Shown one piece after another: positions 1 through 64,000 of a DNA stretch of 64,000 bases. A program made the translations under genes and the position numbers. Each line of letters begins with the position of its first letter. Position 1 is the first letter of the stretch. The stretch comes from Fibrobacter sp. UWR2 (GTDB lineage Bacteria; Fibrobacterota; Fibrobacteria; Fibrobacterales; Fibrobacteraceae). The stretch is taken from the NCBI RefSeq assembly GCF_002210285.1, contig NZ_MWQE01000005.1, forward strand, positions 62,001 through 126,000. Direction: 5' to 3'. The notes beneath the pieces are model-generated. The model searched no databases, had not been told where the DNA came from, and worked only from the letters and a program-made list of their open reading frames with translations.

Positions 1-81
1 AGGTCTTCCGCCCAATCCGCCGCCGAGGCCCTTCAGCCGTACTCCCGCTACCTCGCCCTGACCAAATTCTGGCATACATAA
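1..81 (+). CDS. C-terminal 26 codons of an unidentified protein (partial)
   Basis: The window opens inside a reading frame that begins at base 1 and stops at TAA 79-81. The visible tail ends LALTKFWHT and has no recognisable motif. It is taken as coding because the frame is open from the edge, its GC-rich codons match neighbouring genes, and AT-rich intergenic sequence starts right after the stop. Function cannot be assigned from 26 residues. Confidence 0.5.
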   Translation, partial: RSSAQSAAEALQPYSRYLALTKFWHT

Positions 82-160
82 AAAAATATTTTATAGCCTG
101 AAAATGGCCCTTTTTGCGCAGAAATAAACAAGTTCCCTTTAAAAAATCCCCAAATTTTTT

Positions 161-168
161 TATATTTG
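161..168 (+). promoter_or_regulatory. -7/-10 element of the tRNA-Gln promoter
   Basis: TATATTTG lies 10 bases before the mature tRNA 5' end and matches the TAnnTTTG element known from Bacteroidota promoters. A TTTA at 138-141, 19 bases upstream, is a weak match to the -33 TTTG. Confidence 0.45.
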
Positions 169-178
169 CCCCCACCAT

Positions 179-250
179 TGGGGTATCGTCAAGTGGTAAG
201 ACAACGGATTTTGATTCCGTTATTCGTTGGTTCGAATCCAGCTACCCCAA
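179..250 (+). tRNA. tRNA-Gln (anticodon TTG)
   Basis: A full cloverleaf can be drawn. The 7-bp acceptor stem TGGGGTA (179-185) pairs with TACCCCA (243-249). The anticodon arm ACGGA/TCCGT holds TTG at 211-213. The T arm contains GTTCGAATC. The discriminator base is A250 and no CCA is encoded. It reads CAA (and probably CAG) codons and lies 37 bp before rplY, so both may be made from one transcript. Confidence 0.96.
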
Positions 251-287
251 TGAAACTTTTAACAATAAACCTCAATTGGAGTCTAAA

Positions 288-926
288 ATGGAACTCACAA
301 AACTCGCAGCAACCTCGAGAGTGCTAGGCAAGAGCCGCGACAACGCCCGCCTTCGTAAGGCTGGCCAGATCCCGGCCGTCTATTATGGTAAGGGTCAGGA
401 GTCTGTGAACATCAGCGTTAGCGCTATCGATGTCCGCAAGGTTCTCGCCCCGGGTAAGCGTTACACCCTTCTCGACCTCGAGATCGACGGCAAGGCCGGC
501 AATCCCGCTGTCATCTACAGCTACCAGAAGGATGCCATCACTCAGGCAATCACTCACATCGACTTCATCAAGATCGGTGAAGACTCCAAGATCAAGGTCC
601 GCGTGCCGGTCAAGCTCACCGGTCTTCCGGTCGGCGTCAAGACTCAGGGCGGCGTGTTCTCTCAGGAATCCCGCTACCTCATGCTCTCCGCCAAGCCGGC
701 TTGCATCCCGACTCTTCTCGAAATGGACATCTCCGATTTCGAGACGAACGTCACGTTCTATGCCAAGTCCTTCAAGCTTCCGGAAGGCTGCGAACTCGCT
801 AGCCTCCCGCGCACGGTGATCTTCACGATTACCTCCAAGTCCAAGAAGAAGGACGATGCCGCTGATGCCGCTGCCGCAGTTCCTGCTGCCGCCGCCGCTG
901 CTCCGGCTGCCGAAGAAAAGAAGTAA
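288..926 (+). CDS. rplY: 50S ribosomal protein L25 / general stress protein Ctc
   Basis: A 212-residue protein starting MELTKLAATSRVLGKS, typical of the long Ctc form of bL25. An N-terminal 5S rRNA-binding beta barrel (about residues 1-95) is followed by the TL5/Ctc C-terminal beta domain. The tail (from about 185) is rich in Lys, Ala and Pro. It binds 5S rRNA in the central protuberance of the large subunit. ATG 288 is chosen over the in-frame TTG at 114 because the frame upstream runs through the tRNA and because TTGGAGT at 276-282 is a usable ribosome binding site. In many genomes pth follows directly; here three genes separate them. Confidence 0.93.
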   Translation: MELTKLAATSRVLGKSRDNARLRKAGQIPAVYYGKGQESVNISVSAIDVRKVLAPGKRYTLLDLEIDGKAGNPAVIYSYQKDAITQAITHIDFIKIGEDSKIKVRVPVKLTGLPVGVKTQGGVFSQESRYLMLSAKPACIPTLLEMDISDFETNVTFYAKSFKLPEGCELASLPRTVIFTITSKSKKKDDAADAAAAVPAAAAAAPAAEEKK

Positions 927-946
927 TTTTTTGCTCGGTTTTACAA

Positions 947-978
947 GGGGACCTGCCAGACTCTGGCAGGCCCTTTTT
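947..978 (+). terminator. rho-independent terminator of rplY
   Basis: Perfect 8-bp stem CCTGCCAG (952-959) / CTGGCAGG (963-970) with a 3-base loop, extended by GGG/CCC at the base and followed by TTTTT (974-978). Confidence 0.85.
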
Positions 979-1068
979 GCATGAAAAAGACGTTTCCCTA
1001 GGTGTCTAAATATCACACGGGAACTAGGCGGTGTTGCTTTATTGCAAAAAAAAATTTATTTATTGAGT

Positions 1069-2607
1069 ATGAGCCGCCTTATCAATGTCTTTCTCGTTTT
1101 GGCCCTCTTTGCGGGAACTTCTTTCGCAAAGTATGTCGCCGTCCTAGAAACAGTTTCCGATAGCAAGGATGTCGTTTCGGTGCAGGAACGCCTGTATGTG
1201 ACCAATATGCTTCGTGAACTGGCTGTACAGCAGCTTCCTGCTGAACAGAACTTTACCATCATGACCCGCGAGAACATCCAGGAGATGTTGCCGCCCGGGA
1301 AAACGATCGAGGATTGCGAGGGAACCTGCCTCGTGGAGACAGGCAAGAATATTCAGGCCGACTACGTGGCTCAGGCGCGTGTCAGCAAGGTTGGCTCGAA
1401 ACTCGCTATCAGCGCGGAAATATACGAGACTGCCGGAAACAAGCTTCTTGCTAGCTTTAATGGGCTTGGTGCCGATGTGGATGCGCTTTTGGAAGTTGTC
1501 AAGACGAAGGCTCCCGATTTTTTCAAGAAGGTCCGCGGCGGTACGAAGGGTATCATTCGAACTGGATTTGATGGCGCAGAGAACCAGTCTTTCGCAATTC
1601 ATGTCACGACCAATCCGCAGGGCGCCGCGCTGAGCATTGATGGCCGCCCGGTGCCGAAGTGCACGTCGACTCCGTGCCAGGTCCTCCTCGAATCAGGCGA
1701 ACACCGCTTCCTCGCCGTACTCGACCAGCACGAGGATGCCGAAGGGGTTTTCTCGATTACTGGCAACGGTCAGCAGATTTCGCTAGACCTCGTGCCTCGC
1801 TACGGAACTCTTGTCGTCGATCCCGTGCTATCGGCCGGTGGAACGCTTGCTGAATTCAAGATGACGGTCGATGGCAACGAACAGGCTCCCGGCACGATCA
1901 AGCTGGATCCGGGAATCCATGCCGTGGAACTTAACCACCGTTGCTACAAGCCCGTATCTTTCAAGGTCGGAATCTACAAGGGCAAGGAAGAATCATTCAA
2001 GGATGCTCTCGTGCCGGTTGCTAGCGGTATCTCGCTTTCGGCAAGCAAGTCATCGGGCGAACCCCTCAAGCTCCCAGTGTTTGTCAACGGCAACTCGGTT
2101 GGCGAGACCCCGTATCTGGGAAGTGTTCCCCTGTGTTCGAAGATTGAAATAGGCGAGGGTTCCTCCAGGACAGCCCTGGACCTTACATTACTTCCTGGGG
2201 AGACGGTCGATTACGAATACGTCGTGCAGGAATCCAGCGGCCTCGGTAGTGTTTCGGGTGGTGCGCCGCTGAGGAAACGTCGCGGTGTCGCCCAGGACAA
2301 GACGGAATCGAAACCTGAACCCGGAACGAGCATCCCCTCGAACGTGAATACGAGTTCTTCTACCGACCTGATTGACCATGCGGCCTGGCTTCTGCCGGTA
2401 TCTGCAGCGTTGCTGGGTGCAGGCATAACGCTGGGCATTCTTTTCAATAATTATGCAGAAGAGTGCTACCAGGCTGCGAATGCCGAAAATTATCAGGAAA
2501 AAATGGACGAGGCCAAGACAAATCAGACCATTCGGAATATTGGCTGGGGATTGACTGCGCTTGGAGGTTTCGGTTTCGCTTTGGGTGTGACTTTCCTCGT
2601 TTGGTAG
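1069..2607 (+). CDS. PEGA-domain envelope protein
   Basis: A 512-residue exported protein. A signal peptide (MSRLINVFLVLALFAGTSFA) precedes a domain of about 130 residues that resembles the curli CsgG/LpoB-type fold in its opening (YVAVLETVSD). At least one PEGA domain follows, with the signature TTNPQGAALSIDG and CTSTPCQVLLESGEH, then further beta-rich segments, a charged linker and two C-terminal hydrophobic segments ending FALGVTFLVW. PEGA proteins are commonly anchored in the envelope. The start at ATG 1069 puts the signal peptide at the N terminus; an in-frame TTG at 1042 would add nine residues. The next gene begins 10 bp downstream, suggesting co-transcription. The exact role is unknown. 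Confidence 0.72.
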   Translation: MSRLINVFLVLALFAGTSFAKYVAVLETVSDSKDVVSVQERLYVTNMLRELAVQQLPAEQNFTIMTRENIQEMLPPGKTIEDCEGTCLVETGKNIQADYVAQARVSKVGSKLAISAEIYETAGNKLLASFNGLGADVDALLEVVKTKAPDFFKKVRGGTKGIIRTGFDGAENQSFAIHVTTNPQGAALSIDGRPVPKCTSTPCQVLLESGEHRFLAVLDQHEDAEGVFSITGNGQQISLDLVPRYGTLVVDPVLSAGGTLAEFKMTVDGNEQAPGTIKLDPGIHAVELNHRCYKPVSFKVGIYKGKEESFKDALVPVASGISLSASKSSGEPLKLPVFVNGNSVGETPYLGSVPLCSKIEIGEGSSRTALDLTLLPGETVDYEYVVQESSGLGSVSGGAPLRKRRGVAQDKTESKPEPGTSIPSNVNTSSSTDLIDHAAWLLPVSAALLGAGITLGILFNNYAEECYQAANAENYQEKMDEAKTNQTIRNIGWGLTALGGFGFALGVTFLVW

Positions 2608-2617
2608 GAATATTGAA

Positions 2618-4447
2618 ATGCGTACGAAGACTTTTTTATCGATGTCGTGGCTTTTTGCCTTGGTCGCGCTACTGTTGTGCGCCTGTACTGACTATGCCCA
2701 GAAAATCAAGGACGAATTTGATCCGGATGATGCCAGCATGGCTGACAATGAGATTAAGGATACCTTGTACGGATACATGACAGACGGCCGTGATGGCCGT
2801 GGATACAGGACAATTAATATTGCAGGCCAGATATGGATGGCGGAGAACCTGAATTACGAAGTTGGGGATAGCTATTGCTATGAGGACAATAACCAGAATT
2901 GCGATACGTATGGTCGCCTTTATAAATGGAATGCTGCTTTGAATGCCTGTCCCGCCGGTTGGCACTTGCCTACAAGAATGGAAATTGAAACGCTGATAGG
3001 GAATGTTGGTGGCATGTCTACGGCCGCGACAATGCTGAAGTTTACCAAGGGTTGGGACGATAATGGTAATGGCTTGGATCCCTTTGGCTTCAGCGCGTTG
3101 CCTGCGGGCATGCTTGGCTATGAAGGATATTTTGATGGAATAGGCTTTACTGCGGGGTTCTGGAGCTCAACTGAAGGGGATAACGATACCCTTGCGAACT
3201 ACCTGATCATGCGTAATGACTATGAAGAGGCTCGTCTGAATCAAGGGAGCCGGAATTACGGTTATTCCATACGCTGCCTTTATGGAGAAAGCGACCAGTC
3301 TTCAAGCAGTTTGGGGCCCGAGTCTTCATCCAGTCAACGCTCGTATGGGGAATTCTTTGACGATCGCGATGGCCGAACCTATAAGACTGTAGAAATTGGC
3401 TCGCAGACATGGATGGCTGAAAACCTCAGATTTGAAATGGATGATAGCTACTGTTATAACGATGAAGAACTCTACTGCATCGATTACGGTCGCCTCTATG
3501 TTTGGACTGCGGCACAAAATGCTTGCCCGGAAGGCTGGCACCTGCCTTCGCCAGAAGAGTTTGATACTCTGCTTGCAACGGTGGGCGGGGATGCAGGTTC
3601 TGCGTTGAGGATGGAATACGGCTGGAACTTTGCCAATCCCATCGATAATTCCTCTGGCTTTTCTGCGCTCCCTGGTGGATTTAGGGGCAATGACGGTAAT
3701 TACTCCGATGAAGGCTCAAAGGCGTTCTTCTGGAGCAATTCCAAGGTATCAAATGGCACTTCTGGATATAATCTGGTAATAACCGACAATGGCGATGCAT
3801 TGATACGTAATAACTATGATTCTGCTGATGGAAACAGTGTCCGTTGCATTATGGATGGCGAGGGTTCTCGTTCTTCCAGCAGCGCGGGATCCTCGTCTTC
3901 GTCTGTTGTCTTTTACCAGGATGAAGACCTCTTTGACGATCGCGACGGACAGACCTACAGGACCGTAACCATCGGCTCCCAGACCTGGATGGCGGAGAAC
4001 TTGAATTACGGAAAAGAAGACAGTTTCTGTTTTGAATATGAAGAAGAAAATTGTGAAAGGTATGGACGTCTTTATCCATGGGAATCCGCACAATCGGCTT
4101 GTCCCGATGGCTGGCATTTGCCCTCACCGGAAGAATTCAGTACGCTGATTGATCTTGCGGGTGGGAAAGCCGTGGCTGGAGCACGCCTTAAGGCCGTAGA
4201 TGGCTGGGAAGATGGTGCGATCAGTAGCGATGACTATGGCTTTACGGCACTCCCTGCCGGCCGCCGTGGATATTATCAAGATTTTACCGATAAAACCCTG
4301 GGTGCCTATTTCTGGAGTAATTCCAGGGTGCAGAACAGCACTGCTGCATATAATATGGATCTTCGCTTTGACACCGACAGTGCTATGGTGCGTGACAACC
4401 CCGATGCACATGATGGAAACAGTGTTCGCTGTGTCAGGGATCAATAG
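2618..4447 (+). CDS. Lipoprotein with three FibSucc major paralogous domains
   Basis: A 609-residue protein with a lipobox ending LLCAC (lipidated Cys23). It carries three tandem copies of the Fibrobacter succinogenes major paralogous domain (TIGR02145 type), at about residues 53-224, 246-413 and 440-609. Each copy opens with D-RDG-xY-T-xxIGxQxWMAENL, has a central CPxGWHLP motif and ends SVRC. Serine-rich linkers separate them. The domain is expanded in Fibrobacter and its function is not established; surface exposure is inferred from the lipid anchor and linkers. The first 35 residues closely match the neighbour at 4472, a sign of tandem duplication. Confidence 0.85.
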   Translation: MRTKTFLSMSWLFALVALLLCACTDYAQKIKDEFDPDDASMADNEIKDTLYGYMTDGRDGRGYRTINIAGQIWMAENLNYEVGDSYCYEDNNQNCDTYGRLYKWNAALNACPAGWHLPTRMEIETLIGNVGGMSTAATMLKFTKGWDDNGNGLDPFGFSALPAGMLGYEGYFDGIGFTAGFWSSTEGDNDTLANYLIMRNDYEEARLNQGSRNYGYSIRCLYGESDQSSSSLGPESSSSQRSYGEFFDDRDGRTYKTVEIGSQTWMAENLRFEMDDSYCYNDEELYCIDYGRLYVWTAAQNACPEGWHLPSPEEFDTLLATVGGDAGSALRMEYGWNFANPIDNSSGFSALPGGFRGNDGNYSDEGSKAFFWSNSKVSNGTSGYNLVITDNGDALIRNNYDSADGNSVRCIMDGEGSRSSSSAGSSSSSVVFYQDEDLFDDRDGQTYRTVTIGSQTWMAENLNYGKEDSFCFEYEEENCERYGRLYPWESAQSACPDGWHLPSPEEFSTLIDLAGGKAVAGARLKAVDGWEDGAISSDDYGFTALPAGRRGYYQDFTDKTLGAYFWSNSRVQNSTAAYNMDLRFDTDSAMVRDNPDAHDGNSVRCVRDQ

Positions 4448-4471
4448 GTAGGTTGTAGAAGGTTCTGATAT

Positions 4472-5689
4472 ATGAAAAACTTCTTCGGCGTCATAGTTTC
4501 TTTTTCCGTTGCCGCATTGCTATGCGCCTGCACCGACTATGCGCAGAAAATCGAAGATGAGTATGGCCCAGAGGATTCCAGCGGGAAAGATGGTGTTTCT
4601 GGTGAAATGACCGACTACCGTGATGGCCGGACCTACAGGACTGTTACTCTCGGGGGTCAGGAATGGATGGCGGAAAATCTGAATTACAATACCCCAGCAA
4701 GTTTGTGCTTTGTTTATCTGGAGGAAAACTGCAGTAGTTATGGCCGCCTTTATGGTTGGCCGCTAGATGGAATTTGCCCTGATGGGTGGCATGTCCCTAG
4801 TGAAGCGGAATGGAGAACTCTTTTCTATTATGTAGGCGACAATTCGGGAACAAAGCTCAAGTCTACGAGTGGCTGGAAGGTCGGCATGAGCGGATCAGAT
4901 GATTATGGTTTTTCTGCCATGGCTGCTGGAGCCGCCAGCTATGTCGATATGGAAACATACCGCGAATTGAATACCGATGCAAAGATCGATGTCCTGATAA
5001 AACCTACGGCGTATCAGAATACGGATAGGTGCAATGAGTATCATGCCTGGTACGACTGTGGAGACTTCTTTGTCGAAATCGTCAATAATGAGTCAAGTGC
5101 ATTCAATAATCTTGAACTCCATTTCTATCTGGGGGCGACTCCTGCTCTGGAAAAGCCCATCAGTTTAGGTGAACCCCAAGTCAGCTTTGGAGAACAGACC
5201 GTAGATGAGAACGGTGAATGTTATTTGCCGATCCACATCGAAAGTTCGATCCCTGCTGGAGGTCGTATTGTTTTCCAGATAAAGTGGCCTTCGGCGACCT
5301 ATGCGGATTTTATCAATGGTTGGTCTCTTTTGGAGCATAAGGGTGAAGGAGCCTTCGTTGAATTTGACGGAATCGACTTGTCGCAGGCACCATACTTCAC
5401 GGGAGACGAAAGCCAGCGGAATGAGTTGAACTCACAGGGCTACGAGGTCGATTCATATACGCTGGATCCCTATATTCCTGTTTACTATAATGGGGCGCGT
5501 ATTGCGGGGTATGGTCCATATTATGAACCGATCCTTTTCTTTAGCACGGGTGAATTCGCTGCTTTCTGGACCTCTTCCGCCAAAATTTATCCTGATAGCA
5601 TTTATTACGCCGATTTGTCTAACGAATCTGCAAGCATTGTGGAAGATGCTTCGGATGGATTTCTTTCTGTCCGTTGCGTCAAGGATTAA
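4472..5689 (+). CDS. Lipoprotein: FibSucc domain split by a CBM3-like insertion
   Basis: A 405-residue lipoprotein (LLCAC, Cys20). Residues 46-158 form the front of a FibSucc domain (WMAENL, CPDGWHVP) and residues 352-405 its end (FWTSS, SVRC). Between them lies an unrelated insert of about 190 residues (160-350), beta-rich, with a Cys pair at 187/196. Its motifs NNESSAFNNLELHFYL, IPAGGRIVFQIKW and IPVYYNGARIAGYGP resemble the N-S-S...L-x-L-x-Y, P-G-G and V-Y-x-N-G-x-L-V-W-G-x-x-P landmarks of family 3 cellulose-binding modules. Cellulose binding is therefore inferred, not shown. It lies 24 bp after the three-domain lipoprotein. Confidence 0.8.
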   Translation: MKNFFGVIVSFSVAALLCACTDYAQKIEDEYGPEDSSGKDGVSGEMTDYRDGRTYRTVTLGGQEWMAENLNYNTPASLCFVYLEENCSSYGRLYGWPLDGICPDGWHVPSEAEWRTLFYYVGDNSGTKLKSTSGWKVGMSGSDDYGFSAMAAGAASYVDMETYRELNTDAKIDVLIKPTAYQNTDRCNEYHAWYDCGDFFVEIVNNESSAFNNLELHFYLGATPALEKPISLGEPQVSFGEQTVDENGECYLPIHIESSIPAGGRIVFQIKWPSATYADFINGWSLLEHKGEGAFVEFDGIDLSQAPYFTGDESQRNELNSQGYEVDSYTLDPYIPVYYNGARIAGYGPYYEPILFFSTGEFAAFWTSSAKIYPDSIYYADLSNESASIVEDASDGFLSVRCVKD

Positions 5690-5694
5690 ATTTC

Positions 5695-5702
5695 TAAATT
5701 TG
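5695..5702 (+). promoter_or_regulatory. -7/-10 element of pth
   Basis: TAAATTTG ends 4 bases before the pth start codon at 5707, so the transcript would start at or within a base or two of the ATG. No Shine-Dalgarno sequence is present. Confidence 0.5.
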
Positions 5703-5706
5703 AGCC

Positions 5707-6261
5707 ATGTACATTATCGTCGGTCTCGGAAATCCTGGTACTCAGTACTCTAACACGCACCACAACGCGGGCTTCATGGCGGTCGAAAAACTTGCCGACC
5801 CGAACAAGGACTGGAAAAGCGAACACAAGGCGCTCACCATGAAGGTGAACATCGCGGGCGAGGAATGCCTGCTCGCCAAGCCGCAGACGTACATGAACCT
5901 CTCGGGCGAGGCCGTGCATGCCCTTATGACCTGGTACAAGGTGAAGGTCGACCACCTGCTGGTCTTCAGCGACGACATTAACCTGGACGTGGGCCGCATC
6001 CGTTGCCGCAAGGACGGCAGTCACGGCGGGCAGAACGGGCTCAGGAACATCATCGAGCACGTGGGCGACAAGTTCCCGCGTATCCGTTTTGGCGTGGGCA
6101 AGTGCCCCCCGAAATTCGATTTGAGCAACTGGGTGCTCGCGAAGTTCTCTCCCGAGGACCGCCCCGCCTTCGAAGAGGCCATTTCCAAGGTCCCGGCGCT
6201 TGTTGAATGCTACTTTAAGCTTGGCATGGAGAAGTGCATGGAACGCTATAACGGAAAATAG
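5707..6261 (+). CDS. pth: Peptidyl-tRNA hydrolase
   Basis: A 184-residue cytoplasmic enzyme that releases peptides from prematurely dissociated peptidyl-tRNA. The N-terminal VGLGNPG (N9), catalytic His in THHNAGF (H19), the KPQTYMNLSG segment, FSDDINL with the catalytic-site Asp, and the GSHGGQNGLRNI motif are all present. Length is normal for bacterial Pth. The start codon sits 4 bases downstream of TAAATTTG with no ribosome binding site, implying a leaderless or near-leaderless mRNA. Confidence 0.96.
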   Translation: MYIIVGLGNPGTQYSNTHHNAGFMAVEKLADPNKDWKSEHKALTMKVNIAGEECLLAKPQTYMNLSGEAVHALMTWYKVKVDHLLVFSDDINLDVGRIRCRKDGSHGGQNGLRNIIEHVGDKFPRIRFGVGKCPPKFDLSNWVLAKFSPEDRPAFEEAISKVPALVECYFKLGMEKCMERYNGK

Positions 6262-6317
6262 TATAGCCGAGCCGCATTTTTTGATGTATATTTGGAGTAA
6301 GTGGAAAGGAGAAAATT

Positions 6318-8921
6318 TTGAATAAGCTTTTTATTGCATTCATCTTGTTGGCCGCTTTTAGCGCCAACGCACTTGTTACCCCGCAAACGCCCAAAAAAGA
6401 TTCCGACGGCTGTTACCTTATTACTAATGCCGCGGAACTGTATGGCTTTGCCGATATGGTAAACTCCCGCGACTCGTCCGAGAAAACCTGCGCACGGCTT
6501 GATGCCGATATCACCATCAACAAGAACCTGCTCGATCCCGAGAAGGTCGCCGAGGCTGCTCGCGATACGGTCGATACGATTCCCCCTGCGCCATCTTGCC
6601 TGGAGTCGGAAGATCCGTGCGAGCTGGAAAAGTGGGTCCCCATAGGAAAGTCGAAAAATGTTTATTATACCGGAAGGTTCGATGGTCAAGGCCACACGAT
6701 AAGTGGCCTGTATATCGATATGCCCGAGCGCGATAGCGTGGGCTTTTTCGGCGTGGCAGCTTACGGTGCTACAATCGAGAACTTGAATATCGTGGATTCC
6801 TATATCCGTGGGCGTGGCGATGTAGGCGGTGTGGCCGGCTACCTTCGCGGACGCATGTATAATAGCAGTTTTTCCGGAGTTGTCGTCGGTAACGGCTTTG
6901 TCGGCGGTGTAGTAGGCGGGCTCTACGGGTATCTTCTCTATTGTCACAACGACGGTTATGTTCGTGGCACGTCATATGTGGGCGGTGTGGCCGGCGGCGG
7001 CACGAGTGCTACGCTGGACAAGTGCTACAACACAGCTTCCGTTTTTGGAACCAGCGATGTTGCTGGCCTCCTTGGATATGGCGGTAACATAAGGTATTCC
7101 TACAACATCGGTCTCGTGAAAGGCTATAACTTTATTGCCGGTTTGATAGGCGAGGTGTTCGGGTCATCGGATACCGTTACGCATTCCTTCAATTACGGGA
7201 AAGTCATTGCAGGCTTGAACGGAAGGGATATTTATGGTGAGCAGACTTTCAGCAGTACTTACACGAACTTGACGAATAACTATTCCGTAGAGGGGGCGCG
7301 TCCGAAACAGTATTCGGGCATCCTGGATTCGGCGACGTTTGCGAGCGATTCCCTTGTGGATGCCTTCAACCGCATTGCCTTCGGGCTTTGGAAAAAGGGT
7401 GACCGGCATCCTGTTTTCGACGAAGCGGCCAAGCCCGAACTCAAGGACAGCGTGTACCAGATAAAGACACCCGCGCACTTGCTTTGGTATGCGGACTACG
7501 TCAACTACATGTTTGCCTACCCGAACACCAGCGCCATTCTTCTCGACGATATCGTGTTCAACAAGAATGTCATCGCTTCTGAATGTGTCCAGATGAACTA
7601 CCCCTGCGATTTCCCCCAGTGGATTCCGATTGATGGTATAAGGTCGCTCCCGGATTACTACGGCTATACGGGAACCTTCGATGGCAATGGCCATTCCGTT
7701 TCCGGCCTCTATGTGACATCGTATGCATTTACTAGCGGCAAAATGTTGGCCATGTTTAACGACATTGACGATCGTGGAGTCGTCAAGGACCTGGTGCTTA
7801 CGGATTCGTATTTTGGCGATGAACACCTGAACATCATCGCGTACGAAAATGACGGCCTGATTAGCGAATGTGCCGGCAAGTATTACGTGGACGGTACAAA
7901 GTATGATTGGGGCGCCGAGAGGGTGATTGCCGAACACACTTATACGGAATTTTCTGATTACCGCGATAAGATTGTCCAGAAATATGTGAATAATGACGGC
8001 CTCTGGTTCGATGGCAAAAGGCTCGCATTTACCAAGAGGGAATTCTGTTACTACAAGGATTCTACCGAGTGTCTCGATGAGGGCCATTTCTCTGTGCTAA
8101 GTGCACTAGGTGGCGAATATCCCAGGGTGCTGTTCCCGTATAAGAGGATGGCGTCCCCTCCGCGGTTTGTATCCCGTACGGATGCCCATCAGGTGACCAT
8201 GGATAGCCTGGGCTACTTCGCGTACAAGTACAGGGCCTTTGTCAATGATACCATCTATTCGCAAAGCACTCCGAAAGAGGTGCATATGTTGCCGAATCGT
8301 TATAACTCCAGTTTCCCGGACCTTGAAGGATTCTGCCTGACCTATACCTCCGATCACGACATGTATTTCTCGACAAGCCAGTGCGGTGTGGTGTTGCCAA
8401 AGACTAGCGAACCGAAAACCGTGAACCTCCAACTGAAGGACTTTGAACGGACGGACAAGAGCGGGAAGGACACCACGAACTGCCGCGAAGCGTTGAAATC
8501 CGTGGGGTACTTCTATTTCGGGCACCGCGATACAGTGGATATCGAGGGCGTCGCGCGCATCTTCGAACTTGGACCCAAGGGAACCTGCAAGGGCGAGAAG
8601 AAAATCGCCGAGAATGAACCTGGGTTCTGCTATGACAGGGCCCTCAAGAGGAATTTCTGCGACAACCCGGATGACCCGATTATTCAGGCCCAGGCAAGCC
8701 GCGTATTGCCGGACGTGGACGTGACCCTTGCGGGCAAGACGCTCCTGTTCAAGGGTTTTTCCACGGGTGCCACCTACGACTTCGTGATGCTCAATGGTGC
8801 TATCGTCAAGAAGGGCTTTGCCATGCCGGCGGTAGATGTTTCGGATATCCGGGCGGGTGTATACGTAGTGCGCGTGCGCGACGGTGCCCGTAGCCTTGCA
8901 AAGAAGGTTATGCTGCGCTAA
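6318..8921 (+). CDS. GLUG-repeat surface protein with type IX-like C-terminal domain
   Basis: An 867-residue secreted protein. The start is TTG 6318, supported by AAAGGAGA at 6304-6311 and by the signal peptide MNKLFIAFILLAAFSANA that follows. Residues about 160-270 hold GLUG-type repeats (GGVAGYLRG, GGVVGGLYG, GGVAGGG, AGLLGYG, AGLIGEV), a beta-helix repeat found in bacterial surface proteins. A second region with the same start pattern (FDGNGHSVSGLYV) recurs near residue 455. The last 70 residues (DVTLAGKTLLFKG ... IRAGVYVVRVRDG ... KKVMLR) match the layout of T9SS type A sorting domains: short beta strands, GVYVVRV and a final basic strand. Its ligand is unknown. Confidence 0.78.
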   Translation: MNKLFIAFILLAAFSANALVTPQTPKKDSDGCYLITNAAELYGFADMVNSRDSSEKTCARLDADITINKNLLDPEKVAEAARDTVDTIPPAPSCLESEDPCELEKWVPIGKSKNVYYTGRFDGQGHTISGLYIDMPERDSVGFFGVAAYGATIENLNIVDSYIRGRGDVGGVAGYLRGRMYNSSFSGVVVGNGFVGGVVGGLYGYLLYCHNDGYVRGTSYVGGVAGGGTSATLDKCYNTASVFGTSDVAGLLGYGGNIRYSYNIGLVKGYNFIAGLIGEVFGSSDTVTHSFNYGKVIAGLNGRDIYGEQTFSSTYTNLTNNYSVEGARPKQYSGILDSATFASDSLVDAFNRIAFGLWKKGDRHPVFDEAAKPELKDSVYQIKTPAHLLWYADYVNYMFAYPNTSAILLDDIVFNKNVIASECVQMNYPCDFPQWIPIDGIRSLPDYYGYTGTFDGNGHSVSGLYVTSYAFTSGKMLAMFNDIDDRGVVKDLVLTDSYFGDEHLNIIAYENDGLISECAGKYYVDGTKYDWGAERVIAEHTYTEFSDYRDKIVQKYVNNDGLWFDGKRLAFTKREFCYYKDSTECLDEGHFSVLSALGGEYPRVLFPYKRMASPPRFVSRTDAHQVTMDSLGYFAYKYRAFVNDTIYSQSTPKEVHMLPNRYNSSFPDLEGFCLTYTSDHDMYFSTSQCGVVLPKTSEPKTVNLQLKDFERTDKSGKDTTNCREALKSVGYFYFGHRDTVDIEGVARIFELGPKGTCKGEKKIAENEPGFCYDRALKRNFCDNPDDPIIQAQASRVLPDVDVTLAGKTLLFKGFSTGATYDFVMLNGAIVKKGFAMPAVDVSDIRAGVYVVRVRDGARSLAKKVMLR

Positions 8922-8941
8922 TTTTTATTTATTTTGTTGAT

Positions 8942-9685
8942 ATGTCCAGTGAAAAAATGACATATGCGCTTACTGTGGCGGGCTTTGACGGCTCCGCCGG
9001 TGCGGGCTTTGTTGCCGACATCAAGACGATGGCGCACTTTGGCGTGTACGGCCAGGCGGTATGTACGGCGCTCACGCAACAGAACGAAGAAGAGTTTGTC
9101 GCCCCGGGCTGGGTCATATGGGACCGCATCGAGGCGCAGCTTGAAACGCTCTTTAAAAAGCATAAGTTCAAGTACGTGAAGATTGGCCTCGTGGAGAAGG
9201 CGCGCACGCTCAAGCGCATTGTGGATTTTGTCCGTAATGAATCTCCGGACGCGTTTATCGTGTGGGACCCGATTGCGAGTGCTTCGGCGGGGTTCCACTT
9301 TATGCGCGAGACCGACAAGTTTATCCCCGTAATGAAGTCGATTGACCTCGTGACTCCGAATCAGGACGAGTTTGCCTACCTGGGGCTCGGGCTTGCGCAG
9401 TCCCGCGGCGAAATCCACATGGGGCAGGACTTTGCGGTGCTGCTGAAGGGCGGGCACGCTCGGGGCAAGGAATCTGTCGATACGCTGTGGTACAAGGACG
9501 AACTGTGCAAGTTCAGGAGCCCGCGGCTCCCCGGCAAGGGCAAACACGGCACGGGCTGCGTGCTCTCTTCTGCAATTCTTGCGAACGTGGCGCTCGGACA
9601 CGACCTGCCAGAAGCCTGCCAGATAGCGAAGAACTACATGGACGAATTTCTCCAGAGCGGGGAAGGCCGCCTCGGGTTTGTCTAA
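8942..9685 (+). CDS. thiD: Hydroxymethylpyrimidine / phosphomethylpyrimidine kinase
   Basis: A 247-residue ribokinase-fold kinase that phosphorylates HMP and HMP-P for thiamine synthesis. Motifs seen are the N-terminal TVAGFDGSAGAGFVADIKT substrate loop, PNQDEF, LLKGGH and the anion-hole/catalytic segment GKGKHGTGCVLSSAI. The first ThiD motif usually reads AGxDSSGGAG; here Ser is replaced by Gly in part (FDGSAGAG), as also seen in divergent members. The other thiamine genes lie 14.5 kb downstream. Confidence 0.88.
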   Translation: MSSEKMTYALTVAGFDGSAGAGFVADIKTMAHFGVYGQAVCTALTQQNEEEFVAPGWVIWDRIEAQLETLFKKHKFKYVKIGLVEKARTLKRIVDFVRNESPDAFIVWDPIASASAGFHFMRETDKFIPVMKSIDLVTPNQDEFAYLGLGLAQSRGEIHMGQDFAVLLKGGHARGKESVDTLWYKDELCKFRSPRLPGKGKHGTGCVLSSAILANVALGHDLPEACQIAKNYMDEFLQSGEGRLGFV

Positions 9686-9707
9686 AAGGATTTTTTTAGG
9701 AGGAGTT

Positions 9708-11072
9708 ATGAAGCGTTTGGGAGCTTTTTTCGCAATATTGTTTTGCCTTGTCGCCTGTGATGACGACGAGTCGTTTATGACAAGGCCGAGTGACGATAGT
9801 GAACTTTCGTCGTCTAGTAAGAAAGACGGGTCTTCGTCGAGCGGGAAAGGCAAATCCTCCTCTGCCGAAAAGGATGCTTCGTCTTCGAGCAAAAAAGCGG
9901 GCTCGTCGAGCAGTTCCAGCGAAGGTAAATTGGCTGAAGTGTCTAGCAGTTCTCTTGAAAGCTGCGAGGAACTCAAGGCAAGGCTACTTCCGGAGGGCGT
10001 GAAGTATGGAACCATGACTGACGAACGCGACGGCCATGTCTACAAGACCCTCTATGTCGGGGATTATATGTGGATGGCCGAGAACCTGGATTACGATTAC
10101 AAGGTGGAAGGGGACTCCAGCGAGGGCAGCTGCACCACTAGGTGTTGTGAGATGCTAGGCCGTTCGTACCAGTGGAAAGATGCGATTGATTCTGCCGGTG
10201 TATTCTCGGGGGACGCCGCCGGTTGCGGCTATAAGGCGACTTCGAGACAATGCACGCAGACAGAACCTACGCAGGGAATTTGTCCGGAAGGCTGGCACTT
10301 GCCCAGTTCGTCTGAATGGAACCGCTTGTTTGGATATGTAAGTTCTTCGCGCCTAGGCCTTGAAGGGAACTATTGGACGTCGTATGACGCTTCGGGTGAG
10401 GAGGCTACTGCGGTATCCGCGAGGGATACCTCCAGAAAACTTGAACTTGACGATAAATACCATTACAAATTTATTCGCTGTGTGAAAAATGACTTTGATG
10501 CAACCACCTGGAACTGGCTGGTTTCCAAGGAAGAACGCTTTAATCCGGATATAGAGTATGGCGAGCTGAAGGATGAACGCGATAATCAAGTCTATAGGAC
10601 CGTGACGGTGGGTGAGCAGACCTGGATGGCGGAAAACCTGAACTACATTGACACAAATAACGTCTCATATTGTTACAACTGGAATCCCAGAAGTTGCAGC
10701 GTGGCCGGTCGCTTATACCGCACTTTCAATAGGGATTCGACATGCCCTGCAGGGTGGCGTATTCCGAGCGAGTCTGACTGGCGGATTCTTTTTAATTCTG
10801 TTGGCGGGGAGAACAGGGCGAGCATGGCGCTGAAAACTGCTCGCGGATGGAACGGCATTGACGAGGTGGGCTTTAGTATACTCCCTGCAGGGTACCAATA
10901 TTATTCATCCGGATATGGTTCATCGGGCCCCGTGTTTGCAGGAAGCGGCGAAGTAACCCAATTCTTGCCGAATGTCGTGGTGCGGAATAGCGGGCTGCAT
11001 TTTGAATACAACCCGACTGCAAATGAAGGCTCGTACATTCGCTGCATTAAGGTGGAAACTACGGAAGACTAG
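9708..11072 (+). CDS. Lipoprotein with Ser-rich linker and two FibSucc domains
   Basis: A 454-residue lipoprotein. ATG 9708 follows a strong AGGAGG at 9699-9704 and is preferred to the upstream in-frame TTG at 9678, which overlaps thiD. The lipobox is LFCLVAC (Cys18). A long Ser/Lys linker (about residues 30-85) resembles the linkers of Fibrobacter cell-surface proteins. Two FibSucc domains follow, starting YGTMTDERDG and YGELKDERDN, each with WMAENL; the CPEGWHLP and CPAGWRIP motifs are clear. Function unknown. Confidence 0.85.
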   Translation: MKRLGAFFAILFCLVACDDDESFMTRPSDDSELSSSSKKDGSSSSGKGKSSSAEKDASSSSKKAGSSSSSSEGKLAEVSSSSLESCEELKARLLPEGVKYGTMTDERDGHVYKTLYVGDYMWMAENLDYDYKVEGDSSEGSCTTRCCEMLGRSYQWKDAIDSAGVFSGDAAGCGYKATSRQCTQTEPTQGICPEGWHLPSSSEWNRLFGYVSSSRLGLEGNYWTSYDASGEEATAVSARDTSRKLELDDKYHYKFIRCVKNDFDATTWNWLVSKEERFNPDIEYGELKDERDNQVYRTVTVGEQTWMAENLNYIDTNNVSYCYNWNPRSCSVAGRLYRTFNRDSTCPAGWRIPSESDWRILFNSVGGENRASMALKTARGWNGIDEVGFSILPAGYQYYSSGYGSSGPVFAGSGEVTQFLPNVVVRNSGLHFEYNPTANEGSYIRCIKVETTED

Positions 11073-11102
11073 CAAAGTTCAAGCGCTCGTCCGTGAACAA
11101 TA

Positions 11103-11125
11103 AAGCCCCGCAGTGCGGGGCTTTT
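11103..11125 (+). terminator. terminator after the FibSucc lipoprotein
   Basis: Stem AAGCCCCGC (11103-11111) / GCGGGGCTT (11115-11123) with a 3-base loop, followed by TT. Confidence 0.75.
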
Positions 11126-11285
11126 GAAATTTAGCGCGAGAGTCGTTCGCGAACGGTCGTCCGTGAGCAACAAAGCCCTCGGGTGTTAACCGAGGGCGGT
11201 TGACGCCTTTGGCGTCCGCGGCTTCACTCGGTCATAAAATTATGCAAGCATAATTTTGCGACACTCGTTTTGCACGCTTTTGCGA

Positions 11286-11338
11286 GAGTGAGCGCCAACC
11301 GGAGTAATTCAATCCCCGAGTTTAGCGCGAACGGTCGC
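11286..11338 (+). repeat. 53-bp imperfect direct repeat, copy 1
   Basis: Differs from copy 2 (11381-11433) at 7 of 53 positions by eye; shared cores include AATCCCCGAGTTT. The copies are 95 bp apart, start to start. Confidence 0.8.
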
Positions 11339-11349
11339 CTGTAAACGGA

Positions 11350-11373
11350 AAAGGCCCGTATTAACGGGCCTTT
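11350..11373 (-). terminator. typA terminator
   Basis: Stem AAAGGCCCGT (11350-11359) / ACGGGCCTTT (11364-11373), 4-base loop, 60 bp past the typA stop on the minus strand. The trailing T run is short, so it may work in both directions. Confidence 0.6.
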
Positions 11374-11380
11374 GCAGTGA

Positions 11381-11433
11381 GAGCGAGCGCCATTCGGAGC
11401 AATTTAATCCCCGAGTTTGGCGCGAGCGGTCGC
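11381..11433 (+). repeat. 53-bp imperfect direct repeat, copy 2
   Basis: Ends exactly at the base before the typA stop codon (11434-11436). See copy 1 at 11286. Confidence 0.8.
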
Positions 11434-13269
11434 TTAATCGTCGTCTTCGGCGGGGCGCTTGGACATCTGCTTGCGCTTGATCGGGTCGAGCTCGTTCTTG
11501 CGGAGGCGCAGAATTTCCGGCGTGACTTCGATGCATTCATCTTCGTTGATGAAGGTGACGCATTCTTCCAGAGTCATGCGGCGGTACGGGGTCAGCTGGA
11601 TCATGTCGTCAGCAGACTTGGAGCGCATGTTGGTGAGGTGCTTGCCCTTCGTGACGTTCACGGTGATATCCACGTCGCGGTTGTGTTCGCCCACGATCAT
11701 GCCCGGATAAACTTCCGCACCCGGTCCGATGATGAGGTAGCCGCGGTCTTCCAGGTTGGAAAGCGCATAGCTGGCGGCTTCGCCCGGTTCCTTCGCGATG
11801 AGCACGCCGTTGATGCGTGTCGGGATTTCGCCTTTGTACGGCTGGTATTCCTTGAAGAAGGACTGCGTGACGGCGTAACCCTTGGAGAGCGAGAGGAGGC
11901 GCGGACGGATACCGATGAGGCCACGGCTCGGCACGATGAACTCGAGCGTCACGCGGTCGTTATCGTCGGTGACCATGTTCACCATTTCGCCCTTGCGCTG
12001 CTGGATTTCCTGGATGCAGGCGCCGCTGAATTCGCTCGGGACTTCGACCTTGAAGTCTTCGACCGGTTCCAGGAGCTTGCCGTTTTCGTCGTTGTGGAAA
12101 ATCACCTGCGGGCTACCGATGGTGAACTCATAAAGTTCACGACGCATGTTCTCGACGAGGATGGTGAGGTGCAGAATGCCACGGCCAGATACCTTGAACG
12201 TGGAGGCGCCGTCGACCTTCTCGACGAGGAGGGCGGGGTCGGCCATGTGGGCGCGTTCCAGGCGTTCCTGGAGCTGGTTACCCGTCATGAACTTGCCACC
12301 GTACTTGCCGGCGAGGGGCGAGGTGTTCACGGTGAAGATCATGGAGATGGTCGGCGGGTCGATGTGAATGCGCGGCAGGTGCTTCGGGTTGTTCGCGGCG
12401 CTGATGGTATCGCCGATATCAAACGTGTCGAGGCCTGCGATAAGCACGATTTCGCCCGGGCCTGCTTCGTCGACCGGCTTCGGGGTGAGGCCTTCGTAGC
12501 GCAGAATCTTCTGCGGGCGGACCGTCTTCACGGTGCCGTCGGTAAAGGACTGTGCATAGGTCTGGTTCGGCTTGAGCACGCCCTGCTGCACACGGCCCAC
12601 GGCCAGGCGGCCAAGGAAGGTGGAGTATTCGAGAGAGGCAATCTGCAGGAGCGGTTCGCCTGCCGGGTCGCCCTTCGGGGCCGGAATGCGCTCGATAATC
12701 TTGTCCATGAGGATGCTGAAGTCGCCGTCCGGGTCTTCCATCTCGGCCTTGCAGATGCCCTTGCGACCGGAACCGAACACCTTATCGAAGTCAAGCTGTT
12801 CTTCGTTGGCGTCGAGTTCGCAGAACAGGTCGAACACCTTGTCGAGGGCTCCGTGCGGGTTGCAGCCGTCGCGGTCGATCTTGTTCACCACCACGATGGG
12901 GATGAGCCCGAGTTCGAGAGCCTTCTGCGTCACGAAGCGGGTCTGGGCCATCGGGCCTTCGAATGCGTCTACGACCAACAGAACGCCGTCCACGGTACCG
13001 AGAACGCGTTCCACCTGGCCACCGAAGTCGGCGTGCCCCGGGGTATCGACGATGTTCACGCGGTAGCCCTTGTACATGACGCTCGTGTTCTTGCTGAGGA
13101 TGGTGATGCCGCGTTCGCGTTCCAGGTTGTCGGAATCCATCACGCGTTCGTTGACTTCTTCACCTTCGTGGAAGGTTCCACACTGCTTGAGGAGCTGGTC
13201 GACGAGGGTGGTCTTACCGTGGTCAACGTGGGCGATAATGGCGACGTTTCTGATTTTAGATTGATCCAT
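11434..13269 (-). CDS. typA: Translational GTPase TypA/BipA
   Basis: A 611-residue ribosome-associated GTPase acting in 50S assembly and stress adaptation. G1 [11 protein letters not shown]3 DTPGHADF and G4 NKID lie in the first 135 residues; EF-G-like domains II, III and V and the TypA-specific C-terminal domain (ending in a Lys/Arg/Asp-rich tail) follow. ATG 13269 ([20 protein letters not shown]) is the family start; the frame continues 49 codons upstream but that stretch is not conserved in style and holds the promoter. A TAAATTTG element at 13302-13309 gives a leader of about 30 nt. Confidence 0.96.
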
Positions 13270-13301
13270 GGACTGCCTGTAATGGTTGTAATTTTTGCGC
13301 G

Positions 13302-13333
13302 CAAATTTAGCAAAATGAGCCTTATATGGCAAG
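13302..13333 (-). promoter_or_regulatory. typA promoter
   Basis: On the minus strand, CTTG (13330-13333), a 20-base spacer, then TAAATTTG (13302-13309). This differs at one position from TTTG-N20-TAnnTTTG, the Bacteroidota promoter type. Confidence 0.5.
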
Positions 13334-13350
13334 TTCAGACGAATTTTTAC

Positions 13351-13358
13351 TATATTTA
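13351..13358 (+). promoter_or_regulatory. -7/-10 element of the receiver-domain gene
   Basis: TATATTTA (hexamer TATATT 13351-13356) with 7 bases between the hexamer and ATG 13364, implying a leaderless transcript. The stretch TTTTACTATATTTAC also occurs upstream of aspS and pfp. Confidence 0.5.
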
Positions 13359-13363
13359 CAGGC

Positions 13364-13813
13364 ATGGCAAAAGAATTTGACGACTTTGAAAATGATGAAA
13401 TGGATGAATCCGCCAAGGAATTCTTCCCCGAAGAAGAAAACCTTGCCCCGGTTGTTCGTGATTACAGTGAGCGCCGTATCCTGATCTGGGAAGACGACGA
13501 CGTACGCCGCAATGCATGCCTCGAGGTGCTTTCTGACCTGCTGGTGGGCGCCACCTTCAAGGCGGTGAAGACCGAGGCCGAAGCCATGGAACAGATCGAG
13601 AACGATGACTGGGATACCTTCGTGGTGGATTTCTACACCGAAGGCGTTTCGGCAAGCGATTTCGTAAAGTGCGCGAACAACTATCCGGGTTCCATCCTCG
13701 TGGCCATCAACATGGCTCCGCTCACGCTCCCCGATGAGCGCGACCCGGCCAAGACGGAACTGTTGCGCCGCCTGTTCGACATCGAAAAGCCTGTGACGCA
13801 GTTGCACGGCTAG
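13364..13813 (+). CDS. Stand-alone response-regulator receiver-like protein
   Basis: A 149-residue protein with an acidic N-terminal 35 residues and then a receiver fold. The acidic cluster WEDDD (after strand 1), the likely phospho-acceptor Asp in TFVVDFYTEG, and the conserved Lys in DIEKPV are present. The Thr/Ser normally ending strand 4 appears to be Ala (ILVAINM). There is no output domain, so it may signal by protein contact. The partner kinase is not in the window. Divergently transcribed from typA. Confidence 0.65.
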   Translation: MAKEFDDFENDEMDESAKEFFPEEENLAPVVRDYSERRILIWEDDDVRRNACLEVLSDLLVGATFKAVKTEAEAMEQIENDDWDTFVVDFYTEGVSASDFVKCANNYPGSILVAINMAPLTLPDERDPAKTELLRRLFDIEKPVTQLHG

Positions 13814-13845
13814 TCCGCTCTGCCAAAGAATTTACAGAATTTGAA

Positions 13846-13876
13846 AAACGGGTTCGCCATTCCGGCGAGCCCGTTT
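13846..13876. terminator. bidirectional terminator between convergent genes
   Basis: 13-bp stem AAACGGGTTCGCC (13846-13858) / GGCGAGCCCGTTT (13864-13876) with one G-U pair and a 5-base loop. It separates the receiver gene from the minus-strand lipoprotein. Confidence 0.8.
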
Positions 13877-13889
13877 GAATATTTGCGAA

Positions 13890-15137
13890 CTAGTCGCAGA
13901 AGGTCGCGATGCCCGGTGTAGGTGTGCCCAGACACCAGTTCTCGGGATTTTCGCGGTCGTCCCACGCGCCGATGTTCAGGTGCGAACTCCTTGTCGTAGA
14001 ACTGGAGTTGTTTAGCGGTGCGGCACTCAGGTGCAGCGAGTCCACCTTGCCGTAATAGACGGAATCCATGATTTCTCCGTCGCAGTGCAGTACGATGGAG
14101 GCTGCCGTCGAACCGTTGCTCTTGAGGAACGTGGGCATATTTTCGGTATGGCGGTATTCCTCTGGCGTGTTCGGGTTCGTGTCGTTGCCGAGTACGAGTG
14201 CCTCGCGCGGGGGCAGCACGAGCGATTCGATGATTGCGGATTCCTTCGGGAGGGTACTTTTCCCGATGGAACATCCCGTAATTTCGAGCGTGTCGTTGCT
14301 CCCGTTGTAGATTTCCACGAAGTCAAATGCAGTGGAGTCGCTCTTGACCGGGTTCACGAGGAATTCGCTGATGACCATGTCGCCTTCTGCGGGCGCCCTG
14401 CGTGCTGCGGGGAGTTCCAGCGGGAATACCATCTCCACTCCATCGGAAAGCTGTAGCGACACGCTGATTTTTGCACGGAGCGAATTAATCTGTAATTCCG
14501 GGACGGGAGTGTTCTCGTCGATGTGTACGCTGTCCTCGATGCTGTAGATGGCGTTACCCGCGGCATCGCGCAGGGTGAGCGTAAACGCATAGTCCACTCC
14601 GAGTGGGAGCATGTCGCTTGTGAATACGGCTGTAGAGCCTTCGATGGCCATCGGGTATTCGAACGTATCCGATTCGGATTGCAGCCTGAGCAAGCCTGAT
14701 GTGATTCCTGTGGGGTTGCCGAACCCGAGGGGGATTTCTACGTAGATGAATCCGACTACCGCATGCATCGGAATGGAAACGTTCGCGATTTCGCCAGCCG
14801 AAAGCTTGGTCTCGACTTCGCCTTTTTGCATGAGCGATCCGTTAGCATACAGCTTCGCCACGAATTTCCAGTGGTCGTGCGGGAATAGGTCCAGGTTGAA
14901 CCCTGTTTCCTTGGCCCCGAGCTTCATGTGGAGCGTATCCGCGCCATAGCAGTCGACAACGATGCTGTCGGTGAGGGGGACTGCCGTGTGGCTGAGTCGC
15001 AGCGCGACGCTTGCCGTTTTTGTATCGGCGGTGCCGACGGGGGAGTTTTCGCGGTCATCGCTTCCGCAGTGGCATAGGGCGAGGGCGCACATGGCGACGG
15101 CAAGTGCTTTTGCCTTTTTCTTGAATGCAGGACTCAT
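13890..15137 (-). CDS. Lipoprotein with C-terminal lamin-tail domain
   Basis: A 415-residue lipoprotein; the signal ends CALALCHCGSDD (lipidated Cys is one of the two, most likely the second). The middle is beta-rich without a recognised family. Residues about 250-345 match a lamin-tail domain (LTD): MVISEFLVNP, FDFVEIYNGSNDTLEITGCSI and LPPREALVLG. LTDs occur on bacterial surface and secreted proteins, often beside hydrolases, and probably mediate binding. AGGAGG (minus strand, 15142-15147) supports ATG 15137. Transcribed alone. Confidence 0.75.
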   Translation of the reverse strand: MSPAFKKKAKALAVAMCALALCHCGSDDRENSPVGTADTKTASVALRLSHTAVPLTDSIVVDCYGADTLHMKLGAKETGFNLDLFPHDHWKFVAKLYANGSLMQKGEVETKLSAGEIANVSIPMHAVVGFIYVEIPLGFGNPTGITSGLLRLQSESDTFEYPMAIEGSTAVFTSDMLPLGVDYAFTLTLRDAAGNAIYSIEDSVHIDENTPVPELQINSLRAKISVSLQLSDGVEMVFPLELPAARRAPAEGDMVISEFLVNPVKSDSTAFDFVEIYNGSNDTLEITGCSIGKSTLPKESAIIESLVLPPREALVLGNDTNPNTPEEYRHTENMPTFLKSNGSTAASIVLHCDGEIMDSVYYGKVDSLHLSAAPLNNSSSTTRSSHLNIGAWDDRENPENWCLGTPTPGIATFCD

Positions 15138-15223
15138 AAAACCTCCTTGTATGGTTGGTCCATACCCTTAATACGGTTTAGGAGGCAAAATCAGCCTTTT
15201 TGATACTCTTTTTTTGTAAAATG

Positions 15224-15255
15224 GTGCTTAATCGTGCGGATTAAGCACGCTTTTT
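15224..15255. terminator. hairpin with T-rich tail
   Basis: Perfect 10-bp stem GTGCTTAATC (15224-15233) / GATTAAGCAC (15239-15248). The plus strand continues GCTTTTTG; on the minus strand it follows the release-factor-like gene and can end its transcript. Confidence 0.65.
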
Positions 15256-15291
15256 GTTTGTTGAGCGGCAATTCAGGAACGATGTACCCGC

Positions 15292-15759
15292 CTAGAGTTT
15301 CAGCCGGGATTTTCCTCCGGCGACTCTCTGGTTCTGCAGTTTCTCGGCGCAGGCCTTGTCTTGCCGGAGGATTTTCACGAGCGCGCTGGGCGAAAGTCCG
15401 AACGCGGCCGCAGCCGCCTTCGTGTCGCCGGCCTTTGTTGCCATGATGTCGAAAACGTGGGCGACGAACAGCGGAAACAGCGCGTTGGAGGGCTGTATAT
15501 GGCCGTTGCTCCCGGGGAAGGGTATTTCGGGGCCTGCGGGCGTTTCGCGGACATTCAGGGCGATTGCCATCTGCATGCGGTGCAGCGCATGGGTCTTGTT
15601 TTCCTTCGCGCTTCTCGCTTCGCACGATTTGATTTCTAAATTGTATTCACGTAGGCAAAGTTGTACGCCTGTGTTGGTCTTGTTGCGGTGTTGACCGCCG
15701 GGGCCACTTCCCTGAAACGCTTTCTGCGTGCAGGCGGCAAGCAACTGGTCCAAAGACAT
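15292..15759 (-). CDS. GGQ-domain release-factor-like protein
   Basis: A 155-residue protein with the peptidyl-tRNA hydrolysis motif of class I release factors in SGPGGQHRNKTNTGVQL (GGQ near residue 20), but without the codon-recognition domains. The helical C-terminal half ends in a basic LQNQRVAGGKSRLKL segment. This fits the 'peptide chain release factor-like' family related to ArfB/C12orf65, which act on stalled ribosomes; the HRNK after GGQ differs from ArfB (NVNK). Start ATG 15759 is chosen; an in-frame ATG at 15783 would overlap the divergent lipoprotein gene. The role in ribosome rescue is inferred. Confidence 0.8.
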   Translation of the reverse strand: MSLDQLLAACTQKAFQGSGPGGQHRNKTNTGVQLCLREYNLEIKSCEARSAKENKTHALHRMQMAIALNVRETPAGPEIPFPGSNGHIQPSNALFPLFVAHVFDIMATKAGDTKAAAAAFGLSPSALVKILRQDKACAEKLQNQRVAGGKSRLKL

Positions 15760-15777
15760 TCTTAGGTAGGTATCGCG

Positions 15778-16509
15778 ATGCATATCCTGAAAAATAAAAT
15801 TGTTGCAATGTTCTCGCTTGCGCTTGCTTTCGGAATTACCGCCTGTGCGGGCACTGCTGGGCAATCGGGTGACGGAAAACCGGCAGAATCGGGGGCAAGC
15901 GCCCAGGAGAAAAATGCCCAGTACGAGGGCCAGCTGCAGGACAAGCAGGCCATGCTGGAAAACATGTTTAACGGGTTCCTTTCTGCCGTGCGCAATGGTT
16001 CGGATGCCGAGACCCTCTACGGTTTCTTGACCGATACATCTGAATACTGGCTCGATACGCTCGAGAACCACGCGAAGGTCTACAATTCCGAGGCCCTGGA
16101 TACTTGCCAGTTCTACGAGGCGTATACCATAATCCTCTACCGCCTTTACGAACGCGAACACCTGTGGGAAACGGACGAAGACCGCATGCTCTTTATGATG
16201 CTCAGCAAGAGCGGCATGCTCGACCGCTTCACGAATTTGCCGCTTGGCCCGATGAAGGTGAAGAACGACCGTGGAAGCATCGGCCTTGCAAAGAGCCCGG
16301 AAGTGCCCATCATGATTTTCGAATGGGATGACCAGAACTGGAAACTCAACCTGCCCGAAACCGTCCCGCTCATCACGAAGGGTATCGAGTCTATCGCCGT
16401 GAAGAAAAACTGGAATGGCAAGAAACTTGCTCTCTACTGGATCGAGAAGGAATACCACATGACGTATTCCAGGCTTGACGAAAGCTTGCTTGAACCCATC
16501 GGTTTCTAA
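15778..16509 (+). CDS. Lipoprotein of unknown function, upstream of the PorU-like gene
   Basis: A 243-residue protein with lipobox GITAC (Cys about residue 23), a low-complexity linker, and a mostly helical body with several aromatic pairs (YWL, YRLYEREHLW). No family recognised. It is the first of four plus-strand genes with gaps of 12, 29 and 2 bp that lead into the C25/PorU-like peptidase, so a role in the same envelope process is plausible. Confidence 0.7.
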   Translation: MHILKNKIVAMFSLALAFGITACAGTAGQSGDGKPAESGASAQEKNAQYEGQLQDKQAMLENMFNGFLSAVRNGSDAETLYGFLTDTSEYWLDTLENHAKVYNSEALDTCQFYEAYTIILYRLYEREHLWETDEDRMLFMMLSKSGMLDRFTNLPLGPMKVKNDRGSIGLAKSPEVPIMIFEWDDQNWKLNLPETVPLITKGIESIAVKKNWNGKKLALYWIEKEYHMTYSRLDESLLEPIGF

Positions 16510-16521
16510 CGGGGGCCTTTG

Positions 16522-17406
16522 ATGCGGCTCTTTACAGCATTTCTGTTGCTTGCCTTTGTCGTGGGCTTTGCAAAGCCTGCCCAGAAACCGGTGCCTGCGA
16601 AGGGTTCTCCGGCTGCCCCCGCCAGGCTGATTGGTGCGGTGGATTCCCGTACGGAATTCCCTGGCGCGAGAATGTTTTCCGTGCTGGATTCTGTCGGCGG
16701 TACGGGCACCTGGATGGAATGGGATGTGAACGGCATCCGGGACCCGTCCGTGATGTACGTGCTCGACCCGCTTCTCAAGTCGGCAAACAAGCCCAAGATG
16801 GTCTGGGTTATCTCGGAGCGTGAAAAGCCCCTCATGGCGGTGTTGCTCCCGAAAGGGGCCGGCGAGGTACTTGCCTTTTATGAACTTGCTGCCCTCGACG
16901 CAAAGCCTGTCCCCCTGCAGATGAACCGCGTGCTCAGCCCCGATGTGGTGTTCCGCGACTACAGGCAGGTGAGCACATCCGAATTTGTCCACCTGGACAG
17001 ACCTTCACTGAAGGCTACGGCGACGGAGAAGTCCATTCGGTTCACGTACACGAATCCCGATGCGAGTCCGCTCCGTTTTGACAGCGACTTCACGAAAAAG
17101 ACTGTCGTCGAGAAGAAGAACGAGGTCCGCAACTACCACGACTTTTTCGAGTACGAGTATGTGCTGATGCTGCGCGCCTTCGTTCAGTCGACCCGCGGGC
17201 TTTTCAACTGGCAGGCCTGGCACTGGTACATGCCCGCTTTCAATGCTCGCGCCATGATTTCGGACAAGGAACTCGAGGCCATACTCTCGAAGGGCGTGCC
17301 TCCGCAGTCCATCACCATTTTCAAGATGAAGGCGGAAGGTGGTCAGTGGGTTGAATTTAAGACTAGCGGCAATGGTTTTTACGAAATGGTAATCACGAAT
17401 CCTTAG
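16522..17406 (+). CDS. Secreted protein of unknown function
   Basis: A 294-residue protein with a signal peptide (MRLFTAFLLLAFVVGFA) and no lipobox. ATG 16522 is preferred to the adjacent TTG 16519; GGGGG at 16511-16515 is the likely ribosome binding site. No domain recognised. It starts 12 bp after the lipoprotein gene and ends 29 bp before the PorU-like gene. Confidence 0.68.
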   Translation: MRLFTAFLLLAFVVGFAKPAQKPVPAKGSPAAPARLIGAVDSRTEFPGARMFSVLDSVGGTGTWMEWDVNGIRDPSVMYVLDPLLKSANKPKMVWVISEREKPLMAVLLPKGAGEVLAFYELAALDAKPVPLQMNRVLSPDVVFRDYRQVSTSEFVHLDRPSLKATATEKSIRFTYTNPDASPLRFDSDFTKKTVVEKKNEVRNYHDFFEYEYVLMLRAFVQSTRGLFNWQAWHWYMPAFNARAMISDKELEAILSKGVPPQSITIFKMKAEGGQWVEFKTSGNGFYEMVITNP

Positions 17407-17435
17407 TTTTTAGGAACCTGAATTTGTATTTTTAG

Positions 17436-20400
17436 ATGGTGAAGTTCTTTTTATACATAATTGCGATACTCCTTTTGAGCGTGTCTGCCTCGGCATCGAC
17501 GGTGGTGGAGGATTCCCGCTCGCGCTTTGTGCTCGATGACGGTGTGTACGATACGTCTGTCTACGGCTGTTCCGATGAACGCGGTACGGAAATTCCGGGC
17601 AACCGCTTCATTCCCGAAAATTCGTTCGTTGACGATAATAGTGATGTCCCGTTTCGCTTGTACCGTGTGGCTGTCCCCGCGGGTGCGACTCCGCGCGTTT
17701 CGCTTTCGGTAAAGAAGACTAAAAACCTGAAAGGGAGCCCCTGCAAGGGAGCCAAGCTGAAGTCCTCGCCGGTACATGCCTCGTCGCCGTATTTGCGCGA
17801 TGGCCTGTGGATTGTCGATATCCGGGTGCCGCTATACGAAAAGTCGGGCGCTTCGCTTAGGCTCCGCACGCAGTTCCGCCTTACGGTCGACTTTGCCGTG
17901 ACTGGTTCGGGAGTGAATCCTGGCAAGCGTGCCCTGTCACGCGTGGTAAACGGTAAGGGTGCTTCATCCTTCGGGGTCTCGCGCAATGCTTACCGCAAGT
18001 CGCTTCGCCGTATGGGTGTGTCGGATATCTCGGACGTGCATTTCCTCGCGAAGTTCCTTGTGGGCGACAGGAACGTGGCTACTACAAGCGAGGATGGCCT
18101 CTATGCGGTGGATTTCAAGACAATCAAGAATGCGCTCCTGCCGTACCTGAGGCAATCCGACCTGGATGGAATTCCCGTCGAGAAGTTGAGGCTTTTCGGT
18201 GCGTCTCCTGATACGATGTCTGCCAAGGTTCCTGGTCCTGACGTGATTGTTCCGGCCCACCTGTTCGAAATTCCTATCGAGGTGCGTGACCATTCCAAGA
18301 GTAGGGGTTCCTCAAGCCCGGATGGCACGTTCAATGACGGCGATTCCATCGTGTTTGTGGGTTACGGATCGTCATTCTGGAAATATGCGGATAGCCTCTA
18401 CTTCCATTCCACATCGCCGTATACCTTTTTCCAGCAGTTCCAGCTAGGCTGGAGCGAGACTGGCAAGGGCTTGCGCTTTGCCGATAAGATATCGTACACC
18501 TCCGATGGCGCGAAGGATATCCCGCTTATGCGCTACGTGCGTGCCGAGCAGGATGTCTACTTGAGGGATGCCTATTACGGCAAGCCGCTGGACTGGGACA
18601 AGACGACGGGTAAGGAATGGTTCTGGATATGGCACTGTAGGTTCGATACGACGAAGGTCCCGTCTTCTGACCTTATGAGGGATTCCCCGCAGGTGAAGGA
18701 TTTCCCGGGATTTGTTGATGGCGGTAAGACGCAATTGCAGGCCACGTTCGTTCCGTACCGTTCTGTCTGGGAAGCGAGTGTCGAACGCGATAACGACCAG
18801 ATTACAGATTACGAGATGTCCGGTATGAGCCTGGAGGAGCGTGTCGCTGCAATCCGGTTCCGCTTTACGCTTAATGGCAAGGAGTATTCGGACGAGTCTG
18901 CGGTTGTGGGCCCCGATGGCGGGTTTGTGTTCGATGACGTGCCGCTCAAGGGCTCCGAAAACGAGTATTCCCTGACGATACTTCCCAACGAGAAGCAGTA
19001 TGACCGCTTTGACGGCTACACCGTGGCCTATCAGTGGAATCCTGTGGTGGATTCTGCTGAATGGTATTTGCCCGGCAAGGTTTCGGGCAAGGTCCGCTTG
19101 CCGGTGCCTAATGGCGTGAGTCTCATGAAGTTCGTTGACCTTGTTCCCGTTGGAATCCTTGCGAATTCGGGAAAGTATGCCATAGATAGTGTTGTCGCCG
19201 GTGAGGATGTGCGCTATCTTGCCTTCAGGGAAGGCGTTTTCAGGAATGGCGATGGCCGCAACATGCTCGCGGTGGAGGGGCTGCCTGAAAATCATCGTGA
19301 AGTGCTTTCGGATATATCGAAAATCAGTTCTAAGACCGAATACCTGATAATCTCTGCTCCGGAATTTCTTGATGGTGCTGTCGAACTCGGTAAGTTCCGT
19401 TCGGAAGGGGATGCTGTTTCCAAGTATGCGACGACGGTGGTGAATGTCGAAGATATCTACAGGCAGTATACGGGCGGCTCGCTTTCGCCGGTAGCCATAA
19501 GGAACTATATCGCCTACGCCTATTCCGTTTGCCCCGATCTTCAGTACGTTCTCCTGCTTGGCTCCGGTCACTATGACTACCGCGGGGTTATTGCCAAACT
19601 GGGCAAGAATTTCATGCCTCCTTTTGAATGGGAAGATAACGTTACCGAGGATTTCTTCGCTGTGCTTGATTCGGGCGAACTGGTACGCTATGGGAACTAT
19701 GACCTGGATGTGTCTGTCGGGCGCCTGCCGGTCTCTACGGAATCTGAACTCTACGATTATATCGAAAAGGCGAAGGATTACGAGATGGTCGGCCGCTTTG
19801 ACCATTCGGACTGGCGAAAGACAATCCTGCTTGCGGCGGACGATGCGAAGAATGGAACGGTGGTGGACAGAACTCCGCATACGAAATCCCAGGAAAAGGT
19901 CGCGAAAGCGATTGACGCCTTGGTTAACGAGCTCGATTTCCGCTGGAACCAGAGAAAAGTGTACCTGCTGGATTATGAGGAAGATGCAGCCGGGCAGAAG
20001 AAACAGGCGACAGAGGACTTTTTGAATATTCTCAACCAGGGCGCCTTGATGACGACGTATTTCGGCCATGGCTCGAAAACGGACTGGGCGGCGGAAGGGC
20101 TCCTAAAGCCAAGCTACCTCTCTAGGCTATCGAACAAGGGTCGCTATACGATTCTCAATTCGTTCTCCTGTACGGTAGGCCGGTTCGACCAGGGAGATGC
20201 CAGGTCCCTGTCCGAGGAATTCCTGATTGCGCCCTTCAAGGGATCGATTGTCTCGGTCGGTGCCGCTCGAGAGACTTTCTCCACCTACAACGAACTGTTT
20301 GGACGGAACTTCATGTTCACGCTCCTGCGTAACGATGGCATATCGATGGGCGACGCCTTCCGTGCGGCAAAGAACGAAGCCTCGGCCTCCTATTCTAGGG

Positions 20401-21530
20401 CTCGCTTCAATAACGAGCACTACGTGTTCATCGGCGAGCCCGTCACCAAGATGCTCAAGGCTGATTTCAATGTGTCGCTGGACCAGAAACTTGATACGCT
20501 CAGGGCTCTCGACAAGGTGAAACTTTCCGGTTCTGTTTCGGGAATGGATAACGGCTTCATTGAACTTTCCTTGCGCGAGAGCCGCAATAGCAAGCGACTC
20601 TATATCGGGATTGAGGGTGTGGAAGAAGATACGCTCGATGTGTTGTACGACGGCGCCTTGATCTATTCCGAAAAGGTTCCCGTTGTTGGTGGACGTTATG
20701 AGACGGAATTCGTAACTCCGCGCAAGATATCGTTTGGCGATACCGCGGTGGAACTCAATGCGTGGGCCTATTCTAACGATGTCCGTGACATTGGCCGCTT
20801 CAGGCTTGGCGGTATCGGTATTTACGGCTTTTCCGCCTACGCCGACTCCATTCATGATTCCGATCCGCCCTCCATAAAGATCCAGAACTGCTATTCTACA
20901 GGGTCGGAAGCCTCGTTCTCTGATGAGGAGACGGTGAAACTGCAGGCTCCTGCATGCTTGCAGGTTGTTGTCGAGGATTCTACGGCCATCGATTTCCGCG
21001 AGCAGGCGGACGAGGGAATTTCCATAGAGGTCGAAGGGGTCGAGAATCCGTACCATCCGTATCCTTTCCTGGAGCAGTCATCCAAGAAGGCTGTATTCCG
21101 CAAGTCGTTTACGCTTGAAAGCTATCCGGAAGGCCATTATGTATTCCACGTACGGGCCATGGATGTGCTTGGAAATGTTGCTGTGAAGACTGTCAATCTG
21201 GACATTACCGAAGACATGAAGGCGGGCCTTGCCGATGTGTTCAACGTTCCCAATCCGGTGGGGAAGAAGGGCACTACGTTCTACTTCAAGAACCTTGCCG
21301 TGGACCGTGAGCCGACTGTGAATATCTTTATCTACAACCAGCATGGCCGCCTGGTGAAGGTCATCAAGGATGCCGTTTCGGGCGTGACGCACTGGGACGG
21401 CAAGGATAACCATGGTCGTAAATTGGCCAACGGACTGTATCATTATGTTGTTCGCAGTGAAGTCCCTGCTTCGGGTAACTTCAAGGCGAAGACGTGGACT
21501 AAAAAACAGAAATTGTTGATTTCGAGGTAA
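17436..21530 (+). CDS. porU: C25 (gingipain-family) cysteine peptidase, PorU-like sortase candidate
   Basis: A 1364-residue secreted protein with a signal peptide (MVKFFLYIIAILLLSVSASA). After a beta-rich N-terminal half comes a C25 peptidase domain at about residues 640-990. The catalytic His lies in YFGHGS (His878) and Cys in NSFSCTVGRFD (Cys912). The SLSEEFL ... GSIVSVGAARETFSTYNELF segment matches PorU-type proteins. The end (FNVPNPVGKKGTTFYFKN ... ANGLYHYVVR) is an FlgD-Ig-like domain, as in PorU. PorU is the T9SS enzyme that removes C-terminal signals and attaches cargo to the surface. Sortase activity and T9SS membership are inferred from family and from likely substrates in this window. 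Confidence 0.78.
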   Translation: MVKFFLYIIAILLLSVSASASTVVEDSRSRFVLDDGVYDTSVYGCSDERGTEIPGNRFIPENSFVDDNSDVPFRLYRVAVPAGATPRVSLSVKKTKNLKGSPCKGAKLKSSPVHASSPYLRDGLWIVDIRVPLYEKSGASLRLRTQFRLTVDFAVTGSGVNPGKRALSRVVNGKGASSFGVSRNAYRKSLRRMGVSDISDVHFLAKFLVGDRNVATTSEDGLYAVDFKTIKNALLPYLRQSDLDGIPVEKLRLFGASPDTMSAKVPGPDVIVPAHLFEIPIEVRDHSKSRGSSSPDGTFNDGDSIVFVGYGSSFWKYADSLYFHSTSPYTFFQQFQLGWSETGKGLRFADKISYTSDGAKDIPLMRYVRAEQDVYLRDAYYGKPLDWDKTTGKEWFWIWHCRFDTTKVPSSDLMRDSPQVKDFPGFVDGGKTQLQATFVPYRSVWEASVERDNDQITDYEMSGMSLEERVAAIRFRFTLNGKEYSDESAVVGPDGGFVFDDVPLKGSENEYSLTILPNEKQYDRFDGYTVAYQWNPVVDSAEWYLPGKVSGKVRLPVPNGVSLMKFVDLVPVGILANSGKYAIDSVVAGEDVRYLAFREGVFRNGDGRNMLAVEGLPENHREVLSDISKISSKTEYLIISAPEFLDGAVELGKFRSEGDAVSKYATTVVNVEDIYRQYTGGSLSPVAIRNYIAYAYSVCPDLQYVLLLGSGHYDYRGVIAKLGKNFMPPFEWEDNVTEDFFAVLDSGELVRYGNYDLDVSVGRLPVSTESELYDYIEKAKDYEMVGRFDHSDWRKTILLAADDAKNGTVVDRTPHTKSQEKVAKAIDALVNELDFRWNQRKVYLLDYEEDAAGQKKQATEDFLNILNQGALMTTYFGHGSKTDWAAEGLLKPSYLSRLSNKGRYTILNSFSCTVGRFDQGDARSLSEEFLIAPFKGSIVSVGAARETFSTYNELFGRNFMFTLLRNDGISMGDAFRAAKNEASASYSRARFNNEHYVFIGEPVTKMLKADFNVSLDQKLDTLRALDKVKLSGSVSGMDNGFIELSLRESRNSKRLYIGIEGVEEDTLDVLYDGALIYSEKVPVVGGRYETEFVTPRKISFGDTAVELNAWAYSNDVRDIGRFRLGGIGIYGFSAYADSIHDSDPPSIKIQNCYSTGSEASFSDEETVKLQAPACLQVVVEDSTAIDFREQADEGISIEVEGVENPYHPYPFLEQSSKKAVFRKSFTLESYPEGHYVFHVRAMDVLGNVAVKTVNLDITEDMKAGLADVFNVPNPVGKKGTTFYFKNLAVDREPTVNIFIYNQHGRLVKVIKDAVSGVTHWDGKDNHGRKLANGLYHYVVRSEVPASGNFKAKTWTKKQKLLISR

Positions 21531-21532
21531 TT

Positions 21533-22438
21533 ATGGATTTGAGAGAGAAACCGGGGAAGGTGCAGAAATTTTTGGAACTGATGCTGCGCTTTAGACTGAT
21601 TGCCCTGGTGGTAATGGTTGTCGTAACGGTTCCCATGTTATTGATGAATGTGAAGGGGTTCCTTGTGAGCGGTTGGCAGGGCTTCTTTTCTGTTCCGGTT
21701 GCCGCCTCCGAGGCCTTTGGAATGTGGCTTTCGGGAATTCAAGGCGTTCAGAGCCTGTGGTCTTCGGCTCAGTTCCTTGTTGCTGCGGGTGTTGCCTGTG
21801 TTGCGATGCTTTTCGTGTTTGGCGGTGTCCGCGCCGGGGTGGCATCGATTGTTTCGACATTGGCAGGCTTTGGCATCTTGATTTTGCTGGATGGCGATGA
21901 GAGTGTCGTTCTTCCGATGTTCGGCATCCTCGCACTGGTTTCCCTTGTGCTTTTTATCTTTGTCAAGAAGTCCGTTGTGTGTGCGCTATTCCCGTTTGTC
22001 TTGTGCAGTTTTTTCATTCCCTGCCTGGTGGATTTGAGCCCCTGGATTCTTAGCGAGAATTCAATTGAATTTTGGCTGGCAGCATTTGCAATGTTTGCGC
22101 TTGCTAATTCCATGGCGTTTGCTGTTGTTGCCGGTAAGCATCTGGGTGCCGGGGTCCCGCAGGCTGGTGCCCTGGTGAAGGCAGCCCGGCAGATGGTTGT
22201 GCCTGTGCTTGTCGGTGCGCTGCTGCTGGTAGTGGCCCTTGCGGAAACGCGGGTTGCAACGCCGGCTATGCCGGTTGAAACGGCGCATACGAGCTGGCTG
22301 TTCGTTGTCGTACGCTATGTGGCTCTTGTAGTTTGGTTCTTCGTATTCTTCTTTCCGATTTCGTCCTTCGCTCCGTGGGCTCGCCTGCGTGCAGGTAGCC
22401 GCCGCGTCGAGATGAAGGACAAAAAAAAGAAGAAGTAA
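21533..22438 (+). CDS. Polytopic membrane protein coupled to the PorU-like gene
   Basis: A 301-residue inner-membrane protein with about seven hydrophobic segments (for example LRFRLIALVVMVVVTVPMLL and WLFVVVRYVALVVWFFVFFF) and a basic Lys tail. It begins 2 bp after the PorU-like stop codon, so translation is probably coupled. No family recognised. Confidence 0.65.
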   Translation: MDLREKPGKVQKFLELMLRFRLIALVVMVVVTVPMLLMNVKGFLVSGWQGFFSVPVAASEAFGMWLSGIQGVQSLWSSAQFLVAAGVACVAMLFVFGGVRAGVASIVSTLAGFGILILLDGDESVVLPMFGILALVSLVLFIFVKKSVVCALFPFVLCSFFIPCLVDLSPWILSENSIEFWLAAFAMFALANSMAFAVVAGKHLGAGVPQAGALVKAARQMVVPVLVGALLLVVALAETRVATPAMPVETAHTSWLFVVVRYVALVVWFFVFFFPISSFAPWARLRAGSRRVEMKDKKKKK

Positions 22439-22457
22439 TATTAAACGAAAAAAAAGT

Positions 22458-22480
22458 GGCGGGTCGATAACCCGCCCTTG
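22458..22480 (+). terminator. terminator of the PorU-like gene run
   Basis: Stem GGCGGGT (22458-22464) / ACCCGCC (22470-22476), 5-base loop, then CTT. Confidence 0.6.
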
Positions 22481-22485
22481 CATGT

Positions 22486-22513
22486 GTCATCCCCGGCTTG
22501 ACCGGGGATCTTC
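22486..22513 (+). repeat. dispersed palindromic repeat (GTCATCCCCGN type)
   Basis: GTCATCCCCGG-cttg-ACCGGGGATC, one of six related intergenic palindromes in the window; here between convergent genes, so it may also terminate yicC. Confidence 0.75.
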
Positions 22514-22514
22514 T

Positions 22515-23396
22515 TTATGCGATATTCAGCGACTGCTCCCTAATGCACTCGATCTCATTCTTGAGTTCGATGGCGAGTGCCGCAATCTCTGCGCTTTGGC
22601 ATTTTGTCCCGAGGGTATTCGCCTCGCGGCCCATCTCCTGAAGGATAAACCCGAGGTTCTTGCCCTGGGCTCCGCCCTTCTTGAGCGCGTCGAGGAACAG
22701 TTTGTTGTGGCTGTGGAACCGCGTGATTTCTTCGTGGATATCGAGCTTGTCGGCCATGATGCAGGCTTCCTGCAGCAGGCGCACGTCGTCGATTTCGCTA
22801 TCCTTCATGAGCGCGTTGATACGTTCACGGAACTTGACTTTCCATGTCTCGATGCGCTGCGGGTCCAGTACTTCGATTTTCGCGAGCACGTCTTCAAGGT
22901 GAGCGACTCGCTTTGTGAGGTCGGCGGCGAGGTTCGCACCTTCCTTTTCACGCATGGCGATGACGCCGTCCAAGGCCTTGTCGAGTTCTGCCTTCAGGTG
23001 CTTTTCCCAGGCTTCGTTGTCGGCATTGGCGTCGGTAAACTGCAATACTTCGGGAATGGCGAGCACGTGTTCTAGCTTGATGTCGCCGGCAATGCCGTAC
23101 TTGGCCTGCATGGCCTTCGTGATTTCGACGAATTTTGCGACGGCCACGTCGTTGTAGCATACGGGGATATTCCCGAGATTTCCTTCGCCGAGCGTGATGC
23201 TCATGTTCACCGAGCCGCGGGCCAGCTTGTCCTTGATTTGGGCCTTGAGGTCGTTTTCGAGATAGGCGAAGTTTTTAGGAATCTTGCTCGAGATTTCGAG
23301 GAATCGGCTGTTCACGCTGCGGACTTCGATAACGCAACTGACTCCGTTCAGGGTGGATTCGCTCTTTCCGAATCCGGTCATGGAAATAATCGACAT
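22515..23396 (-). CDS. yicC: YicC-family endoribonuclease
   Basis: A 293-residue protein opening [13 protein letters not shown] and ending with the DUF1732-type segment [22 protein letters not shown], both diagnostic of YicC. The E. coli homologue is a stress-related endoribonuclease. The start codon lies 6 bases after TATTAT on the minus strand with no Shine-Dalgarno sequence. Monocistronic between convergent and divergent neighbours. Confidence 0.9.
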
Positions 23397-23485
23397 GCCC
23401 TAATAATAAAAAAATTTTCTACCATGTATCGGCCGCTTGATATCGGCTTTCATTTATTTCGCCTGGGCTGGGTTCATCCGTTTGC

Positions 23486-23491
23486 TATATT
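23486..23491 (+). promoter_or_regulatory. -10 element of the thiSFGH run
   Basis: TATATT with 7 bases to ATG 23499. No TPP riboswitch fits in the 8-base leader or was seen upstream. Confidence 0.5.
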
Positions 23492-23498
23492 TTTTCAC

Positions 23499-23693
23499 AT
23501 GGTAACTATCAACGGACAAAGTGTAGAGGCTGCGGGCAAGTCGGTTGCGCAGTACCTTGCCGAGGCGGGGTATAATGCTGTGCGTATCGCGGTAGAACGA
23601 AACTTGGAAATTGTGCCCAAGGCGAAGTATGCCGAGACGGTTCTTGCCGATGGCGATGTTGTCGAAGTTGTGAATTTCGTAGGTGGCGGGTGA
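23499..23693 (+). CDS. thiS: Thiamine sulfur-carrier protein ThiS
   Basis: A 64-residue ubiquitin-fold protein ending VNFVGGG, the C-terminal Gly-Gly being adenylated by ThiF and converted to thiocarboxylate for thiazole synthesis. VTINGQSVE near the start and [11 protein letters not shown] near the end are typical. It lies inside a longer open frame; ATG 23499 gives the normal length. Its TGA overlaps the thiF ATG (TGATG). Confidence 0.92.
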
Positions 23694-24343
23694 TGCCTGT
23701 CGAAACACAGATGCGAGAGCCTTCCCGCGAAGAAATGCTTGCCGCGCTCGAAAAGCGCCAGGGGGCCGATGCCGTGCGCAAGTTGCAGGCGGCGACGGTC
23801 GCTGTCTGTGGTCTTGGCGGACTCGGTTCCAATATTGCGATATCCTTGGCTCGGGCCGGTGTCGGCAAACTCGTTCTTATCGATTTTGACTGCGTCGACG
23901 TGACGAACCTTCATCGCCAGCAGTACAAGGCATGCCAGGTGGGCCTCCCGAAGCCCGAGGCGCTTCTCTCGAACCTGAAAGAGATTGCTCCTTACACAGA
24001 ATACGAGACGCATTTCGAGAAAGTGACTGAGGAGAATGTGTCGACGTTGCTAGCCAGGGCAGACGTGATTTGCGAGGCGTTTGACGTTGCCGAAGCGAAG
24101 GCGATGCTCGTGAACGCGGTGCTTGAGACGATGCCAGATAAATACCTAGTTGCGGCTTCCGGAATGGCTGGCTACGATAGCGGTAATTCGATTACGGCCC
24201 GCAAGGTGACGAAGCGTTTTTATGTCTGCGGCGACGGCAAGAGCGACGTGAATGCGGGAATTGGCCTGATTGCCCCGCGCGTGATGCTTTGCGCCGCCCA
24301 CCAGGCACTGACAGCTATCCGCCTGATCCTCGGGCTGGAATAA
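23693..24343 (+). CDS. thiF: ThiS adenylyltransferase
   Basis: A 216-residue E1-like enzyme. The nucleotide-binding [10 protein letters not shown] motif, [15 protein letters not shown] and a C-terminal helix are present. The CxxC zinc pairs of E. coli ThiF are not visible; this is the shorter ThiF form common in anaerobes. The start overlaps thiS by one base, so translation is coupled. Confidence 0.87.
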
Positions 24344-24346
24344 TTC

Positions 24347-24352
24347 TATATT
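24347..24352 (+). promoter_or_regulatory. possible internal promoter element before thiG
   Basis: TATATT in the 40-bp thiF-thiG gap, 31 bases before the thiG start, with GAAGG near 24375 as ribosome binding site. Confidence 0.35.
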
Positions 24353-24383
24353 TTCCCCCGAAAAATTTCATAAAGAAGGCTTT

Positions 24384-25151
24384 ATGGACGACAAACTTGT
24401 TATCGGTGGTCATGAATTTACTTCCCGCTTTATCCTGGGTTCTGGAAAGTATTCACTGAAATTGATTGAAGCCGCGGTGCGCGATGCGGGGGCACAGATT
24501 GTGACCCTGGCGGTGCGCCGGGCGAACACCAAGGACCACGAAAATATCTTGGATTACATTCCGAAGGGCGTGACGCTGTTGCCGAACACGTCCGGCGCCC
24601 GCACCGCCGAAGAGGCGGTCCGCATCGCGCGTCTTTCCCGCGAGCTCGGCTGCGGTGATTTCGTCAAGATCGAAATCATGCGCGACACGAAGTACCTTTT
24701 GCCCGATAACTACGAGACCATCAAGGCGACCGAAACCCTCGCGAAGGAGGGCTTCGTGGTGATGCCGTATATGTACCCGGACTTGAACGTGGCGCGCGAC
24801 CTCGCTAACGCGGGTGCCGCAGCCGTGATGCCGCTTGCAGCCCCGATTGGCAGCAACAAGGGCCTTTCCACGCGCGAGTTCATCCAGATTCTGATTGACG
24901 AAATCGACCTGCCCATCATTGTGGATGCGGGTATCGGAAAGCCCTCCGAAGCTTGTGCCGCGATGGAAATGGGTGCTGCCGCCATCATGGCGAACACGGC
25001 GCTTGCCACTGCGGGCGACTTGCCGCTCATGGCGCAGAGTTTCAAACTTGCCATCGAGGCGGGTCGCAAGGCCTACCTCGCAGGCCTTGGGCGCGTTCTC
25101 ACGCGCGGCGCTTCCGCGTCCGACCCGCTCACGGGTTTCCTCCGCGATTAA
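24384..25151 (+). CDS. thiG: Thiazole synthase
   Basis: A 255-residue TIM-barrel enzyme joining DXP, dehydroglycine and ThiS thiocarboxylate. Motifs: [38 protein letters not shown] and [11 protein letters not shown]; ends LTGFLRD. Length is normal. Followed by thiH 24 bp on. Confidence 0.97.
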
Positions 25152-25175
25152 CGGCTATCTGTCGTAGGCATAAAG

Positions 25176-26441
25176 ATGGAAAGCGAAAGAAAAGACAATA
25201 ACTACCTGTTCGATTCCGGGAACCTTTCGGAAGGCGCTCTCGCGAAGAAGCACCGCATAGAGACGGACCCGAGCGCCCGCACGAACATCATGGATTACCT
25301 GCCCGGCATGGAAATCATCCAGTCGGACATCGCCGACAAGGTCCTCTCCGAATCCGAGAATTACGATTACAGCAAGTATACCGGCAAGGACGTGAAGCGC
25401 GCCCTGGAACACGAACGCTGCACGCTCGAAGACTTCAAGGCGCTCCTTTCTCCGGCAGCCGCTCCGTACCTTGAGCAGATGGCCGCGAAGGCGAAAATCG
25501 AGACGAGCAAGCACTTCGGCAACAACGTCTATTTCTTCACGCCGCTTTACATCGCGAACTACTGCGAAAACTACTGCGTCTATTGCGGGTTCAACTGCTA
25601 CAACCATATCAAGCGCATGCAGCTCACGATGGAGCAAATCGAGCACGAGATGAAGGTCATCGCCGACAGCGGCATGGAAGAAATCCTGATTCTCACCGGC
25701 GAAAGCCGCGCCAAAAGCAGCGTGGAATACATCGGTGAGGCCTGCAAGCTCGCACGCAAGTATTTCCGCATGGTGGGCGTGGAAGTCTACCCGGTCAACG
25801 TCGACGAATACCGCTACCTGCACGAATGCGGCGTGGATTACGTGACCGTCTTCCAGGAAACCTACGACAAGGTCCGTTTTGAACAACTTCACCTGCTCGG
25901 TCACAAGCGCGTATTCCCGTACCGCTTCGACTCGCAGGAACGCGCCTTGATGGCGGGCATGCGCGGGGTGGCGTTCTCCGCACTCCTCGGCCTCTCGGAC
26001 TTCCGCCGCGACGCGCTCGCATCGGCACTGCACGTGTATTATCTGCAAAAGAAGTACCCGCATGCCGAAATGAGCTTAAGCTGCCCGCGCCTGCGCCCGA
26101 TTATCAATAACGACAAGATTGACCCGCTCGACGTTCACGAGAAGGAACTCTGCCAGGTGCTCTGCGCCTACCGCATCTTCCTCCCGTTTGTGGGCATTAC
26201 GGTTTCGAGTCGCGAAAGCAAGGAATTCCGCAACGGCATTGTGAAAATCGCTGCGACGAAGGTTTCTGCCGGCGTTTCGACGGGCATTGGCGACCACGAA
26301 AGCAAGTACAGCGGTCACGACGACGGGGAAGGCGGCGACGAGCAGTTCGAAATCAACGACTCCCGCAGTTTCAACGATATGTACGGCGACATCTCGGGCG
26401 AAGGTTTACAGCCCGTCCTGAACGATTACCTTTACGTGTAA
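25176..26441 (+). CDS. thiH: 2-iminoacetate synthase (radical SAM)
   Basis: A 421-residue radical SAM tyrosine lyase that makes dehydroglycine for ThiG, the usual route in anaerobes. The cluster motif CENYCVYC is followed by FNCYNHIKR. The extended N terminus (about 90 residues) resembles the long clostridial/Bacteroides ThiH. It ends 3 bp before the convergent pseudopilin gene. Confidence 0.92.
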   Translation: MESERKDNNYLFDSGNLSEGALAKKHRIETDPSARTNIMDYLPGMEIIQSDIADKVLSESENYDYSKYTGKDVKRALEHERCTLEDFKALLSPAAAPYLEQMAAKAKIETSKHFGNNVYFFTPLYIANYCENYCVYCGFNCYNHIKRMQLTMEQIEHEMKVIADSGMEEILILTGESRAKSSVEYIGEACKLARKYFRMVGVEVYPVNVDEYRYLHECGVDYVTVFQETYDKVRFEQLHLLGHKRVFPYRFDSQERALMAGMRGVAFSALLGLSDFRRDALASALHVYYLQKKYPHAEMSLSCPRLRPIINNDKIDPLDVHEKELCQVLCAYRIFLPFVGITVSSRESKEFRNGIVKIAATKVSAGVSTGIGDHESKYSGHDDGEGGDEQFEINDSRSFNDMYGDISGEGLQPVLNDYLYV

Positions 26442-26444
26442 CGG

Positions 26445-27281
26445 CTAGTATTTGTAGTTTTTGCAGCCGATATCGCCATAGGTCGAGAAGCAGACTCCGT
26501 GCTCTGAGAGAAGAGCGCTACCTTCTCCATTCGCGGTGCTTAGCTTTCCACCATTTGGAAGCAGGGCTACTTCCACGGAATGGCTGTGCTCGTTGCGTCC
26601 GCTCCACTGGACGCTCATCGTCAAGCGGTAATTTGTTTTATTCGCTTTGCTACCCGAGCCTTGAGATGTTATCCCGTCTAAGCCAGAGGACTTTCCCTTG
26701 TTTAACTCTCTGCTGATAAACATCGGTTCCTTGGGAAAGGTCCGGTAATCTGAGTTGTTGTTATAGGGCACGGAATAGTAAGTTTCTCCGTCCTTTTTCC
26801 AATCATTATTGGTTCTGGCAATAAGAATGTCCGCAACACCATTAAAGCCGGATTCCTTTAGGGCATTGTACCATGTTCCGCTATTCCCAACCAAGGAACT
26901 CATTTCCGAGTTGGCTGTGACACTGGAGTGCTTTCCTTGTACATTGGTGGGAAGATCCGGACGTACTTCTACAATGAACAATTGTACGCCGGATTCACTT
27001 TTCAGGGCTTTTTTCAGTTTTTCGAGATTTTCTTGAGCCTTGTCTCCGGTCTTTACAAATGCGCTATTGAACAGAGCGCTTTCATCTTCAATCAGAGCTC
27101 TGTTCAACGCCTCTCTCAGGTAGTATAGTTTGAGGAGGTCTACCTTTTCTCTTGATTTTTCAACCATGCCGAAAATATTCGGAACCGCGACAGCGGAGAT
27201 AATGCCCATGACGGTGATGACGACCATGAGCTCAATCAAGGTAAAGCCATGTTTTTTATTATCTTGCTTTTGCATAAGCAT
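26445..27281 (-). CDS. Type II/IV pseudopilin-like protein
   Basis: A 278-residue protein with a class III signal: a short basic leader, the cleavage site KKHG/FTLIELMVV with Glu at +5, then a hydrophobic helix. The globular part is unusually long for a major pilin and has a C-terminal Cys pair (GVCFSTYGDIGC). Minus-strand ATG 27281 is chosen because AAAGGA sits 8 bases upstream; ATG 27275 and 27299 are alternatives. It stands alone between thiH and thiE, so its assembly machinery is elsewhere. Confidence 0.8.
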   Translation of the reverse strand: MLMQKQDNKKHGFTLIELMVVITVMGIISAVAVPNIFGMVEKSREKVDLLKLYYLREALNRALIEDESALFNSAFVKTGDKAQENLEKLKKALKSESGVQLFIVEVRPDLPTNVQGKHSSVTANSEMSSLVGNSGTWYNALKESGFNGVADILIARTNNDWKKDGETYYSVPYNNNSDYRTFPKEPMFISRELNKGKSSGLDGITSQGSGSKANKTNYRLTMSVQWSGRNEHSHSVEVALLPNGGKLSTANGEGSALLSEHGVCFSTYGDIGCKNYKY

Positions 27282-27409
27282 AGTGTACGTCCTTTGCAAA
27301 AACTAACCGTGTATACAGAAAAAATAGTTCTTTTTTTACGAAAATAATGCGTTTTTTTTGAAAAAAAGGGATTCTTTAACAGAAATCACAAATAAACCGC
27401 CCATTTTTC

Positions 27410-27415
27410 TATTTT
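27410..27415 (+). promoter_or_regulatory. -10-like element of thiE
   Basis: TATTTT, 8 bases before ATG 27424; no ribosome binding site. Confidence 0.35.
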
Positions 27416-27423
27416 TTGTATAC

Positions 27424-28056
27424 ATGAAAAATATCGATACGACCCTTTACTTTATCACCGATAGCACTTGCGTGCCGGAAGATCGTTTTTTACCTGTGGT
27501 GGAGGCCGCATGCAAGGGCGGAGCGACAATCATCCAGCTGCGCGAAAAGGACAAGTCCACTCGTGAATACATGCAGCTTGCAAAAGCGACGCACGAGATT
27601 ACGGCACGTTATGGAATCCCGCTTATTATCGATGACCGTGTGGATGTCGCGCTTGCCATTGGTGCCGAGGGCGTTCATGTGGGGCAGAGCGACATGCCTG
27701 CGTGCGATGCCCGGCGTATTCTTGGTTTCGATAAAATCATTGGGGTTACTGCAAAGACGGTTCCTCAGGCGCTTGAAGCTTATGAACAGGGTGCCGATTA
27801 CCTGGGGTGCGGCGCGATTTACCCCACGACAACTCACGTAAAAACGGTCATCACCCCGGTGGAGACGCTCAAGGACGTTGTGAAGGCTGTTCCCATCCCA
27901 GTAAATGCGATTGGCGGACTCAACAAGGACAACATCTTTGTGTTGAAAGGGTCCGGAATTGCGGGCATTTGCGCTGTCTCTGCAATTATGAAGGCCGCCG
28001 ACCCTGAAACTGCAGCTCGCGAACTCAAGCAGGCGTTTGTCGCTTTAAACAGCTGA
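27424..28056 (+). CDS. thiE: Thiamine-phosphate synthase
   Basis: A 210-residue TIM-barrel enzyme joining HMP-PP and thiazole phosphate. IIQLREKD, LIIDDRVDVAL, GVHVGQSD, GAIYPTTTH and AIGGL are the ThiE landmarks; the family Thr-Lys pair reads TTHVK. ATG 27424 is used because it gives the normal N terminus; the frame extends 22 codons upstream without support. Cut off from thiSFGH by the pseudopilin gene. Confidence 0.93.
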   Translation: MKNIDTTLYFITDSTCVPEDRFLPVVEAACKGGATIIQLREKDKSTREYMQLAKATHEITARYGIPLIIDDRVDVALAIGAEGVHVGQSDMPACDARRILGFDKIIGVTAKTVPQALEAYEQGADYLGCGAIYPTTTHVKTVITPVETLKDVVKAVPIPVNAIGGLNKDNIFVLKGSGIAGICAVSAIMKAADPETAARELKQAFVALNS

Positions 28057-28082
28057 TATTTATCCTCGCAACTTGTACAATC

Positions 28083-28107
28083 GTCATCCTCGCGTAGGCG
28101 AGGATCT
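28083..28107 (+). repeat. dispersed palindromic repeat between convergent genes
   Basis: GTCATCCTCGC-gtag-GCGAGGATCT: the same design as the copy at 22486, with compensating changes in both arms. It can serve as a terminator for thiE and the peptidase gene. Confidence 0.7.
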
Positions 28108-28110
28108 GTG

Positions 28111-29034
28111 TCATCTGCTTCCGATGAGGCGTTGCCCGACTTTGAGCGGGGCGCCCGGCTTCAGGTTGTTTATTCGGCAAAGGGCATCGACAGAAATATT
28201 GAACCATGCGGCGACTTTACCCTGCGTGTCGCCCTTCTTGACGGTGTAATGGTTCTCTTTCTTGAGTTTGCGCTGCATGTTGTAGTGCGCGTTTATGATT
28301 TTCTTTTTCGGAACGTGCTCTACTCCCGGTTTTAGTTCCCAGTTCGGGAAGTCTACGATGGTTTCGGGGTCGATGTTGATTTCGCCGTAACGGATCTCGA
28401 AATGAAGGTGCGCGCCGGACGATTTTCCGGTATTGCCCGCCAGCCCGACGATATCGCCGGGGTAGACCTTCTCGCCGACTTTTACGAGCCGCTCCGAAAG
28501 GTGACCGTATAGCGTTGATAGCCCGTTTTCGTGCTCGACCATCACATAGTGTCCATACCCGCCCTGGTTGTATTTCGAGACGACGACCGTTCCCGGGAAT
28601 GCCGCAACGACAGGCTCGTCGCGGATGATGCTCACGTCGACGCCACGGTGCAAGCGGTGGTCTCGAATGCCATACCTGGAACCGAGCGGAGCCTTGTGCG
28701 TAATGGGGATAAGCATGGTTGAAAAGTCGAAATAGTCTTCGCTTTTCTTTTCCTTGACGACAAGTTGTGGCGATTTATTCTTCTGCTCGCCGACAACCTC
28801 GAAATCGACCCCCTTCTTGTCAAGGAGAATCGCCTTGGTAAACGCCTTGGGGTCGTTGGCTTCGATGATTACCTTGTTTGTATCGACTTGGGCGGTCTTG
28901 GGTTTCTCGACCTTGGGCTTGGCTTTTTTCTTTGTTTTTGCCTTTGCTGCATCTGCGGACGAACAGAAGCACGCAACCGCAAGGATTAGCGTGACGATGA
29001 ATGAACCGCGGATCTTTGGGGGCAAAAGGCTCAT
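28111..29034 (-). CDS. M23 metallopeptidase with LysM domain
   Basis: A 307-residue exported peptidoglycan hydrolase. Signal peptide (residues about 10-29, ending SSADA), a Lys-rich linker, an M23/LytM domain with HRGVDVS and HLHFEIRYG (zinc ligands and catalytic His), then a C-terminal LysM (YTVKKGDTQGKVAAWFNIS ... VGQRLI). LysM after the peptidase is a less common order. Start ATG 29034 overlaps the DUF486 stop (ATGA). Confidence 0.88.
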   Translation of the reverse strand: MSLLPPKIRGSFIVTLILAVACFCSSADAAKAKTKKKAKPKVEKPKTAQVDTNKVIIEANDPKAFTKAILLDKKGVDFEVVGEQKNKSPQLVVKEKKSEDYFDFSTMLIPITHKAPLGSRYGIRDHRLHRGVDVSIIRDEPVVAAFPGTVVVSKYNQGGYGHYVMVEHENGLSTLYGHLSERLVKVGEKVYPGDIVGLAGNTGKSSGAHLHFEIRYGEINIDPETIVDFPNWELKPGVEHVPKKKIINAHYNMQRKLKKENHYTVKKGDTQGKVAAWFNISVDALCRINNLKPGAPLKVGQRLIGSR

Positions 29035-29402
29035 TTGAGGAAGGCGAAGAATACCGCGCCGATGATGAGGACGAAGGCAACAATGTGGTTCCACTGCAGT
29101 GCTTCGTTATTGAATACCGTTGTCGCGATGACGGTAAATACCGTGATGGAAATGGCCTCCTGGATGACCTTCAGCTGCATCAGGTTGAAGGGCCCGCCGT
29201 TGATCTTGCTCCCGATGTTGTTCGCGGGAATCATGAAGAAGTACTCGATGAGGGCTACACCCCACGAGGCCAAGATGACGAGGATAAGCGGCCAGTCGGT
29301 AGAGATGTGCATTTCCTTGAACTTGAGGTTCCCGTACCATGCTGCAGTCATGAACACGTTGCTGATGATGAGGAGGATTACGGTAAATATTCCGGCTTTC
29401 AT
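29031..29402 (-). CDS. DMT-superfamily small membrane protein (DUF486)
   Basis: A 123-residue protein with four transmembrane helices, resembling the DUF486 branch of the drug/metabolite transporter superfamily (TAAWYGNLKF; SWGVALIEYFFMIPANNIG; FAFLK end). Start and stop codons overlap both neighbours by 4 bases. Substrate unknown. Confidence 0.8.
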   Translation of the reverse strand: MKAGIFTVILLIISNVFMTAAWYGNLKFKEMHISTDWPLILVILASWGVALIEYFFMIPANNIGSKINGGPFNLMQLKVIQEAISITVFTVIATTVFNNEALQWNHIVAFVLIIGAVFFAFLK

Positions 29403-29965
29403 TGTTTTGCTCTCAATCTATATGGTTTGCCCGTACTCATCTGGTAGGCGAGACGGGCACGTACTTGTTCTAGATACTGGATGTATTTTTCGCTCTGGTA
29501 GTCACGGTAGGTCCATTCGAAGGCATGGAAATGCCCGTCCTGGAAATACAGCGTGGGCTCCACGAAGATTCCGCGCTGCATGTATACGCGCTGGCGTTGG
29601 TCCTTCGTTGTCGCGAGGAAGAACTGCCCGAGGGTCATGTAGCCCGGGTCCAGGTTTACGGGACGCAGTCCCGGAGTGCCGTTCAGCCTGGCGATTTCGA
29701 GTTCGATATCGTTGGTCCAGAGTTTTATGTCGACGATGGTCTCGCGCTCCACGAGAGGCTCGTAGCTGAAGAATGCACGGACGGGAGCGTCCCCGATTTC
29801 GTCGACATAGTAGTTTGTGAATGTGAAGGGGAACGGATTAAGGTTCAGGTCTTCTTCGCCGAATCTTTCACGTAAGGTTGTGCGGACAGCCTCGACAGAT
29901 TGGGCGTCCTTTGCGAGGATTCCCACGATAATCTTGACCTTGGCCGGTGTCCTGAGTTCGCCCAT
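29399..29965 (-). CDS. DUF4416 family protein
   Basis: A 188-residue soluble protein with the DUF4416 features VKIIVGILAKD, FPFTFTNYY, FFSYEPL, NLDPGYMTLGQFFLATTKDQRQR and FEWTYRDYQS. Function unknown. Start ATG 29965 lies 7 bases after TAATTT on the minus strand with no ribosome binding site. It heads the operon DUF4416-DUF486-M23 peptidase. Confidence 0.82.
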   Translation of the reverse strand: MGELRTPAKVKIIVGILAKDAQSVEAVRTTLRERFGEEDLNLNPFPFTFTNYYVDEIGDAPVRAFFSYEPLVERETIVDIKLWTNDIELEIARLNGTPGLRPVNLDPGYMTLGQFFLATTKDQRQRVYMQRGIFVEPTLYFQDGHFHAFEWTYRDYQSEKYIQYLEQVRARLAYQMSTGKPYRLRAKQ

Positions 29966-29991
29966 ATGCGCTAAATTAGTAATTTTTTTAT

Positions 29992-30729
29992 ATGCGCTTT
30001 TATATGCTTGTCCTCTTTGTTCTCTCGTCCATGGTCTATGCCGGAGCCCCACGGGTTGTGCCTGCAATTCTCGATTCTATCCCGCACGAAAAATCTCACT
30101 TTACGCAAGGAATATTCTTTGACGGCAAGGAAATCGTGGAAACTACGGGCCAGTATGGAGAATCGGGCCTGTACCGCCGTACGCTTGATGGCAAGATTCT
30201 TGATTCGGCGCGCCTCGCGGACCGCTATTTCGGTGAAGGTTCCATTGCCGTAGGCGAAGATATCTTCTACCTCACGTGGAAATCCAAGAAGGCTTTTATC
30301 TACAACCGCAAACCTTTCCGGCCGAAGGGCGAGTTCCGCATACCGACCGAGGGCTGGGGCCTCACATACTGGCAAAGCGCACTACTGATGAGCAACGGCA
30401 GTGATGAACTTTTACGGATAGCGCTCGGCGCTTTTAACGTATTCGACGCGATTCGCGTAACCGATGGCGGCAAGCCCGTGAAGATGCTCAACGAACTGGA
30501 AATTGTCGGGAATACGCTATATGCGAATATCTGGCAGACAGCGCTGATTGCCGTCATTGACTTGCCCAGTGGCAAGGTGCTGAAGTATCTGGACTTTGCC
30601 GAGAAGGCGCGCAGTCTCTACAGGAGTAATCCGAACATTGACGTGCTGAACGGCATCGCCTATGACGGAAAGTATCTGTGGGTTACAGGCAAATACTGGC
30701 CGCAGATCTACAAGATTGCGGTACCGTAG
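29992..30729 (+). CDS. Glutaminyl-peptide cyclotransferase (plant/bacterial type)
   Basis: A 245-residue exported enzyme (signal peptide MRFYMLVLFVLSSMVYA) with the five-bladed propeller signatures FTQGIFFDG, YGESGLYR, LTYWQSALLMSNGSDEL, LNELEIVGNTLYANIWQT and LNGIAYD ... VTGKYWPQIYKI. It cyclises N-terminal Gln to pyroglutamate on exported proteins. In Bacteroidota such enzymes act on many secreted proteins, so a link to the surface proteins here is possible. Confidence 0.88.
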   Translation: MRFYMLVLFVLSSMVYAGAPRVVPAILDSIPHEKSHFTQGIFFDGKEIVETTGQYGESGLYRRTLDGKILDSARLADRYFGEGSIAVGEDIFYLTWKSKKAFIYNRKPFRPKGEFRIPTEGWGLTYWQSALLMSNGSDELLRIALGAFNVFDAIRVTDGGKPVKMLNELEIVGNTLYANIWQTALIAVIDLPSGKVLKYLDFAEKARSLYRSNPNIDVLNGIAYDGKYLWVTGKYWPQIYKIAVP

Positions 30730-30741
30730 AGAGGGCTCTTC

Positions 30742-31515
30742 CTATTTGATGGAAGAAGCCGACTCGTAGACAATGACGTTGCTGTAGGTGAGCGCCAGGG
30801 ATAGGCGGGGCTTGTGCGTGTTGAAGTCGAGTAACCCGTAGTGCGCGTCAAGGGATATGCGGTGTTGGCCGGTACGGAAGCTTACATAGGCTCCGAGGCC
30901 AATTTCTACGTTTCCGAAGTCCTCCTGCTCCCCGAAATTGCTGAAGTTGAGCCAGAAGTTGCGGCATATATACTGTTCGAAACCGATGCGAAAGTAGTCA
31001 CCGATGGGGAGTTGCTCTATAAACGATAGTCCTCCGCTGAATAGTTGTGTCCAGGCGTCAAGGAAGGAACCTAGTTCAACGAGGTCGATGTCGTCTTCAT
31101 CGTCGTAATAACTGGCGGAATAGGAATAGTCATCATCGTCGTCATCGTCGAAACATACTCCTGTTGCGCAGATGGCACCGACCGTGATGCCGAGCCATAT
31201 CGCGGAAACCCAGCTGCGCCAGCCGAAATACTTGTCGGCGTAACCGAAGGTCACATAGGGCGATGGTAGGAGGCCCCAGCCTCCTACGTAACCGCTGCGC
31301 CTTGCTGTCGTGGTTTCAAGGGCGATGGGTATGTTCCATTCGTCACCCGACAAACTGAAATTGATCTTCTCGGCACGGGCGGTAAGCACGCGCACCTTCT
31401 CGTCGTTCTGTCCCTGTTCTGCCGCTTCCATGAAACCGGACGCTGAAGGCGGGTGCATGGTGCATCCGCTGAGAGCGATAAGGAACGCGAAGATTGTCAG
31501 GTAGAAGTATCTCAT
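30742..31515 (-). CDS. Lipoprotein with polyaspartate stretch
   Basis: A 257-residue lipoprotein (lipobox ALSGC, Cys18). A hydrophobic segment near residue 105 is followed by CFDDDDDDDYSYSASYYDDEDD. The C-terminal half has alternating beta strands (GNVEIGLGAYVSFRTGQHRISLDAHYGLL) like an outer-membrane barrel or lipocalin-like sheet. Unknown function. TATATT lies 6 bases before the minus-strand ATG 31515. Confidence 0.7.
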   Translation of the reverse strand: MRYFYLTIFAFLIALSGCTMHPPSASGFMEAAEQGQNDEKVRVLTARAEKINFSLSGDEWNIPIALETTTARRSGYVGGWGLLPSPYVTFGYADKYFGWRSWVSAIWLGITVGAICATGVCFDDDDDDDYSYSASYYDDEDDIDLVELGSFLDAWTQLFSGGLSFIEQLPIGDYFRIGFEQYICRNFWLNFSNFGEQEDFGNVEIGLGAYVSFRTGQHRISLDAHYGLLDFNTHKPRLSLALTYSNVIVYESASSIK

Positions 31516-31623
31516 GCCCTTAATATACCGCCACTTTGTTCAAAGCGTATAGCCGCATTTTGAAAAAACGATGAAATGCGGGTATGCGCAGATGGAATGC
31601 ATTGCTCTAATTTGGAATAGAAC

Positions 31624-33693
31624 TTAATGCACCCCATTCCCGTCCTGCACATCGCAGGTCACGGGCTTGCCGTTCACTTCGAGCGCGAGGGCGTCGCAGA
31701 ACACGGCGCCACCCTTCACGGAGAGCGCAATCTTCTCGAAGTCCTTGACCTTGAGTTCGCGGGGTTCGCTGGGAGCCACGCCCTTGAAGAGGGCGCGGTC
31801 GCCGGGCTTAGCGTCTTCAGGCACGGAGACGAGGCGGCAAGTGTGTGCTTCGTTGTCCAGGTCGCCCGCAAAGAGCATGCCCTGGCTCATGATACCGCGG
31901 AGTGCGCTCGGCTTGAGGTTCGCGAACAGCAAAATCTTCCTGTCCTGGAGTTCTTCGGCCTTGTAGCTGCTCTTGAGGCCGCTGCAGATGGTGCGGAGTT
32001 CGCCTTCGCCGGCGTCCACCTTGAGCACGTAGAGGCTCGTGGCGTCCGGATGGTCGGCTACTTCCTTGATCTGGGCCACGCGCATGTCCATGGCGGCGGG
32101 CACGTCGGCGGCCATCAGCGGCTTGTTCTGCTTGGGCTTCGGCTGGGCTTCGGGCTTCTTGACTTCTTCTTCAATACGCGGGAAGAGCGGCTTGCCTTCG
32201 CCGAACGCTTCACCACCCTTGAGGATTCCCCAGGCGAGGTCGTCGGCGCTCTGGAACTTGCAGCCGATCATGGCGAGGCCTTCTTCAGCCTTGCCCGGAA
32301 TCACCGGCCACAGCAGGCTGAGCGAGAGGCGTACGGCTTCGGCGGACACGTAGAGCACGGTCGCGAGTTCGCCCTTGAGGGCGGGGTCCTTCGCGAGTTT
32401 CCACGGGGCCTTGACTTCGAGGTAGCGGTTGATGCTACGCACAAGCTGCATGATGGTCTCGATAGACTGCGAGAGGCGTGCCTGCGGCAGGCCTTCCTTG
32501 ATTTCGGCAATCACCTTGTTCGCGAGGTCGATGACTTCCTTCTCGGCGTCGCCGATGGAGGTCGCTGCGGGGAGCTTGCCTTCGAAGTTGTTAAGCACCA
32601 GGCGGTGTACGCGGTTCAGCACGTTACCGAGGTCGTTGGCGAGGTCGCTGTTGATGCGGCGCACGAAGGCGTCGTGCGTGAAGTTTGCATCCTGGCCCAC
32701 CACCATTTCGCGGGCGAGAAAATAGCGGAACGCGTCGATGCCGTACTTTTCCATGTAGTCCATCGGGTTCACGACGTTGCCTGCGGACTTGCTCATCTTT
32801 TCGCCGCCGTTCACGAGCCACCAGCCGTGTGCCAAGATGTGCTGCGGGAGCGGAATGTCAAGAGCCATGAGCATCGTCGGCCAGTACACGCTATGCGTGG
32901 TGAGGATGTCCTTGCCGATGAGGTGGTAAGTGGCAGGCCAGATCGGCGTGCCGTCGGCATAAGTCTTGTGGAAGGCGGTCGAGGCGCTCACGTAGTTCAA
33001 AAGCGCGTCGAACCACACGTAGGTCACGTAGTCGGTGTCGAAGGGCAGCGGAATGCCCCAGCTAAGGCGTGCCTTCGGGCGGCTGATGCAGAGGTCATTC
33101 AGCGGCTGGCGCAGGAATCCGCGGATTTCGTTCCAGCGGTAGTCCGGCACAATCCAGTCCTTGTGGCTTTCCAAGAAGTCAATCAGCTTCTGCTGGTAAG
33201 AACCCATCTTGAAGAAGTAGTTCTTTTCCTTGAGCCATTCCACCGGGCGGTGGCTGATGGGGTCGCACTTGTTCTCGTCGAGTTCGTCTTCGCTGAAGAA
33301 GCGTTCTTCGCCTACAGAGTACCAGCCCTCGTATTCCTTCGAGTAGATTTCGCCCTTGTCCCAGAGCTTCTGCAGGCATTCCTGCACAAAGGCCTTGTGT
33401 TCGGGCATCGTGGTGCGGATAAAGAAGTCGTTACCGATACCCATCTTCTTCCACAGGTCTTCGAACCGGTGGTAGTATTCGTCCACGTGTTCCTGCGGGG
33501 TCACGCCGCGCTTTTCGGCGGCACGCTGCACCTTCTGGCCGTGTTCGTCGGTACCGGTCAAGAAGAACGTCTGATAGCCCAGAATCTTGTGGAAGCGGGT
33601 GAGGATGTCCGCGAGGACGGTGGTGTAGGAGTGCCCGATATGCGGGGCGTCATTCACGTAATAAATCGGCGTTGTAACGTAAAAATTTTTCAT
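31624..33693 (-). CDS. metG: Methionyl-tRNA synthetase
   Basis: A 689-residue class I synthetase. PHIGH (residues 17-21), KMSKS in GEKMSKSAGN, a helical anticodon-binding domain and a C-terminal tRNA-binding OB fold (MRVAQIKEVADHPDATSLYVLKVD) are all present. The zinc knuckle region reads YEGWYSVGEERFF ... CDPISHRPVEW: the CxxC pairs of zinc-binding MetRS are absent. ATG 33693 is 5 bases from the end of TAAATTTG, so the mRNA is probably leaderless; the 48 codons open upstream are not part of the protein. Confidence 0.95.
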   Translation of the reverse strand: MKNFYVTTPIYYVNDAPHIGHSYTTVLADILTRFHKILGYQTFFLTGTDEHGQKVQRAAEKRGVTPQEHVDEYYHRFEDLWKKMGIGNDFFIRTTMPEHKAFVQECLQKLWDKGEIYSKEYEGWYSVGEERFFSEDELDENKCDPISHRPVEWLKEKNYFFKMGSYQQKLIDFLESHKDWIVPDYRWNEIRGFLRQPLNDLCISRPKARLSWGIPLPFDTDYVTYVWFDALLNYVSASTAFHKTYADGTPIWPATYHLIGKDILTTHSVYWPTMLMALDIPLPQHILAHGWWLVNGGEKMSKSAGNVVNPMDYMEKYGIDAFRYFLAREMVVGQDANFTHDAFVRRINSDLANDLGNVLNRVHRLVLNNFEGKLPAATSIGDAEKEVIDLANKVIAEIKEGLPQARLSQSIETIMQLVRSINRYLEVKAPWKLAKDPALKGELATVLYVSAEAVRLSLSLLWPVIPGKAEEGLAMIGCKFQSADDLAWGILKGGEAFGEGKPLFPRIEEEVKKPEAQPKPKQNKPLMAADVPAAMDMRVAQIKEVADHPDATSLYVLKVDAGEGELRTICSGLKSSYKAEELQDRKILLFANLKPSALRGIMSQGMLFAGDLDNEAHTCRLVSVPEDAKPGDRALFKGVAPSEPRELKVKDFEKIALSVKGGAVFCDALALEVNGKPVTCDVQDGNGVH

Positions 33694-33698
33694 GGCCT

Positions 33699-33730
33699 CA
33701 AATTTAGTAAAAGGCGAGTGCAGCGGCAAA
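33699..33730 (-). promoter_or_regulatory. metG promoter (TTTG-N20-TAAATTTG)
   Basis: On the minus strand, TTTG (33727-33730), exactly 20 bases, TAAATTTG (33699-33706): a full match to the Bacteroidota -33/-7 consensus. Bases 33705-33730 recur exactly in the pfp promoter. Confidence 0.65.
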
Positions 33731-33813
33731 GCGTTTACGCTTTGACATTGCCGAGCCGTACTAAATGCGCCCCGAAGGGGCGCCAATTTAGTAAAATTTG
33801 TTAGTTGAGGAAC

Positions 33814-33841
33814 GTCATGGCGGGCTTGACCCGCCATCTAG
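33814..33841 (+). repeat. dispersed palindromic repeat
   Basis: GTCATGGCGGG-cttg-ACCCGCCATCT, between the metG promoter and the nitroreductase gene; same outline as the 22486 copy with different arms. Confidence 0.65.
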
Positions 33842-33871
33842 ATTTTATATTTCATAAAAAAAGAGGTCCCT

Positions 33872-34393
33872 ATGTCTTTTATGGATTTGGCCAAGAATCG
33901 CTATAGCTGCCGTGCCTTTACCGCCCAGGCGGTAGAACCCGAAAAACTCGCCCAGGTGCTCGAGGCGGGCCGCCTTTCCCCGACTGCAATCAACGCTCAG
34001 CCCGTGACCGTGAAGGTCATCAAGTCTCCCGAGGCCCTAGAAAAGATTCGTGGCATCACCCGTATGGCCTACAATGCCCCCGTGGTCTTGATGGTCTGCT
34101 ACGACGAACCCAACTGCTATACTGCCGAAAAGTACAACGACAACTTCAACAGCGGCGTGATGGATGCGAGCATCGTCACCACCTCGATGATGATGCAGGC
34201 AACCGACCTTGGCCTTGCGACCCTCTGGGCCCGCGGCTTCAATGCATCCTACATCGAGAGTGCATTCGAATTTCCGGACAACTTAAAGCTTGCCTGCCTC
34301 CTGGATATCGGCTATGCCGACCCCGAGAACGGAGGCCCGTCGCCCAGGCACCCCGTGCGCAAGAGCATGGAAGAGTTCATGAGCGAAGTCTAA
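33872..34393 (+). CDS. Nitroreductase-family flavoprotein
   Basis: A 173-residue FMN-dependent oxidoreductase. The FMN-contact segment NRYSCRAFT at the N terminus, SPTAINAQP, and a C-terminal GYADPENGGPSPRHP are typical of the short nitroreductase subgroup. GAGGTCC at 33863-33869 is the ribosome binding site. Substrate unknown. Confidence 0.88.
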   Translation: MSFMDLAKNRYSCRAFTAQAVEPEKLAQVLEAGRLSPTAINAQPVTVKVIKSPEALEKIRGITRMAYNAPVVLMVCYDEPNCYTAEKYNDNFNSGVMDASIVTTSMMMQATDLGLATLWARGFNASYIESAFEFPDNLKLACLLDIGYADPENGGPSPRHPVRKSMEEFMSEV

Positions 34394-34399
34394 TTTTAT

Positions 34400-34405
34400 T
34401 ATATT
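34400..34405 (+). promoter_or_regulatory. -10 element of the peptide ABC permease gene
   Basis: TATATT with 7 bases to GTG 34413; it decides the start, because an upstream TTG (34404-34406) would overlap the element itself. Confidence 0.45.
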
Positions 34406-34412
34406 GCGTCCA

Positions 34413-35492
34413 GTGAAAATTCGTATATCCACAGAGACCCTGAACCGAGTGAAGCGATTCCGCAAGAACAAGCGGGCGTTCTGGTCTTTGGTGGTACTCT
34501 TGATTGTATATTTGCTTTCGCTCACGAGCCCGTGGACGGTGAACGACGAACCGCTCTTTTTGCGCTATGGTGGCAAGACGTATTTCCCGGCGTTTGTGCG
34601 GTACAGTGATGCGGACTTTGGCGGGGAATACCAGACGGAAGCCGATTACGCGAAACTATTTGCTGCGGTGCGTGAGTGTGAGGAAGATGCCGCCGAGGGC
34701 TTTACCCGTGCGGGCGGTTGTCCCGAAATGTGGGTGATTATGCCCCCTATTGCGCACGACCCGCTGAAGGCCGATTTAAGCGAAGATGGTGCACCTCCGT
34801 TTGCACCGAGCGCGAGGCATTGGCTCGGTACAGACAGTAACGGGCGTGATGTGCTCTCGCGTTTAATCCACGGCTTTAGAATCTGTATCAGCTTCAGCCT
34901 GCTCTTGACTCTTCTCGGGACATTCCTCGGAATTGTCATCGGTGGTATTCAGGGCTACCTAGGCAGGTTCTGGGATATCGGAATGCAGCGTATGATAGAA
35001 ATCTGGTCATCGTTGCCGATGCTATATGTGGTGATCCTTATCGGGAGCATCTATGGTCGCAGTTTTTGGCTCCTGATTCTGATTATGGCGGCGTTTAACT
35101 GGATTTCGCTTAGTTACTACATGCGTGCTGAATTTCTGAAACTGCGTGATATGACCTATGTGCAGTCTGCGAAGGTTCTAGGAATGTCTCACCGCCACAT
35201 TTTCTTTAAGGAAATCCTCCCGAACGCGATGACGCCCGTGGTGACGCTTTTCCCGTTTACGCTGATTGGCGGTATCGGGAGCCTTACCTCGCTCGATTTT
35301 CTGGGATTCGGCCTGCAACCGCCCACGCCCAGCTGGGGCGAACTCATGAGCCAGGGACTCAACAACTTGTATGCCCCGTGGATCTCGGTAAGCACGGTCG
35401 CCGCCTTGTTTGTGACGCTGCTTTTGACCACGTTCGTGGGCGAGGGCGTGCGGGATGCCATGGACCCGAAGTCGGGAGATAGGTATGTGTAA
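34413..35492 (+). CDS. Oligopeptide ABC transporter permease (OppC/YejE type)
   Basis: A 359-residue inner-membrane permease. One N-terminal helix, a periplasmic insert of about 100 residues, then the OppC core: SARHWLGTDSNGRDVLSRLIHG, five helices and the EAA loop YVQSAKVLGMSHRHIFFKEILPN; ends with GEGVRDAMDPK. GTG 34413 is preferred on promoter spacing. It overlaps the ATPase gene by 8 bases. The OppB permease and binding protein are not in the window. Confidence 0.88.
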   Translation: MKIRISTETLNRVKRFRKNKRAFWSLVVLLIVYLLSLTSPWTVNDEPLFLRYGGKTYFPAFVRYSDADFGGEYQTEADYAKLFAAVRECEEDAAEGFTRAGGCPEMWVIMPPIAHDPLKADLSEDGAPPFAPSARHWLGTDSNGRDVLSRLIHGFRICISFSLLLTLLGTFLGIVIGGIQGYLGRFWDIGMQRMIEIWSSLPMLYVVILIGSIYGRSFWLLILIMAAFNWISLSYYMRAEFLKLRDMTYVQSAKVLGMSHRHIFFKEILPNAMTPVVTLFPFTLIGGIGSLTSLDFLGFGLQPPTPSWGELMSQGLNNLYAPWISVSTVAALFVTLLLTTFVGEGVRDAMDPKSGDRYV

Positions 35493-36537
35493 TACTTCGC
35501 CGGTTTTGCAGGTGCGTGACCTTTCGGTTGCTTTCGGGTACGACAAGAATGGCTGTCCGCGCGATGGCATAAAGCCATTGCAGGTTACGGACCGCGTCTC
35601 GTTCGAGATCAGTGCGGGTGAGTTCTTCGCGCTGGTAGGTGAGTCGGGCTGCGGCAAGAGCGTGACCTCCATGAGCATATTGAGACTGTTGCCTCAGCCG
35701 AGTGCTCGTATTGTCGAAGGCTCCGTGCTGTTCTATGGCTCGGGCGAGTCGCACAAGAATGCCGAACCCGTTGATCTTGTGAAATTGCCGCTTGCCGATT
35801 TGCAAAAGGTTCGCGGGTCCGAAATCGCGTGCATATTCCAGGAACCGATGCAGGCGCTGAATCCTGTCGTGACCATCAGGAAGCAGTTGCTTGAGGTGTT
35901 CAAGTTTGGTGGTGCCAAACTGGGTGCGGCCGACCCGCTGGCCGCAATCCGGGAGATGCTGGCTCTTGCAGGCTTCAACGACCCCGACCGCGTGCTGAAC
36001 GCCTACCCGCATGAACTTTCAGGCGGCATGCTCCAGCGCGTGTGTATCGTGATGGCGCTGCTCCCGAAGCCCAAGCTGATTATTGCCGACGAACCGACTA
36101 CAGCTCTCGACGTTACGGTGCAGGCGCAGGTCCTTGCGGTACTCAAGGATATGGCAAACCGCACGGGTACCGCGGTCCTGCTTATTACCCATAACATGGG
36201 GATTGTCTCGCAGTACGCGGACCGCGTGGCGGTGATGTACGCCGGCCGCATCGTAGAATGCGGCCCCGTGCGGGACGTGATCGACAATCCGATGCACCCC
36301 TATACGCAGGGGCTGCTGGCCGCCATCCCCGAAAACCACAGCGACATGCGTACAATGAAATCTATCCCAGGTAGCGTACCGCATCCGCGTGATTTTGTGG
36401 CTGGCTGTCGCTTTGCTGACCGCTGTGAAAAATGCGTGTCATTACCGGCCGAGTTGCAGGCCAGGTGCCGTTCGCAGGAAATCCCGCCGAAAGTAGGTGG
36501 CGAGCATTTCGCGCACTGTTTTAAAGATATTTCCTAA
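35485..36537 (+). CDS. Oligopeptide ABC transporter ATPase (OppD type)
   Basis: A 350-residue ATPase with Walker A GESGCGKS, signature LSGGMLQRV, Walker B LIIADEPTTALDVT, H-loop ITHN, and the Opp/Dpp C-terminal motif with Cys residues (CRFADRCEKC). ATG 35485 (GGGAGAT at 35474-35480 as ribosome binding site) is chosen over ATG 35455, which lies deep in the permease gene. Its end overlaps the convergent acyltransferase gene by 17 bases. Confidence 0.9.
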   Translation: MCNTSPVLQVRDLSVAFGYDKNGCPRDGIKPLQVTDRVSFEISAGEFFALVGESGCGKSVTSMSILRLLPQPSARIVEGSVLFYGSGESHKNAEPVDLVKLPLADLQKVRGSEIACIFQEPMQALNPVVTIRKQLLEVFKFGGAKLGAADPLAAIREMLALAGFNDPDRVLNAYPHELSGGMLQRVCIVMALLPKPKLIIADEPTTALDVTVQAQVLAVLKDMANRTGTAVLLITHNMGIVSQYADRVAVMYAGRIVECGPVRDVIDNPMHPYTQGLLAAIPENHSDMRTMKSIPGSVPHPRDFVAGCRFADRCEKCVSLPAELQARCRSQEIPPKVGGEHFAHCFKDIS

Positions 36538-37582
36538 TTCCGGGAACACGCCGGAACAGATAAACTAGACCGAGCGAAATCCCGAAGAACAGTAGGGTCA
36601 TCAGCGGGACTGTCACCAACGGGTGCGGAATCAGCATGGAAAGTTTGAATCCGTAAAACATCCGGATGAATAGCGGGTGGATGATGTAAACTCCCAGCAT
36701 GCATTTCGAAATATCGATGAGCCGCGATTGCGTCGACGTCCTGTCCTTAAATTTTTCGTGGAAAAAGCAGAAAACGCCTACTGCCATCAGGAACGTCGTT
36801 GGCCTGAAATTCCCGAAGAAGAACTCGTTCGGGGCATCGCGCAGTAGGCTGATGTACGTGGAGTAGAAAAAGGCGATAACCCACGAGAGAATTGCTCCCG
36901 CGTACACGATGCGGCGGGCCCTTTGCCCGATTCCATGGTGCGCGATGTAGAAGCCGGTCAGGTAAAAGCCCGCAAAAGTCGTGCAGCCGCGAATACCGAT
37001 ATTCTTATAGAGTGTAAAGTCGAACCATTTACCGAGCAGGTGGCTGACCGTCGGGAAAACGAGCCCGAAGGCAAAGAATATCGCGATGACATAGAGCACC
37101 ATGTGCTTGCTCGCATGCTCGGTAAACACGCGCAGAGCTGGCGTAATCAGGTAAAGCCCTGCAATCGCATATAGGAACCACAGGTGCGTCGCCGGCGTCG
37201 TGAAAAGTAGTACTGGCGCAGAGACCACGTTCAAAATCGTCTCGCCGATGCCCGCACCGGTCTTGAACCCCACACAGAGCGCATCGACAATGCCGTAAAA
37301 CATGACCCAGAATACGATCAGTGCGAGAATCCTCACGAGATTGTGCTTCAGCACTTTCTGGGGTGTGTGCGGGTACTTGGGCGAGAGCATGAACGCCCCG
37401 CTTATCATGATGAACACGCCTACGCCGAAACGTGAAAGGCTGTTCATGAAGTTGAGCACGAAGAAGTCGGGAGTATCTACCGGGGTGTCGTACCACGCGG
37501 AAGTCACCGTATGCTGGAAAACCACGACAAGCGCCGCAAAGATGCGTAGCCATTCGGCGTAAATCTCCCGCTGTTTTTCCAT
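36521..37582 (-). CDS. Acyltransferase family 3 membrane protein
   Basis: A 353-residue protein with about ten transmembrane helices. The N terminus EWLRIFAALVVVFQHTV holds the conserved R-x(10)-H of acyltransferase 3 proteins, which O-acetylate surface sugars. ATG 37582 overlaps the stop of the small gene upstream (TAATG), so translation is coupled. The substrate cannot be told. Confidence 0.85.
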   Translation of the reverse strand: MEKQREIYAEWLRIFAALVVVFQHTVTSAWYDTPVDTPDFFVLNFMNSLSRFGVGVFIMISGAFMLSPKYPHTPQKVLKHNLVRILALIVFWVMFYGIVDALCVGFKTGAGIGETILNVVSAPVLLFTTPATHLWFLYAIAGLYLITPALRVFTEHASKHMVLYVIAIFFAFGLVFPTVSHLLGKWFDFTLYKNIGIRGCTTFAGFYLTGFYIAHHGIGQRARRIVYAGAILSWVIAFFYSTYISLLRDAPNEFFFGNFRPTTFLMAVGVFCFFHEKFKDRTSTQSRLIDISKCMLGVYIIHPLFIRMFYGFKLSMLIPHPLVTVPLMTLLFFGISLGLVYLFRRVPGIRKYL

Positions 37583-37752
37583 TACTTGAGCCCGTATTTC
37601 TCGGCGACTTTTGCTCGGTCCTCGTCGGAAAGGCTCTTCAAATAGGCCTTCCAGCCGGGGCAGAAGTTGATATGGAAGCGCCAGAAACGCCCGAGCAGCG
37701 ACTTGGGATTCTCGTCGTATTTGGCCCGAAATTTGCAATCAGCACACGCCAT
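37582..37752 (-). CDS. 56-residue Cys-containing small protein
   Basis: The 56-residue protein starts MACADCKFRAKYDENPKSL, has a central RFWRFHINFCPGWKAY and ends KVAEKYGLK. A CxxC pair (residues 3 and 6) plus Cys31 could bind metal; the core is Trp/aromatic-rich. A perfect AAGGAG lies 8 bases before the minus-strand ATG 37752, and its TAA overlaps the acyltransferase ATG, which together make it a convincing gene despite its size. I believe similar small proteins occur in other anaerobes, but function is unknown. Confidence 0.82.
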   Translation of the reverse strand: MACADCKFRAKYDENPKSLLGRFWRFHINFCPGWKAYLKSLSDEDRAKVAEKYGLK

Positions 37753-37784
37753 AATGTAGCTCCTTGTTTATAAACATAAAAAAA

Positions 37785-37811
37785 TCCCTCACATTTTTGC
37801 GAGGGACTTTT
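37785..37811 (-). terminator. second terminator upstream of the small gene
   Basis: TCCCTC (37785-37790) / GAGGGA (37801-37806) with a 10-base loop; on the minus strand it is followed by seven T. It backs up the pfp terminator before the next minus-strand unit. Confidence 0.6.
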
Positions 37812-37820
37812 CAATGCTTG

Positions 37821-37848
37821 GAGATCCCCGCCTTCGCGGGGATGACAT
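37821..37848 (-). repeat. dispersed palindromic repeat, inverted orientation
   Basis: GAGATCCCCGC-cttc-GCGGGGATGAC, the reverse complement of the GTCATCCCCGC form. Confidence 0.75.
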
Positions 37849-37892
37849 TGGGTGAATTGACGCCTTCGGCGTCCGCCCTACGGCTCAAAAAT

Positions 37893-37921
37893 AAAAGAGA
37901 AGTCCTTTGGACTTCTCTTTT
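37893..37921. terminator. pfp terminator
   Basis: Perfect 13-bp stem AAAAGAGAAGTCC (37893-37905) / GGACTTCTCTTTT (37909-37921) with loop TTT, 22 bp past the pfp stop. Confidence 0.88.
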
Positions 37922-37943
37922 GCTTTATTCGCCTTGTAGGCTA

Positions 37944-39608
37944 TTACTTCACCTTGAGGGCGCCGCGTTCGAGCTTGATCGTGAAGTTCGTAACGTCGCA
38001 CACTTCGCTCGGACCCCAGTACTGGATCGGACCCGGGTAGGTGTAGGATTCAGTCTTGGCCCAAACGTCGCGGTTCTTGGCGAAGAACTTGAACGGAGCG
38101 CCGTTCAGTTCAACGAGAGCCTTCTGGATCACCGGCTTGTCGGCACCGTGACGACGTTCGATGTTCATCATCATGGTGATAGGAATGCCACCGGCAGTCC
38201 ACTTTTCGATGCCCTTCGTGAGGTCACGCACGGAGCTCATGTAGCCGTTCATCTTGTTGAAGGCGAGCACGGAGGCGGTGAAACCGAGGCTGTAGCAGTA
38301 GTCGGCGTCGAAGTTCGACGGAGCGGCGCAACGGCCTTCGTAACCGAAGAAGTGGTTGAGAGCGCTGAACTTGCCCTTGAAGTTCTTGCGGCTCTTGAGT
38401 TCCTTCTTGACCATCTCGATGATGAGCTTTTCGGTTTCGATGAGGGAAACCTGCACGTTGCCGTGGCTGTCGCGGTCGAGCATCAACTGGCCCTGAGTGG
38501 TGGAGGGGAGGCTCTTGAGGACTTCAGCAGAAGCCTTAGAGATCCACTTGCAGAGCAATTCCACCTTGGCGGCGGTGTCGAGACCTTCGACTTCCTTTTC
38601 GTGGTGGGCGAGGGCTTCAGAGAGTTCAGAGATGAGCACGCCGACATCCGGGATGAATTCGAGGAGGCCTTCCGGAATGAGAGCCACGCCGAAGTTCTTG
38701 CCGGCAGCGGCACGGGCAGCGACGATGTCTGCAACGTACTTGATGACCTGCTTGAGCTTCATCTTCTTGGCCTTGACTTCTTCAGAAATCAGGCAGATGT
38801 TCGGGTGGGTCTGGAGAGCGGCTTCGAGAGCGATGTGAGAAGCGCTACGGCCCATGAGCTTGATGAAGTGCCAGTACTTCTGGGCAGAGTTGGCATCGCG
38901 CATGATGTTGCCGATGAGTTCGGAGTAGGTCTTCACGGCGGTGTCGAAACCGAAGGAGGTTTCGATGTATTCGTTCTTGAGGTCGCCGTCGATGGTCTTC
39001 GGGCAGCCGCAAACAACGCAGGTAGCGCCGTGTGCCTGGAAGTATTCACCGAGAACAGCAGCGTTGGTGTTGGAGTCGTCACCACCGATGATCACGATAG
39101 CGTCGAGCTTCTGAGCCTTGGCAACAGCCATGCACTTCTTGAACTGTTCTTCAGTTTCGAGCTTGGTACGGCCGGACTGGATGATGTCGAATCCACCAGT
39201 GTTGCGGTAGGCGTCCATGATCTTTTCGTTGATCACGATGAACTTGCCGTTCTCGAGGCCGGACGGGCCGCCGAGGAAGCCGAGGAGCTTGGAATTCTTG
39301 CTGATGCTCTTGATACCGTCGAAGATACCCGCGATCACGTTGTGTCCACCGGGAGCCTGGCCGCCGGAGAGCACCACGCCTACGTTGAGGGCCTTGCCGG
39401 CAGCGGCCTTGGTGGCCTTCTTCATGCCGATGTACGGTGCACCGTAGGTGTTCGGGAACAGGGCCTTGATCTTGGCCTGGTCACGGACGGACTGGGTGGG
39501 CTTGCCCTTCACGAGAGCGACTTTGAGAGCACCGTCGCGGAGAGCGGCGGGGAGTTTCGGCTGGTAGGCCTTGCGGGCCTTGCCGAGGACGGACAGATTG
39601 TCAGCCAT
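37944..39608 (-). CDS. pfp: Diphosphate-fructose-6-phosphate 1-phosphotransferase
   Basis: A 554-residue PPi-dependent phosphofructokinase of the long (plant beta/spirochaete) type, a reversible glycolytic step that saves ATP. Motifs: GGQAPGGHNVI, GFLGGPSGL, IIGGDDSNTNA (the GDD typical of PPi enzymes), PKTIDGDL, MGRSASHIAL and EGRCAAPSNFD. AAGGAA lies 6-11 bases upstream of the minus-strand start. The leader is about 60 nt. Confidence 0.95.
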   Translation of the reverse strand: MADNLSVLGKARKAYQPKLPAALRDGALKVALVKGKPTQSVRDQAKIKALFPNTYGAPYIGMKKATKAAAGKALNVGVVLSGGQAPGGHNVIAGIFDGIKSISKNSKLLGFLGGPSGLENGKFIVINEKIMDAYRNTGGFDIIQSGRTKLETEEQFKKCMAVAKAQKLDAIVIIGGDDSNTNAAVLGEYFQAHGATCVVCGCPKTIDGDLKNEYIETSFGFDTAVKTYSELIGNIMRDANSAQKYWHFIKLMGRSASHIALEAALQTHPNICLISEEVKAKKMKLKQVIKYVADIVAARAAAGKNFGVALIPEGLLEFIPDVGVLISELSEALAHHEKEVEGLDTAAKVELLCKWISKASAEVLKSLPSTTQGQLMLDRDSHGNVQVSLIETEKLIIEMVKKELKSRKNFKGKFSALNHFFGYEGRCAAPSNFDADYCYSLGFTASVLAFNKMNGYMSSVRDLTKGIEKWTAGGIPITMMMNIERRHGADKPVIQKALVELNGAPFKFFAKNRDVWAKTESYTYPGPIQYWGPSEVCDVTNFTIKLERGALKVK

Positions 39609-39674
39609 TGTTTCTTCCTTTTGAATTTTCGCGCAGCCAAAACCGCGCGGTCATGGGTTAAAAAATTACGCGAG

Positions 39675-39706
39675 TAAATATAGTAAAAGGCGAGTGCAGC
39701 GGCAAA
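39675..39706 (-). promoter_or_regulatory. pfp promoter (TTTG-N20-TATATTTA)
   Basis: On the minus strand, TTTG (39703-39706), 20-base spacer, TATATTTA (39675-39682). Bases 39681-39706 are identical to the metG promoter over 26 bp, spacer included. Confidence 0.65.
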
Positions 39707-39710
39707 AGAA

Positions 39711-39733
39711 AACCCGGCAAATCAGCCGGGCTT
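39711..39733 (-). terminator. terminator of the CotH lipoprotein gene
   Basis: AACCCGGC (39711-39718) / GCCGGGCTT (39725-39733); the minus strand continues TTTTC. Confidence 0.7.
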
Positions 39734-39757
39734 CTCGAGGAGGTGAATAAGGGTCTG

Positions 39758-41968
39758 TTATTTAAAGTTCGCGGTAATGTTCGTTTGGCCGTTAATCTGA
39801 ATCTTGCGCGGGTTCTGCGTCTGGCCATCAGACCAGTTCGAGAAAACAGACCCGTTCGACGGAACCGCGGTAATCTCCATTTCCATGCCAGTGAAGAACT
39901 TACCCTGATAATTGCTGCTCGGGAGTTTCATGCCTTCTACGAGCACGGAGCCGCTTCCGCTGACGTTGATGCTCACGTTGGCTTCGCCCGAGAGGCCGAA
40001 GTAGTTGGCCATTTCCTGCCTAAATGTCTGGGTGCGATTCTGGGCGAACCTCAGGATGTCAGCGCCAGAAGGCGACCAGTTGTACTTGGCCTGGTTGCGG
40101 GGCCAGCGCTGTTGGTCGCGGGACTGTTCGGAACTCGGAAGCATGTTGAGCTGGTTCTGCACAGCCTTCTGGACCTTTTCGTAGGTCAGGTAGTCGTTCA
40201 GGAGGATACAACCCTGGTTGATAAACAGGCGCTTGAAATCGGGATTTTCCAAAAGCTTTTTCAGCATGTTGCCGATTGTGGTATTGCCTCCCGAGCTCCA
40301 GCCGCCCATGCCGCCTATATCCCAGTTGCCCATGCCGCCGGGTTGCTGGCCACCAGGCTGCTGCTGACCGCCCTGGTTCATGGTGGCGCTGCCGAGCACC
40401 CACTGGAACATGTTCTGGCTTTCGGTGTCAAATCCCATGATGCCCGGGGTAAATCCGTAGCCGTGGTCCACGTCGAAAATCATGAACTTGAACGGATAAC
40501 CGTTCTGCGGGCTGCCCCAGGCGCGGATGTTGTTGTTCGGCCAGTCTCCGTTATGGATGTACATTTCGGCAACCATGTACTGGGCAAAACTGCTGACGTT
40601 CATCTTTTCTTTAATCTGCGCATAGGACTGGTTGTTTTCGCCTGCGAAGTTTCCGCTGGTAATCGAGTTTGTCAGCTGGCTGAATTCAGAACTGGATGCT
40701 CCGTTGGTTCCGCTGGGTGCCCATCCGTTGACGCATCCCTGCTCGCCGTTGGAGCAGTTCTTGACAACGTTGATGCTTTTGGAATCAATGCCGTAGTTGG
40801 TCTCGACAAAACTCCTGTTCAGGCGTTCGCGCAAGTCGTGGATGCCGAAGTATTCGCCGTTGTAGAACACAACCACCTGGAGGCTGCGCTGGTAATCCAC
40901 GTCGGTACCTTCCATGAGGCTCACCAGCATGGGGTCGCCAAAGTAGTCGGTCCAGAAACGGTTACCGTTGTTGCGCAGGTTGAAACTCTTGATTTTCTTC
41001 GCTTCGGGGCGAGTCTTGAAGAATGAATATTTTAAAACCTTGTCGCCGTAGTCGTCGTTATCCATCTTGATGGCGACACTCTTCTTGGGCTTGTAGCGGC
41101 TGTAGTTACCGATAATGGAAATGCCTGCGTCGATTTCCCAGGTCTTTTCGGTGGAGGAACTGCCCTTTTCGAAGTATTCCACGTGTACAGGGAGTTCGTC
41201 GTCCTTCCAGAAGTTCGCCTGCTTGCAGGGCTCGGTACATTTGGGATTGTTGGTGTCATCGCCGCCGACATCAAAACTCCATTGACTCTGCGGGTTATTG
41301 GTCAAGTCGCCGGTTGCGTAAAGGCCTGCGCTTGAATCGAACATGTCGTGATGGTTTACGGTTAAAGCCACCACCGGTATAGAGACGTTCTCGTTAATAA
41401 AGTAGGTCTGCGTCGTGGTATCTGCCGGCTGTCCATTCACGAATTCGGAGCAGCGTACTACGGAATTCTGCGTAATCTGCTTGGGCTGAGTAATCTGTTC
41501 CGAGTTCTGGGTGGGGAAGGAGCCGTCAAAGGTGCACTTGATCTGCCCGCCCTTCTGCGGGGTAGGCGGATCGATGGTCAGGTTCTTGTAGAAACCTGCC
41601 TTCGGGAGGAAGGTCTCCTTGGCTTTGTGGTTGTCGTCGTATTCCTTGAGCCCGCTCGAGGAAGATGCGATGGGGTTAATTGCCGATGAACTGGAAATGC
41701 CGGGCAGAATCGCTGAACTTGATGAAAGACCGGGAAATACGGAACTGGATATCTGCGGGTTCGGGATGGTTGTGGAACTAAGCGGATTTTCCTGCCCTTG
41801 GTTCGGGTCGCCCGGCTGGTTATTTGGGTCGTTGGGGTCGACTACGGGAATGGAGTCCTGTATGCTGGCATACGGGTCGATTGGGTTAGTTCCGGTTGGC
41901 TCGTCGGAGCATGCCGTAAAGACGGCCGTGGCAAGGACAACGGGGAAAAGAAGCACTTTTCTTTGCAT
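39758..41968 (-). CDS. CotH-kinase family lipoprotein
   Basis: A 736-residue lipoprotein (lipobox VFTAC, Cys20) with Ser-rich linkers (residues about 60-105). The central region is a CotH protein-kinase-like domain: GEYFGIHDLRERLNRSFVETNYG, the inserted metal-binding part MYIHNGDWPNNNIRAW, and FMIFDVDHGYGF with the DxD-type aspartates. A Gly/Gln-rich loop (MNQGGQQQPGGQQPGGMG) is inserted after it. The last 75 residues form a repeat like bacterial InlB-B/BACON-type Ig folds (VFSNWSDG). Start ATG 41968 follows AGGAGA. CotH proteins in cellulolytic anaerobes may join surface complexes; the substrate is unknown. Confidence 0.87.
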   Translation of the reverse strand: MQRKVLLFPVVLATAVFTACSDEPTGTNPIDPYASIQDSIPVVDPNDPNNQPGDPNQGQENPLSSTTIPNPQISSSVFPGLSSSSAILPGISSSSAINPIASSSSGLKEYDDNHKAKETFLPKAGFYKNLTIDPPTPQKGGQIKCTFDGSFPTQNSEQITQPKQITQNSVVRCSEFVNGQPADTTTQTYFINENVSIPVVALTVNHHDMFDSSAGLYATGDLTNNPQSQWSFDVGGDDTNNPKCTEPCKQANFWKDDELPVHVEYFEKGSSSTEKTWEIDAGISIIGNYSRYKPKKSVAIKMDNDDYGDKVLKYSFFKTRPEAKKIKSFNLRNNGNRFWTDYFGDPMLVSLMEGTDVDYQRSLQVVVFYNGEYFGIHDLRERLNRSFVETNYGIDSKSINVVKNCSNGEQGCVNGWAPSGTNGASSSEFSQLTNSITSGNFAGENNQSYAQIKEKMNVSSFAQYMVAEMYIHNGDWPNNNIRAWGSPQNGYPFKFMIFDVDHGYGFTPGIMGFDTESQNMFQWVLGSATMNQGGQQQPGGQQPGGMGNWDIGGMGGWSSGGNTTIGNMLKKLLENPDFKRLFINQGCILLNDYLTYEKVQKAVQNQLNMLPSSEQSRDQQRWPRNQAKYNWSPSGADILRFAQNRTQTFRQEMANYFGLSGEANVSINVSGSGSVLVEGMKLPSSNYQGKFFTGMEMEITAVPSNGSVFSNWSDGQTQNPRKIQINGQTNITANFK

Positions 41969-42154
41969 ACATTCTCCTGATGATGTATAGCATTTGCACA
42001 CACACCGACACACACCGGTCCTTAAATTAATATGGTTTTCCCGTTACTTTGTCTTTGTTAAGGGATTATTTACATGTTTTTCGGGGTGAAAAGTGCCATT
42101 TTTGATTAAAATCACGCATTTTCAATGGTGGGCGAGACTAAATGCCCCGATAAA

Positions 42155-42197
42155 CAAAAAAAAGGATTAAACGTCTATAAAATAGACCGTTTAATCC
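42155..42197 (-). terminator. aspS terminator
   Basis: GGATTAAACG (42164-42173) / CGTTTAATCC (42188-42197), extended by TCTAT/ATAGA with one bulged C; eight or nine T follow on the minus strand. The remaining 41969-42154 shows nothing clear except the start region of the CotH gene. Confidence 0.88.
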
Positions 42198-42235
42198 TCG
42201 ATTTTGACGCTTTACAATAAAGGCTACGTCAAAAC

Positions 42236-44023
42236 TTATTTGGCCTGCTTGGGCATCTGCACGGAGATGTGGATGTCCTGCAACTGCTGGAGGTCCACTT
42301 CGCTCGGGCACTGGTCCATCGGGCTAGAAGCACTCGTGTTCTTCGGGAACGCGATGTAGTCACGGATGGATTCTTCACCTTCCATGGTAGCCACGACGCG
42401 GTCGAGACCGAAGGCGAGACCACCGTGCGGAGGAGCGCCGTACTTGAAGGCGTCGACGAAGAAGCCGAACTTGGTGCGAACCTGTTCTTCGGTAAGGCCG
42501 AGCAGGCGGAACACCTTTTCTTGGACTTCCGGGTTGTGGATACGGATAGAACCGCCACCGATTTCCACGCCGTTCAGAACGAGGTCGTAGGCTTCGGCGT
42601 TGCAATCCTTGAGGTTGCCACCGAGCATCATGTCCAGGTGTTCCGGAAGCGGGTTGGTGAACGGATGGTGCATGGCCATGTAGCGGCCTTCGGTGTCGCT
42701 GTATTCGAACATCGGAAATTCGGTAATCCACACAAATTCGCGCTTCTTCGGGTCGCGGAGGCCCTTGATGCGGGCGACTTCCAGACGGAGCTGGCCCATA
42801 GCCGTAGCAGCAACCTTTTCCGGACCGGCGATGAAGAACATCATGTCGCCGCACTTGGCGCCAACAGCGTCGCGCAGTTCGTTGAGCTGTTCGGTCGTGA
42901 AGAACTTGCCGACCTGCGTTTCCACTTCGTCGTTTTCCTTGACGCGCATCCACACGAGGCCCTTGGAACCGTACTTGCCCACGTAGGCTGTGAGTTCGTC
43001 AATCTGCTTGCGGGTGAAGTCAACGCAACCCTTGGCAGCGATACCGCGGATCTTGCCACCGGCGGCAACGCAGTTCTTGAACACGCCGAAGTTGGACTTT
43101 GCACCGATTTCGGACACATCGTGGATTTCGAGGTCGAAGCGGAGGTCCGGCTTGTCGGAACCGTACTTGAGCATGGCTTCGTGCCACTTCATACGGCGAA
43201 TCTTCTTGGGAGGTTCGAAGTTCCAAACCTTACCGAGAACTTCGGTCACGAACTTGTCGAACATTTCCATGACTTCGTCCTGGTTGACGAAGGACATTTC
43301 AACGTCGATCTGCGTGAATTCCGGCTGACGGTCAGCGCGGAGGTCTTCGTCGCGGAAGCACTTGGCAATCTGGAAGTAGCGGTCCATGCCGGCAATCATC
43401 AAGAGCTGCTTGTACTGCTGCGGAGACTGCGGAAGGGCGTAGAACTTGCCCGGGTTCACGCGGGACGGCACGAGGTAGTCACGGGCGCCTTCCGGAGTGG
43501 ACTTGCAAAGGCACGGAGTTTCGATGTTTTCAAAACCGTTAGCGTAGAAGAAGTCGTACACGGCCTTGAGGAAGCGGCTCTTGAGGAGGAGCTTCTTCTG
43601 GATCCACGGGCGGCGGAGGTCCAGGTAGCGGTACTGCAAGCGGAGGTCGTCGTTTTCCTTGCATTCTTCGTTCGGGTCGTTAATGGCGAGCGGAGAAGTG
43701 AGAGCGGCGTTCAGGATTTCGAGCTTGTCGGCCTTGACTTCGATTTCACCCGTAGCGAGCTTTTCGTTGGTGTTGCCTTCTTCGCGGGCGTAGACCTTAC
43801 CAGTCACGTAAATAACGTATTCGTTACGGAGCTGTTCGGCGGTCTTCAACACGTCGGCGTTGTAGTCGGGGTTGAAAACGATCTGGGTCTTGCCATACTT
43901 GTCGCGGAGGTCAACGAAAATCACACCACCATGGTCACGGCGGCGATCCACCCAACCGGCGAGTGTTACGGTCTGGCCAACATCTTCCTTGCGAAGCTGG
44001 CCGCAGTTATGTGTACGTTTCAT
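42236..44023 (-). CDS. aspS: Aspartyl-tRNA synthetase
   Basis: A 595-residue class II synthetase of bacterial type: N-terminal OB anticodon-binding domain (GWVDRRRDHGGVIFVDLRD), motif 2 FRDEDLRADRQPEFTQIDVE, the bacterial GAD insertion, and motif 3 GLAFGLDRVVATM. Both discriminating and non-discriminating forms exist; this cannot be decided here. The minus-strand AAGGA is 9 bases before ATG 44023. Confidence 0.97.
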   Translation of the reverse strand: MKRTHNCGQLRKEDVGQTVTLAGWVDRRRDHGGVIFVDLRDKYGKTQIVFNPDYNADVLKTAEQLRNEYVIYVTGKVYAREEGNTNEKLATGEIEVKADKLEILNAALTSPLAINDPNEECKENDDLRLQYRYLDLRRPWIQKKLLLKSRFLKAVYDFFYANGFENIETPCLCKSTPEGARDYLVPSRVNPGKFYALPQSPQQYKQLLMIAGMDRYFQIAKCFRDEDLRADRQPEFTQIDVEMSFVNQDEVMEMFDKFVTEVLGKVWNFEPPKKIRRMKWHEAMLKYGSDKPDLRFDLEIHDVSEIGAKSNFGVFKNCVAAGGKIRGIAAKGCVDFTRKQIDELTAYVGKYGSKGLVWMRVKENDEVETQVGKFFTTEQLNELRDAVGAKCGDMMFFIAGPEKVAATAMGQLRLEVARIKGLRDPKKREFVWITEFPMFEYSDTEGRYMAMHHPFTNPLPEHLDMMLGGNLKDCNAEAYDLVLNGVEIGGGSIRIHNPEVQEKVFRLLGLTEEQVRTKFGFFVDAFKYGAPPHGGLAFGLDRVVATMEGEESIRDYIAFPKNTSASSPMDQCPSEVDLQQLQDIHISVQMPKQAK

Positions 44024-44054
44024 GGTTGTATCCTTGAAGATAATTTTTCGGGCG

Positions 44055-44062
44055 TAAATATA
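44055..44062 (-). promoter_or_regulatory. aspS -7/-10 element
   Basis: Minus-strand TATATTTA inside TTTTACTATATTTACG, about 31 bases before the start codon. Confidence 0.45.
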
Positions 44063-44098
44063 GTAAAAACGTGATTGTTATCTCTGAAAAACGTTTAT

Positions 44099-44175
44099 GT
44101 CATCCCCGCTATACGATACTTGGCAACTTGTTGCCATAGTAGAGTTATCCTCTTTGGGGAGAAGACGGGGATTTC
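44099..44175 (+). repeat. expanded dispersed palindrome with an inner hairpin
   Basis: Outer arms GTCATCCCCG ... CGGGGATTTC are those of the short repeat, but 60 bases separate them and contain a second hairpin TGGCAAC-tt-GTTGCCA (about 44119-44134). Confidence 0.55.
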
Positions 44176-44404
44176 TTTTGCATTGCATTTTTCACTTTTT
44201 TGTTTTGTAAAGTCAGATTTTACACAATCTGTGCTTTTTCGTCGGGAAAAAATGCTTTTTTGTCTTTTTTTTCAAAAATTTTCATTTTTTTCTGAACTTT
44301 TGGCAAAAACTACTTGTATATTACTAACGAAATTTTCTGGATTAGGGCTAGCAGGGCCGTTTTTTGTCATGTAGTCCTGTCCGGATTCGTAATTGGAGAT
44401 ATAT
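44176..44404. other. AT-rich leader of the V-ATPase operon
   Basis: No gene is seen. Long T tracts and an imperfect palindrome GTAAAGTCAGATTTTAC (44207-44223) precede TATATTAC at about 44316, the best -10 candidate, some 85 bases before atpE. Confidence 0.5.
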
Positions 44405-45007
44405 ATGGCAGAAGACTTGCAATACCTTATGGAACGCATCCAGAAAGATGCTGTCGATAAAGCAGAAAACGAGGCGGCGGCTATCATTGCCAAGGCCAAG
44501 GAAAAGGCGGCCGATATCGTGAAGGCTGCCGAGGCCGAAGCGTCCGCCCGTCTGGAAAAGGCCGACAAGGACGCCGAAGCGTTCACGGAACGCAGCGAAC
44601 GCACCCTTGAACAGTCCGCCCGCGACCTCCTGCTTTCGGTAGGCAAGAATCTCGAAAAGATGATTATGGACCTGCTTAACCTCCAGGTGGAAAAGTCCCT
44701 GGACGAATCTACGGTCAAGGCCATGCTCTTGGCAGTCGCCAAGTCCTACAATTCCGACATCGAGGTGGATTTCTCCGATGCCGATGCCCGTAAGCTCAGC
44801 TCCTTTGTGATGGGCGAGTTTGCCAAGCAGCTTTCCGCCGGCGTGAAGGTCGAAAGCGACAAGGGTGTCAAGTTCGGCTTCCGCATCAAGCTCGATGGCG
44901 GCAAGGTCACCCACGAATTTACAGAAGCTGCAATGGCCGACGCTCTTTCGGCCCTGCTCCGTCCGCAACTTTCCCGCGTTGTAAACGCCGCTGCCCAGGC
45001 CAAGTAG
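44405..45007 (+). CDS. atpE: V-type ATPase subunit E
   Basis: A 200-residue stalk subunit: a long Ala/Glu/Lys coiled coil (residues 1-95) and a globular C-terminal domain. It is the usual first gene of bacterial V-ATPase operons. ATG 44405 is chosen over 44393 because GGAGAT (44395-44400) then serves as ribosome binding site. Confidence 0.88.
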   Translation: MAEDLQYLMERIQKDAVDKAENEAAAIIAKAKEKAADIVKAAEAEASARLEKADKDAEAFTERSERTLEQSARDLLLSVGKNLEKMIMDLLNLQVEKSLDESTVKAMLLAVAKSYNSDIEVDFSDADARKLSSFVMGEFAKQLSAGVKVESDKGVKFGFRIKLDGGKVTHEFTEAAMADALSALLRPQLSRVVNAAAQAK

Positions 45008-45014
45008 GATCGCG

Positions 45015-45572
45015 ATGAGCTCTCCTTCTTACCTGATGGCGTCTCTTCCGATGCTCGAGATGGGCGACGTTCCGCCCCTCACCATGGAAGAGTTCCGTCA
45101 CCGCTGCATTGGCGTGCTGTCCGAGCCGGAGCTTCTGGCCCTGGACGCCGTTCTCGACGACGGTGAATGCGAAGAATGTGACGACGAGTTCGTTCGTGCC
45201 TACAAGGCCCACGAAATTCAGATGAAGAACGTCTCGGGCAGGCTCCGCGCGGCTGCGTGGGGCCCGGATGTCCGTTTTACGGACAAGTCCTTCCCGGGCT
45301 ACGATGTCACTTTCGCGAAGATGATTCAGGACGCGTTTGCCAAGTCGAATCCTATGGAAAAAGAGCAGGATATCGACAAGGCCCGTTTCTGGCTTGTGGA
45401 CTGCCTCGCCGGTGTAGGCGAGGGGACTGTCAAGCATGTTTACGCATATGCGATCAAGCTGAAAATTTGTGAACGCTGGGCCCGCCTGACTGAAGAAGCC
45501 GGCGACAGCGCTGTTTTGAATGTTATTAATGCAAACGACCCTGCATACGCCTCTACGGCGGAGCAGGAATGA
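45015..45572 (+). CDS. V-ATPase operon DUF2764 protein
   Basis: A 185-residue protein opening SPSYLMASLPMLEMGD, typical of DUF2764. This family sits between subunits E and A in operons of Chlamydiae, spirochaetes and Bacteroidota and is thought to stand in for subunit C, the link between stalk and rotor. It contains a Cys/Asp cluster DDGECEECDDEF. Stop overlaps an in-frame ATG of the next frame. Confidence 0.82.
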   Translation: MSSPSYLMASLPMLEMGDVPPLTMEEFRHRCIGVLSEPELLALDAVLDDGECEECDDEFVRAYKAHEIQMKNVSGRLRAAAWGPDVRFTDKSFPGYDVTFAKMIQDAFAKSNPMEKEQDIDKARFWLVDCLAGVGEGTVKHVYAYAIKLKICERWARLTEEAGDSAVLNVINANDPAYASTAEQE

Positions 45573-45589
45573 CCGGAGGTCCATTTTCA

Positions 45590-47347
45590 ATGGCTAGTAT
45601 CGGAAAAATCATCGGCGTGAACGGAAACTTGATACGCGTCAAGTTCGAAACCGCCGTGTCCCAGAACGAAGTGGCGTATGCCAAGCTTACCCAGAAAAAC
45701 AAGGACGGCAAGTCCGAAGTTATCCCCCTCAAGAGCGAAGTCATCCGTATCCGCGGTGACTACGCCGAACTCCAGGTGTTCGAAGACACCACGGGGCTCA
45801 AGACGGGTGACGAGGTGGAATTCACCGGCGAACTTTTGTCCGTAGAACTTGGCCCCGGCCTCTTGACTCAGGTCTTTGACGGTCTGCAGAACCCGCTCCC
45901 GAAGCTTGCCGAAGAATGCGGCTTCTTCCTGCAGCGTGGTAAGTATTTGAAGGCGCTCCCCCGCGACAAGAAGTGGGCATTTACCCCGGTCGCGAAGGTG
46001 GGCGATGTGGTGGTCGCGGGCGATACGCTCGGCACCGTGCCCGAAGGCGTGTTTACGCACCGCATTATGGTGCCGTTCCGCCTGCTCGGCAAGTGGACTG
46101 TGGAATCGGTCTCTGCCGCTGGCGAACATGTGGTTGAAGATGTGGTCGCCAAGCTCAAGAACGACAAGGGCGAAACCCAGGACGTGACCATGGTGCAGAC
46201 CTGGCCGGTGAAGATGCCGATCAAGGCCTTCGAAGAACGCCTCCGTCCGAGCAAGCCTCTGACCATGCAGCAGAGAATTATAGATACGTTCTTCCCCGTG
46301 ATGCAGGGCGGTACGTTCTGTACGCCGGGCCCGTTCGGTGCCGGTAAGACCGTGCTCCAGCAGCTCATGAGCCGCTACGCCGACGTGGATATCGTGATCT
46401 TGGCCGCTTGCGGTGAACGTGCAGGTGAAGTGGTGGAAACCCTCCGCGAATTCCCTGAACTGATTGACCCGCGTACCGGCAAGTCCCTCATGGAACGTAC
46501 GCTGATTATTTGTAACACGTCTTCGATGCCGGTGGCTGCTCGTGAAGCTTCCGTGTACACGGGTGTGACCCTCGCTGAATACTACCGTCAGATGGGCCTG
46601 AACGTGCTCTTGCTCGCTGACTCTACTTCTCGTTGGGCTCAGGCTCTGCGTGAAATGAGCGGCCGCTTGGAAGAAATCCCCGGTGAAGAAGCCTTCCCGG
46701 CCTACCTCGAATCTGTGATCGCCGCCTTCTATGAACGCGGTGGTGTGGTTCGCCTGAAGGATGGTTCTACTGGTTCCGTGACGATTTGCGGATCTGTTTC
46801 TCCGGCAGGTGGTAACTTCGAAGAACCCGTGACCCAGGCTACCTTGAAGGTGGTGGGCGCATTCCTCGGCCTTTCCCGTGAACGTTCTGACCAACGCCGC
46901 TTCCCGGCTATTCACCCGCTGGATTCCTGGTCCAAGTACGAGGGCATCATCGATTCCAAGAAGGTGGCTGAAGCCCGTAGCATTCTTGCGAACGGTGTGG
47001 ACGTGAACAACATGATGAAGGTGGTGGGTGAAGAAGGTACCTCCATCGATGACTTTGTGATTTACTTGAAGTCTGAATACCTGGATGCAGTTTATCTGCA
47101 GCAGGACGCCTACAACGAAATCGACGCCGCTTGCTCTGCCGAACGCCAGAAGTACGTGTTCGACAAGGTTTACACCATCCTCAAGACCCCGATGAAGTTT
47201 AGCGAGAAGGACGTCGCCCGTACGTTCTTCCTTAAGCTCACTCAGTCGACGAAGGACTGGAACCGCGTCAAGTTCGATTCCCAGGAATTCAAGGACCTTG
47301 AACAAAGTATTTTCGCTTCCGTGAAGGAGGTTTCCGCTAATGCATAA
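45590..47347 (+). CDS. atpA: V-type ATPase catalytic subunit A
   Basis: A 585-residue catalytic subunit with P-loop GPFGAGKT (residues 247-254), the catalytic Glu in CGERAGEV and [13 protein letters not shown]. The 'non-homologous' insert between the N-terminal barrel and the P-loop confirms the V type. ATG 45590 (GGAGGT at 45574-45579) is preferred to ATG 45569, which overlaps the DUF2764 stop. Confidence 0.96.
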
Positions 47348-48641
47348 TGTGGCATACCATCGTATTGAACGCATCGCCGGTTCCGTGATTACGCTCCGTG
47401 CCGAAGGTGTTGCAAATCAGGAACTTGCCCAGGTGACAAGTTCGTTCGGAACATCCCTTGCCCGCGTGATCCGTATTGACGGCGACATGGTGGACTTGCA
47501 GGTGTTCGCAGGTGCCCGCGGTATTTCCACCGACTCCGAAGTGCGTTTCCTCGGTGAACCGATGAAGGTCCCGTACAGCGAAGCCTTGCTCGGCCGCGTG
47601 TTTAACGGTGCCGGCAAGCCTCGCGACAACGGTCCCGAAGTGGACGGCGAACGCATTACTATCGGCGGCCCTTCCGTGAACCCCGCAAAGCGTATCATCC
47701 CGAAGACGATGGTGCGTACGGGTATCCCGATGATCGACGTGTTCAACACGCTCGTGGTTTCGCAGAAGCTCCCGATTTTCTCTATCGCCGGTGAACCCTA
47801 CAACGAACTCTTGGCCCGTATCGCATTGCAGGCCGAAGTGGACGTGATTATCCTCGGCGGCATGGGCCTCAAGCACGATGACTACCTGTACTTGAAGGAC
47901 TTCCTCGAAAAGAACGGTGCCTTGAGCCGTACGGTGATGTTCATGCACACCGCCTCTGACCCGATCGTGGAATGCTTGCTCGTGCCGGATGCTTCCCTTG
48001 CCGTGGCTGAAAAGTTCGCTACCGAAGGCAAGAACGTGCTCGTGCTCCTCACCGACATGACGAACTTTGCAGACGCCATGAAGGAAATCGCCATTACGAT
48101 GGAACAGATTCCGTCGAACCGTGGTTATCCTGGCGACCTTTACTCTCAGCTTGCCAGCCGTTACGAAAAGGCCGTGGACTTCGAAGGTTCGGGCTCCATC
48201 ACTATCCTTGCCGTTACGACCATGCCTGGCGACGACGTGACCCACCCGGTTCCGGACAACACCGGTTACATTACCGAAGGTCAGTTCTACCTGCGTAAGG
48301 GCCGTATCGAACCGTTCGGTTCTCTGTCTCGTTTGAAACAGCAGGTGAACGGCAAGACCCGTAGCGACCACCGCACCATCATGAACACCATGATCCAGTT
48401 GTACGCAAGCTACAAGGAAACTTTGGAAAAGCAGTCCATGGGCTTCAACATGAGTAACTGGGACCAGAAACTGTTGAAGTACGGTGTGCGCTTTGAAAAG
48501 GAAATGATGGACCTTTCCGTCAACATTCCGCTGGAAAAGGCTTTGGACCTTGGCTGGGAAATCCTTGCCGACTGTTTCGCACCCGAAGAAACGGGTATTC
48601 CGACCAAGATGATCAACGAATATTGGCCCAAGAAGGGGTAA
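47340..48641 (+). CDS. atpB: V-type ATPase regulatory subunit B
   Basis: A 433-residue non-catalytic subunit. No P-loop; [31 protein letters not shown] and [31 protein letters not shown] are B-subunit signatures. Starts inside the atpA end (8-base overlap). Confidence 0.95.
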
Positions 48642-48642
48642 T

Positions 48643-49275
48643 ATGGCGAAGGTCAAGTTAACTAAAAACGCCCTCAAGGCGGAACGCGACGCATTGAAGC
48701 GCTTCCAGCGCTATCTGCCGACGTTGCTGTTGAAAAAGCAGCAGCTGCAGATGGAAATGCGCACGCTCCAGGAGAGGGTGATGGCAAAGCGAGAAGAGGA
48801 GGACAAGCTCCGCAAGAGCATGGCTTCCTGGATTTCGCTGTTTGCCGAACCCATCGAATGGTCAAAGTACCTGTCGGTGAAGGAAGTGCGCCAGGGCGAA
48901 GGTAACATCGCCGGTGTGAAGATTCCGACATACGACGGGGTAGACTTTAATATCGCCATTCCGGATTTCTTCACCACGCCCGTGTGGCTGGACGACGGTA
49001 TCAGAAGCCTTCAGGGCCTGATCTCGCTGCGTCTGGAACGCCGCGTGCTCGAGCGTCAGTACGAACTCCTCTCGAAGGAACTGCGTACCACGAGCCAGCG
49101 CGTGAACCTGTTCGAAAAGGTGAAGATTCCCGAGGCGAAGGAAAATATCCGCGTCATCAACATCTTCCTGGGCGACCAGCAGACCAGTGGCGTTGCCCGC
49201 AGCAAGCTTGCTAAGGGTAAGGCTACCGCTCGTACCGCTGCTCAGGATGCACTCGCGAAGGAGGCCGCCGCATGA
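48643..49275 (+). CDS. atpD: V-type ATPase subunit D
   Basis: A 210-residue central rotor shaft subunit: an N-terminal helix beginning VKLTKNALKAERDALKRFQRYLPTLLLKKQQLQ and a long C-terminal helix (VNLFEKVKIPEAKENIRVI), the antiparallel coiled coil of D. One base after atpB; overlaps atpI by 4. Confidence 0.92.
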   Translation: MAKVKLTKNALKAERDALKRFQRYLPTLLLKKQQLQMEMRTLQERVMAKREEEDKLRKSMASWISLFAEPIEWSKYLSVKEVRQGEGNIAGVKIPTYDGVDFNIAIPDFFTTPVWLDDGIRSLQGLISLRLERRVLERQYELLSKELRTTSQRVNLFEKVKIPEAKENIRVINIFLGDQQTSGVARSKLAKGKATARTAAQDALAKEAAA

Positions 49276-51200
49276 TTACTCCTATGAAGAAAGTGACGGT
49301 GCTGACGGTTGCAAGTGCAGTTGAAGAGACGCTCCAGGCGCTCCGTACGCTTGAAATTTTGCACCTCACGCCTTTGCAGGCGGCAGCAGGCGCCAAGCTG
49401 AACAAGGCCCGCGGCGAAATGAACCGCGTGCAGAAGGCCTTGGAAGTGGTGCCCGAGAAGGCCCCGAAGGGTGTGACTCCCGTGAAGGATGCCGCTCCGG
49501 CAGCAAGCCTTATCGAAGAAATCCAGAACCTGGTTGCCGAAAGCAAGCAGGCGGAAATCGACAAGGAACAGGCTGAAGAGGAACTCACCAAACTTTCCAT
49601 GTTCAAGAACCTGGACCCCACAACGGCAGCTGCCTTGCAGGCGAAGGGTATCTATGTAAAACTGTACCAGCTCCATGACGGTAAAATCCCGTTCGAACTC
49701 GATGGCGAAGGTTCCATCGAAGAATTCGGCGAGGATGAAAACGGTAGGTATGTGGCTGTCGTGAGCAGGGGAGAAGCCCCTGTCGCCGTGAAGGGTAACT
49801 TCACCGAACTCACGATGCCGCAGAAGTCGCTTGCCGAATACCGTGAAATGGAAGCGAAAGCCAAGGAAACGCTTGCCCGCGTTGAAAAACGCCTGGGTGA
49901 ACTTTCGGGCGTCAGGGAATCTATCGAAGACAAGCTCCTCGAAGTGGGTGACGACTACCGCATGGTCGAAGCCGAAGCCTCGATGGTGGGCGACAAGAAC
50001 GTCGCCGCCGTGCAGGGCTTCTGCCCCGCACCGCGCGTGGGCGAACTCGAAAAGGCCGCCCGCGAGCACGGCTGGGGCCTCCTGGTGGACGACCCAGCCG
50101 ACGGCGACGATATCCCGACGCTGTTGACCTACAGCAAGCTCAGCCGTCCCATGCAGTTCCTGTACGACATCATCGGCATTTCGCCGGGGTACAAGGAAGT
50201 GGACGTGTCGGCCGTGTTCCTTTGCTTCTTCAGCATCTTCTTTGCGATGATTGTGGGGGATACCGCTTACGGGTTGCTCTTCCTCGGTCTGGCGCTCTTT
50301 GCACGCAAGAAAATGCCGAAAGCGAACCCTGCTGGTTTCCACTTTATCTACCTCATGAGCATCGCCACCATCGTGTGGGGTGTCATCAACGCAAGCTTCC
50401 TTGGACTTTCTCCGGCGCTTGCGGGGTGGACGTATTACTTGGACATCACCAACTACGGCTGGTTGCCTGAACCGCTGAAGAACGCGATGCTCTGGATTCG
50501 CACCAGTGCACCGACTGACCCTGCGAAGTTCGAAGCCTACAAGGCCTTCGCCCAGTCGATCACGATTCTGCCCGAAAGCTTCGTGCCCAAGGCGGCGGGT
50601 GCCTCCCAGATGCAGCATATCCAGCTGTTCTGCTTCTGCATCGCCGTGGTCCATCTGAGTATTGCCCATATTTGGAACGTGTGCGTGCGCATCAAGCGCA
50701 AGGATTCCACGTTCATGGCGCAGGTGGGCTGGCTTATCGGCTGCTGGGTGATGTTCTTCCTGGCCTGCCAGATGGTGCTCGGTATCGATATGCCGAAGTT
50801 CGTCATCCCGATGTTCATCGTGGAAGCGGTGCTTCTGGTGCTCTTTACCGTGCCGCCCAAGAGGCTCAAGCAAGACTTCATCAGCATCCCTATGCTGGTG
50901 CTGGACGTGGTGAACAGCTTTACCGACGTGATCAGTTACATCCGTCTGTTTGCCGTGGGCATGTCCGGTGCGGCCATCGCCGAGGCGTTCAACGACATGC
51001 TCTCGCCGCTGTTCGGCTCTGCTGTCGGTATCGCCGGTGCGGCCTTCCTGTTGCTCTTTGTGCATGGCCTGAACATCGCGCTTGCGGTCATGGGCGTCGC
51101 CGTCCACGCCGTACGTCTTAACACACTCGAATTTTCAAATGGACTTGGCCAGGAATGGAGCGGATTCGCCTTCGCGCCCTTCGCCAAGCAGAAAAATTAA
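49272..51200 (+). CDS. atpI: V-type ATPase subunit I (a subunit)
   Basis: A 642-residue stator subunit: cytoplasmic N-terminal half with coiled coils, then about seven membrane helices from residue 315. The conserved Arg that faces the rotor carboxylate is in SYIRLFAVGMSGAAIA. GDTAYGLLFL and HGLNIALAVMGVAVHAVRLNTLEF are family hallmarks. Confidence 0.94.
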   Translation: MITPMKKVTVLTVASAVEETLQALRTLEILHLTPLQAAAGAKLNKARGEMNRVQKALEVVPEKAPKGVTPVKDAAPAASLIEEIQNLVAESKQAEIDKEQAEEELTKLSMFKNLDPTTAAALQAKGIYVKLYQLHDGKIPFELDGEGSIEEFGEDENGRYVAVVSRGEAPVAVKGNFTELTMPQKSLAEYREMEAKAKETLARVEKRLGELSGVRESIEDKLLEVGDDYRMVEAEASMVGDKNVAAVQGFCPAPRVGELEKAAREHGWGLLVDDPADGDDIPTLLTYSKLSRPMQFLYDIIGISPGYKEVDVSAVFLCFFSIFFAMIVGDTAYGLLFLGLALFARKKMPKANPAGFHFIYLMSIATIVWGVINASFLGLSPALAGWTYYLDITNYGWLPEPLKNAMLWIRTSAPTDPAKFEAYKAFAQSITILPESFVPKAAGASQMQHIQLFCFCIAVVHLSIAHIWNVCVRIKRKDSTFMAQVGWLIGCWVMFFLACQMVLGIDMPKFVIPMFIVEAVLLVLFTVPPKRLKQDFISIPMLVLDVVNSFTDVISYIRLFAVGMSGAAIAEAFNDMLSPLFGSAVGIAGAAFLLLFVHGLNIALAVMGVAVHAVRLNTLEFSNGLGQEWSGFAFAPFAKQKN

Positions 51201-51239
51201 ACCAAGGGATAATTCCCGCTACTTAATGAGGAAAAAACA

Positions 51240-51695
51240 ATGGAACCGAATACAATGGTGACTCTCGCTAAAATGGGTGCTGCAGCTGCGCTTGGCATTG
51301 CGGCTATGGGCTCTGCCCTTGGTTGCGGAACGGCCGGTATGTCCGCCATCACGATGTGGAAGAAGGCTTATGCCCAGGGCAAGTCTGCTCTCTTCACACT
51401 CCTGGTGTTCGTGGGTGCCCCGATTTCTCAGACGATTTACGGCATGTTGCTCATGAACTTCATCCTGAGCAAGGCTGCTGAATCCGGCTTTACCAACTGG
51501 GGCGGCTGCCTCGGCGCCGGTATCTTCGGCGGGCTTGGCATGATGGCTTCTGCCTGGTACCAGGGCAAGTCCGCTGCTGTGGCTTGCGACGCTCTCGGTG
51601 AAACCGGCAAGGGCATGGTGAACTACCTGATGGTGCTCGGTATCGTGGAAACCGTGGCCCTGTTCGTTCTCGTGTTCTCCATGATGGTGCTTTAA
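51240..51695 (+). CDS. atpK: V-type ATPase rotor subunit K, copy 1
   Basis: A 151-residue proteolipid of four helices (two fused hairpins). The ion-binding Glu is E137 in GIVETVALF; helix 2 carries Q64 in PISQTIYG instead of a carboxylate. Compared with the Na+-binding Enterococcus NtpK (T64, Q65, Q110, E139), this copy has S63, Q64, Q108, E137, so a Na+ site could form. AATGAGGA precedes the start. Confidence 0.92.
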   Translation: MEPNTMVTLAKMGAAAALGIAAMGSALGCGTAGMSAITMWKKAYAQGKSALFTLLVFVGAPISQTIYGMLLMNFILSKAAESGFTNWGGCLGAGIFGGLGMMASAWYQGKSAAVACDALGETGKGMVNYLMVLGIVETVALFVLVFSMMVL

Positions 51696-51713
51696 TCCAG
51701 CGAGGTAACACGT

Positions 51714-52169
51714 ATGGATCAAGCTCAACTTTTAACGCTCGCGAAACTCGGCGCGGTGGCGGCCTTGGGCCTTGCCGCGGTGGGTTCTGCGCTGGGCTGC
51801 GGGACTGCCGGCATGGCGGCCATCGGGGCCTGGAAGAAGGCGTATCTCAAGGGTAAGAACGCGCTGTTTACGCTGCTCATCTTCGTGGGCGCGCCGATTG
51901 CGCAGACAATCTACGGCATGTTGCTGATGATGTACATCCTGAACAAGTCCCAGGCGGCTCCGGCCAACTGGGCGGCGTATCTCGGTGTCGGCATCTTCGG
52001 TGGCATCGGCATGATGGCATCTGCCTGGTACGTGGGCAAGTCCGCTGCGGACGCCTGCAACGCCCTCGGCGAAACCGGCAAGGGCCTGGTGAACTACCTG
52101 ATGGTGCTTGGCGTCGGCGAAACCGTCGCGCTGTTCGTCATGGTGTTCTCCATGATGCTGGTATCGTAG
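51714..52169 (+). CDS. V-type ATPase rotor subunit K, copy 2
   Basis: A 151-residue paralogue of copy 1, 18 bp downstream and clearly a tandem duplicate. The Glu (E136, GVGETVALF) and Q64 are kept, but the positions equal to NtpK T64 and Q110 are A63 and V107. It therefore lacks two side-chain Na+ ligands present in copy 1. A mixed ring or alternative ring is possible. Ends the operon. Confidence 0.9.
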   Translation: MDQAQLLTLAKLGAVAALGLAAVGSALGCGTAGMAAIGAWKKAYLKGKNALFTLLIFVGAPIAQTIYGMLLMMYILNKSQAAPANWAAYLGVGIFGGIGMMASAWYVGKSAADACNALGETGKGLVNYLMVLGVGETVALFVMVFSMMLVS

Positions 52170-52177
52170 GACGCTTT

Positions 52178-52204
52178 GTCATCCCCGCGCAGGCGGGCAT
52201 CTCC
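52178..52204 (+). repeat. dispersed palindromic repeat after the V-ATPase operon
   Basis: GTCATCCCCGC-gcag-GCGGGCATCTCC, same family as 22486; one arm mismatch. Confidence 0.7.
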
Positions 52205-52216
52205 TTTTCAAGAATA

Positions 52217-52246
52217 GCGGGGCATTGCCCCGCACCCTTTTTTTTA
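52217..52246 (+). terminator. V-ATPase operon terminator
   Basis: GCGGGGC (52217-52223) / GCCCCGC (52227-52233), loop ATT, followed by a run of nine or so T. Confidence 0.85.
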
Positions 52247-52280
52247 TAATTGGACTGCGAAAAACAATTAGGATTAGACC

Positions 52281-52496
52281 ATGGTTCAGGAATCTTTTGA
52301 ATTTGTCGTGTATATGATTCACGCTTGCGCAAACAAGTGGAATCGTTTGCCGTCTTTTGTGTATCGAAAGCTGGCTGAATCAGGCTGTATTCAGAAATTC
52401 CTTGTTCCCAATTACGAAATTTTGCATACGCAGAGCACTGATTTCGTCGTCAGCGATATTGAAGAATATCTGAACGTCCGTAAGGTGGCCATATGA
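52281..52496 (+). CDS. DUF3791-like small protein, first gene of an ART-like module
   Basis: A 71-residue protein. The segment NYEILHTQSTDFVVSDIEEYL matches the DUF3791 end (Y-x-x-LHTQ-x-x-x-x-V-x-DI). DUF3791 genes commonly precede DUF3990 genes, suggesting a toxin-antitoxin-like partner. ATG overlaps: its stop TGA shares bases with the ATG of the next gene (ATGA). Confidence 0.7.
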   Translation: MVQESFEFVVYMIHACANKWNRLPSFVYRKLAESGCIQKFLVPNYEILHTQSTDFVVSDIEEYLNVRKVAI

Positions 52497-52978
52497 TCGT
52501 CTATCATGGTTCGAACGCTGTTGTTGACAAGCCGGATGTTGAGCATTCTTTTCGACCGCTTGATTTCGGAAAGGGATTCTATGTCACGACGGTGCGTGAA
52601 CAGGCTGTCCGTTGGGCGCACAGGAAAATCGATATTCTAAAGGATGGGAACCTGAAGCCGATATTGAATGTCTATGACATGGACGATGTCCCTGCCGCAC
52701 TCTCCGTTAAGACGTTCCCCGATGATTTAGAGGAATGGATTGATTTCGTGTGCAAATGCCGCGATGGTTCCTTGGAATATGCCCAATACGATGTAATTAT
52801 GGGCAAGGTCGCAAATGACAAGGTTTTCCGTGTTGTGGATATGTATCACTCCGGTATCTGGGATATGCCGCGGGCATTGAAGGAAATAAAGGCTTATCCG
52901 ACTTACGACCAGATCGCCTTTATCACGCAAAAGGCTATTGATGCGGTCCTGAAATACAAGGGTTGCGAAGAGGTGTAA
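52493..52978 (+). CDS. DUF3990-type ADP-ribosyltransferase-like protein
   Basis: A 161-residue protein. YHGS (H5), DFGKGFYVTT (residues 24-33, Y30), YDVIMGKVANDKVF (99-112) and DQIAFIT (139-145) are laid out like the DUF3990 family, which belongs to the ADP-ribosyltransferase clan; H5, Y30 and Q140 would be the triad-like residues. NAD-dependent modification of a target is inferred only. It is sandwiched between two 71-residue proteins with overlaps or a 1-bp gap, the layout of a toxin with regulators. Confidence 0.75.
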   Translation: MIVYHGSNAVVDKPDVEHSFRPLDFGKGFYVTTVREQAVRWAHRKIDILKDGNLKPILNVYDMDDVPAALSVKTFPDDLEEWIDFVCKCRDGSLEYAQYDVIMGKVANDKVFRVVDMYHSGIWDMPRALKEIKAYPTYDQIAFITQKAIDAVLKYKGCEEV

Positions 52979-52979
52979 A

Positions 52980-53195
52980 ATGGTAGACGAAGATGTTCTG
53001 GAAAAAGTCTATCAGGAACGCCTGGAAGAGCGCATTATTGCGCATCTTGCGCAGGTGAAGAACTGTTCGCTAGAACAGGCGATGGATATGTATTATAACA
53101 GCGAACTGGCTGACAAAATCCATCAAGGGAAAGATGGAATCCAGTATCTGGACTATAAGGTCTTGGTGCAGATACTTGTTGATATGGGTGGTTAA
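52980..53195 (+). CDS. Small acidic partner of the DUF3990 module
   Basis: A 71-residue, mostly helical, acidic protein (LEERIIAHLAQVKNCSLEQAM ... YYNSELADKIHQG). It begins 1 bp after the DUF3990 stop. It resembles small proteins that accompany DUF3990 genes in gut bacteria, but I cannot name the family. Its stop overlaps the end of a broken minus-strand gene. Confidence 0.65.
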   Translation: MVDEDVLEKVYQERLEERIIAHLAQVKNCSLEQAMDMYYNSELADKIHQGKDGIQYLDYKVLVQILVDMGG

Positions 53196-53542
53196 GCCAT
53201 CTTGGAGATAATCTCTGCGAATCCGTCATTGTCCGCCATGGCAATTTCGGAAAGAATGTCGGAAAAGGTGTCGGATAGCACGCTCGGGTACCTGAGCCCG
53301 GTAGAGTATAGGTTGAAAAGGCTGGCCGCGTAAGGAGCCTGCTTAGGCTAGACTTCGAGTTGAGTCAGTTTCCCGTTTTCCTGTTCCGCCTTGAATATGT
53401 CGTAGACATAGGGAGAACTTTCAAGGTAAAGTCCGGTTTCCAGGTCAACCAACTTGGCGAATGTTTCAGAAGCGTAGAACCTACGCATAGCCTTGAACTG
53501 TTGCGTTTTTACAAGAGTGTAAAAATGTATTATCGTTTCCAT
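53192..53542 (-). pseudogene. Small gene broken by an IS relic
   Basis: From ATG 53542 the minus strand encodes METIIHFYTLVKTQQFKAMR and on to KLTQLEV, stop TAG at 53348-53350. Beyond the relic (53275-53332), another frame encodes SDTFSDILSEIAMADNDGF through IISKMA, stop TAA 53192-53194. The two pieces probably belonged to one protein of about 90-100 residues. The intact IS lies directly before its start codon. Function unknown. Confidence 0.6.
53275..53332 (+). mobile_element. 58-bp relic of the IS3-family element's right end
   Basis: Identical to 54703-54760 except one base (C versus T). It encodes the last residues of the transposase (STLGYLSPVEYRLKRLAA). Similarity ends at GCGTA on the right, which marks the element's end. 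Confidence 0.88.
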
Positions 53543-54760
53543 TGTGTGGCCTAAAAAAGGGAGATTCACAATGGCAAATGTGAGATACACTCAGGAAAAG
53601 CGCATCCAGGTAGCGGAGTATGTCCTAGATGGAAGATATTCCGCCTCGGTCGCCTCGAAAGTTTTCGGGATAGGTGTCAATACTGTCTGTAGGTGGGTGA
53701 ATAGGCTCTGCGAAAAGCGGGGCCTTCCTTGTTATAGGGCCGAGCGGAAGGGCCGGAGAAGGGAATCGACGCGGGCTCGGCTGAAAGAGTTGGTTCGCCG
53801 CAACCGTCGGCTAGAAAAGCAACTTGCCCATGCGAGGGAGACTGCGGAGATTCTCAAGGCCATCCCGGTTCATCTATAATCCACGACCCGGTTCAAGTGC
53901 GAGGCCATTCATGAAAAACGGGACTGCTTCCCTGTTTCAAGGATGTGCGAGGCGCTTGGTGTCAGGCTGGCCTCGTATTACCAGTGGATTCGTGCGGAGG
54001 CCCGTCGAGCCGAGCGCCGCGAGCGAGAAAGGGCCCTTGCCGATGTGGTTATTCGTGTGTTCGAGGAAAACCGCAGGACATACGGTTGCCGCAGGATGAA
54101 GGTCGCCCTTGCAAACGAGGGGGTGGATGTCAGCGAGTACAGGATTCGTCGCATTATGCACGAGAACGGGCTGTATCCTGTGGCCCGAAGGCGGTGGCGG
54201 CCCTACCGCAAGGGAACCTGCGACAGCATGTACAGCGAAAATATTTTGCAGCGCGAGTTCTTGCCCGATGCGTTGAACAAGGTCTGGGCGGGAGACATTA
54301 CCTACATCGCGACGAGCTTCGGCTGGCTTTACCTGGCCGTTGTCATCGACCTGTGCAACAAGGAGATTGTAGGTTATAGGCTGTCGCGCAATATTGAATC
54401 TGAGATTGTTGTGGAGGCGCTTGGTTGCGCATTTGCACGGCGTGGCGTTCATGAGGGGCTAGTGTTCCACTCGGACCGAGGGCCGCAATACAGTAGCAGA
54501 CGGTACCGGACAATGCTTGCCGAGAACAAGGCCGTGCCTTCAATGAGTGCCCCGGGCTGTCCATACGACAATGCTTGCGTGGAGAGCTTTTTCGCTTGCC
54601 TGAAAACGGAACTGCTTTACAGGAGAAAGTATTCCTGCATGGAGGAGGTGGAGTCGGACATATTCGACTATATTGAGGCGTTCTATAACCGCAGGAGGTT
54701 GCATAGCACGCTCGGGTACCTGAGCCCGGTAGAGTATAGGTTGAAAAGGCTGGCTGCGTA
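53543..54760 (+). mobile_element. IS3-family insertion sequence
   Basis: About 1.22 kb. The right end is set by the point where similarity to the 58-bp relic stops (GCGTA). The left end is placed at TGTGTGGCC, which matches weakly (5 of 9) the reverse complement of the right end, TACGCAGCC. No clear target duplication is seen. It contains orfA and orfB. Confidence 0.75.
53571..53879 (+). CDS. IS3-family OrfA (helix-turn-helix)
   Basis: A 102-residue protein with a helix-turn-helix (YTQEKRIQVAEYVLDGRYSAS ... VNTVCRWVNR) and a leucine-zipper-like end (LVRRNRRLEKQLAHARETAEILK), which guide transposase assembly and DNA binding. ATG 53571 follows GGGAG. Stop TAA 53877-53879 is in the same frame as orfB. 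Confidence 0.85.
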   Translation: MANVRYTQEKRIQVAEYVLDGRYSASVASKVFGIGVNTVCRWVNRLCEKRGLPCYRAERKGRRRESTRARLKELVRRNRRLEKQLAHARETAEILKAIPVHL

Positions 54761-54761
54761 G
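53943..54761 (+). CDS. IS3-family OrfB transposase (DDE)
   Basis: A 272-residue integrase-fold protein: HTH_21-like region (RTYGCRRMKVAL), then D in WAGDITYIA, D in FHSDRGPQY and E in NACVESFFACLKTEL, the DDE triad, followed by FYNRRRLHSTLGYLSPVEY. The open frame extends upstream to the orfA stop and codes for RFKCEAIHEKRDCFPVSRM, which matches the normal OrfB N terminus, so the true product probably begins before ATG 53943. Confidence 0.9.
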   Translation: MCEALGVRLASYYQWIRAEARRAERRERERALADVVIRVFEENRRTYGCRRMKVALANEGVDVSEYRIRRIMHENGLYPVARRRWRPYRKGTCDSMYSENILQREFLPDALNKVWAGDITYIATSFGWLYLAVVIDLCNKEIVGYRLSRNIESEIVVEALGCAFARRGVHEGLVFHSDRGPQYSSRRYRTMLAENKAVPSMSAPGCPYDNACVESFFACLKTELLYRRKYSCMEEVESDIFDYIEAFYNRRRLHSTLGYLSPVEYRLKRLAA

Positions 54762-54775
54762 TTGTCGAGAGTGAT

Positions 54776-55060
54776 TTACTTGTTCTCGCCGAAGAATCCG
54801 TGTTCCGAATGCTGAGACCACATTTCGAACATTGTCAAGTAGTTGTTCTTGATGTATTTCTGGATGGTCAGAAGATCCTTGTCGGAAAGAGTACCGCGTT
54901 TCTGGACAACGGTGTCGCCGTTTGATTTGATGAAAAGTTTTGCGGAACCGGCTTCAGTCAATTTTGAGTCGCTCGCGTGCGCGTGGATGCATTCGACTAT
55001 GCAGGCCATGGTAAAATACAGATAGTAGCCGGCGATCTTGAATGGAAAATATTTCGGCAT
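54776..55060 (-). CDS. DUF4160-family protein
   Basis: A 94-residue protein starting MPKYFPFKIAGYYLYF with HAHASD and SAKLFIKSNGD, the DUF4160 pattern. DUF4160 proteins often occur beside small partner proteins in toxin-antitoxin-like pairs. Its ATG overlaps the stop of the preceding gene (TAATG). The IS right end lies 15 bp past its stop codon. Confidence 0.78.
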   Translation of the reverse strand: MPKYFPFKIAGYYLYFTMACIVECIHAHASDSKLTEAGSAKLFIKSNGDTVVQKRGTLSDKDLLTIQKYIKNNYLTMFEMWSQHSEHGFFGENK

Positions 55061-55293
55061 TAGTCGTTCCCGATCAAATCTTTGTTTTTCAGGTAGTAGG
55101 CCTGGACGAGGGCTAACTGTGCGTCGCACATGGAAGACTTGATCATGTCTCCATCCTTGTTCAGGACGCAGGCTTGCTCCGGGTTGCTCAAATAGAGAAT
55201 CTTGACATCGCCGTTGTCCGTAACGGTGAAACTGTAGTTGGCGATAATCATGTCGGCCTTGTCGGCGATTTCATTAAGCTGTTGCTCGGACAT
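55060..55293 (-). CDS. Small protein of the DUF4160 cassette
   Basis: A 77-residue protein (MSEQQLNEIADKADMIIANY ... IKSSMCDAQLALVQAYY). I recall similar proteins next to DUF4160 genes in gut Bacteroidota but cannot name the family with confidence. Overlaps both neighbours (20 bases upstream, 1 base downstream), so translation is coupled. Confidence 0.7.
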   Translation of the reverse strand: MSEQQLNEIADKADMIIANYSFTVTDNGDVKILYLSNPEQACVLNKDGDMIKSSMCDAQLALVQAYYLKNKDLIGND

Positions 55294-55564
55294 TGTCCAC
55301 CTCGACAGATGTTATCGGTTGCAAGAAAATTTTCGGGTCGATGTAAAGGTCTTCAAGGATAGGGACCAGGTCGATATAGTCCTCGACGAGCTTGTCCTTG
55401 TTCTGACTATATACGGCATCGACCACCAGGTAGCCGTTGTCCCATTCCTTCACCTTTGCAATCTTGACAAGGCTATACGGCCCCTTGAACCGTATAGTCC
55501 GCCCGTTAAAGGAGAAGGATATGTAACATCCGTCATTTGACAGGATTGCCTTAGAATTGACCAT
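55274..55564 (-). CDS. First gene of the DUF4160 cassette
   Basis: A 96-residue beta-rich protein (CYISFSFNGRTIRFKGPYS; KVKEWDNGYLVVDA; EDYIDLVPILEDLYID). No named family assigned with confidence. It heads the three-gene minus-strand unit and is divergent from the ATPase module. Confidence 0.7.
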   Translation of the reverse strand: MVNSKAILSNDGCYISFSFNGRTIRFKGPYSLVKIAKVKEWDNGYLVVDAVYSQNKDKLVEDYIDLVPILEDLYIDPKIFLQPITSVEVDNVRATA

Positions 55565-55591
55565 ATTTGAAATATAATTTAATTGGCGGGC

Positions 55592-55620
55592 TTAGTCAAT
55601 AGCCTTAGGGGTCTGACTAA
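55592..55620. promoter_or_regulatory. inverted repeat between divergent cassettes
   Basis: TTAGTCA (55592-55598) and TGACTAA (55614-55620), 15 bases apart, in the 64-bp divergent gap. It could be an operator or a hairpin; not distinguishable here. Confidence 0.4.
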
Positions 55621-55628
55621 ATGCTCGC

Positions 55629-55979
55629 TTGCACGATTCCTGTAAAAAAGGTATATTCAATGGTAAAAAGAGGTATATTCTGACCGGGTTTGAAAAATAT
55701 TTGAAGGATTATTTTGATCGAAAGGAAGCGCTTGCTTACCGTTCAAAGATTATACAGCGTACAGAAAACCTGTTTGAACGAAACGCTTTGTTGGAAGAGT
55801 ATTATCCATTGTGGGTTCGGTTTATCAGCGATTTTGAGAAAATTAATCGGAACTCTACGGTGCGTGTCGAATGTAAAAGACGATATGGAGAAAAATGCGT
55901 AAGGGGGCCGGACATAATAGAGATGTGGGAAAGATATTTTAAGGAAAAATATGTGGCTGTACCAAAGTTGAAAAGATGA
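55629..55979 (+). CDS. Unknown protein coupled to an SMC-like ATPase
   Basis: A protein of up to 116 residues, basic and helical (FEKYLKDYFDRKEALAYRSKI; PDIIEMWERYFKEKYVA), with no recognised domain. The start is uncertain: TTG 55629 gives the full frame, and later TTG or CTG codons are possible because TATATT elements lie at about 55650 and 55674. Codon use is AT-richer than the chromosome around it. Its TGA overlaps the ATPase ATG (ATGA), so the two form one translational unit. Confidence 0.6.
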   Translation: MHDSCKKGIFNGKKRYILTGFEKYLKDYFDRKEALAYRSKIIQRTENLFERNALLEEYYPLWVRFISDFEKINRNSTVRVECKRRYGEKCVRGPDIIEMWERYFKEKYVAVPKLKR

Positions 55980-57001
55980 TTGTAAAGACGCTTAAAATAG
56001 AGAATTTTCGAAGAATTCGGAACCTTGAATTGGATTTTGGTGAGTCTAGGATGGTTGCCTTTACCGGGCTAGATTCGGCAGCCAAGTCTGCGGTGCTTAC
56101 AGCCATGCGGTATCTGCTTTCGTGGTATGTTGCCCGACTGATGAGTCCCATGGGGCGCGGCATACAGATTGAATTGGATGATATTGACGGTGGCGAGGGG
56201 TTCGGCTACCTCGAAATGACGGTACAAATACCTGAATTCGAAAATCGAATGGTTCGGTGGTCGCTTTTGAAAAAGCGATCCTCTTGTGACAAAAAGATTG
56301 GTAGGTCTGCGAACCGGGGCGAATTGAACGATTTCGTAGATAGCCTGTTGAGGCGTCGAACGGATGGTTCGGAACAGGATTTATCCTTGGTGGCCTTCTA
56401 TCCTGCCGATCGTGTTGTGAAGGATGTTCCGCTACAAATTCATGACAGCGAAGCGTTGGACCCATTGGATGCCTTTGATGGTTTTAGGCGCGGAACGGAA
56501 AATTTCCATTCGCTATTCAGATGGCTTCGCGAACGTGAAGACCTGGAAAACGAGAAACGTCGGGATGCGGGCGAAGGCTTTATGGGGGATGTTCAACTGA
56601 ATGCATTCCGTACTGCAATTGAAGTACTCCTGCCCGGTTACAGGAATTTTCGTGTAAAGCGGGATACGCTCTCTTTGATGGTTGAAAAGAACGGAACTTT
56701 ACTGTCATTTGACCTGCTGCTGGAAGAAGAAATGAACTATGTGGCATTGATGAGCGACATTGCTCGAAGATTGACGATGGCGAATCCTGAGGCTTCAAGT
56801 CTGTTTGACAAGACCGCGATTGTCATGATAGACGAAATTGAGCTAAACACAAATCCTGAATTGCAATCGGGTTTGGTATCGCGCCTCAAGAAGGCTTTCC
56901 CGCAGGTTCAGTTCTTTTTGACTACGCAATCCCCGCGCATAGCAAAGGATTTGGACTGTTGTAGGGATTCTTTGCTTTTTAATCTGGACGGAAAATGTTG
57001 A
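55976..57001 (+). CDS. SMC/OLD-like ATPase with degenerate motifs
   Basis: A 341-residue protein of the AAA_21/AAA_23 type. It opens KTLKIENFRRIRNLELDFGE. The P-loop is GLDSAAKS (31-38), with Ala where GKS has Gly; the signature motif is LLLEEEMN (247-254) instead of LSxGE; Walker B IVMIDEIEL (282-290) is intact; the usual TTHSP is TTQSP (316-320). Such ATPases act in defence systems (for example Septu PtuA, OLD, retron effectors), usually with a second effector. Here only the small upstream gene accompanies it. Reduced or altered ATPase activity is inferred from the motif changes. Confidence 0.78.
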   Translation: MIVKTLKIENFRRIRNLELDFGESRMVAFTGLDSAAKSAVLTAMRYLLSWYVARLMSPMGRGIQIELDDIDGGEGFGYLEMTVQIPEFENRMVRWSLLKKRSSCDKKIGRSANRGELNDFVDSLLRRRTDGSEQDLSLVAFYPADRVVKDVPLQIHDSEALDPLDAFDGFRRGTENFHSLFRWLREREDLENEKRRDAGEGFMGDVQLNAFRTAIEVLLPGYRNFRVKRDTLSLMVEKNGTLLSFDLLLEEEMNYVALMSDIARRLTMANPEASSLFDKTAIVMIDEIELNTNPELQSGLVSRLKKAFPQVQFFLTTQSPRIAKDLDCCRDSLLFNLDGKC

Positions 57002-57045
57002 GAAAAATCGTAATTGAAAATCTGGGTGTGTTTACTTTTGGTTGA
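56995..57045 (+). pseudogene. Possible 16-codon remnant of a third gene
   Basis: ATG 56995 overlaps the ATPase stop and encodes MLRKIVIENLGVFTFG before TGA 57043-57045. The peptide looks like the first strand of another SMC-like or effector protein. It may be a vestige of a lost downstream partner, or chance. Confidence 0.25.
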
Positions 57046-57337
57046 ATTGTTGCCGATAATGTAGATTATGTAAACTAAATATTGAGAATTTAATCAGGGA
57101 ACGGAGGCTAGCCGCTTCTTGCCACCATTCCCCAGTGAATGTTGAGGATCCAGGCTCAATGGCGGCGTTTTATTTTGAAACCCTCATTTTTTCATACCAA
57201 CCTTATCGTTTCGAGCTCTTTGAGAAGCAATTTTTTGTCTTTTAAGGCTGATTTTACATATCAAAATGTCTTTTTCCTTCATTTAGTATGTAAAGTCAAA
57301 AAAGCCTGCGTTTTCCCCAGGAATCCCCTGCTTTAAA
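57046..57337. other. AT-rich gap upstream of grpE with a long imperfect hairpin
   Basis: No gene is supported. A pair GGCTGATTTTACATA (57246-57260) / TATGTAAAGTCA...AGCC (57287-57306) can fold with a bulge. It shares the GATTTTAC / GTAAAGTC words with the V-ATPase leader (44207-44223). Confidence 0.4.
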
Positions 57338-57354
57338 TTGGCATAAAATTTGCT
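57338..57354 (+). promoter_or_regulatory. sigma-54-type promoter of grpE
   Basis: TTGGCA-TAAAAT-TTGCT: GG at 57340-57341 and GC at 57352-57353 are 10 bases apart, as in the -24/-12 consensus. Predicted start near 57365, about 66 nt before grpE. A TAAATTTG (57354-57361) overlaps its 3' end and could be a second, sigma-70-type promoter. Confidence 0.5.
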
Positions 57355-57430
57355 AAATTTGGGTCGAAAATGTAAAACAGATGTCCCGTGGGCAATATTC
57401 CGGCGGACAATTAAATAGGAACGTATTGAA

Positions 57431-58141
57431 ATGGCAGAAGATTTGAATCAGCAGGAACCGACCGCAGAAGAAAAGGCAAAATTCGAACAGGACGTGCTCA
57501 AGGCCGCCGAAGACGCTATGAAGATGGAGGCCGAGGCGAACAAGGCTGGCGCATCTGACCAGGGTGCTGGCGATGCACAGGAACAGCCGGCCGAGAATGC
57601 CGACGCTGCCGCCGAACAGCCCGCAGACGTTGCTGAACAGCCCGCGGAACCCGCTGCCGAACAGCCGGCCGAACCTGCCGCGGCTCCGGACCCGACTGCA
57701 GCCCTCAAGGCCGCCCTTGCCGATGCAAACGACCGCAACTTGCGTCTGATGGCCGAATTCGACAACTACCGCCGCCGCACCGCCAAGGAACAGCTCGAAC
57801 TCATCGAGACCGCGAACGGCAAGCTCTTGGAGAAGCTCTCCGAAGTGCAGGACAATTTCGAGCGCGCCTTCGCGAGCGAAAACAAGGCCCAGGACCTGGA
57901 AGCCTTCGAAAAAGGCATGCAGATGATTTACAACCAGTTCGCGAAGATTTTGACCGACGCGGGCCTCGAACAGATTGACCCGACCGGCGCGGAATTCGAC
58001 CCGAACATGCACGAAGCCCTGATGCAGCAGCCTAGCGAGACTGTGCCCGAAGGCCACGTGGTCACCGTGTTCCAGAAGGGCTACAAGCTCAAGAACAAGA
58101 TTCTCAAGACCGCGAAGGTGATCGTTTCGTCCGGAAAATAA
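57431..58141 (+). CDS. grpE: GrpE nucleotide-exchange factor
   Basis: A 236-residue DnaK co-chaperone. An extended low-complexity N terminus with AEQPAEPA repeats (residues about 50-90) precedes the coiled coil (LMAEFDNYRRRTAKEQLELIETANGKLL) and the beta domain GAEFDPNMHEALMQQPSETVPEGHVVTVFQKGY. It is longer than usual because of the Ala/Pro/Glu extension. dnaK is 2.9 kb away, separated by two unrelated genes. Confidence 0.95.
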   Translation: MAEDLNQQEPTAEEKAKFEQDVLKAAEDAMKMEAEANKAGASDQGAGDAQEQPAENADAAAEQPADVAEQPAEPAAEQPAEPAAAPDPTAALKAALADANDRNLRLMAEFDNYRRRTAKEQLELIETANGKLLEKLSEVQDNFERAFASENKAQDLEAFEKGMQMIYNQFAKILTDAGLEQIDPTGAEFDPNMHEALMQQPSETVPEGHVVTVFQKGYKLKNKILKTAKVIVSSGK

Positions 58142-58193
58142 GCCCGCGCGAGACACCCCCGCCCCCTTTGTAAAAATGTCAATGATAAGTTAA

Positions 58194-58220
58194 CCCCGTG
58201 GTATTCCGCGGGGCTTTTTT
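58194..58220 (+). terminator. grpE terminator
   Basis: CCCCGTGG (58194-58201) / CCGCGGGG (58206-58213) with one G-U pair, then CTTTTTT. Confidence 0.88.
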
Positions 58221-58264
58221 CGATATATCTTTATCTCTGGTGTAAAAAATGTTTGGAGATTAAG

Positions 58265-60382
58265 ATGAAAAATATCTTATTAGTTTCTTCCGTATTGGCC
58301 TTGGCTTGTACGGGTTTCGCTCAGAAAATTGTAATCACGACGAACTATACGGCTGACCCGGCGCCCTATGTCCATGGGGATACGGTTTACCTGTACACGA
58401 CCCACGACGAGGACAATGCCGACGGGTTCATGATGTACGACTGGCTGTTGCACACTTCCACGGACATGGTCAACTGGACCAGCCACGGAGCCGTAGCGAG
58501 CCTGGGCGACATCAAGTGGACCTCTAAAACCAACGGGGCCTGGGCAGAACAGGTCATCGAGCGCGACGGCAAGTGGTTCATGTACGTCCCCATTCACGGC
58601 AACGGCATTTCCGTCTTGGTGGCGGACAACCCTTACGGCCCTTTCAAGGAACCTTTGAATAAGGCGCTGGTCTGGCAGCGCGAGCACTGGAACGATATCG
58701 ACCCTACCGTCTGGATTGACGACGACGGACAGGCCTACATGTACTGGGGCAACCCCGAATTGTACATGATCAAGTTGAACAAGGACATGATTAGTACTCA
58801 GGGTTCTATTGTCACCTACCCCAAGATCAAGGATTACCAGGAAGGCCCCTGGGTCTATAAGCACGGCAACAATTACTACATGACTTTCGCATCGACCTGC
58901 TGTGCCGAAGGTATCGGGTATGCCATGAGCGACAAGATTACGGGCCCCTGGACCTACAAGGGCGACATTATGCCGCATTCTTCGCGCAGTAACGGAAACC
59001 ACCCGGGTATCATCGATTTCAAGGGGAAATCCTACGTTTTCGGCCTGAATTACGAACTTTGGCGTTACAAGTCCGAGAAGATGGGCCAGAAATACCAACA
59101 CAAGGAGCGTCGTTCTGTCGGCCTTTCCGAAATGAAGTATAACGCCGACGGTACGATTCAAAAGATTGACTATTGGCCGGACAATGGCGTGGCCCAGCTG
59201 GAAGATTTTGACCCGTACAAGCGCGTGGAAGCGGAAACCATGTCCTGGGGCGAAGAAGTGAGGGTCCGTAAGAGCGGTACCGCCGGCAATACGGTCATCA
59301 CCAATCTTTCCGAAGGAAAATACACCAAGATTAGCGGCGTGGAATTCGGCGACGCGGGTGCGGAAAGCTTCTCGGCATCCGTTCTGAGCGTCAAGAAGGC
59401 GTCGAGCATCACCGTGCGCCTGGACAAGGTGGATGGCGAAATCGTCGGCAAGGCGGAATTTAGCGCCGACGGCCTGGTGACGGTGCCGCTGACCGGTGCG
59501 GTCGGCAAGCACGACGTGTTCTTCGTGTTCGCGGGCGATTTCGAGGCGGACTACTGGGAATTCGAGGACAGCAAGACTTCCATTCCGCAGGGCCCGTTCT
59601 GCAAGGCGAAACTCGGCGACCCCGAGGCAAAATGCGATTTGCCGGTCGTGGGCGCGAAGGTCGAGGGGGCTGCGAACTTCATCGACTTCGAAAACTACGA
59701 CGTGGGCGGTGCGGGCAAGGCCTACTACGACATGGATACCAAGAACCAGGGCGGCGAATACCGCGAAGACCGCGTGGACATCGTGAAAAACGGCGACGGA
59801 TTTGCCGTGGGCTACACGCAGAAGGGCGAATGGCTGGAATACACCGTGAACGTGCAGGCGGGCGGGAAACTCCCCTTCGAACTCAGCTACGCCAGCGGCA
59901 TGGACAACACGAGCGTGCAGCTCTTTATGGACGACGAGCCGATTACCGACACGCTCGCACTCGCAGGCACCGGGGAATTCGACACCTATGAGACCTTCAA
60001 GGGCACGACCACCAAGGAACTCACCACGGGCGAGCACGTGCTCAAGGTGCTGGTGACAAGCGACTACGTGAACCTCGACTGGATTGCGTTTGGAGAGAGC
60101 GAAGGCAGCGCTGAGGACATCCGCAACGGGAAAACGGGCATTGTGCCGAAAATCGCCCTAAACGGCACCGGAGCCGCGGGCATGGCAAACGCTTTCGCGA
60201 GGGCCGCGGGCAGCTACAGGGTATTCGACCTGATGGGCTCCGAGCTCGGGAACATCCGCCTGAACGCCGGCGCGACGCTCACGGATCTCAAGGCCGGACT
60301 CAAGACCGCCGGCTTCGGGAGCGGCGTCTACGTCGTCCGCAACCCCGCCGGAAAGACCCTGCGGATTAATTTGGGGAGGTAA
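58265..60382 (+). CDS. GH43-family glycosidase with CBM6-like modules
   Basis: A 705-residue secreted hemicellulase. Signal peptide MKNILLVSSVLALACTGFA, mature N terminus Gln. GH43 five-bladed propeller at residues 20-315 with catalytic base D31 (YTADPAPYV), pKa-modulating D146 (NDIDPTVW) and acid E193 (YQEGPWVYK). A degenerate CBM6-like region (VEAETMSWGEEVRVR, 325-440) and a better CBM6 (FIDFENYDVGGAGKAYYD ... LDWIAFG, 465-600) follow. The last 65 residues (YRVFDLMGSELGNIRL ... SGVYVVRNPAGKTLRINLGR) resemble the basic terminal domain of Fibrobacter xylanases and T9SS sorting domains. Arabinofuranosidase or xylosidase activity is inferred. ATG 58265 follows GGAG. Confidence 0.9.
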   Translation: MKNILLVSSVLALACTGFAQKIVITTNYTADPAPYVHGDTVYLYTTHDEDNADGFMMYDWLLHTSTDMVNWTSHGAVASLGDIKWTSKTNGAWAEQVIERDGKWFMYVPIHGNGISVLVADNPYGPFKEPLNKALVWQREHWNDIDPTVWIDDDGQAYMYWGNPELYMIKLNKDMISTQGSIVTYPKIKDYQEGPWVYKHGNNYYMTFASTCCAEGIGYAMSDKITGPWTYKGDIMPHSSRSNGNHPGIIDFKGKSYVFGLNYELWRYKSEKMGQKYQHKERRSVGLSEMKYNADGTIQKIDYWPDNGVAQLEDFDPYKRVEAETMSWGEEVRVRKSGTAGNTVITNLSEGKYTKISGVEFGDAGAESFSASVLSVKKASSITVRLDKVDGEIVGKAEFSADGLVTVPLTGAVGKHDVFFVFAGDFEADYWEFEDSKTSIPQGPFCKAKLGDPEAKCDLPVVGAKVEGAANFIDFENYDVGGAGKAYYDMDTKNQGGEYREDRVDIVKNGDGFAVGYTQKGEWLEYTVNVQAGGKLPFELSYASGMDNTSVQLFMDDEPITDTLALAGTGEFDTYETFKGTTTKELTTGEHVLKVLVTSDYVNLDWIAFGESEGSAEDIRNGKTGIVPKIALNGTGAAGMANAFARAAGSYRVFDLMGSELGNIRLNAGATLTDLKAGLKTAGFGSGVYVVRNPAGKTLRINLGR

Positions 60383-60441
60383 GTCCGCGAGACGTTCCCG
60401 CGCATCTTAAACCGCGCGGAACTCCCCCATACTTTAAAATA

Positions 60442-60475
60442 CCCCGACCTCTCGTAACGAAGGCCGGGGTTTTTA
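60442..60475 (+). terminator. terminator of the GH43 gene
   Basis: CCCCGACCT (60442-60450) / AGGCCGGGG (60461-60469) with one mismatch, then TTTTTT. Confidence 0.85.
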
Positions 60476-60513
60476 TTATATTCAAATGGAAGCCCCCAAA
60501 AAAAGAGGATATC

Positions 60514-60858
60514 ATGGCTAAACTGAAGGAATATTACGGCAAGACGCTGCTTGAAATAGAAGGCGGCAAAATCAAGGAATACTATGGTAAGACTCTTTAC
60601 GAAATTGATGGCGACAAGGTGAAAGAATATTACGGCAAAAACATTTTCGAGATAGACGGGGATAAAATAAAGGAATATTGCGGAAAGACCCTGCTGGAAT
60701 TCGACGGGGAAAAACTAAAACGTTATTGCGGCCCCACGATATACGAAGTGGACGGCAACAAAATAAAAGAGTACTGCGGAAAGAACCTGTATGAAGTAGA
60801 GGGCTTTTTATCTCGCCGCGAGTGGATGGCCCTGCTGGCGATACTTTTCGCATCCTAG
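60514..60858 (+). CDS. Tandem 16-residue repeat protein
   Basis: A 114-residue protein made of six copies of a 16-residue unit, consensus KIKEYYGKTLYEIDGD, followed by a short hydrophobic tail (EWMALLAILFAS). The alternating pattern suggests paired beta strands in a closed symmetric fold; it recalls the 'beta-flower' repeat proteins described from structure predictions, but that is a guess. No signal peptide. AAGAGG lies 9 bases before ATG 60514. Function unknown. Confidence 0.75.
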   Translation: MAKLKEYYGKTLLEIEGGKIKEYYGKTLYEIDGDKVKEYYGKNIFEIDGDKIKEYCGKTLLEFDGEKLKRYCGPTIYEVDGNKIKEYCGKNLYEVEGFLSRREWMALLAILFAS

Positions 60859-60923
60859 ACAAAAGTGGATGCCTCTCCCTCCCCTCATATACGGAGCGTT
60901 TTAATATGAAACACGCCTTTTTT

Positions 60924-60950
60924 GCCCCGGTTTAGGGGCTTTTCTTGTTT
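60924..60950 (+). terminator. terminator of the repeat-protein gene
   Basis: GCCCC (60924-60928) / GGGGC (60935-60939) followed by TTTTCTTGTTT. Confidence 0.65.
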
Positions 60951-60981
60951 CAGAACGAAACAAAATGGGCGTTTTTTGCTT

Positions 60982-60998
60982 TTGGCACGGGTTTTGCT
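60982..60998 (+). promoter_or_regulatory. sigma-54-type promoter of dnaK
   Basis: TTGGCACG-GGTT-TTGCT matches the -24/-12 consensus at every conserved base; GG 60984-60985 and GC 60996-60997 are 10 bases apart. Predicted start near 61009, about 65 nt before dnaK. No CIRCE inverted repeat is present. Confidence 0.7.
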
Positions 60999-61073
60999 TA
61001 TGTATGGGCGTAAAAAATCGCCCCGTTCAGATTGATTCGCGGGCGGCAAGAATTTAAAAATAGGAGACTCATT

Positions 61074-62975
61074 ATGAGCAAGATTATCGGTATTGACTTG
61101 GGAACGACCAACAGCTGCGTGTCCGTGATGGAAGGCGGCAAGCCGGTCGTGATCGCTAACGCGGAAGGTTTCCGCACCACCCCGTCCATTGTCGCTTTCG
61201 GCAAGAACGGCGAACGTCTGGTGGGCCACGTGGCAAAGCGTCAGGCCATCACCAACCCCGAAAAGACGATTTACTCCATCAAGCGTTTCATGGGTCGCAC
61301 TGCCGGTGAATGCTCCGCTGCCGAAAAGAACATGCCCTACAAGCTGGTGGGCACGGGTTCTGACCCGGTGCGCGTGCAGGTGGACGACAAGCAGTTCGCT
61401 CCTCCCGAGATTTCGGCCATGGTGCTCCAGACCATGAAGAAGATTGCCGAAGACTATCTGGGCCAGCCGGTGACGCAGGCCGTGATTACGGTCCCCGCCT
61501 ACTTTAACGACTCCCAGCGTCAGGCTACGAAGGATGCGGGCAAGATCGCTGGCCTCGAAGTGCTGCGTATCGTGAACGAACCGACGGCTGCTGCCCTTGC
61601 CTACGGTCTTGACTCCAAGAAGAGCGAAAAGGTCGCCGTGTATGACCTCGGTGGCGGTACGTTCGATATCTCCATCCTGGAAATCGACGACGGCATGTTC
61701 AGCGTGAAGGCCACCAACGGCGATACGATGCTTGGCGGTGACAACTTCGACGAAGTGATTATCGACTGGATCAACGACGAATTCAAGAAGGACAATCCGG
61801 GCATCGACCTGAAGAAGGACAAGATGGCCCTGCAGCGTTTGAAGGACGCCGCTGAAAAGGCGAAGATCGACCTTTCTGCAACGACTTCCACGAACATCAA
61901 CCTCCCCTTCATCACTGCCGACGCTTCGGGCCCGAAACACTTGGACCTCACGCTCAGCCGTGCAAAGTTTGACCAGCTGACCGCCCACCTGGTGGAACGC
62001 TCCATGGAACCGTGCCGCAAGGCTATCGCCGACTCCGGCCTCTCCCTGAGCGAAATCGACGAGGTGATCCTGGTTGGTGGTTCTACCCGTATTCCGGCCG
62101 TTCAGGAAGCCGTGAAGAAGTTCTTCGGCAAGGAACCGAACAAGACTGTGAACCCGGACGAAGTGGTGGCTATCGGTGCCGCCGTCCAGGGTGCCGTGCT
62201 TAGCGGCGACTCCTCCGTGAAGGACGTGCTCCTCCTCGACGTGACCCCGCTTTCCTTGGGTATCGAGACCCTCGGTGGCGTGATGACCAAGCTCATCGAC
62301 CGTAACACCACGATTCCGACCAAGAAGAGCCAGGTGTTCTCTACCGCCGAAGACAACCAGCCGGCCGTGACGATTCACGTGCTGCAGGGCGAACGCGAAT
62401 TTGCCCGCGACAACCGTACGCTCGGCAAGTTCGACCTGACCGACCTCCCGAAGAAGCCGCGTGGCGTGCCGCAGATCGAAGTGACCTTCGATATCGACGC
62501 GAACGGCATTGTGCACGTGTCTGCTAAGGACAAGGAAACCGGCAAGGAACAGTCCATCAAGATTACTTCTTCCAGCGGCTTGTCTGAAGACGAAATCAAC
62601 AAGATGGTGAAGGATGCCGAAGCCAACGCTGCCAAGGACAAGGAACAGCGCGAACTGGTGGACATCAGGAACCAGGCCGAACAGATGGCTTACCAGGCCG
62701 AAGGTCAGCTCAAGGAATTTGGCGACAAGTTGCCGGCCGACACCAAGAGCCAGCTGCAGGCTGCCATTGACGACATCAAGGCCAAGAAGGACAACGGCAC
62801 CAAGGAAGAGATCAAGGCCGCTATGGACAAGCTCCAGGGCATGATCAGCTCCATGGCTCAGGCCGCCGGTGCAAACCAGGCTCAGCCGGGTCCGCAGCCG
62901 GGCGCTTCTGAACAGCCGAAGTCCGACAAGAAGGGCGATGGCCCGGAAGTCGTCGACGCGGAAGTGGTTGACTAA
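61074..62975 (+). CDS. dnaK: Chaperone DnaK (Hsp70)
   Basis: A 633-residue Hsp70. ATPase signatures [23 protein letters not shown] and [14 protein letters not shown], the interdomain linker [16 protein letters not shown], substrate-binding domain, helical lid and a Gln/Pro-rich tail ending in [13 protein letters not shown] (61063-61067) sets the start at ATG 61074. dnaJ follows after 129 bp and a terminator-like hairpin. Confidence 0.98.
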
Positions 62976-63016
62976 TTGAATGCGCGGCGGATTCAGACCT
63001 GCCGCAAAATCAAACA

Positions 63017-63050
63017 GGATTCGCCTCTCAAAAGGGGGCAATCCTTTTTG
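63017..63050 (+). terminator. hairpin between dnaK and dnaJ
   Basis: GGATTCGCCTC / GGGGGCAATCC (63018-63044 approx.) followed by TTTTTG; probably lets less transcript reach dnaJ. Confidence 0.6.
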
Positions 63051-63104
63051 CGTAAATAGAGTAGATGCTTTTTTGGTAGAGAATCGCGACGAAGTGAGCG
63101 AATT

Positions 63105-64000
63105 ATGGCTGAAAAAAGAGATTATTACGAAGTTCTAGGCGTCGGCAAGGACGCGAGTGCTGACGAGATCAAGCACGCCTACAAGAAACTTGCCATCAAG
63201 TACCACCCGGACAAGAACCCGGGCGACAAGGAAGCCGAAGAGAAGTTCAAGGAGGCTGCCGAGGCCTACGACGTGCTCAGCAACCCCGAAAAGCGTAAAC
63301 AGTACGACCAGTTCGGCTTCAACGCCCCCGGTGGCGGTTTTGGTGGCGGCGGATTCGGCGGCCAGGGATTCAGTTTCGAGGATATCTTCGCGAACTTTGG
63401 CGATATTTTCGGTGGCGGATTCGGTGGTTTTGGCGGCAGCCGTCGAGGCGGTCGCAAGGCCGGGCCTCCGCGCGGAAACGACTTGCAGATCAAGGTGGCG
63501 CTCAGCTACAAGGAAATCTTCGAAGGCTGCACCAAGAAGGTTCGCCTGAAACGCTACACGCCGTGTACGGAATGTAACGGCAAGGGCGGTCAGGACATCA
63601 AGGAATGCAGCACCTGTCATGGAACGGGTCGTGTGCGCCGCTCTACAGGCGGATTTTTCCAGATGATTACCGAGAGCGCCTGCCCCACCTGTAACGGTAC
63701 GGGTGAAGTTATCGCGAAACCGTGTAGCAACTGCCATGGCGAAGGCCGTGTGCAGGAAACGGAAGAGATTTCCATCAAGATTCCGGCGGGCGTTGCCGAG
63801 GGCCAGTACCTGAACCTGCGTGGCGAAGGCAACTGCGGGCCTCGCGGCGGTGCCTGCGGCGACTTGCTGGCGGTCATTGCCGAAAAGCCCGACGACTTCT
63901 ACACCCGTGAAGGCGACGATTTGCACTGCGAAATCAAGGTTCCGGTCCACAAGCTGGTGCTTGGCGGAACGCAACGAATCCCGACGCTGGACGGTGGCGA
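63105..64000 (+). CDS. dnaJ: Chaperone DnaJ (partial, runs off the window)
   Basis: The first 298 codons of the Hsp40 co-chaperone. J domain with YHPDKNPGD (HPD motif), a Gly/Phe-rich region with [11 protein letters not shown], four zinc-finger repeats ([32 protein letters not shown]) and the start of the C-terminal substrate domain. ATG 63105 begins [13 protein letters not shown]. The 3' end lies beyond base 64000. Confidence 0.96.

Follow-up and report, generated by a model that had tools for sequence, protein, structure and literature searches.

How do the cellulases of Fibrobacter, a main cellulose degrader of the rumen, reach the cell surface and stay there? The genes for a sortase, a translocon and a shuttle described below address this question. 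In Bacteroidota, the sortase of the type IX secretion system (T9SS) is PorU, and a porU-like gene is present in a stretch of 64,000 nucleotides from Fibrobacter sp. UWR2 (positions 62,001 to 126,000 of contig NZ_MWQE01000005.1), here called the window. We asked whether this gene encodes the sortase of a T9SS and whether the genes next to it belong to the same system. A T9SS was proposed for Fibrobacter succinogenes S85 from C-terminal signal domains (CTDs) on cellulases (Raut et al. 2019, PMC6851124), a paper whose main text mentions neither PorU nor a sortase. BLAST matches had suggested T9SSs in Fibrobacteres (PMC5837995), and a 2024 paper counts Fibrobacterota among the possible carriers (PMC11285876). 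In the open literature, subscription papers being mostly outside the search, we found no account of a PorU locus in Fibrobacter, nor of the apparent gap in motor and ring proteins reported here.

The original prediction placed a run of four genes around a C25 peptidase, with two exported proteins of unknown type ahead of the peptidase and a membrane protein 2 bp behind it. All four open reading frames (ORFs) were present on the forward strand at 15778-22438 and encode, in this order, a lipoprotein, an exported protein, the C25 peptidase and a polytopic membrane protein (Table 1). The intergenic gaps are 12, 29 and 2 bp, so the spacing behind the peptidase was as described. The ORF of gene 2 opens with a TTG at 16519, adjoined by an ATG at 16522, and the ATG is the likelier start. 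Upstream, the run ends at a divergent gene for an RF-1-domain protein; downstream, terminator-like stem-loops and a convergent yicC-like gene close it off. The four genes therefore probably form one operon. The RF-1-domain protein is small and has a GGQ motif; the start of its gene overlaps that of gene 1 on the opposite strand. Elsewhere in the window there are genes for a protein that carries two stretches of Fib_succ_major domain (PF09603) and for a protein that resembles type IV pilins and bears a methylation motif at its N-terminus (PF07963).

Table 1. Coordinates of the porU locus and of related features. Positions without prefix refer to the window; prefixes are our handles for genomes, contigs and loci (G000, the genome of the window).
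Feature	Position	Strand	Product	Basis or remark
Gene 1	15778-16509	+	243 aa lipoprotein	ORF, lipobox, own alignment
Gene 2	16522-17406	+	294 aa exported protein	ORF, own alignment
porU-like gene	17436-21530	+	1364 aa C25 cysteine peptidase	PF01364, NF033707, 6za2
Gene 4	21533-22438	+	301 aa polytopic membrane protein	ORF, own alignment, AlphaFold model
RF-1-domain gene	about 15292-15783	-	release-factor-like protein	divergent, upstream boundary of the four-gene run
Terminator-like stem-loops	22458-22509	both		between gene 4 and yicC-like gene; consensus scan, weak alone
yicC-like gene	22515-23396	-		convergent, downstream boundary; name read by eye
Lamin Tail Domain gene	13890-15137	-	lipoprotein-like protein
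Fib_succ_major gene	9678-11072	+
Type IV pilin-like gene	26445-27299	-
SprA/Sov gene	G000:C1:347079-353657		2284-aa frame	main stretch 1131 bits
Tandem MotA/ExbB pairs	G000:C12:49568-50586; G000:C2:378804-379757; also G031:C1:204919-205919, 43186-44086
mltD-sppA-PorU loci	L071:966-8583; L072:10386-18013; L122:669-8134; L123:669-7822

The C25 peptidase and its relatives

The peptidase matched the C25 family over the whole profile (PF01364, positions 1-374 of 374; 238 bits, E = 3e-70, cut-off 23), which puts its C25 domain at residues 636-1006. The two residues that had been singled out as catalytic, His878 in YFGHGSKTDW and Cys912 in NSFSCTVGRFD, align with the GHG and the Cys of Porphyromonas gingivalis PorU. 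They were invariant in all aligned Fibrobacterota homologue rows covering the respective position (43/43 for His878 and 44/44 for Cys912), and the assignment as a C25 peptidase with this dyad was thereby borne out. The best solved relative, and the sole strong match in the PDB, was P. gingivalis PorU itself (6za2, E = 1.5e-24), with an alignment that covers residues 635-1343, that is, the catalytic, Ig-like and C-terminal domains. The predicted FlgD-like end was recovered in part: FlgD-like and CHU_C models matched residues 1282-1341, but their scores (24.3 and 26.4 bits) fell just below the curated cut-offs (27). The PorU model runs on through this segment to residue 1347, and the segment is consistent with the C-terminal Ig-like domain of PorU (about 1282-1347).

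In the search with PorU models, the NCBIfam PorU model NF033707 scored 372 bits, far above the 116 bits obtained with the PorU2 model but under the equivalog cut-off of 420 bits. The first ~620 residues of the peptidase do not align to the PorU model. To place this score, the model can be compared across the phylum: it matched in 81 of 81 Fibrobacterota genomes, representing 34 genera, and exceeded the cut-off in 28 of these, none of which belongs to the family of the window. Judged by these profile matches, the sortase group spans the phylum, and the peptidase of the window is one of its diverged members. Several PorU-model (C25-type) matches per genome were seen in other Fibrobacterota families (G022, G040, G060 and others).

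Family C25 also includes gingipains and other paralogues, and the protein might accordingly be a secreted surface peptidase of the gingipain-like or PorU2-like kind that the T9SS exports as cargo, and not the sortase of that system. Its score under the PorU cut-off and the several C25 proteins per genome in deep Fibrobacterota would agree with this. However, the large difference between the PorU and PorU2 scores, a match to Lys-gingipain at E = 3e-4 only and a domain architecture that is that of PorU argue against a cargo peptidase. So does the distribution of the family: the gene in the window is the only C25 gene found in its genome, and C25/PorU was present in every tested genome of the phylum. 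We therefore consider a cargo peptidase very unlikely. The 1364-residue protein is, with high probability, the PorU sortase of a divergent T9SS.

Translocon, shuttle, cargo and motor

The original prediction tied the peptidase to type IX secretion, a link that depends on the presence of other T9SS components in the genome. Of the components it had named, SprA/Sov (Table 1) and PorV-family proteins were found. SprA/Sov was present in all 14 Fibrobacterota genomes tested (11 genera), and the same 14 of 14 (11 genera), the genome of the window included, had PorV-family proteins over the cut-off. The model for the T9SS C-terminal signal (TIGR04183) gave 50 matches in the genome of the window, compared with 54 in a Flavobacterium control; these figures count model matches, i.e. 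candidate cargo. With a translocon, a shuttle family and candidate cargo in the same genome, sequence comparison gives good grounds for regarding the peptidase as the PorU of a T9SS.

The most likely course of events, in which the secretion, cleavage and attachment steps are taken from the Porphyromonas system, is as follows. Cargo carrying a C-terminal signal domain would be brought to the periplasm by Sec, would cross the outer membrane through SprA/Sov and would then be handed to PorV. At the surface, the His878/Cys912 dyad of PorU would remove the signal domain and join the cargo to a surface anchor. The gene 4 product in the inner membrane, the gene 1 lipoprotein and the periplasmic or exported gene 2 protein may aid PorU.

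The search for PorL, PorM and PorN, also named in the original prediction, gave no match in 12 to 14 Fibrobacterota genomes. The model of the motor protein GldM (PorM) matched in 0 of 14 Fibrobacterota genomes, compared with 4 of 4 Bacteroidota controls, and that of the ring protein GldN (PorN) in 0 of 12, compared with 3 of 3 in Bacteroidota. The GldL (PorL) motor model, which was without a Bacteroidota positive control, matched in 0 of 14. These absences come from family-model searches, which strongly diverged motors could escape. Inspection by eye of the ORF list around SprA revealed nothing motor-like, and some ftsH-, folP- and RNase G-like genes. The Fibrobacter T9SS may lack the known motor, or its motor may have diverged beyond recognition.

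MotA/ExbB-family proteins gave seven matches in the genome of the window versus two in the Flavobacterium control. None of the seven has coordinates inside the window or in the regions inspected around SprA. Some MotA/ExbB-family genes form tandem pairs of a long (504-538 aa) and a short (195-243 aa) member, which are candidate energy modules (Table 1). We tentatively consider, while thinking it rather unlikely, that the Fibrobacterota T9SS has kept translocon, shuttle, sortase and cargo signals with a motor and ring other than PorL/M/N, and that it uses another energy module (e.g. of the ExbB type) or no dedicated motor, gene 4 being a family-specific add-on. A true absence of the familiar motor and ring would mean that T9SS transport can be energised differently, with consequences for the rotary-motor model developed for Bacteroidota.

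Genes beside porU

The two genes ahead of porU had been described as encoding exported proteins of unknown type, and this description stands. Reading the translations by eye, we found a lipobox (FGITAC) in gene 1 and a Sec-type signal peptide in gene 2. Neither family had a Pfam match near the cut-off (13 members of gene 1 and 15 of gene 2), and neither gene searched singly matched NCBIfam. Profile searches of the PDB returned no convincing relative for gene 1 and chance-level matches for gene 2; the predicted structure of gene 2 (pLDDT 86.8) had no fold match in the PDB. The gene 2 family has a nearly invariant stretch, YEYxxMLRxFxQSxxxxFNWQxWHWY.

Both genes were present in 12 of 12 Fibrobacter loci read. 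Outside the genus, gene 1 was found at L061 (one neighbouring genus) and gene 2 at L060, L061, L065 and L126, directly upstream of PorU. Genes 1 and 2 thus accompany PorU in Fibrobacter and, beyond it, in no more than three nearby genera. Conservation within the genus tells little, because the Fibrobacter block also holds an upstream lipoprotein gene and a small ORF beyond it that are conserved about as well as genes 1 and 2. The former encodes the Lamin Tail Domain (PF00932) protein of Table 1, which is next to the operon in each of the 12 Fibrobacter loci that were read. The expectation that the four genes would co-occur across Fibrobacterota was not borne out: in the other families examined, PorU occurs with none of genes 1, 2 and 4 beside it, and its neighbours there are unrelated. 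In family f2 and in genera g35 and g36 (these and f1, the family of the window, and g7 are working labels), PorU lies behind mltD, encoding a lytic transglycosylase with LysM, and sppA on the same strand. A large lipoprotein and a single-TM protein upstream of PorU elsewhere, suspected of being PorW/SprE-like or PorM-like, were actually MltD and SppA. The neighbours of PorU are lineage-specific, and none of them is a T9SS part shared by the whole phylum.

Of 151 genomes, 92 had gene 4, and every one of these belongs to family f1. Because of this confinement to one family, we rejected a role for gene 4 throughout the phylum. Among genomes found in both searches, whose coordinates were compared, it lies directly behind PorU in 26 of 26 Fibrobacter and in 8 of 9 other f1 members. 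In the loci that were read, the two genes are 1-10 bp apart, while the rest of the surroundings varies. In genus g7, gene 4 is located away from PorU, next to a panC-like gene (recognised by eye). That the adjacency is kept across most genera of f1 amid changing flanks suggests a functional link between the two genes. Gene 4 is probably co-translated with PorU and is the best candidate among the neighbours for a functional partner.

Support for the proposal that these neighbours belong to a Fibrobacter T9SS is thus weak: gene 4 stays with PorU across most genera of f1, but genes 1 and 2 accompany it in few genera. On balance, we think it somewhat probable that nothing but shared ancestry keeps the four genes together and that genes 1, 2 and 4 are unconnected with the T9SS. 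The genus-level block also includes the unrelated Lamin Tail Domain lipoprotein and small ORF, gene 4 stands apart from PorU in g7, and PorU follows the ordinary genes mltD and sppA in f2, g35 and g36. Shared ancestry accounts less readily for the closely spaced PorU-gene 4 pair, which persists despite changing flanks, and for the position of gene 2, which immediately precedes PorU also in those other genera that have it. As the less probable alternative, we propose that genes 1, 2 and 4 are lineage-specific aids to the export, folding or anchoring of PorU and not core T9SS parts.

What kind of protein is encoded by gene 4? The product has about eight hydrophobic helices, in keeping with the membrane protein that had been predicted. 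Among 18 members, there was no Pfam or NCBIfam match near the cut-off, and profile comparison with the PDB gave chance-level matches only. Foldseek comparison of the AlphaFold model (pLDDT 82) with the PDB gave the highest probability for RND membrane domains (6ows, 0.85 with E = 1.6); a MexB/MexY chimera was among the matches (probability 0.77), and all RND fold matches had E > 1. Compared profile to profile with 27 other TM-rich clusters, gene 4 conspicuously resembled the MMPL cluster alone (probability 63, with a pairwise E of 7e-5). The hhalign score with MMPL was 45, compared with 16-25 for reversed and block-shuffled controls. Since most control clusters in the scan were single sequences, the likeness of gene 4 to RND/MMPL is a lead and not a membership. 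The model and the profiles weakly point to an inner-membrane protein resembling the membrane half of RND/MMPL proteins without the porter.

This distant resemblance in profile and fold, combined with the likely co-translation with the sortase, could mean that gene 4 encodes an RND/MMPL-derived transporter component that supplies PorU with a substrate for surface anchoring, e.g. a lipid or sugar. Such a role appears quite unlikely to us: the porter domain is absent, the fold matches have E > 1, the control families were mostly single sequences, and Fibrobacter lacks an acidic residue that other genera have in the presumed TM4. We retain gene 4 as a candidate partner of PorU.

Comparison with known systems

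In its membrane part, gene 4 is like the RND/MMPL membrane domain in having about eight helices and in aligning with TM2-TM6 of the MMPL N-terminal half. Unlike RND/MMPL transporters, it is a single half that lacks the large periplasmic porter domain, and it has no significant Pfam or PDB match. The peptidase shares with P. gingivalis PorU (6za2; NF033707) the C25 domain with its His/Cys dyad, a similar size, a C-terminal Ig-like domain and a signal peptide. It differs in its N-terminal ~620 residues, which are unrecognised by the PorU model, in its score below the equivalog cut-off and in the 2-bp linkage of its gene to that of a family-specific membrane protein. As for the system as a whole, models of GldL, GldM and GldN (PorL, PorM and PorN), components of the Bacteroidota T9SS (Por/Gld/Spr), match nothing in the tested Fibrobacterota, whereas the SprA/Sov translocon, a PorV-family shuttle, PorU and candidate CTD cargo are common to both. 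The system is of the same kind as that proposed for S85 (PMC6851124), and to that proposal we add the apparent motor and ring gap together with the sortase, translocon and PorV-family genes, whose identification makes the proposed Fibrobacter T9SS testable by single-gene deletion.
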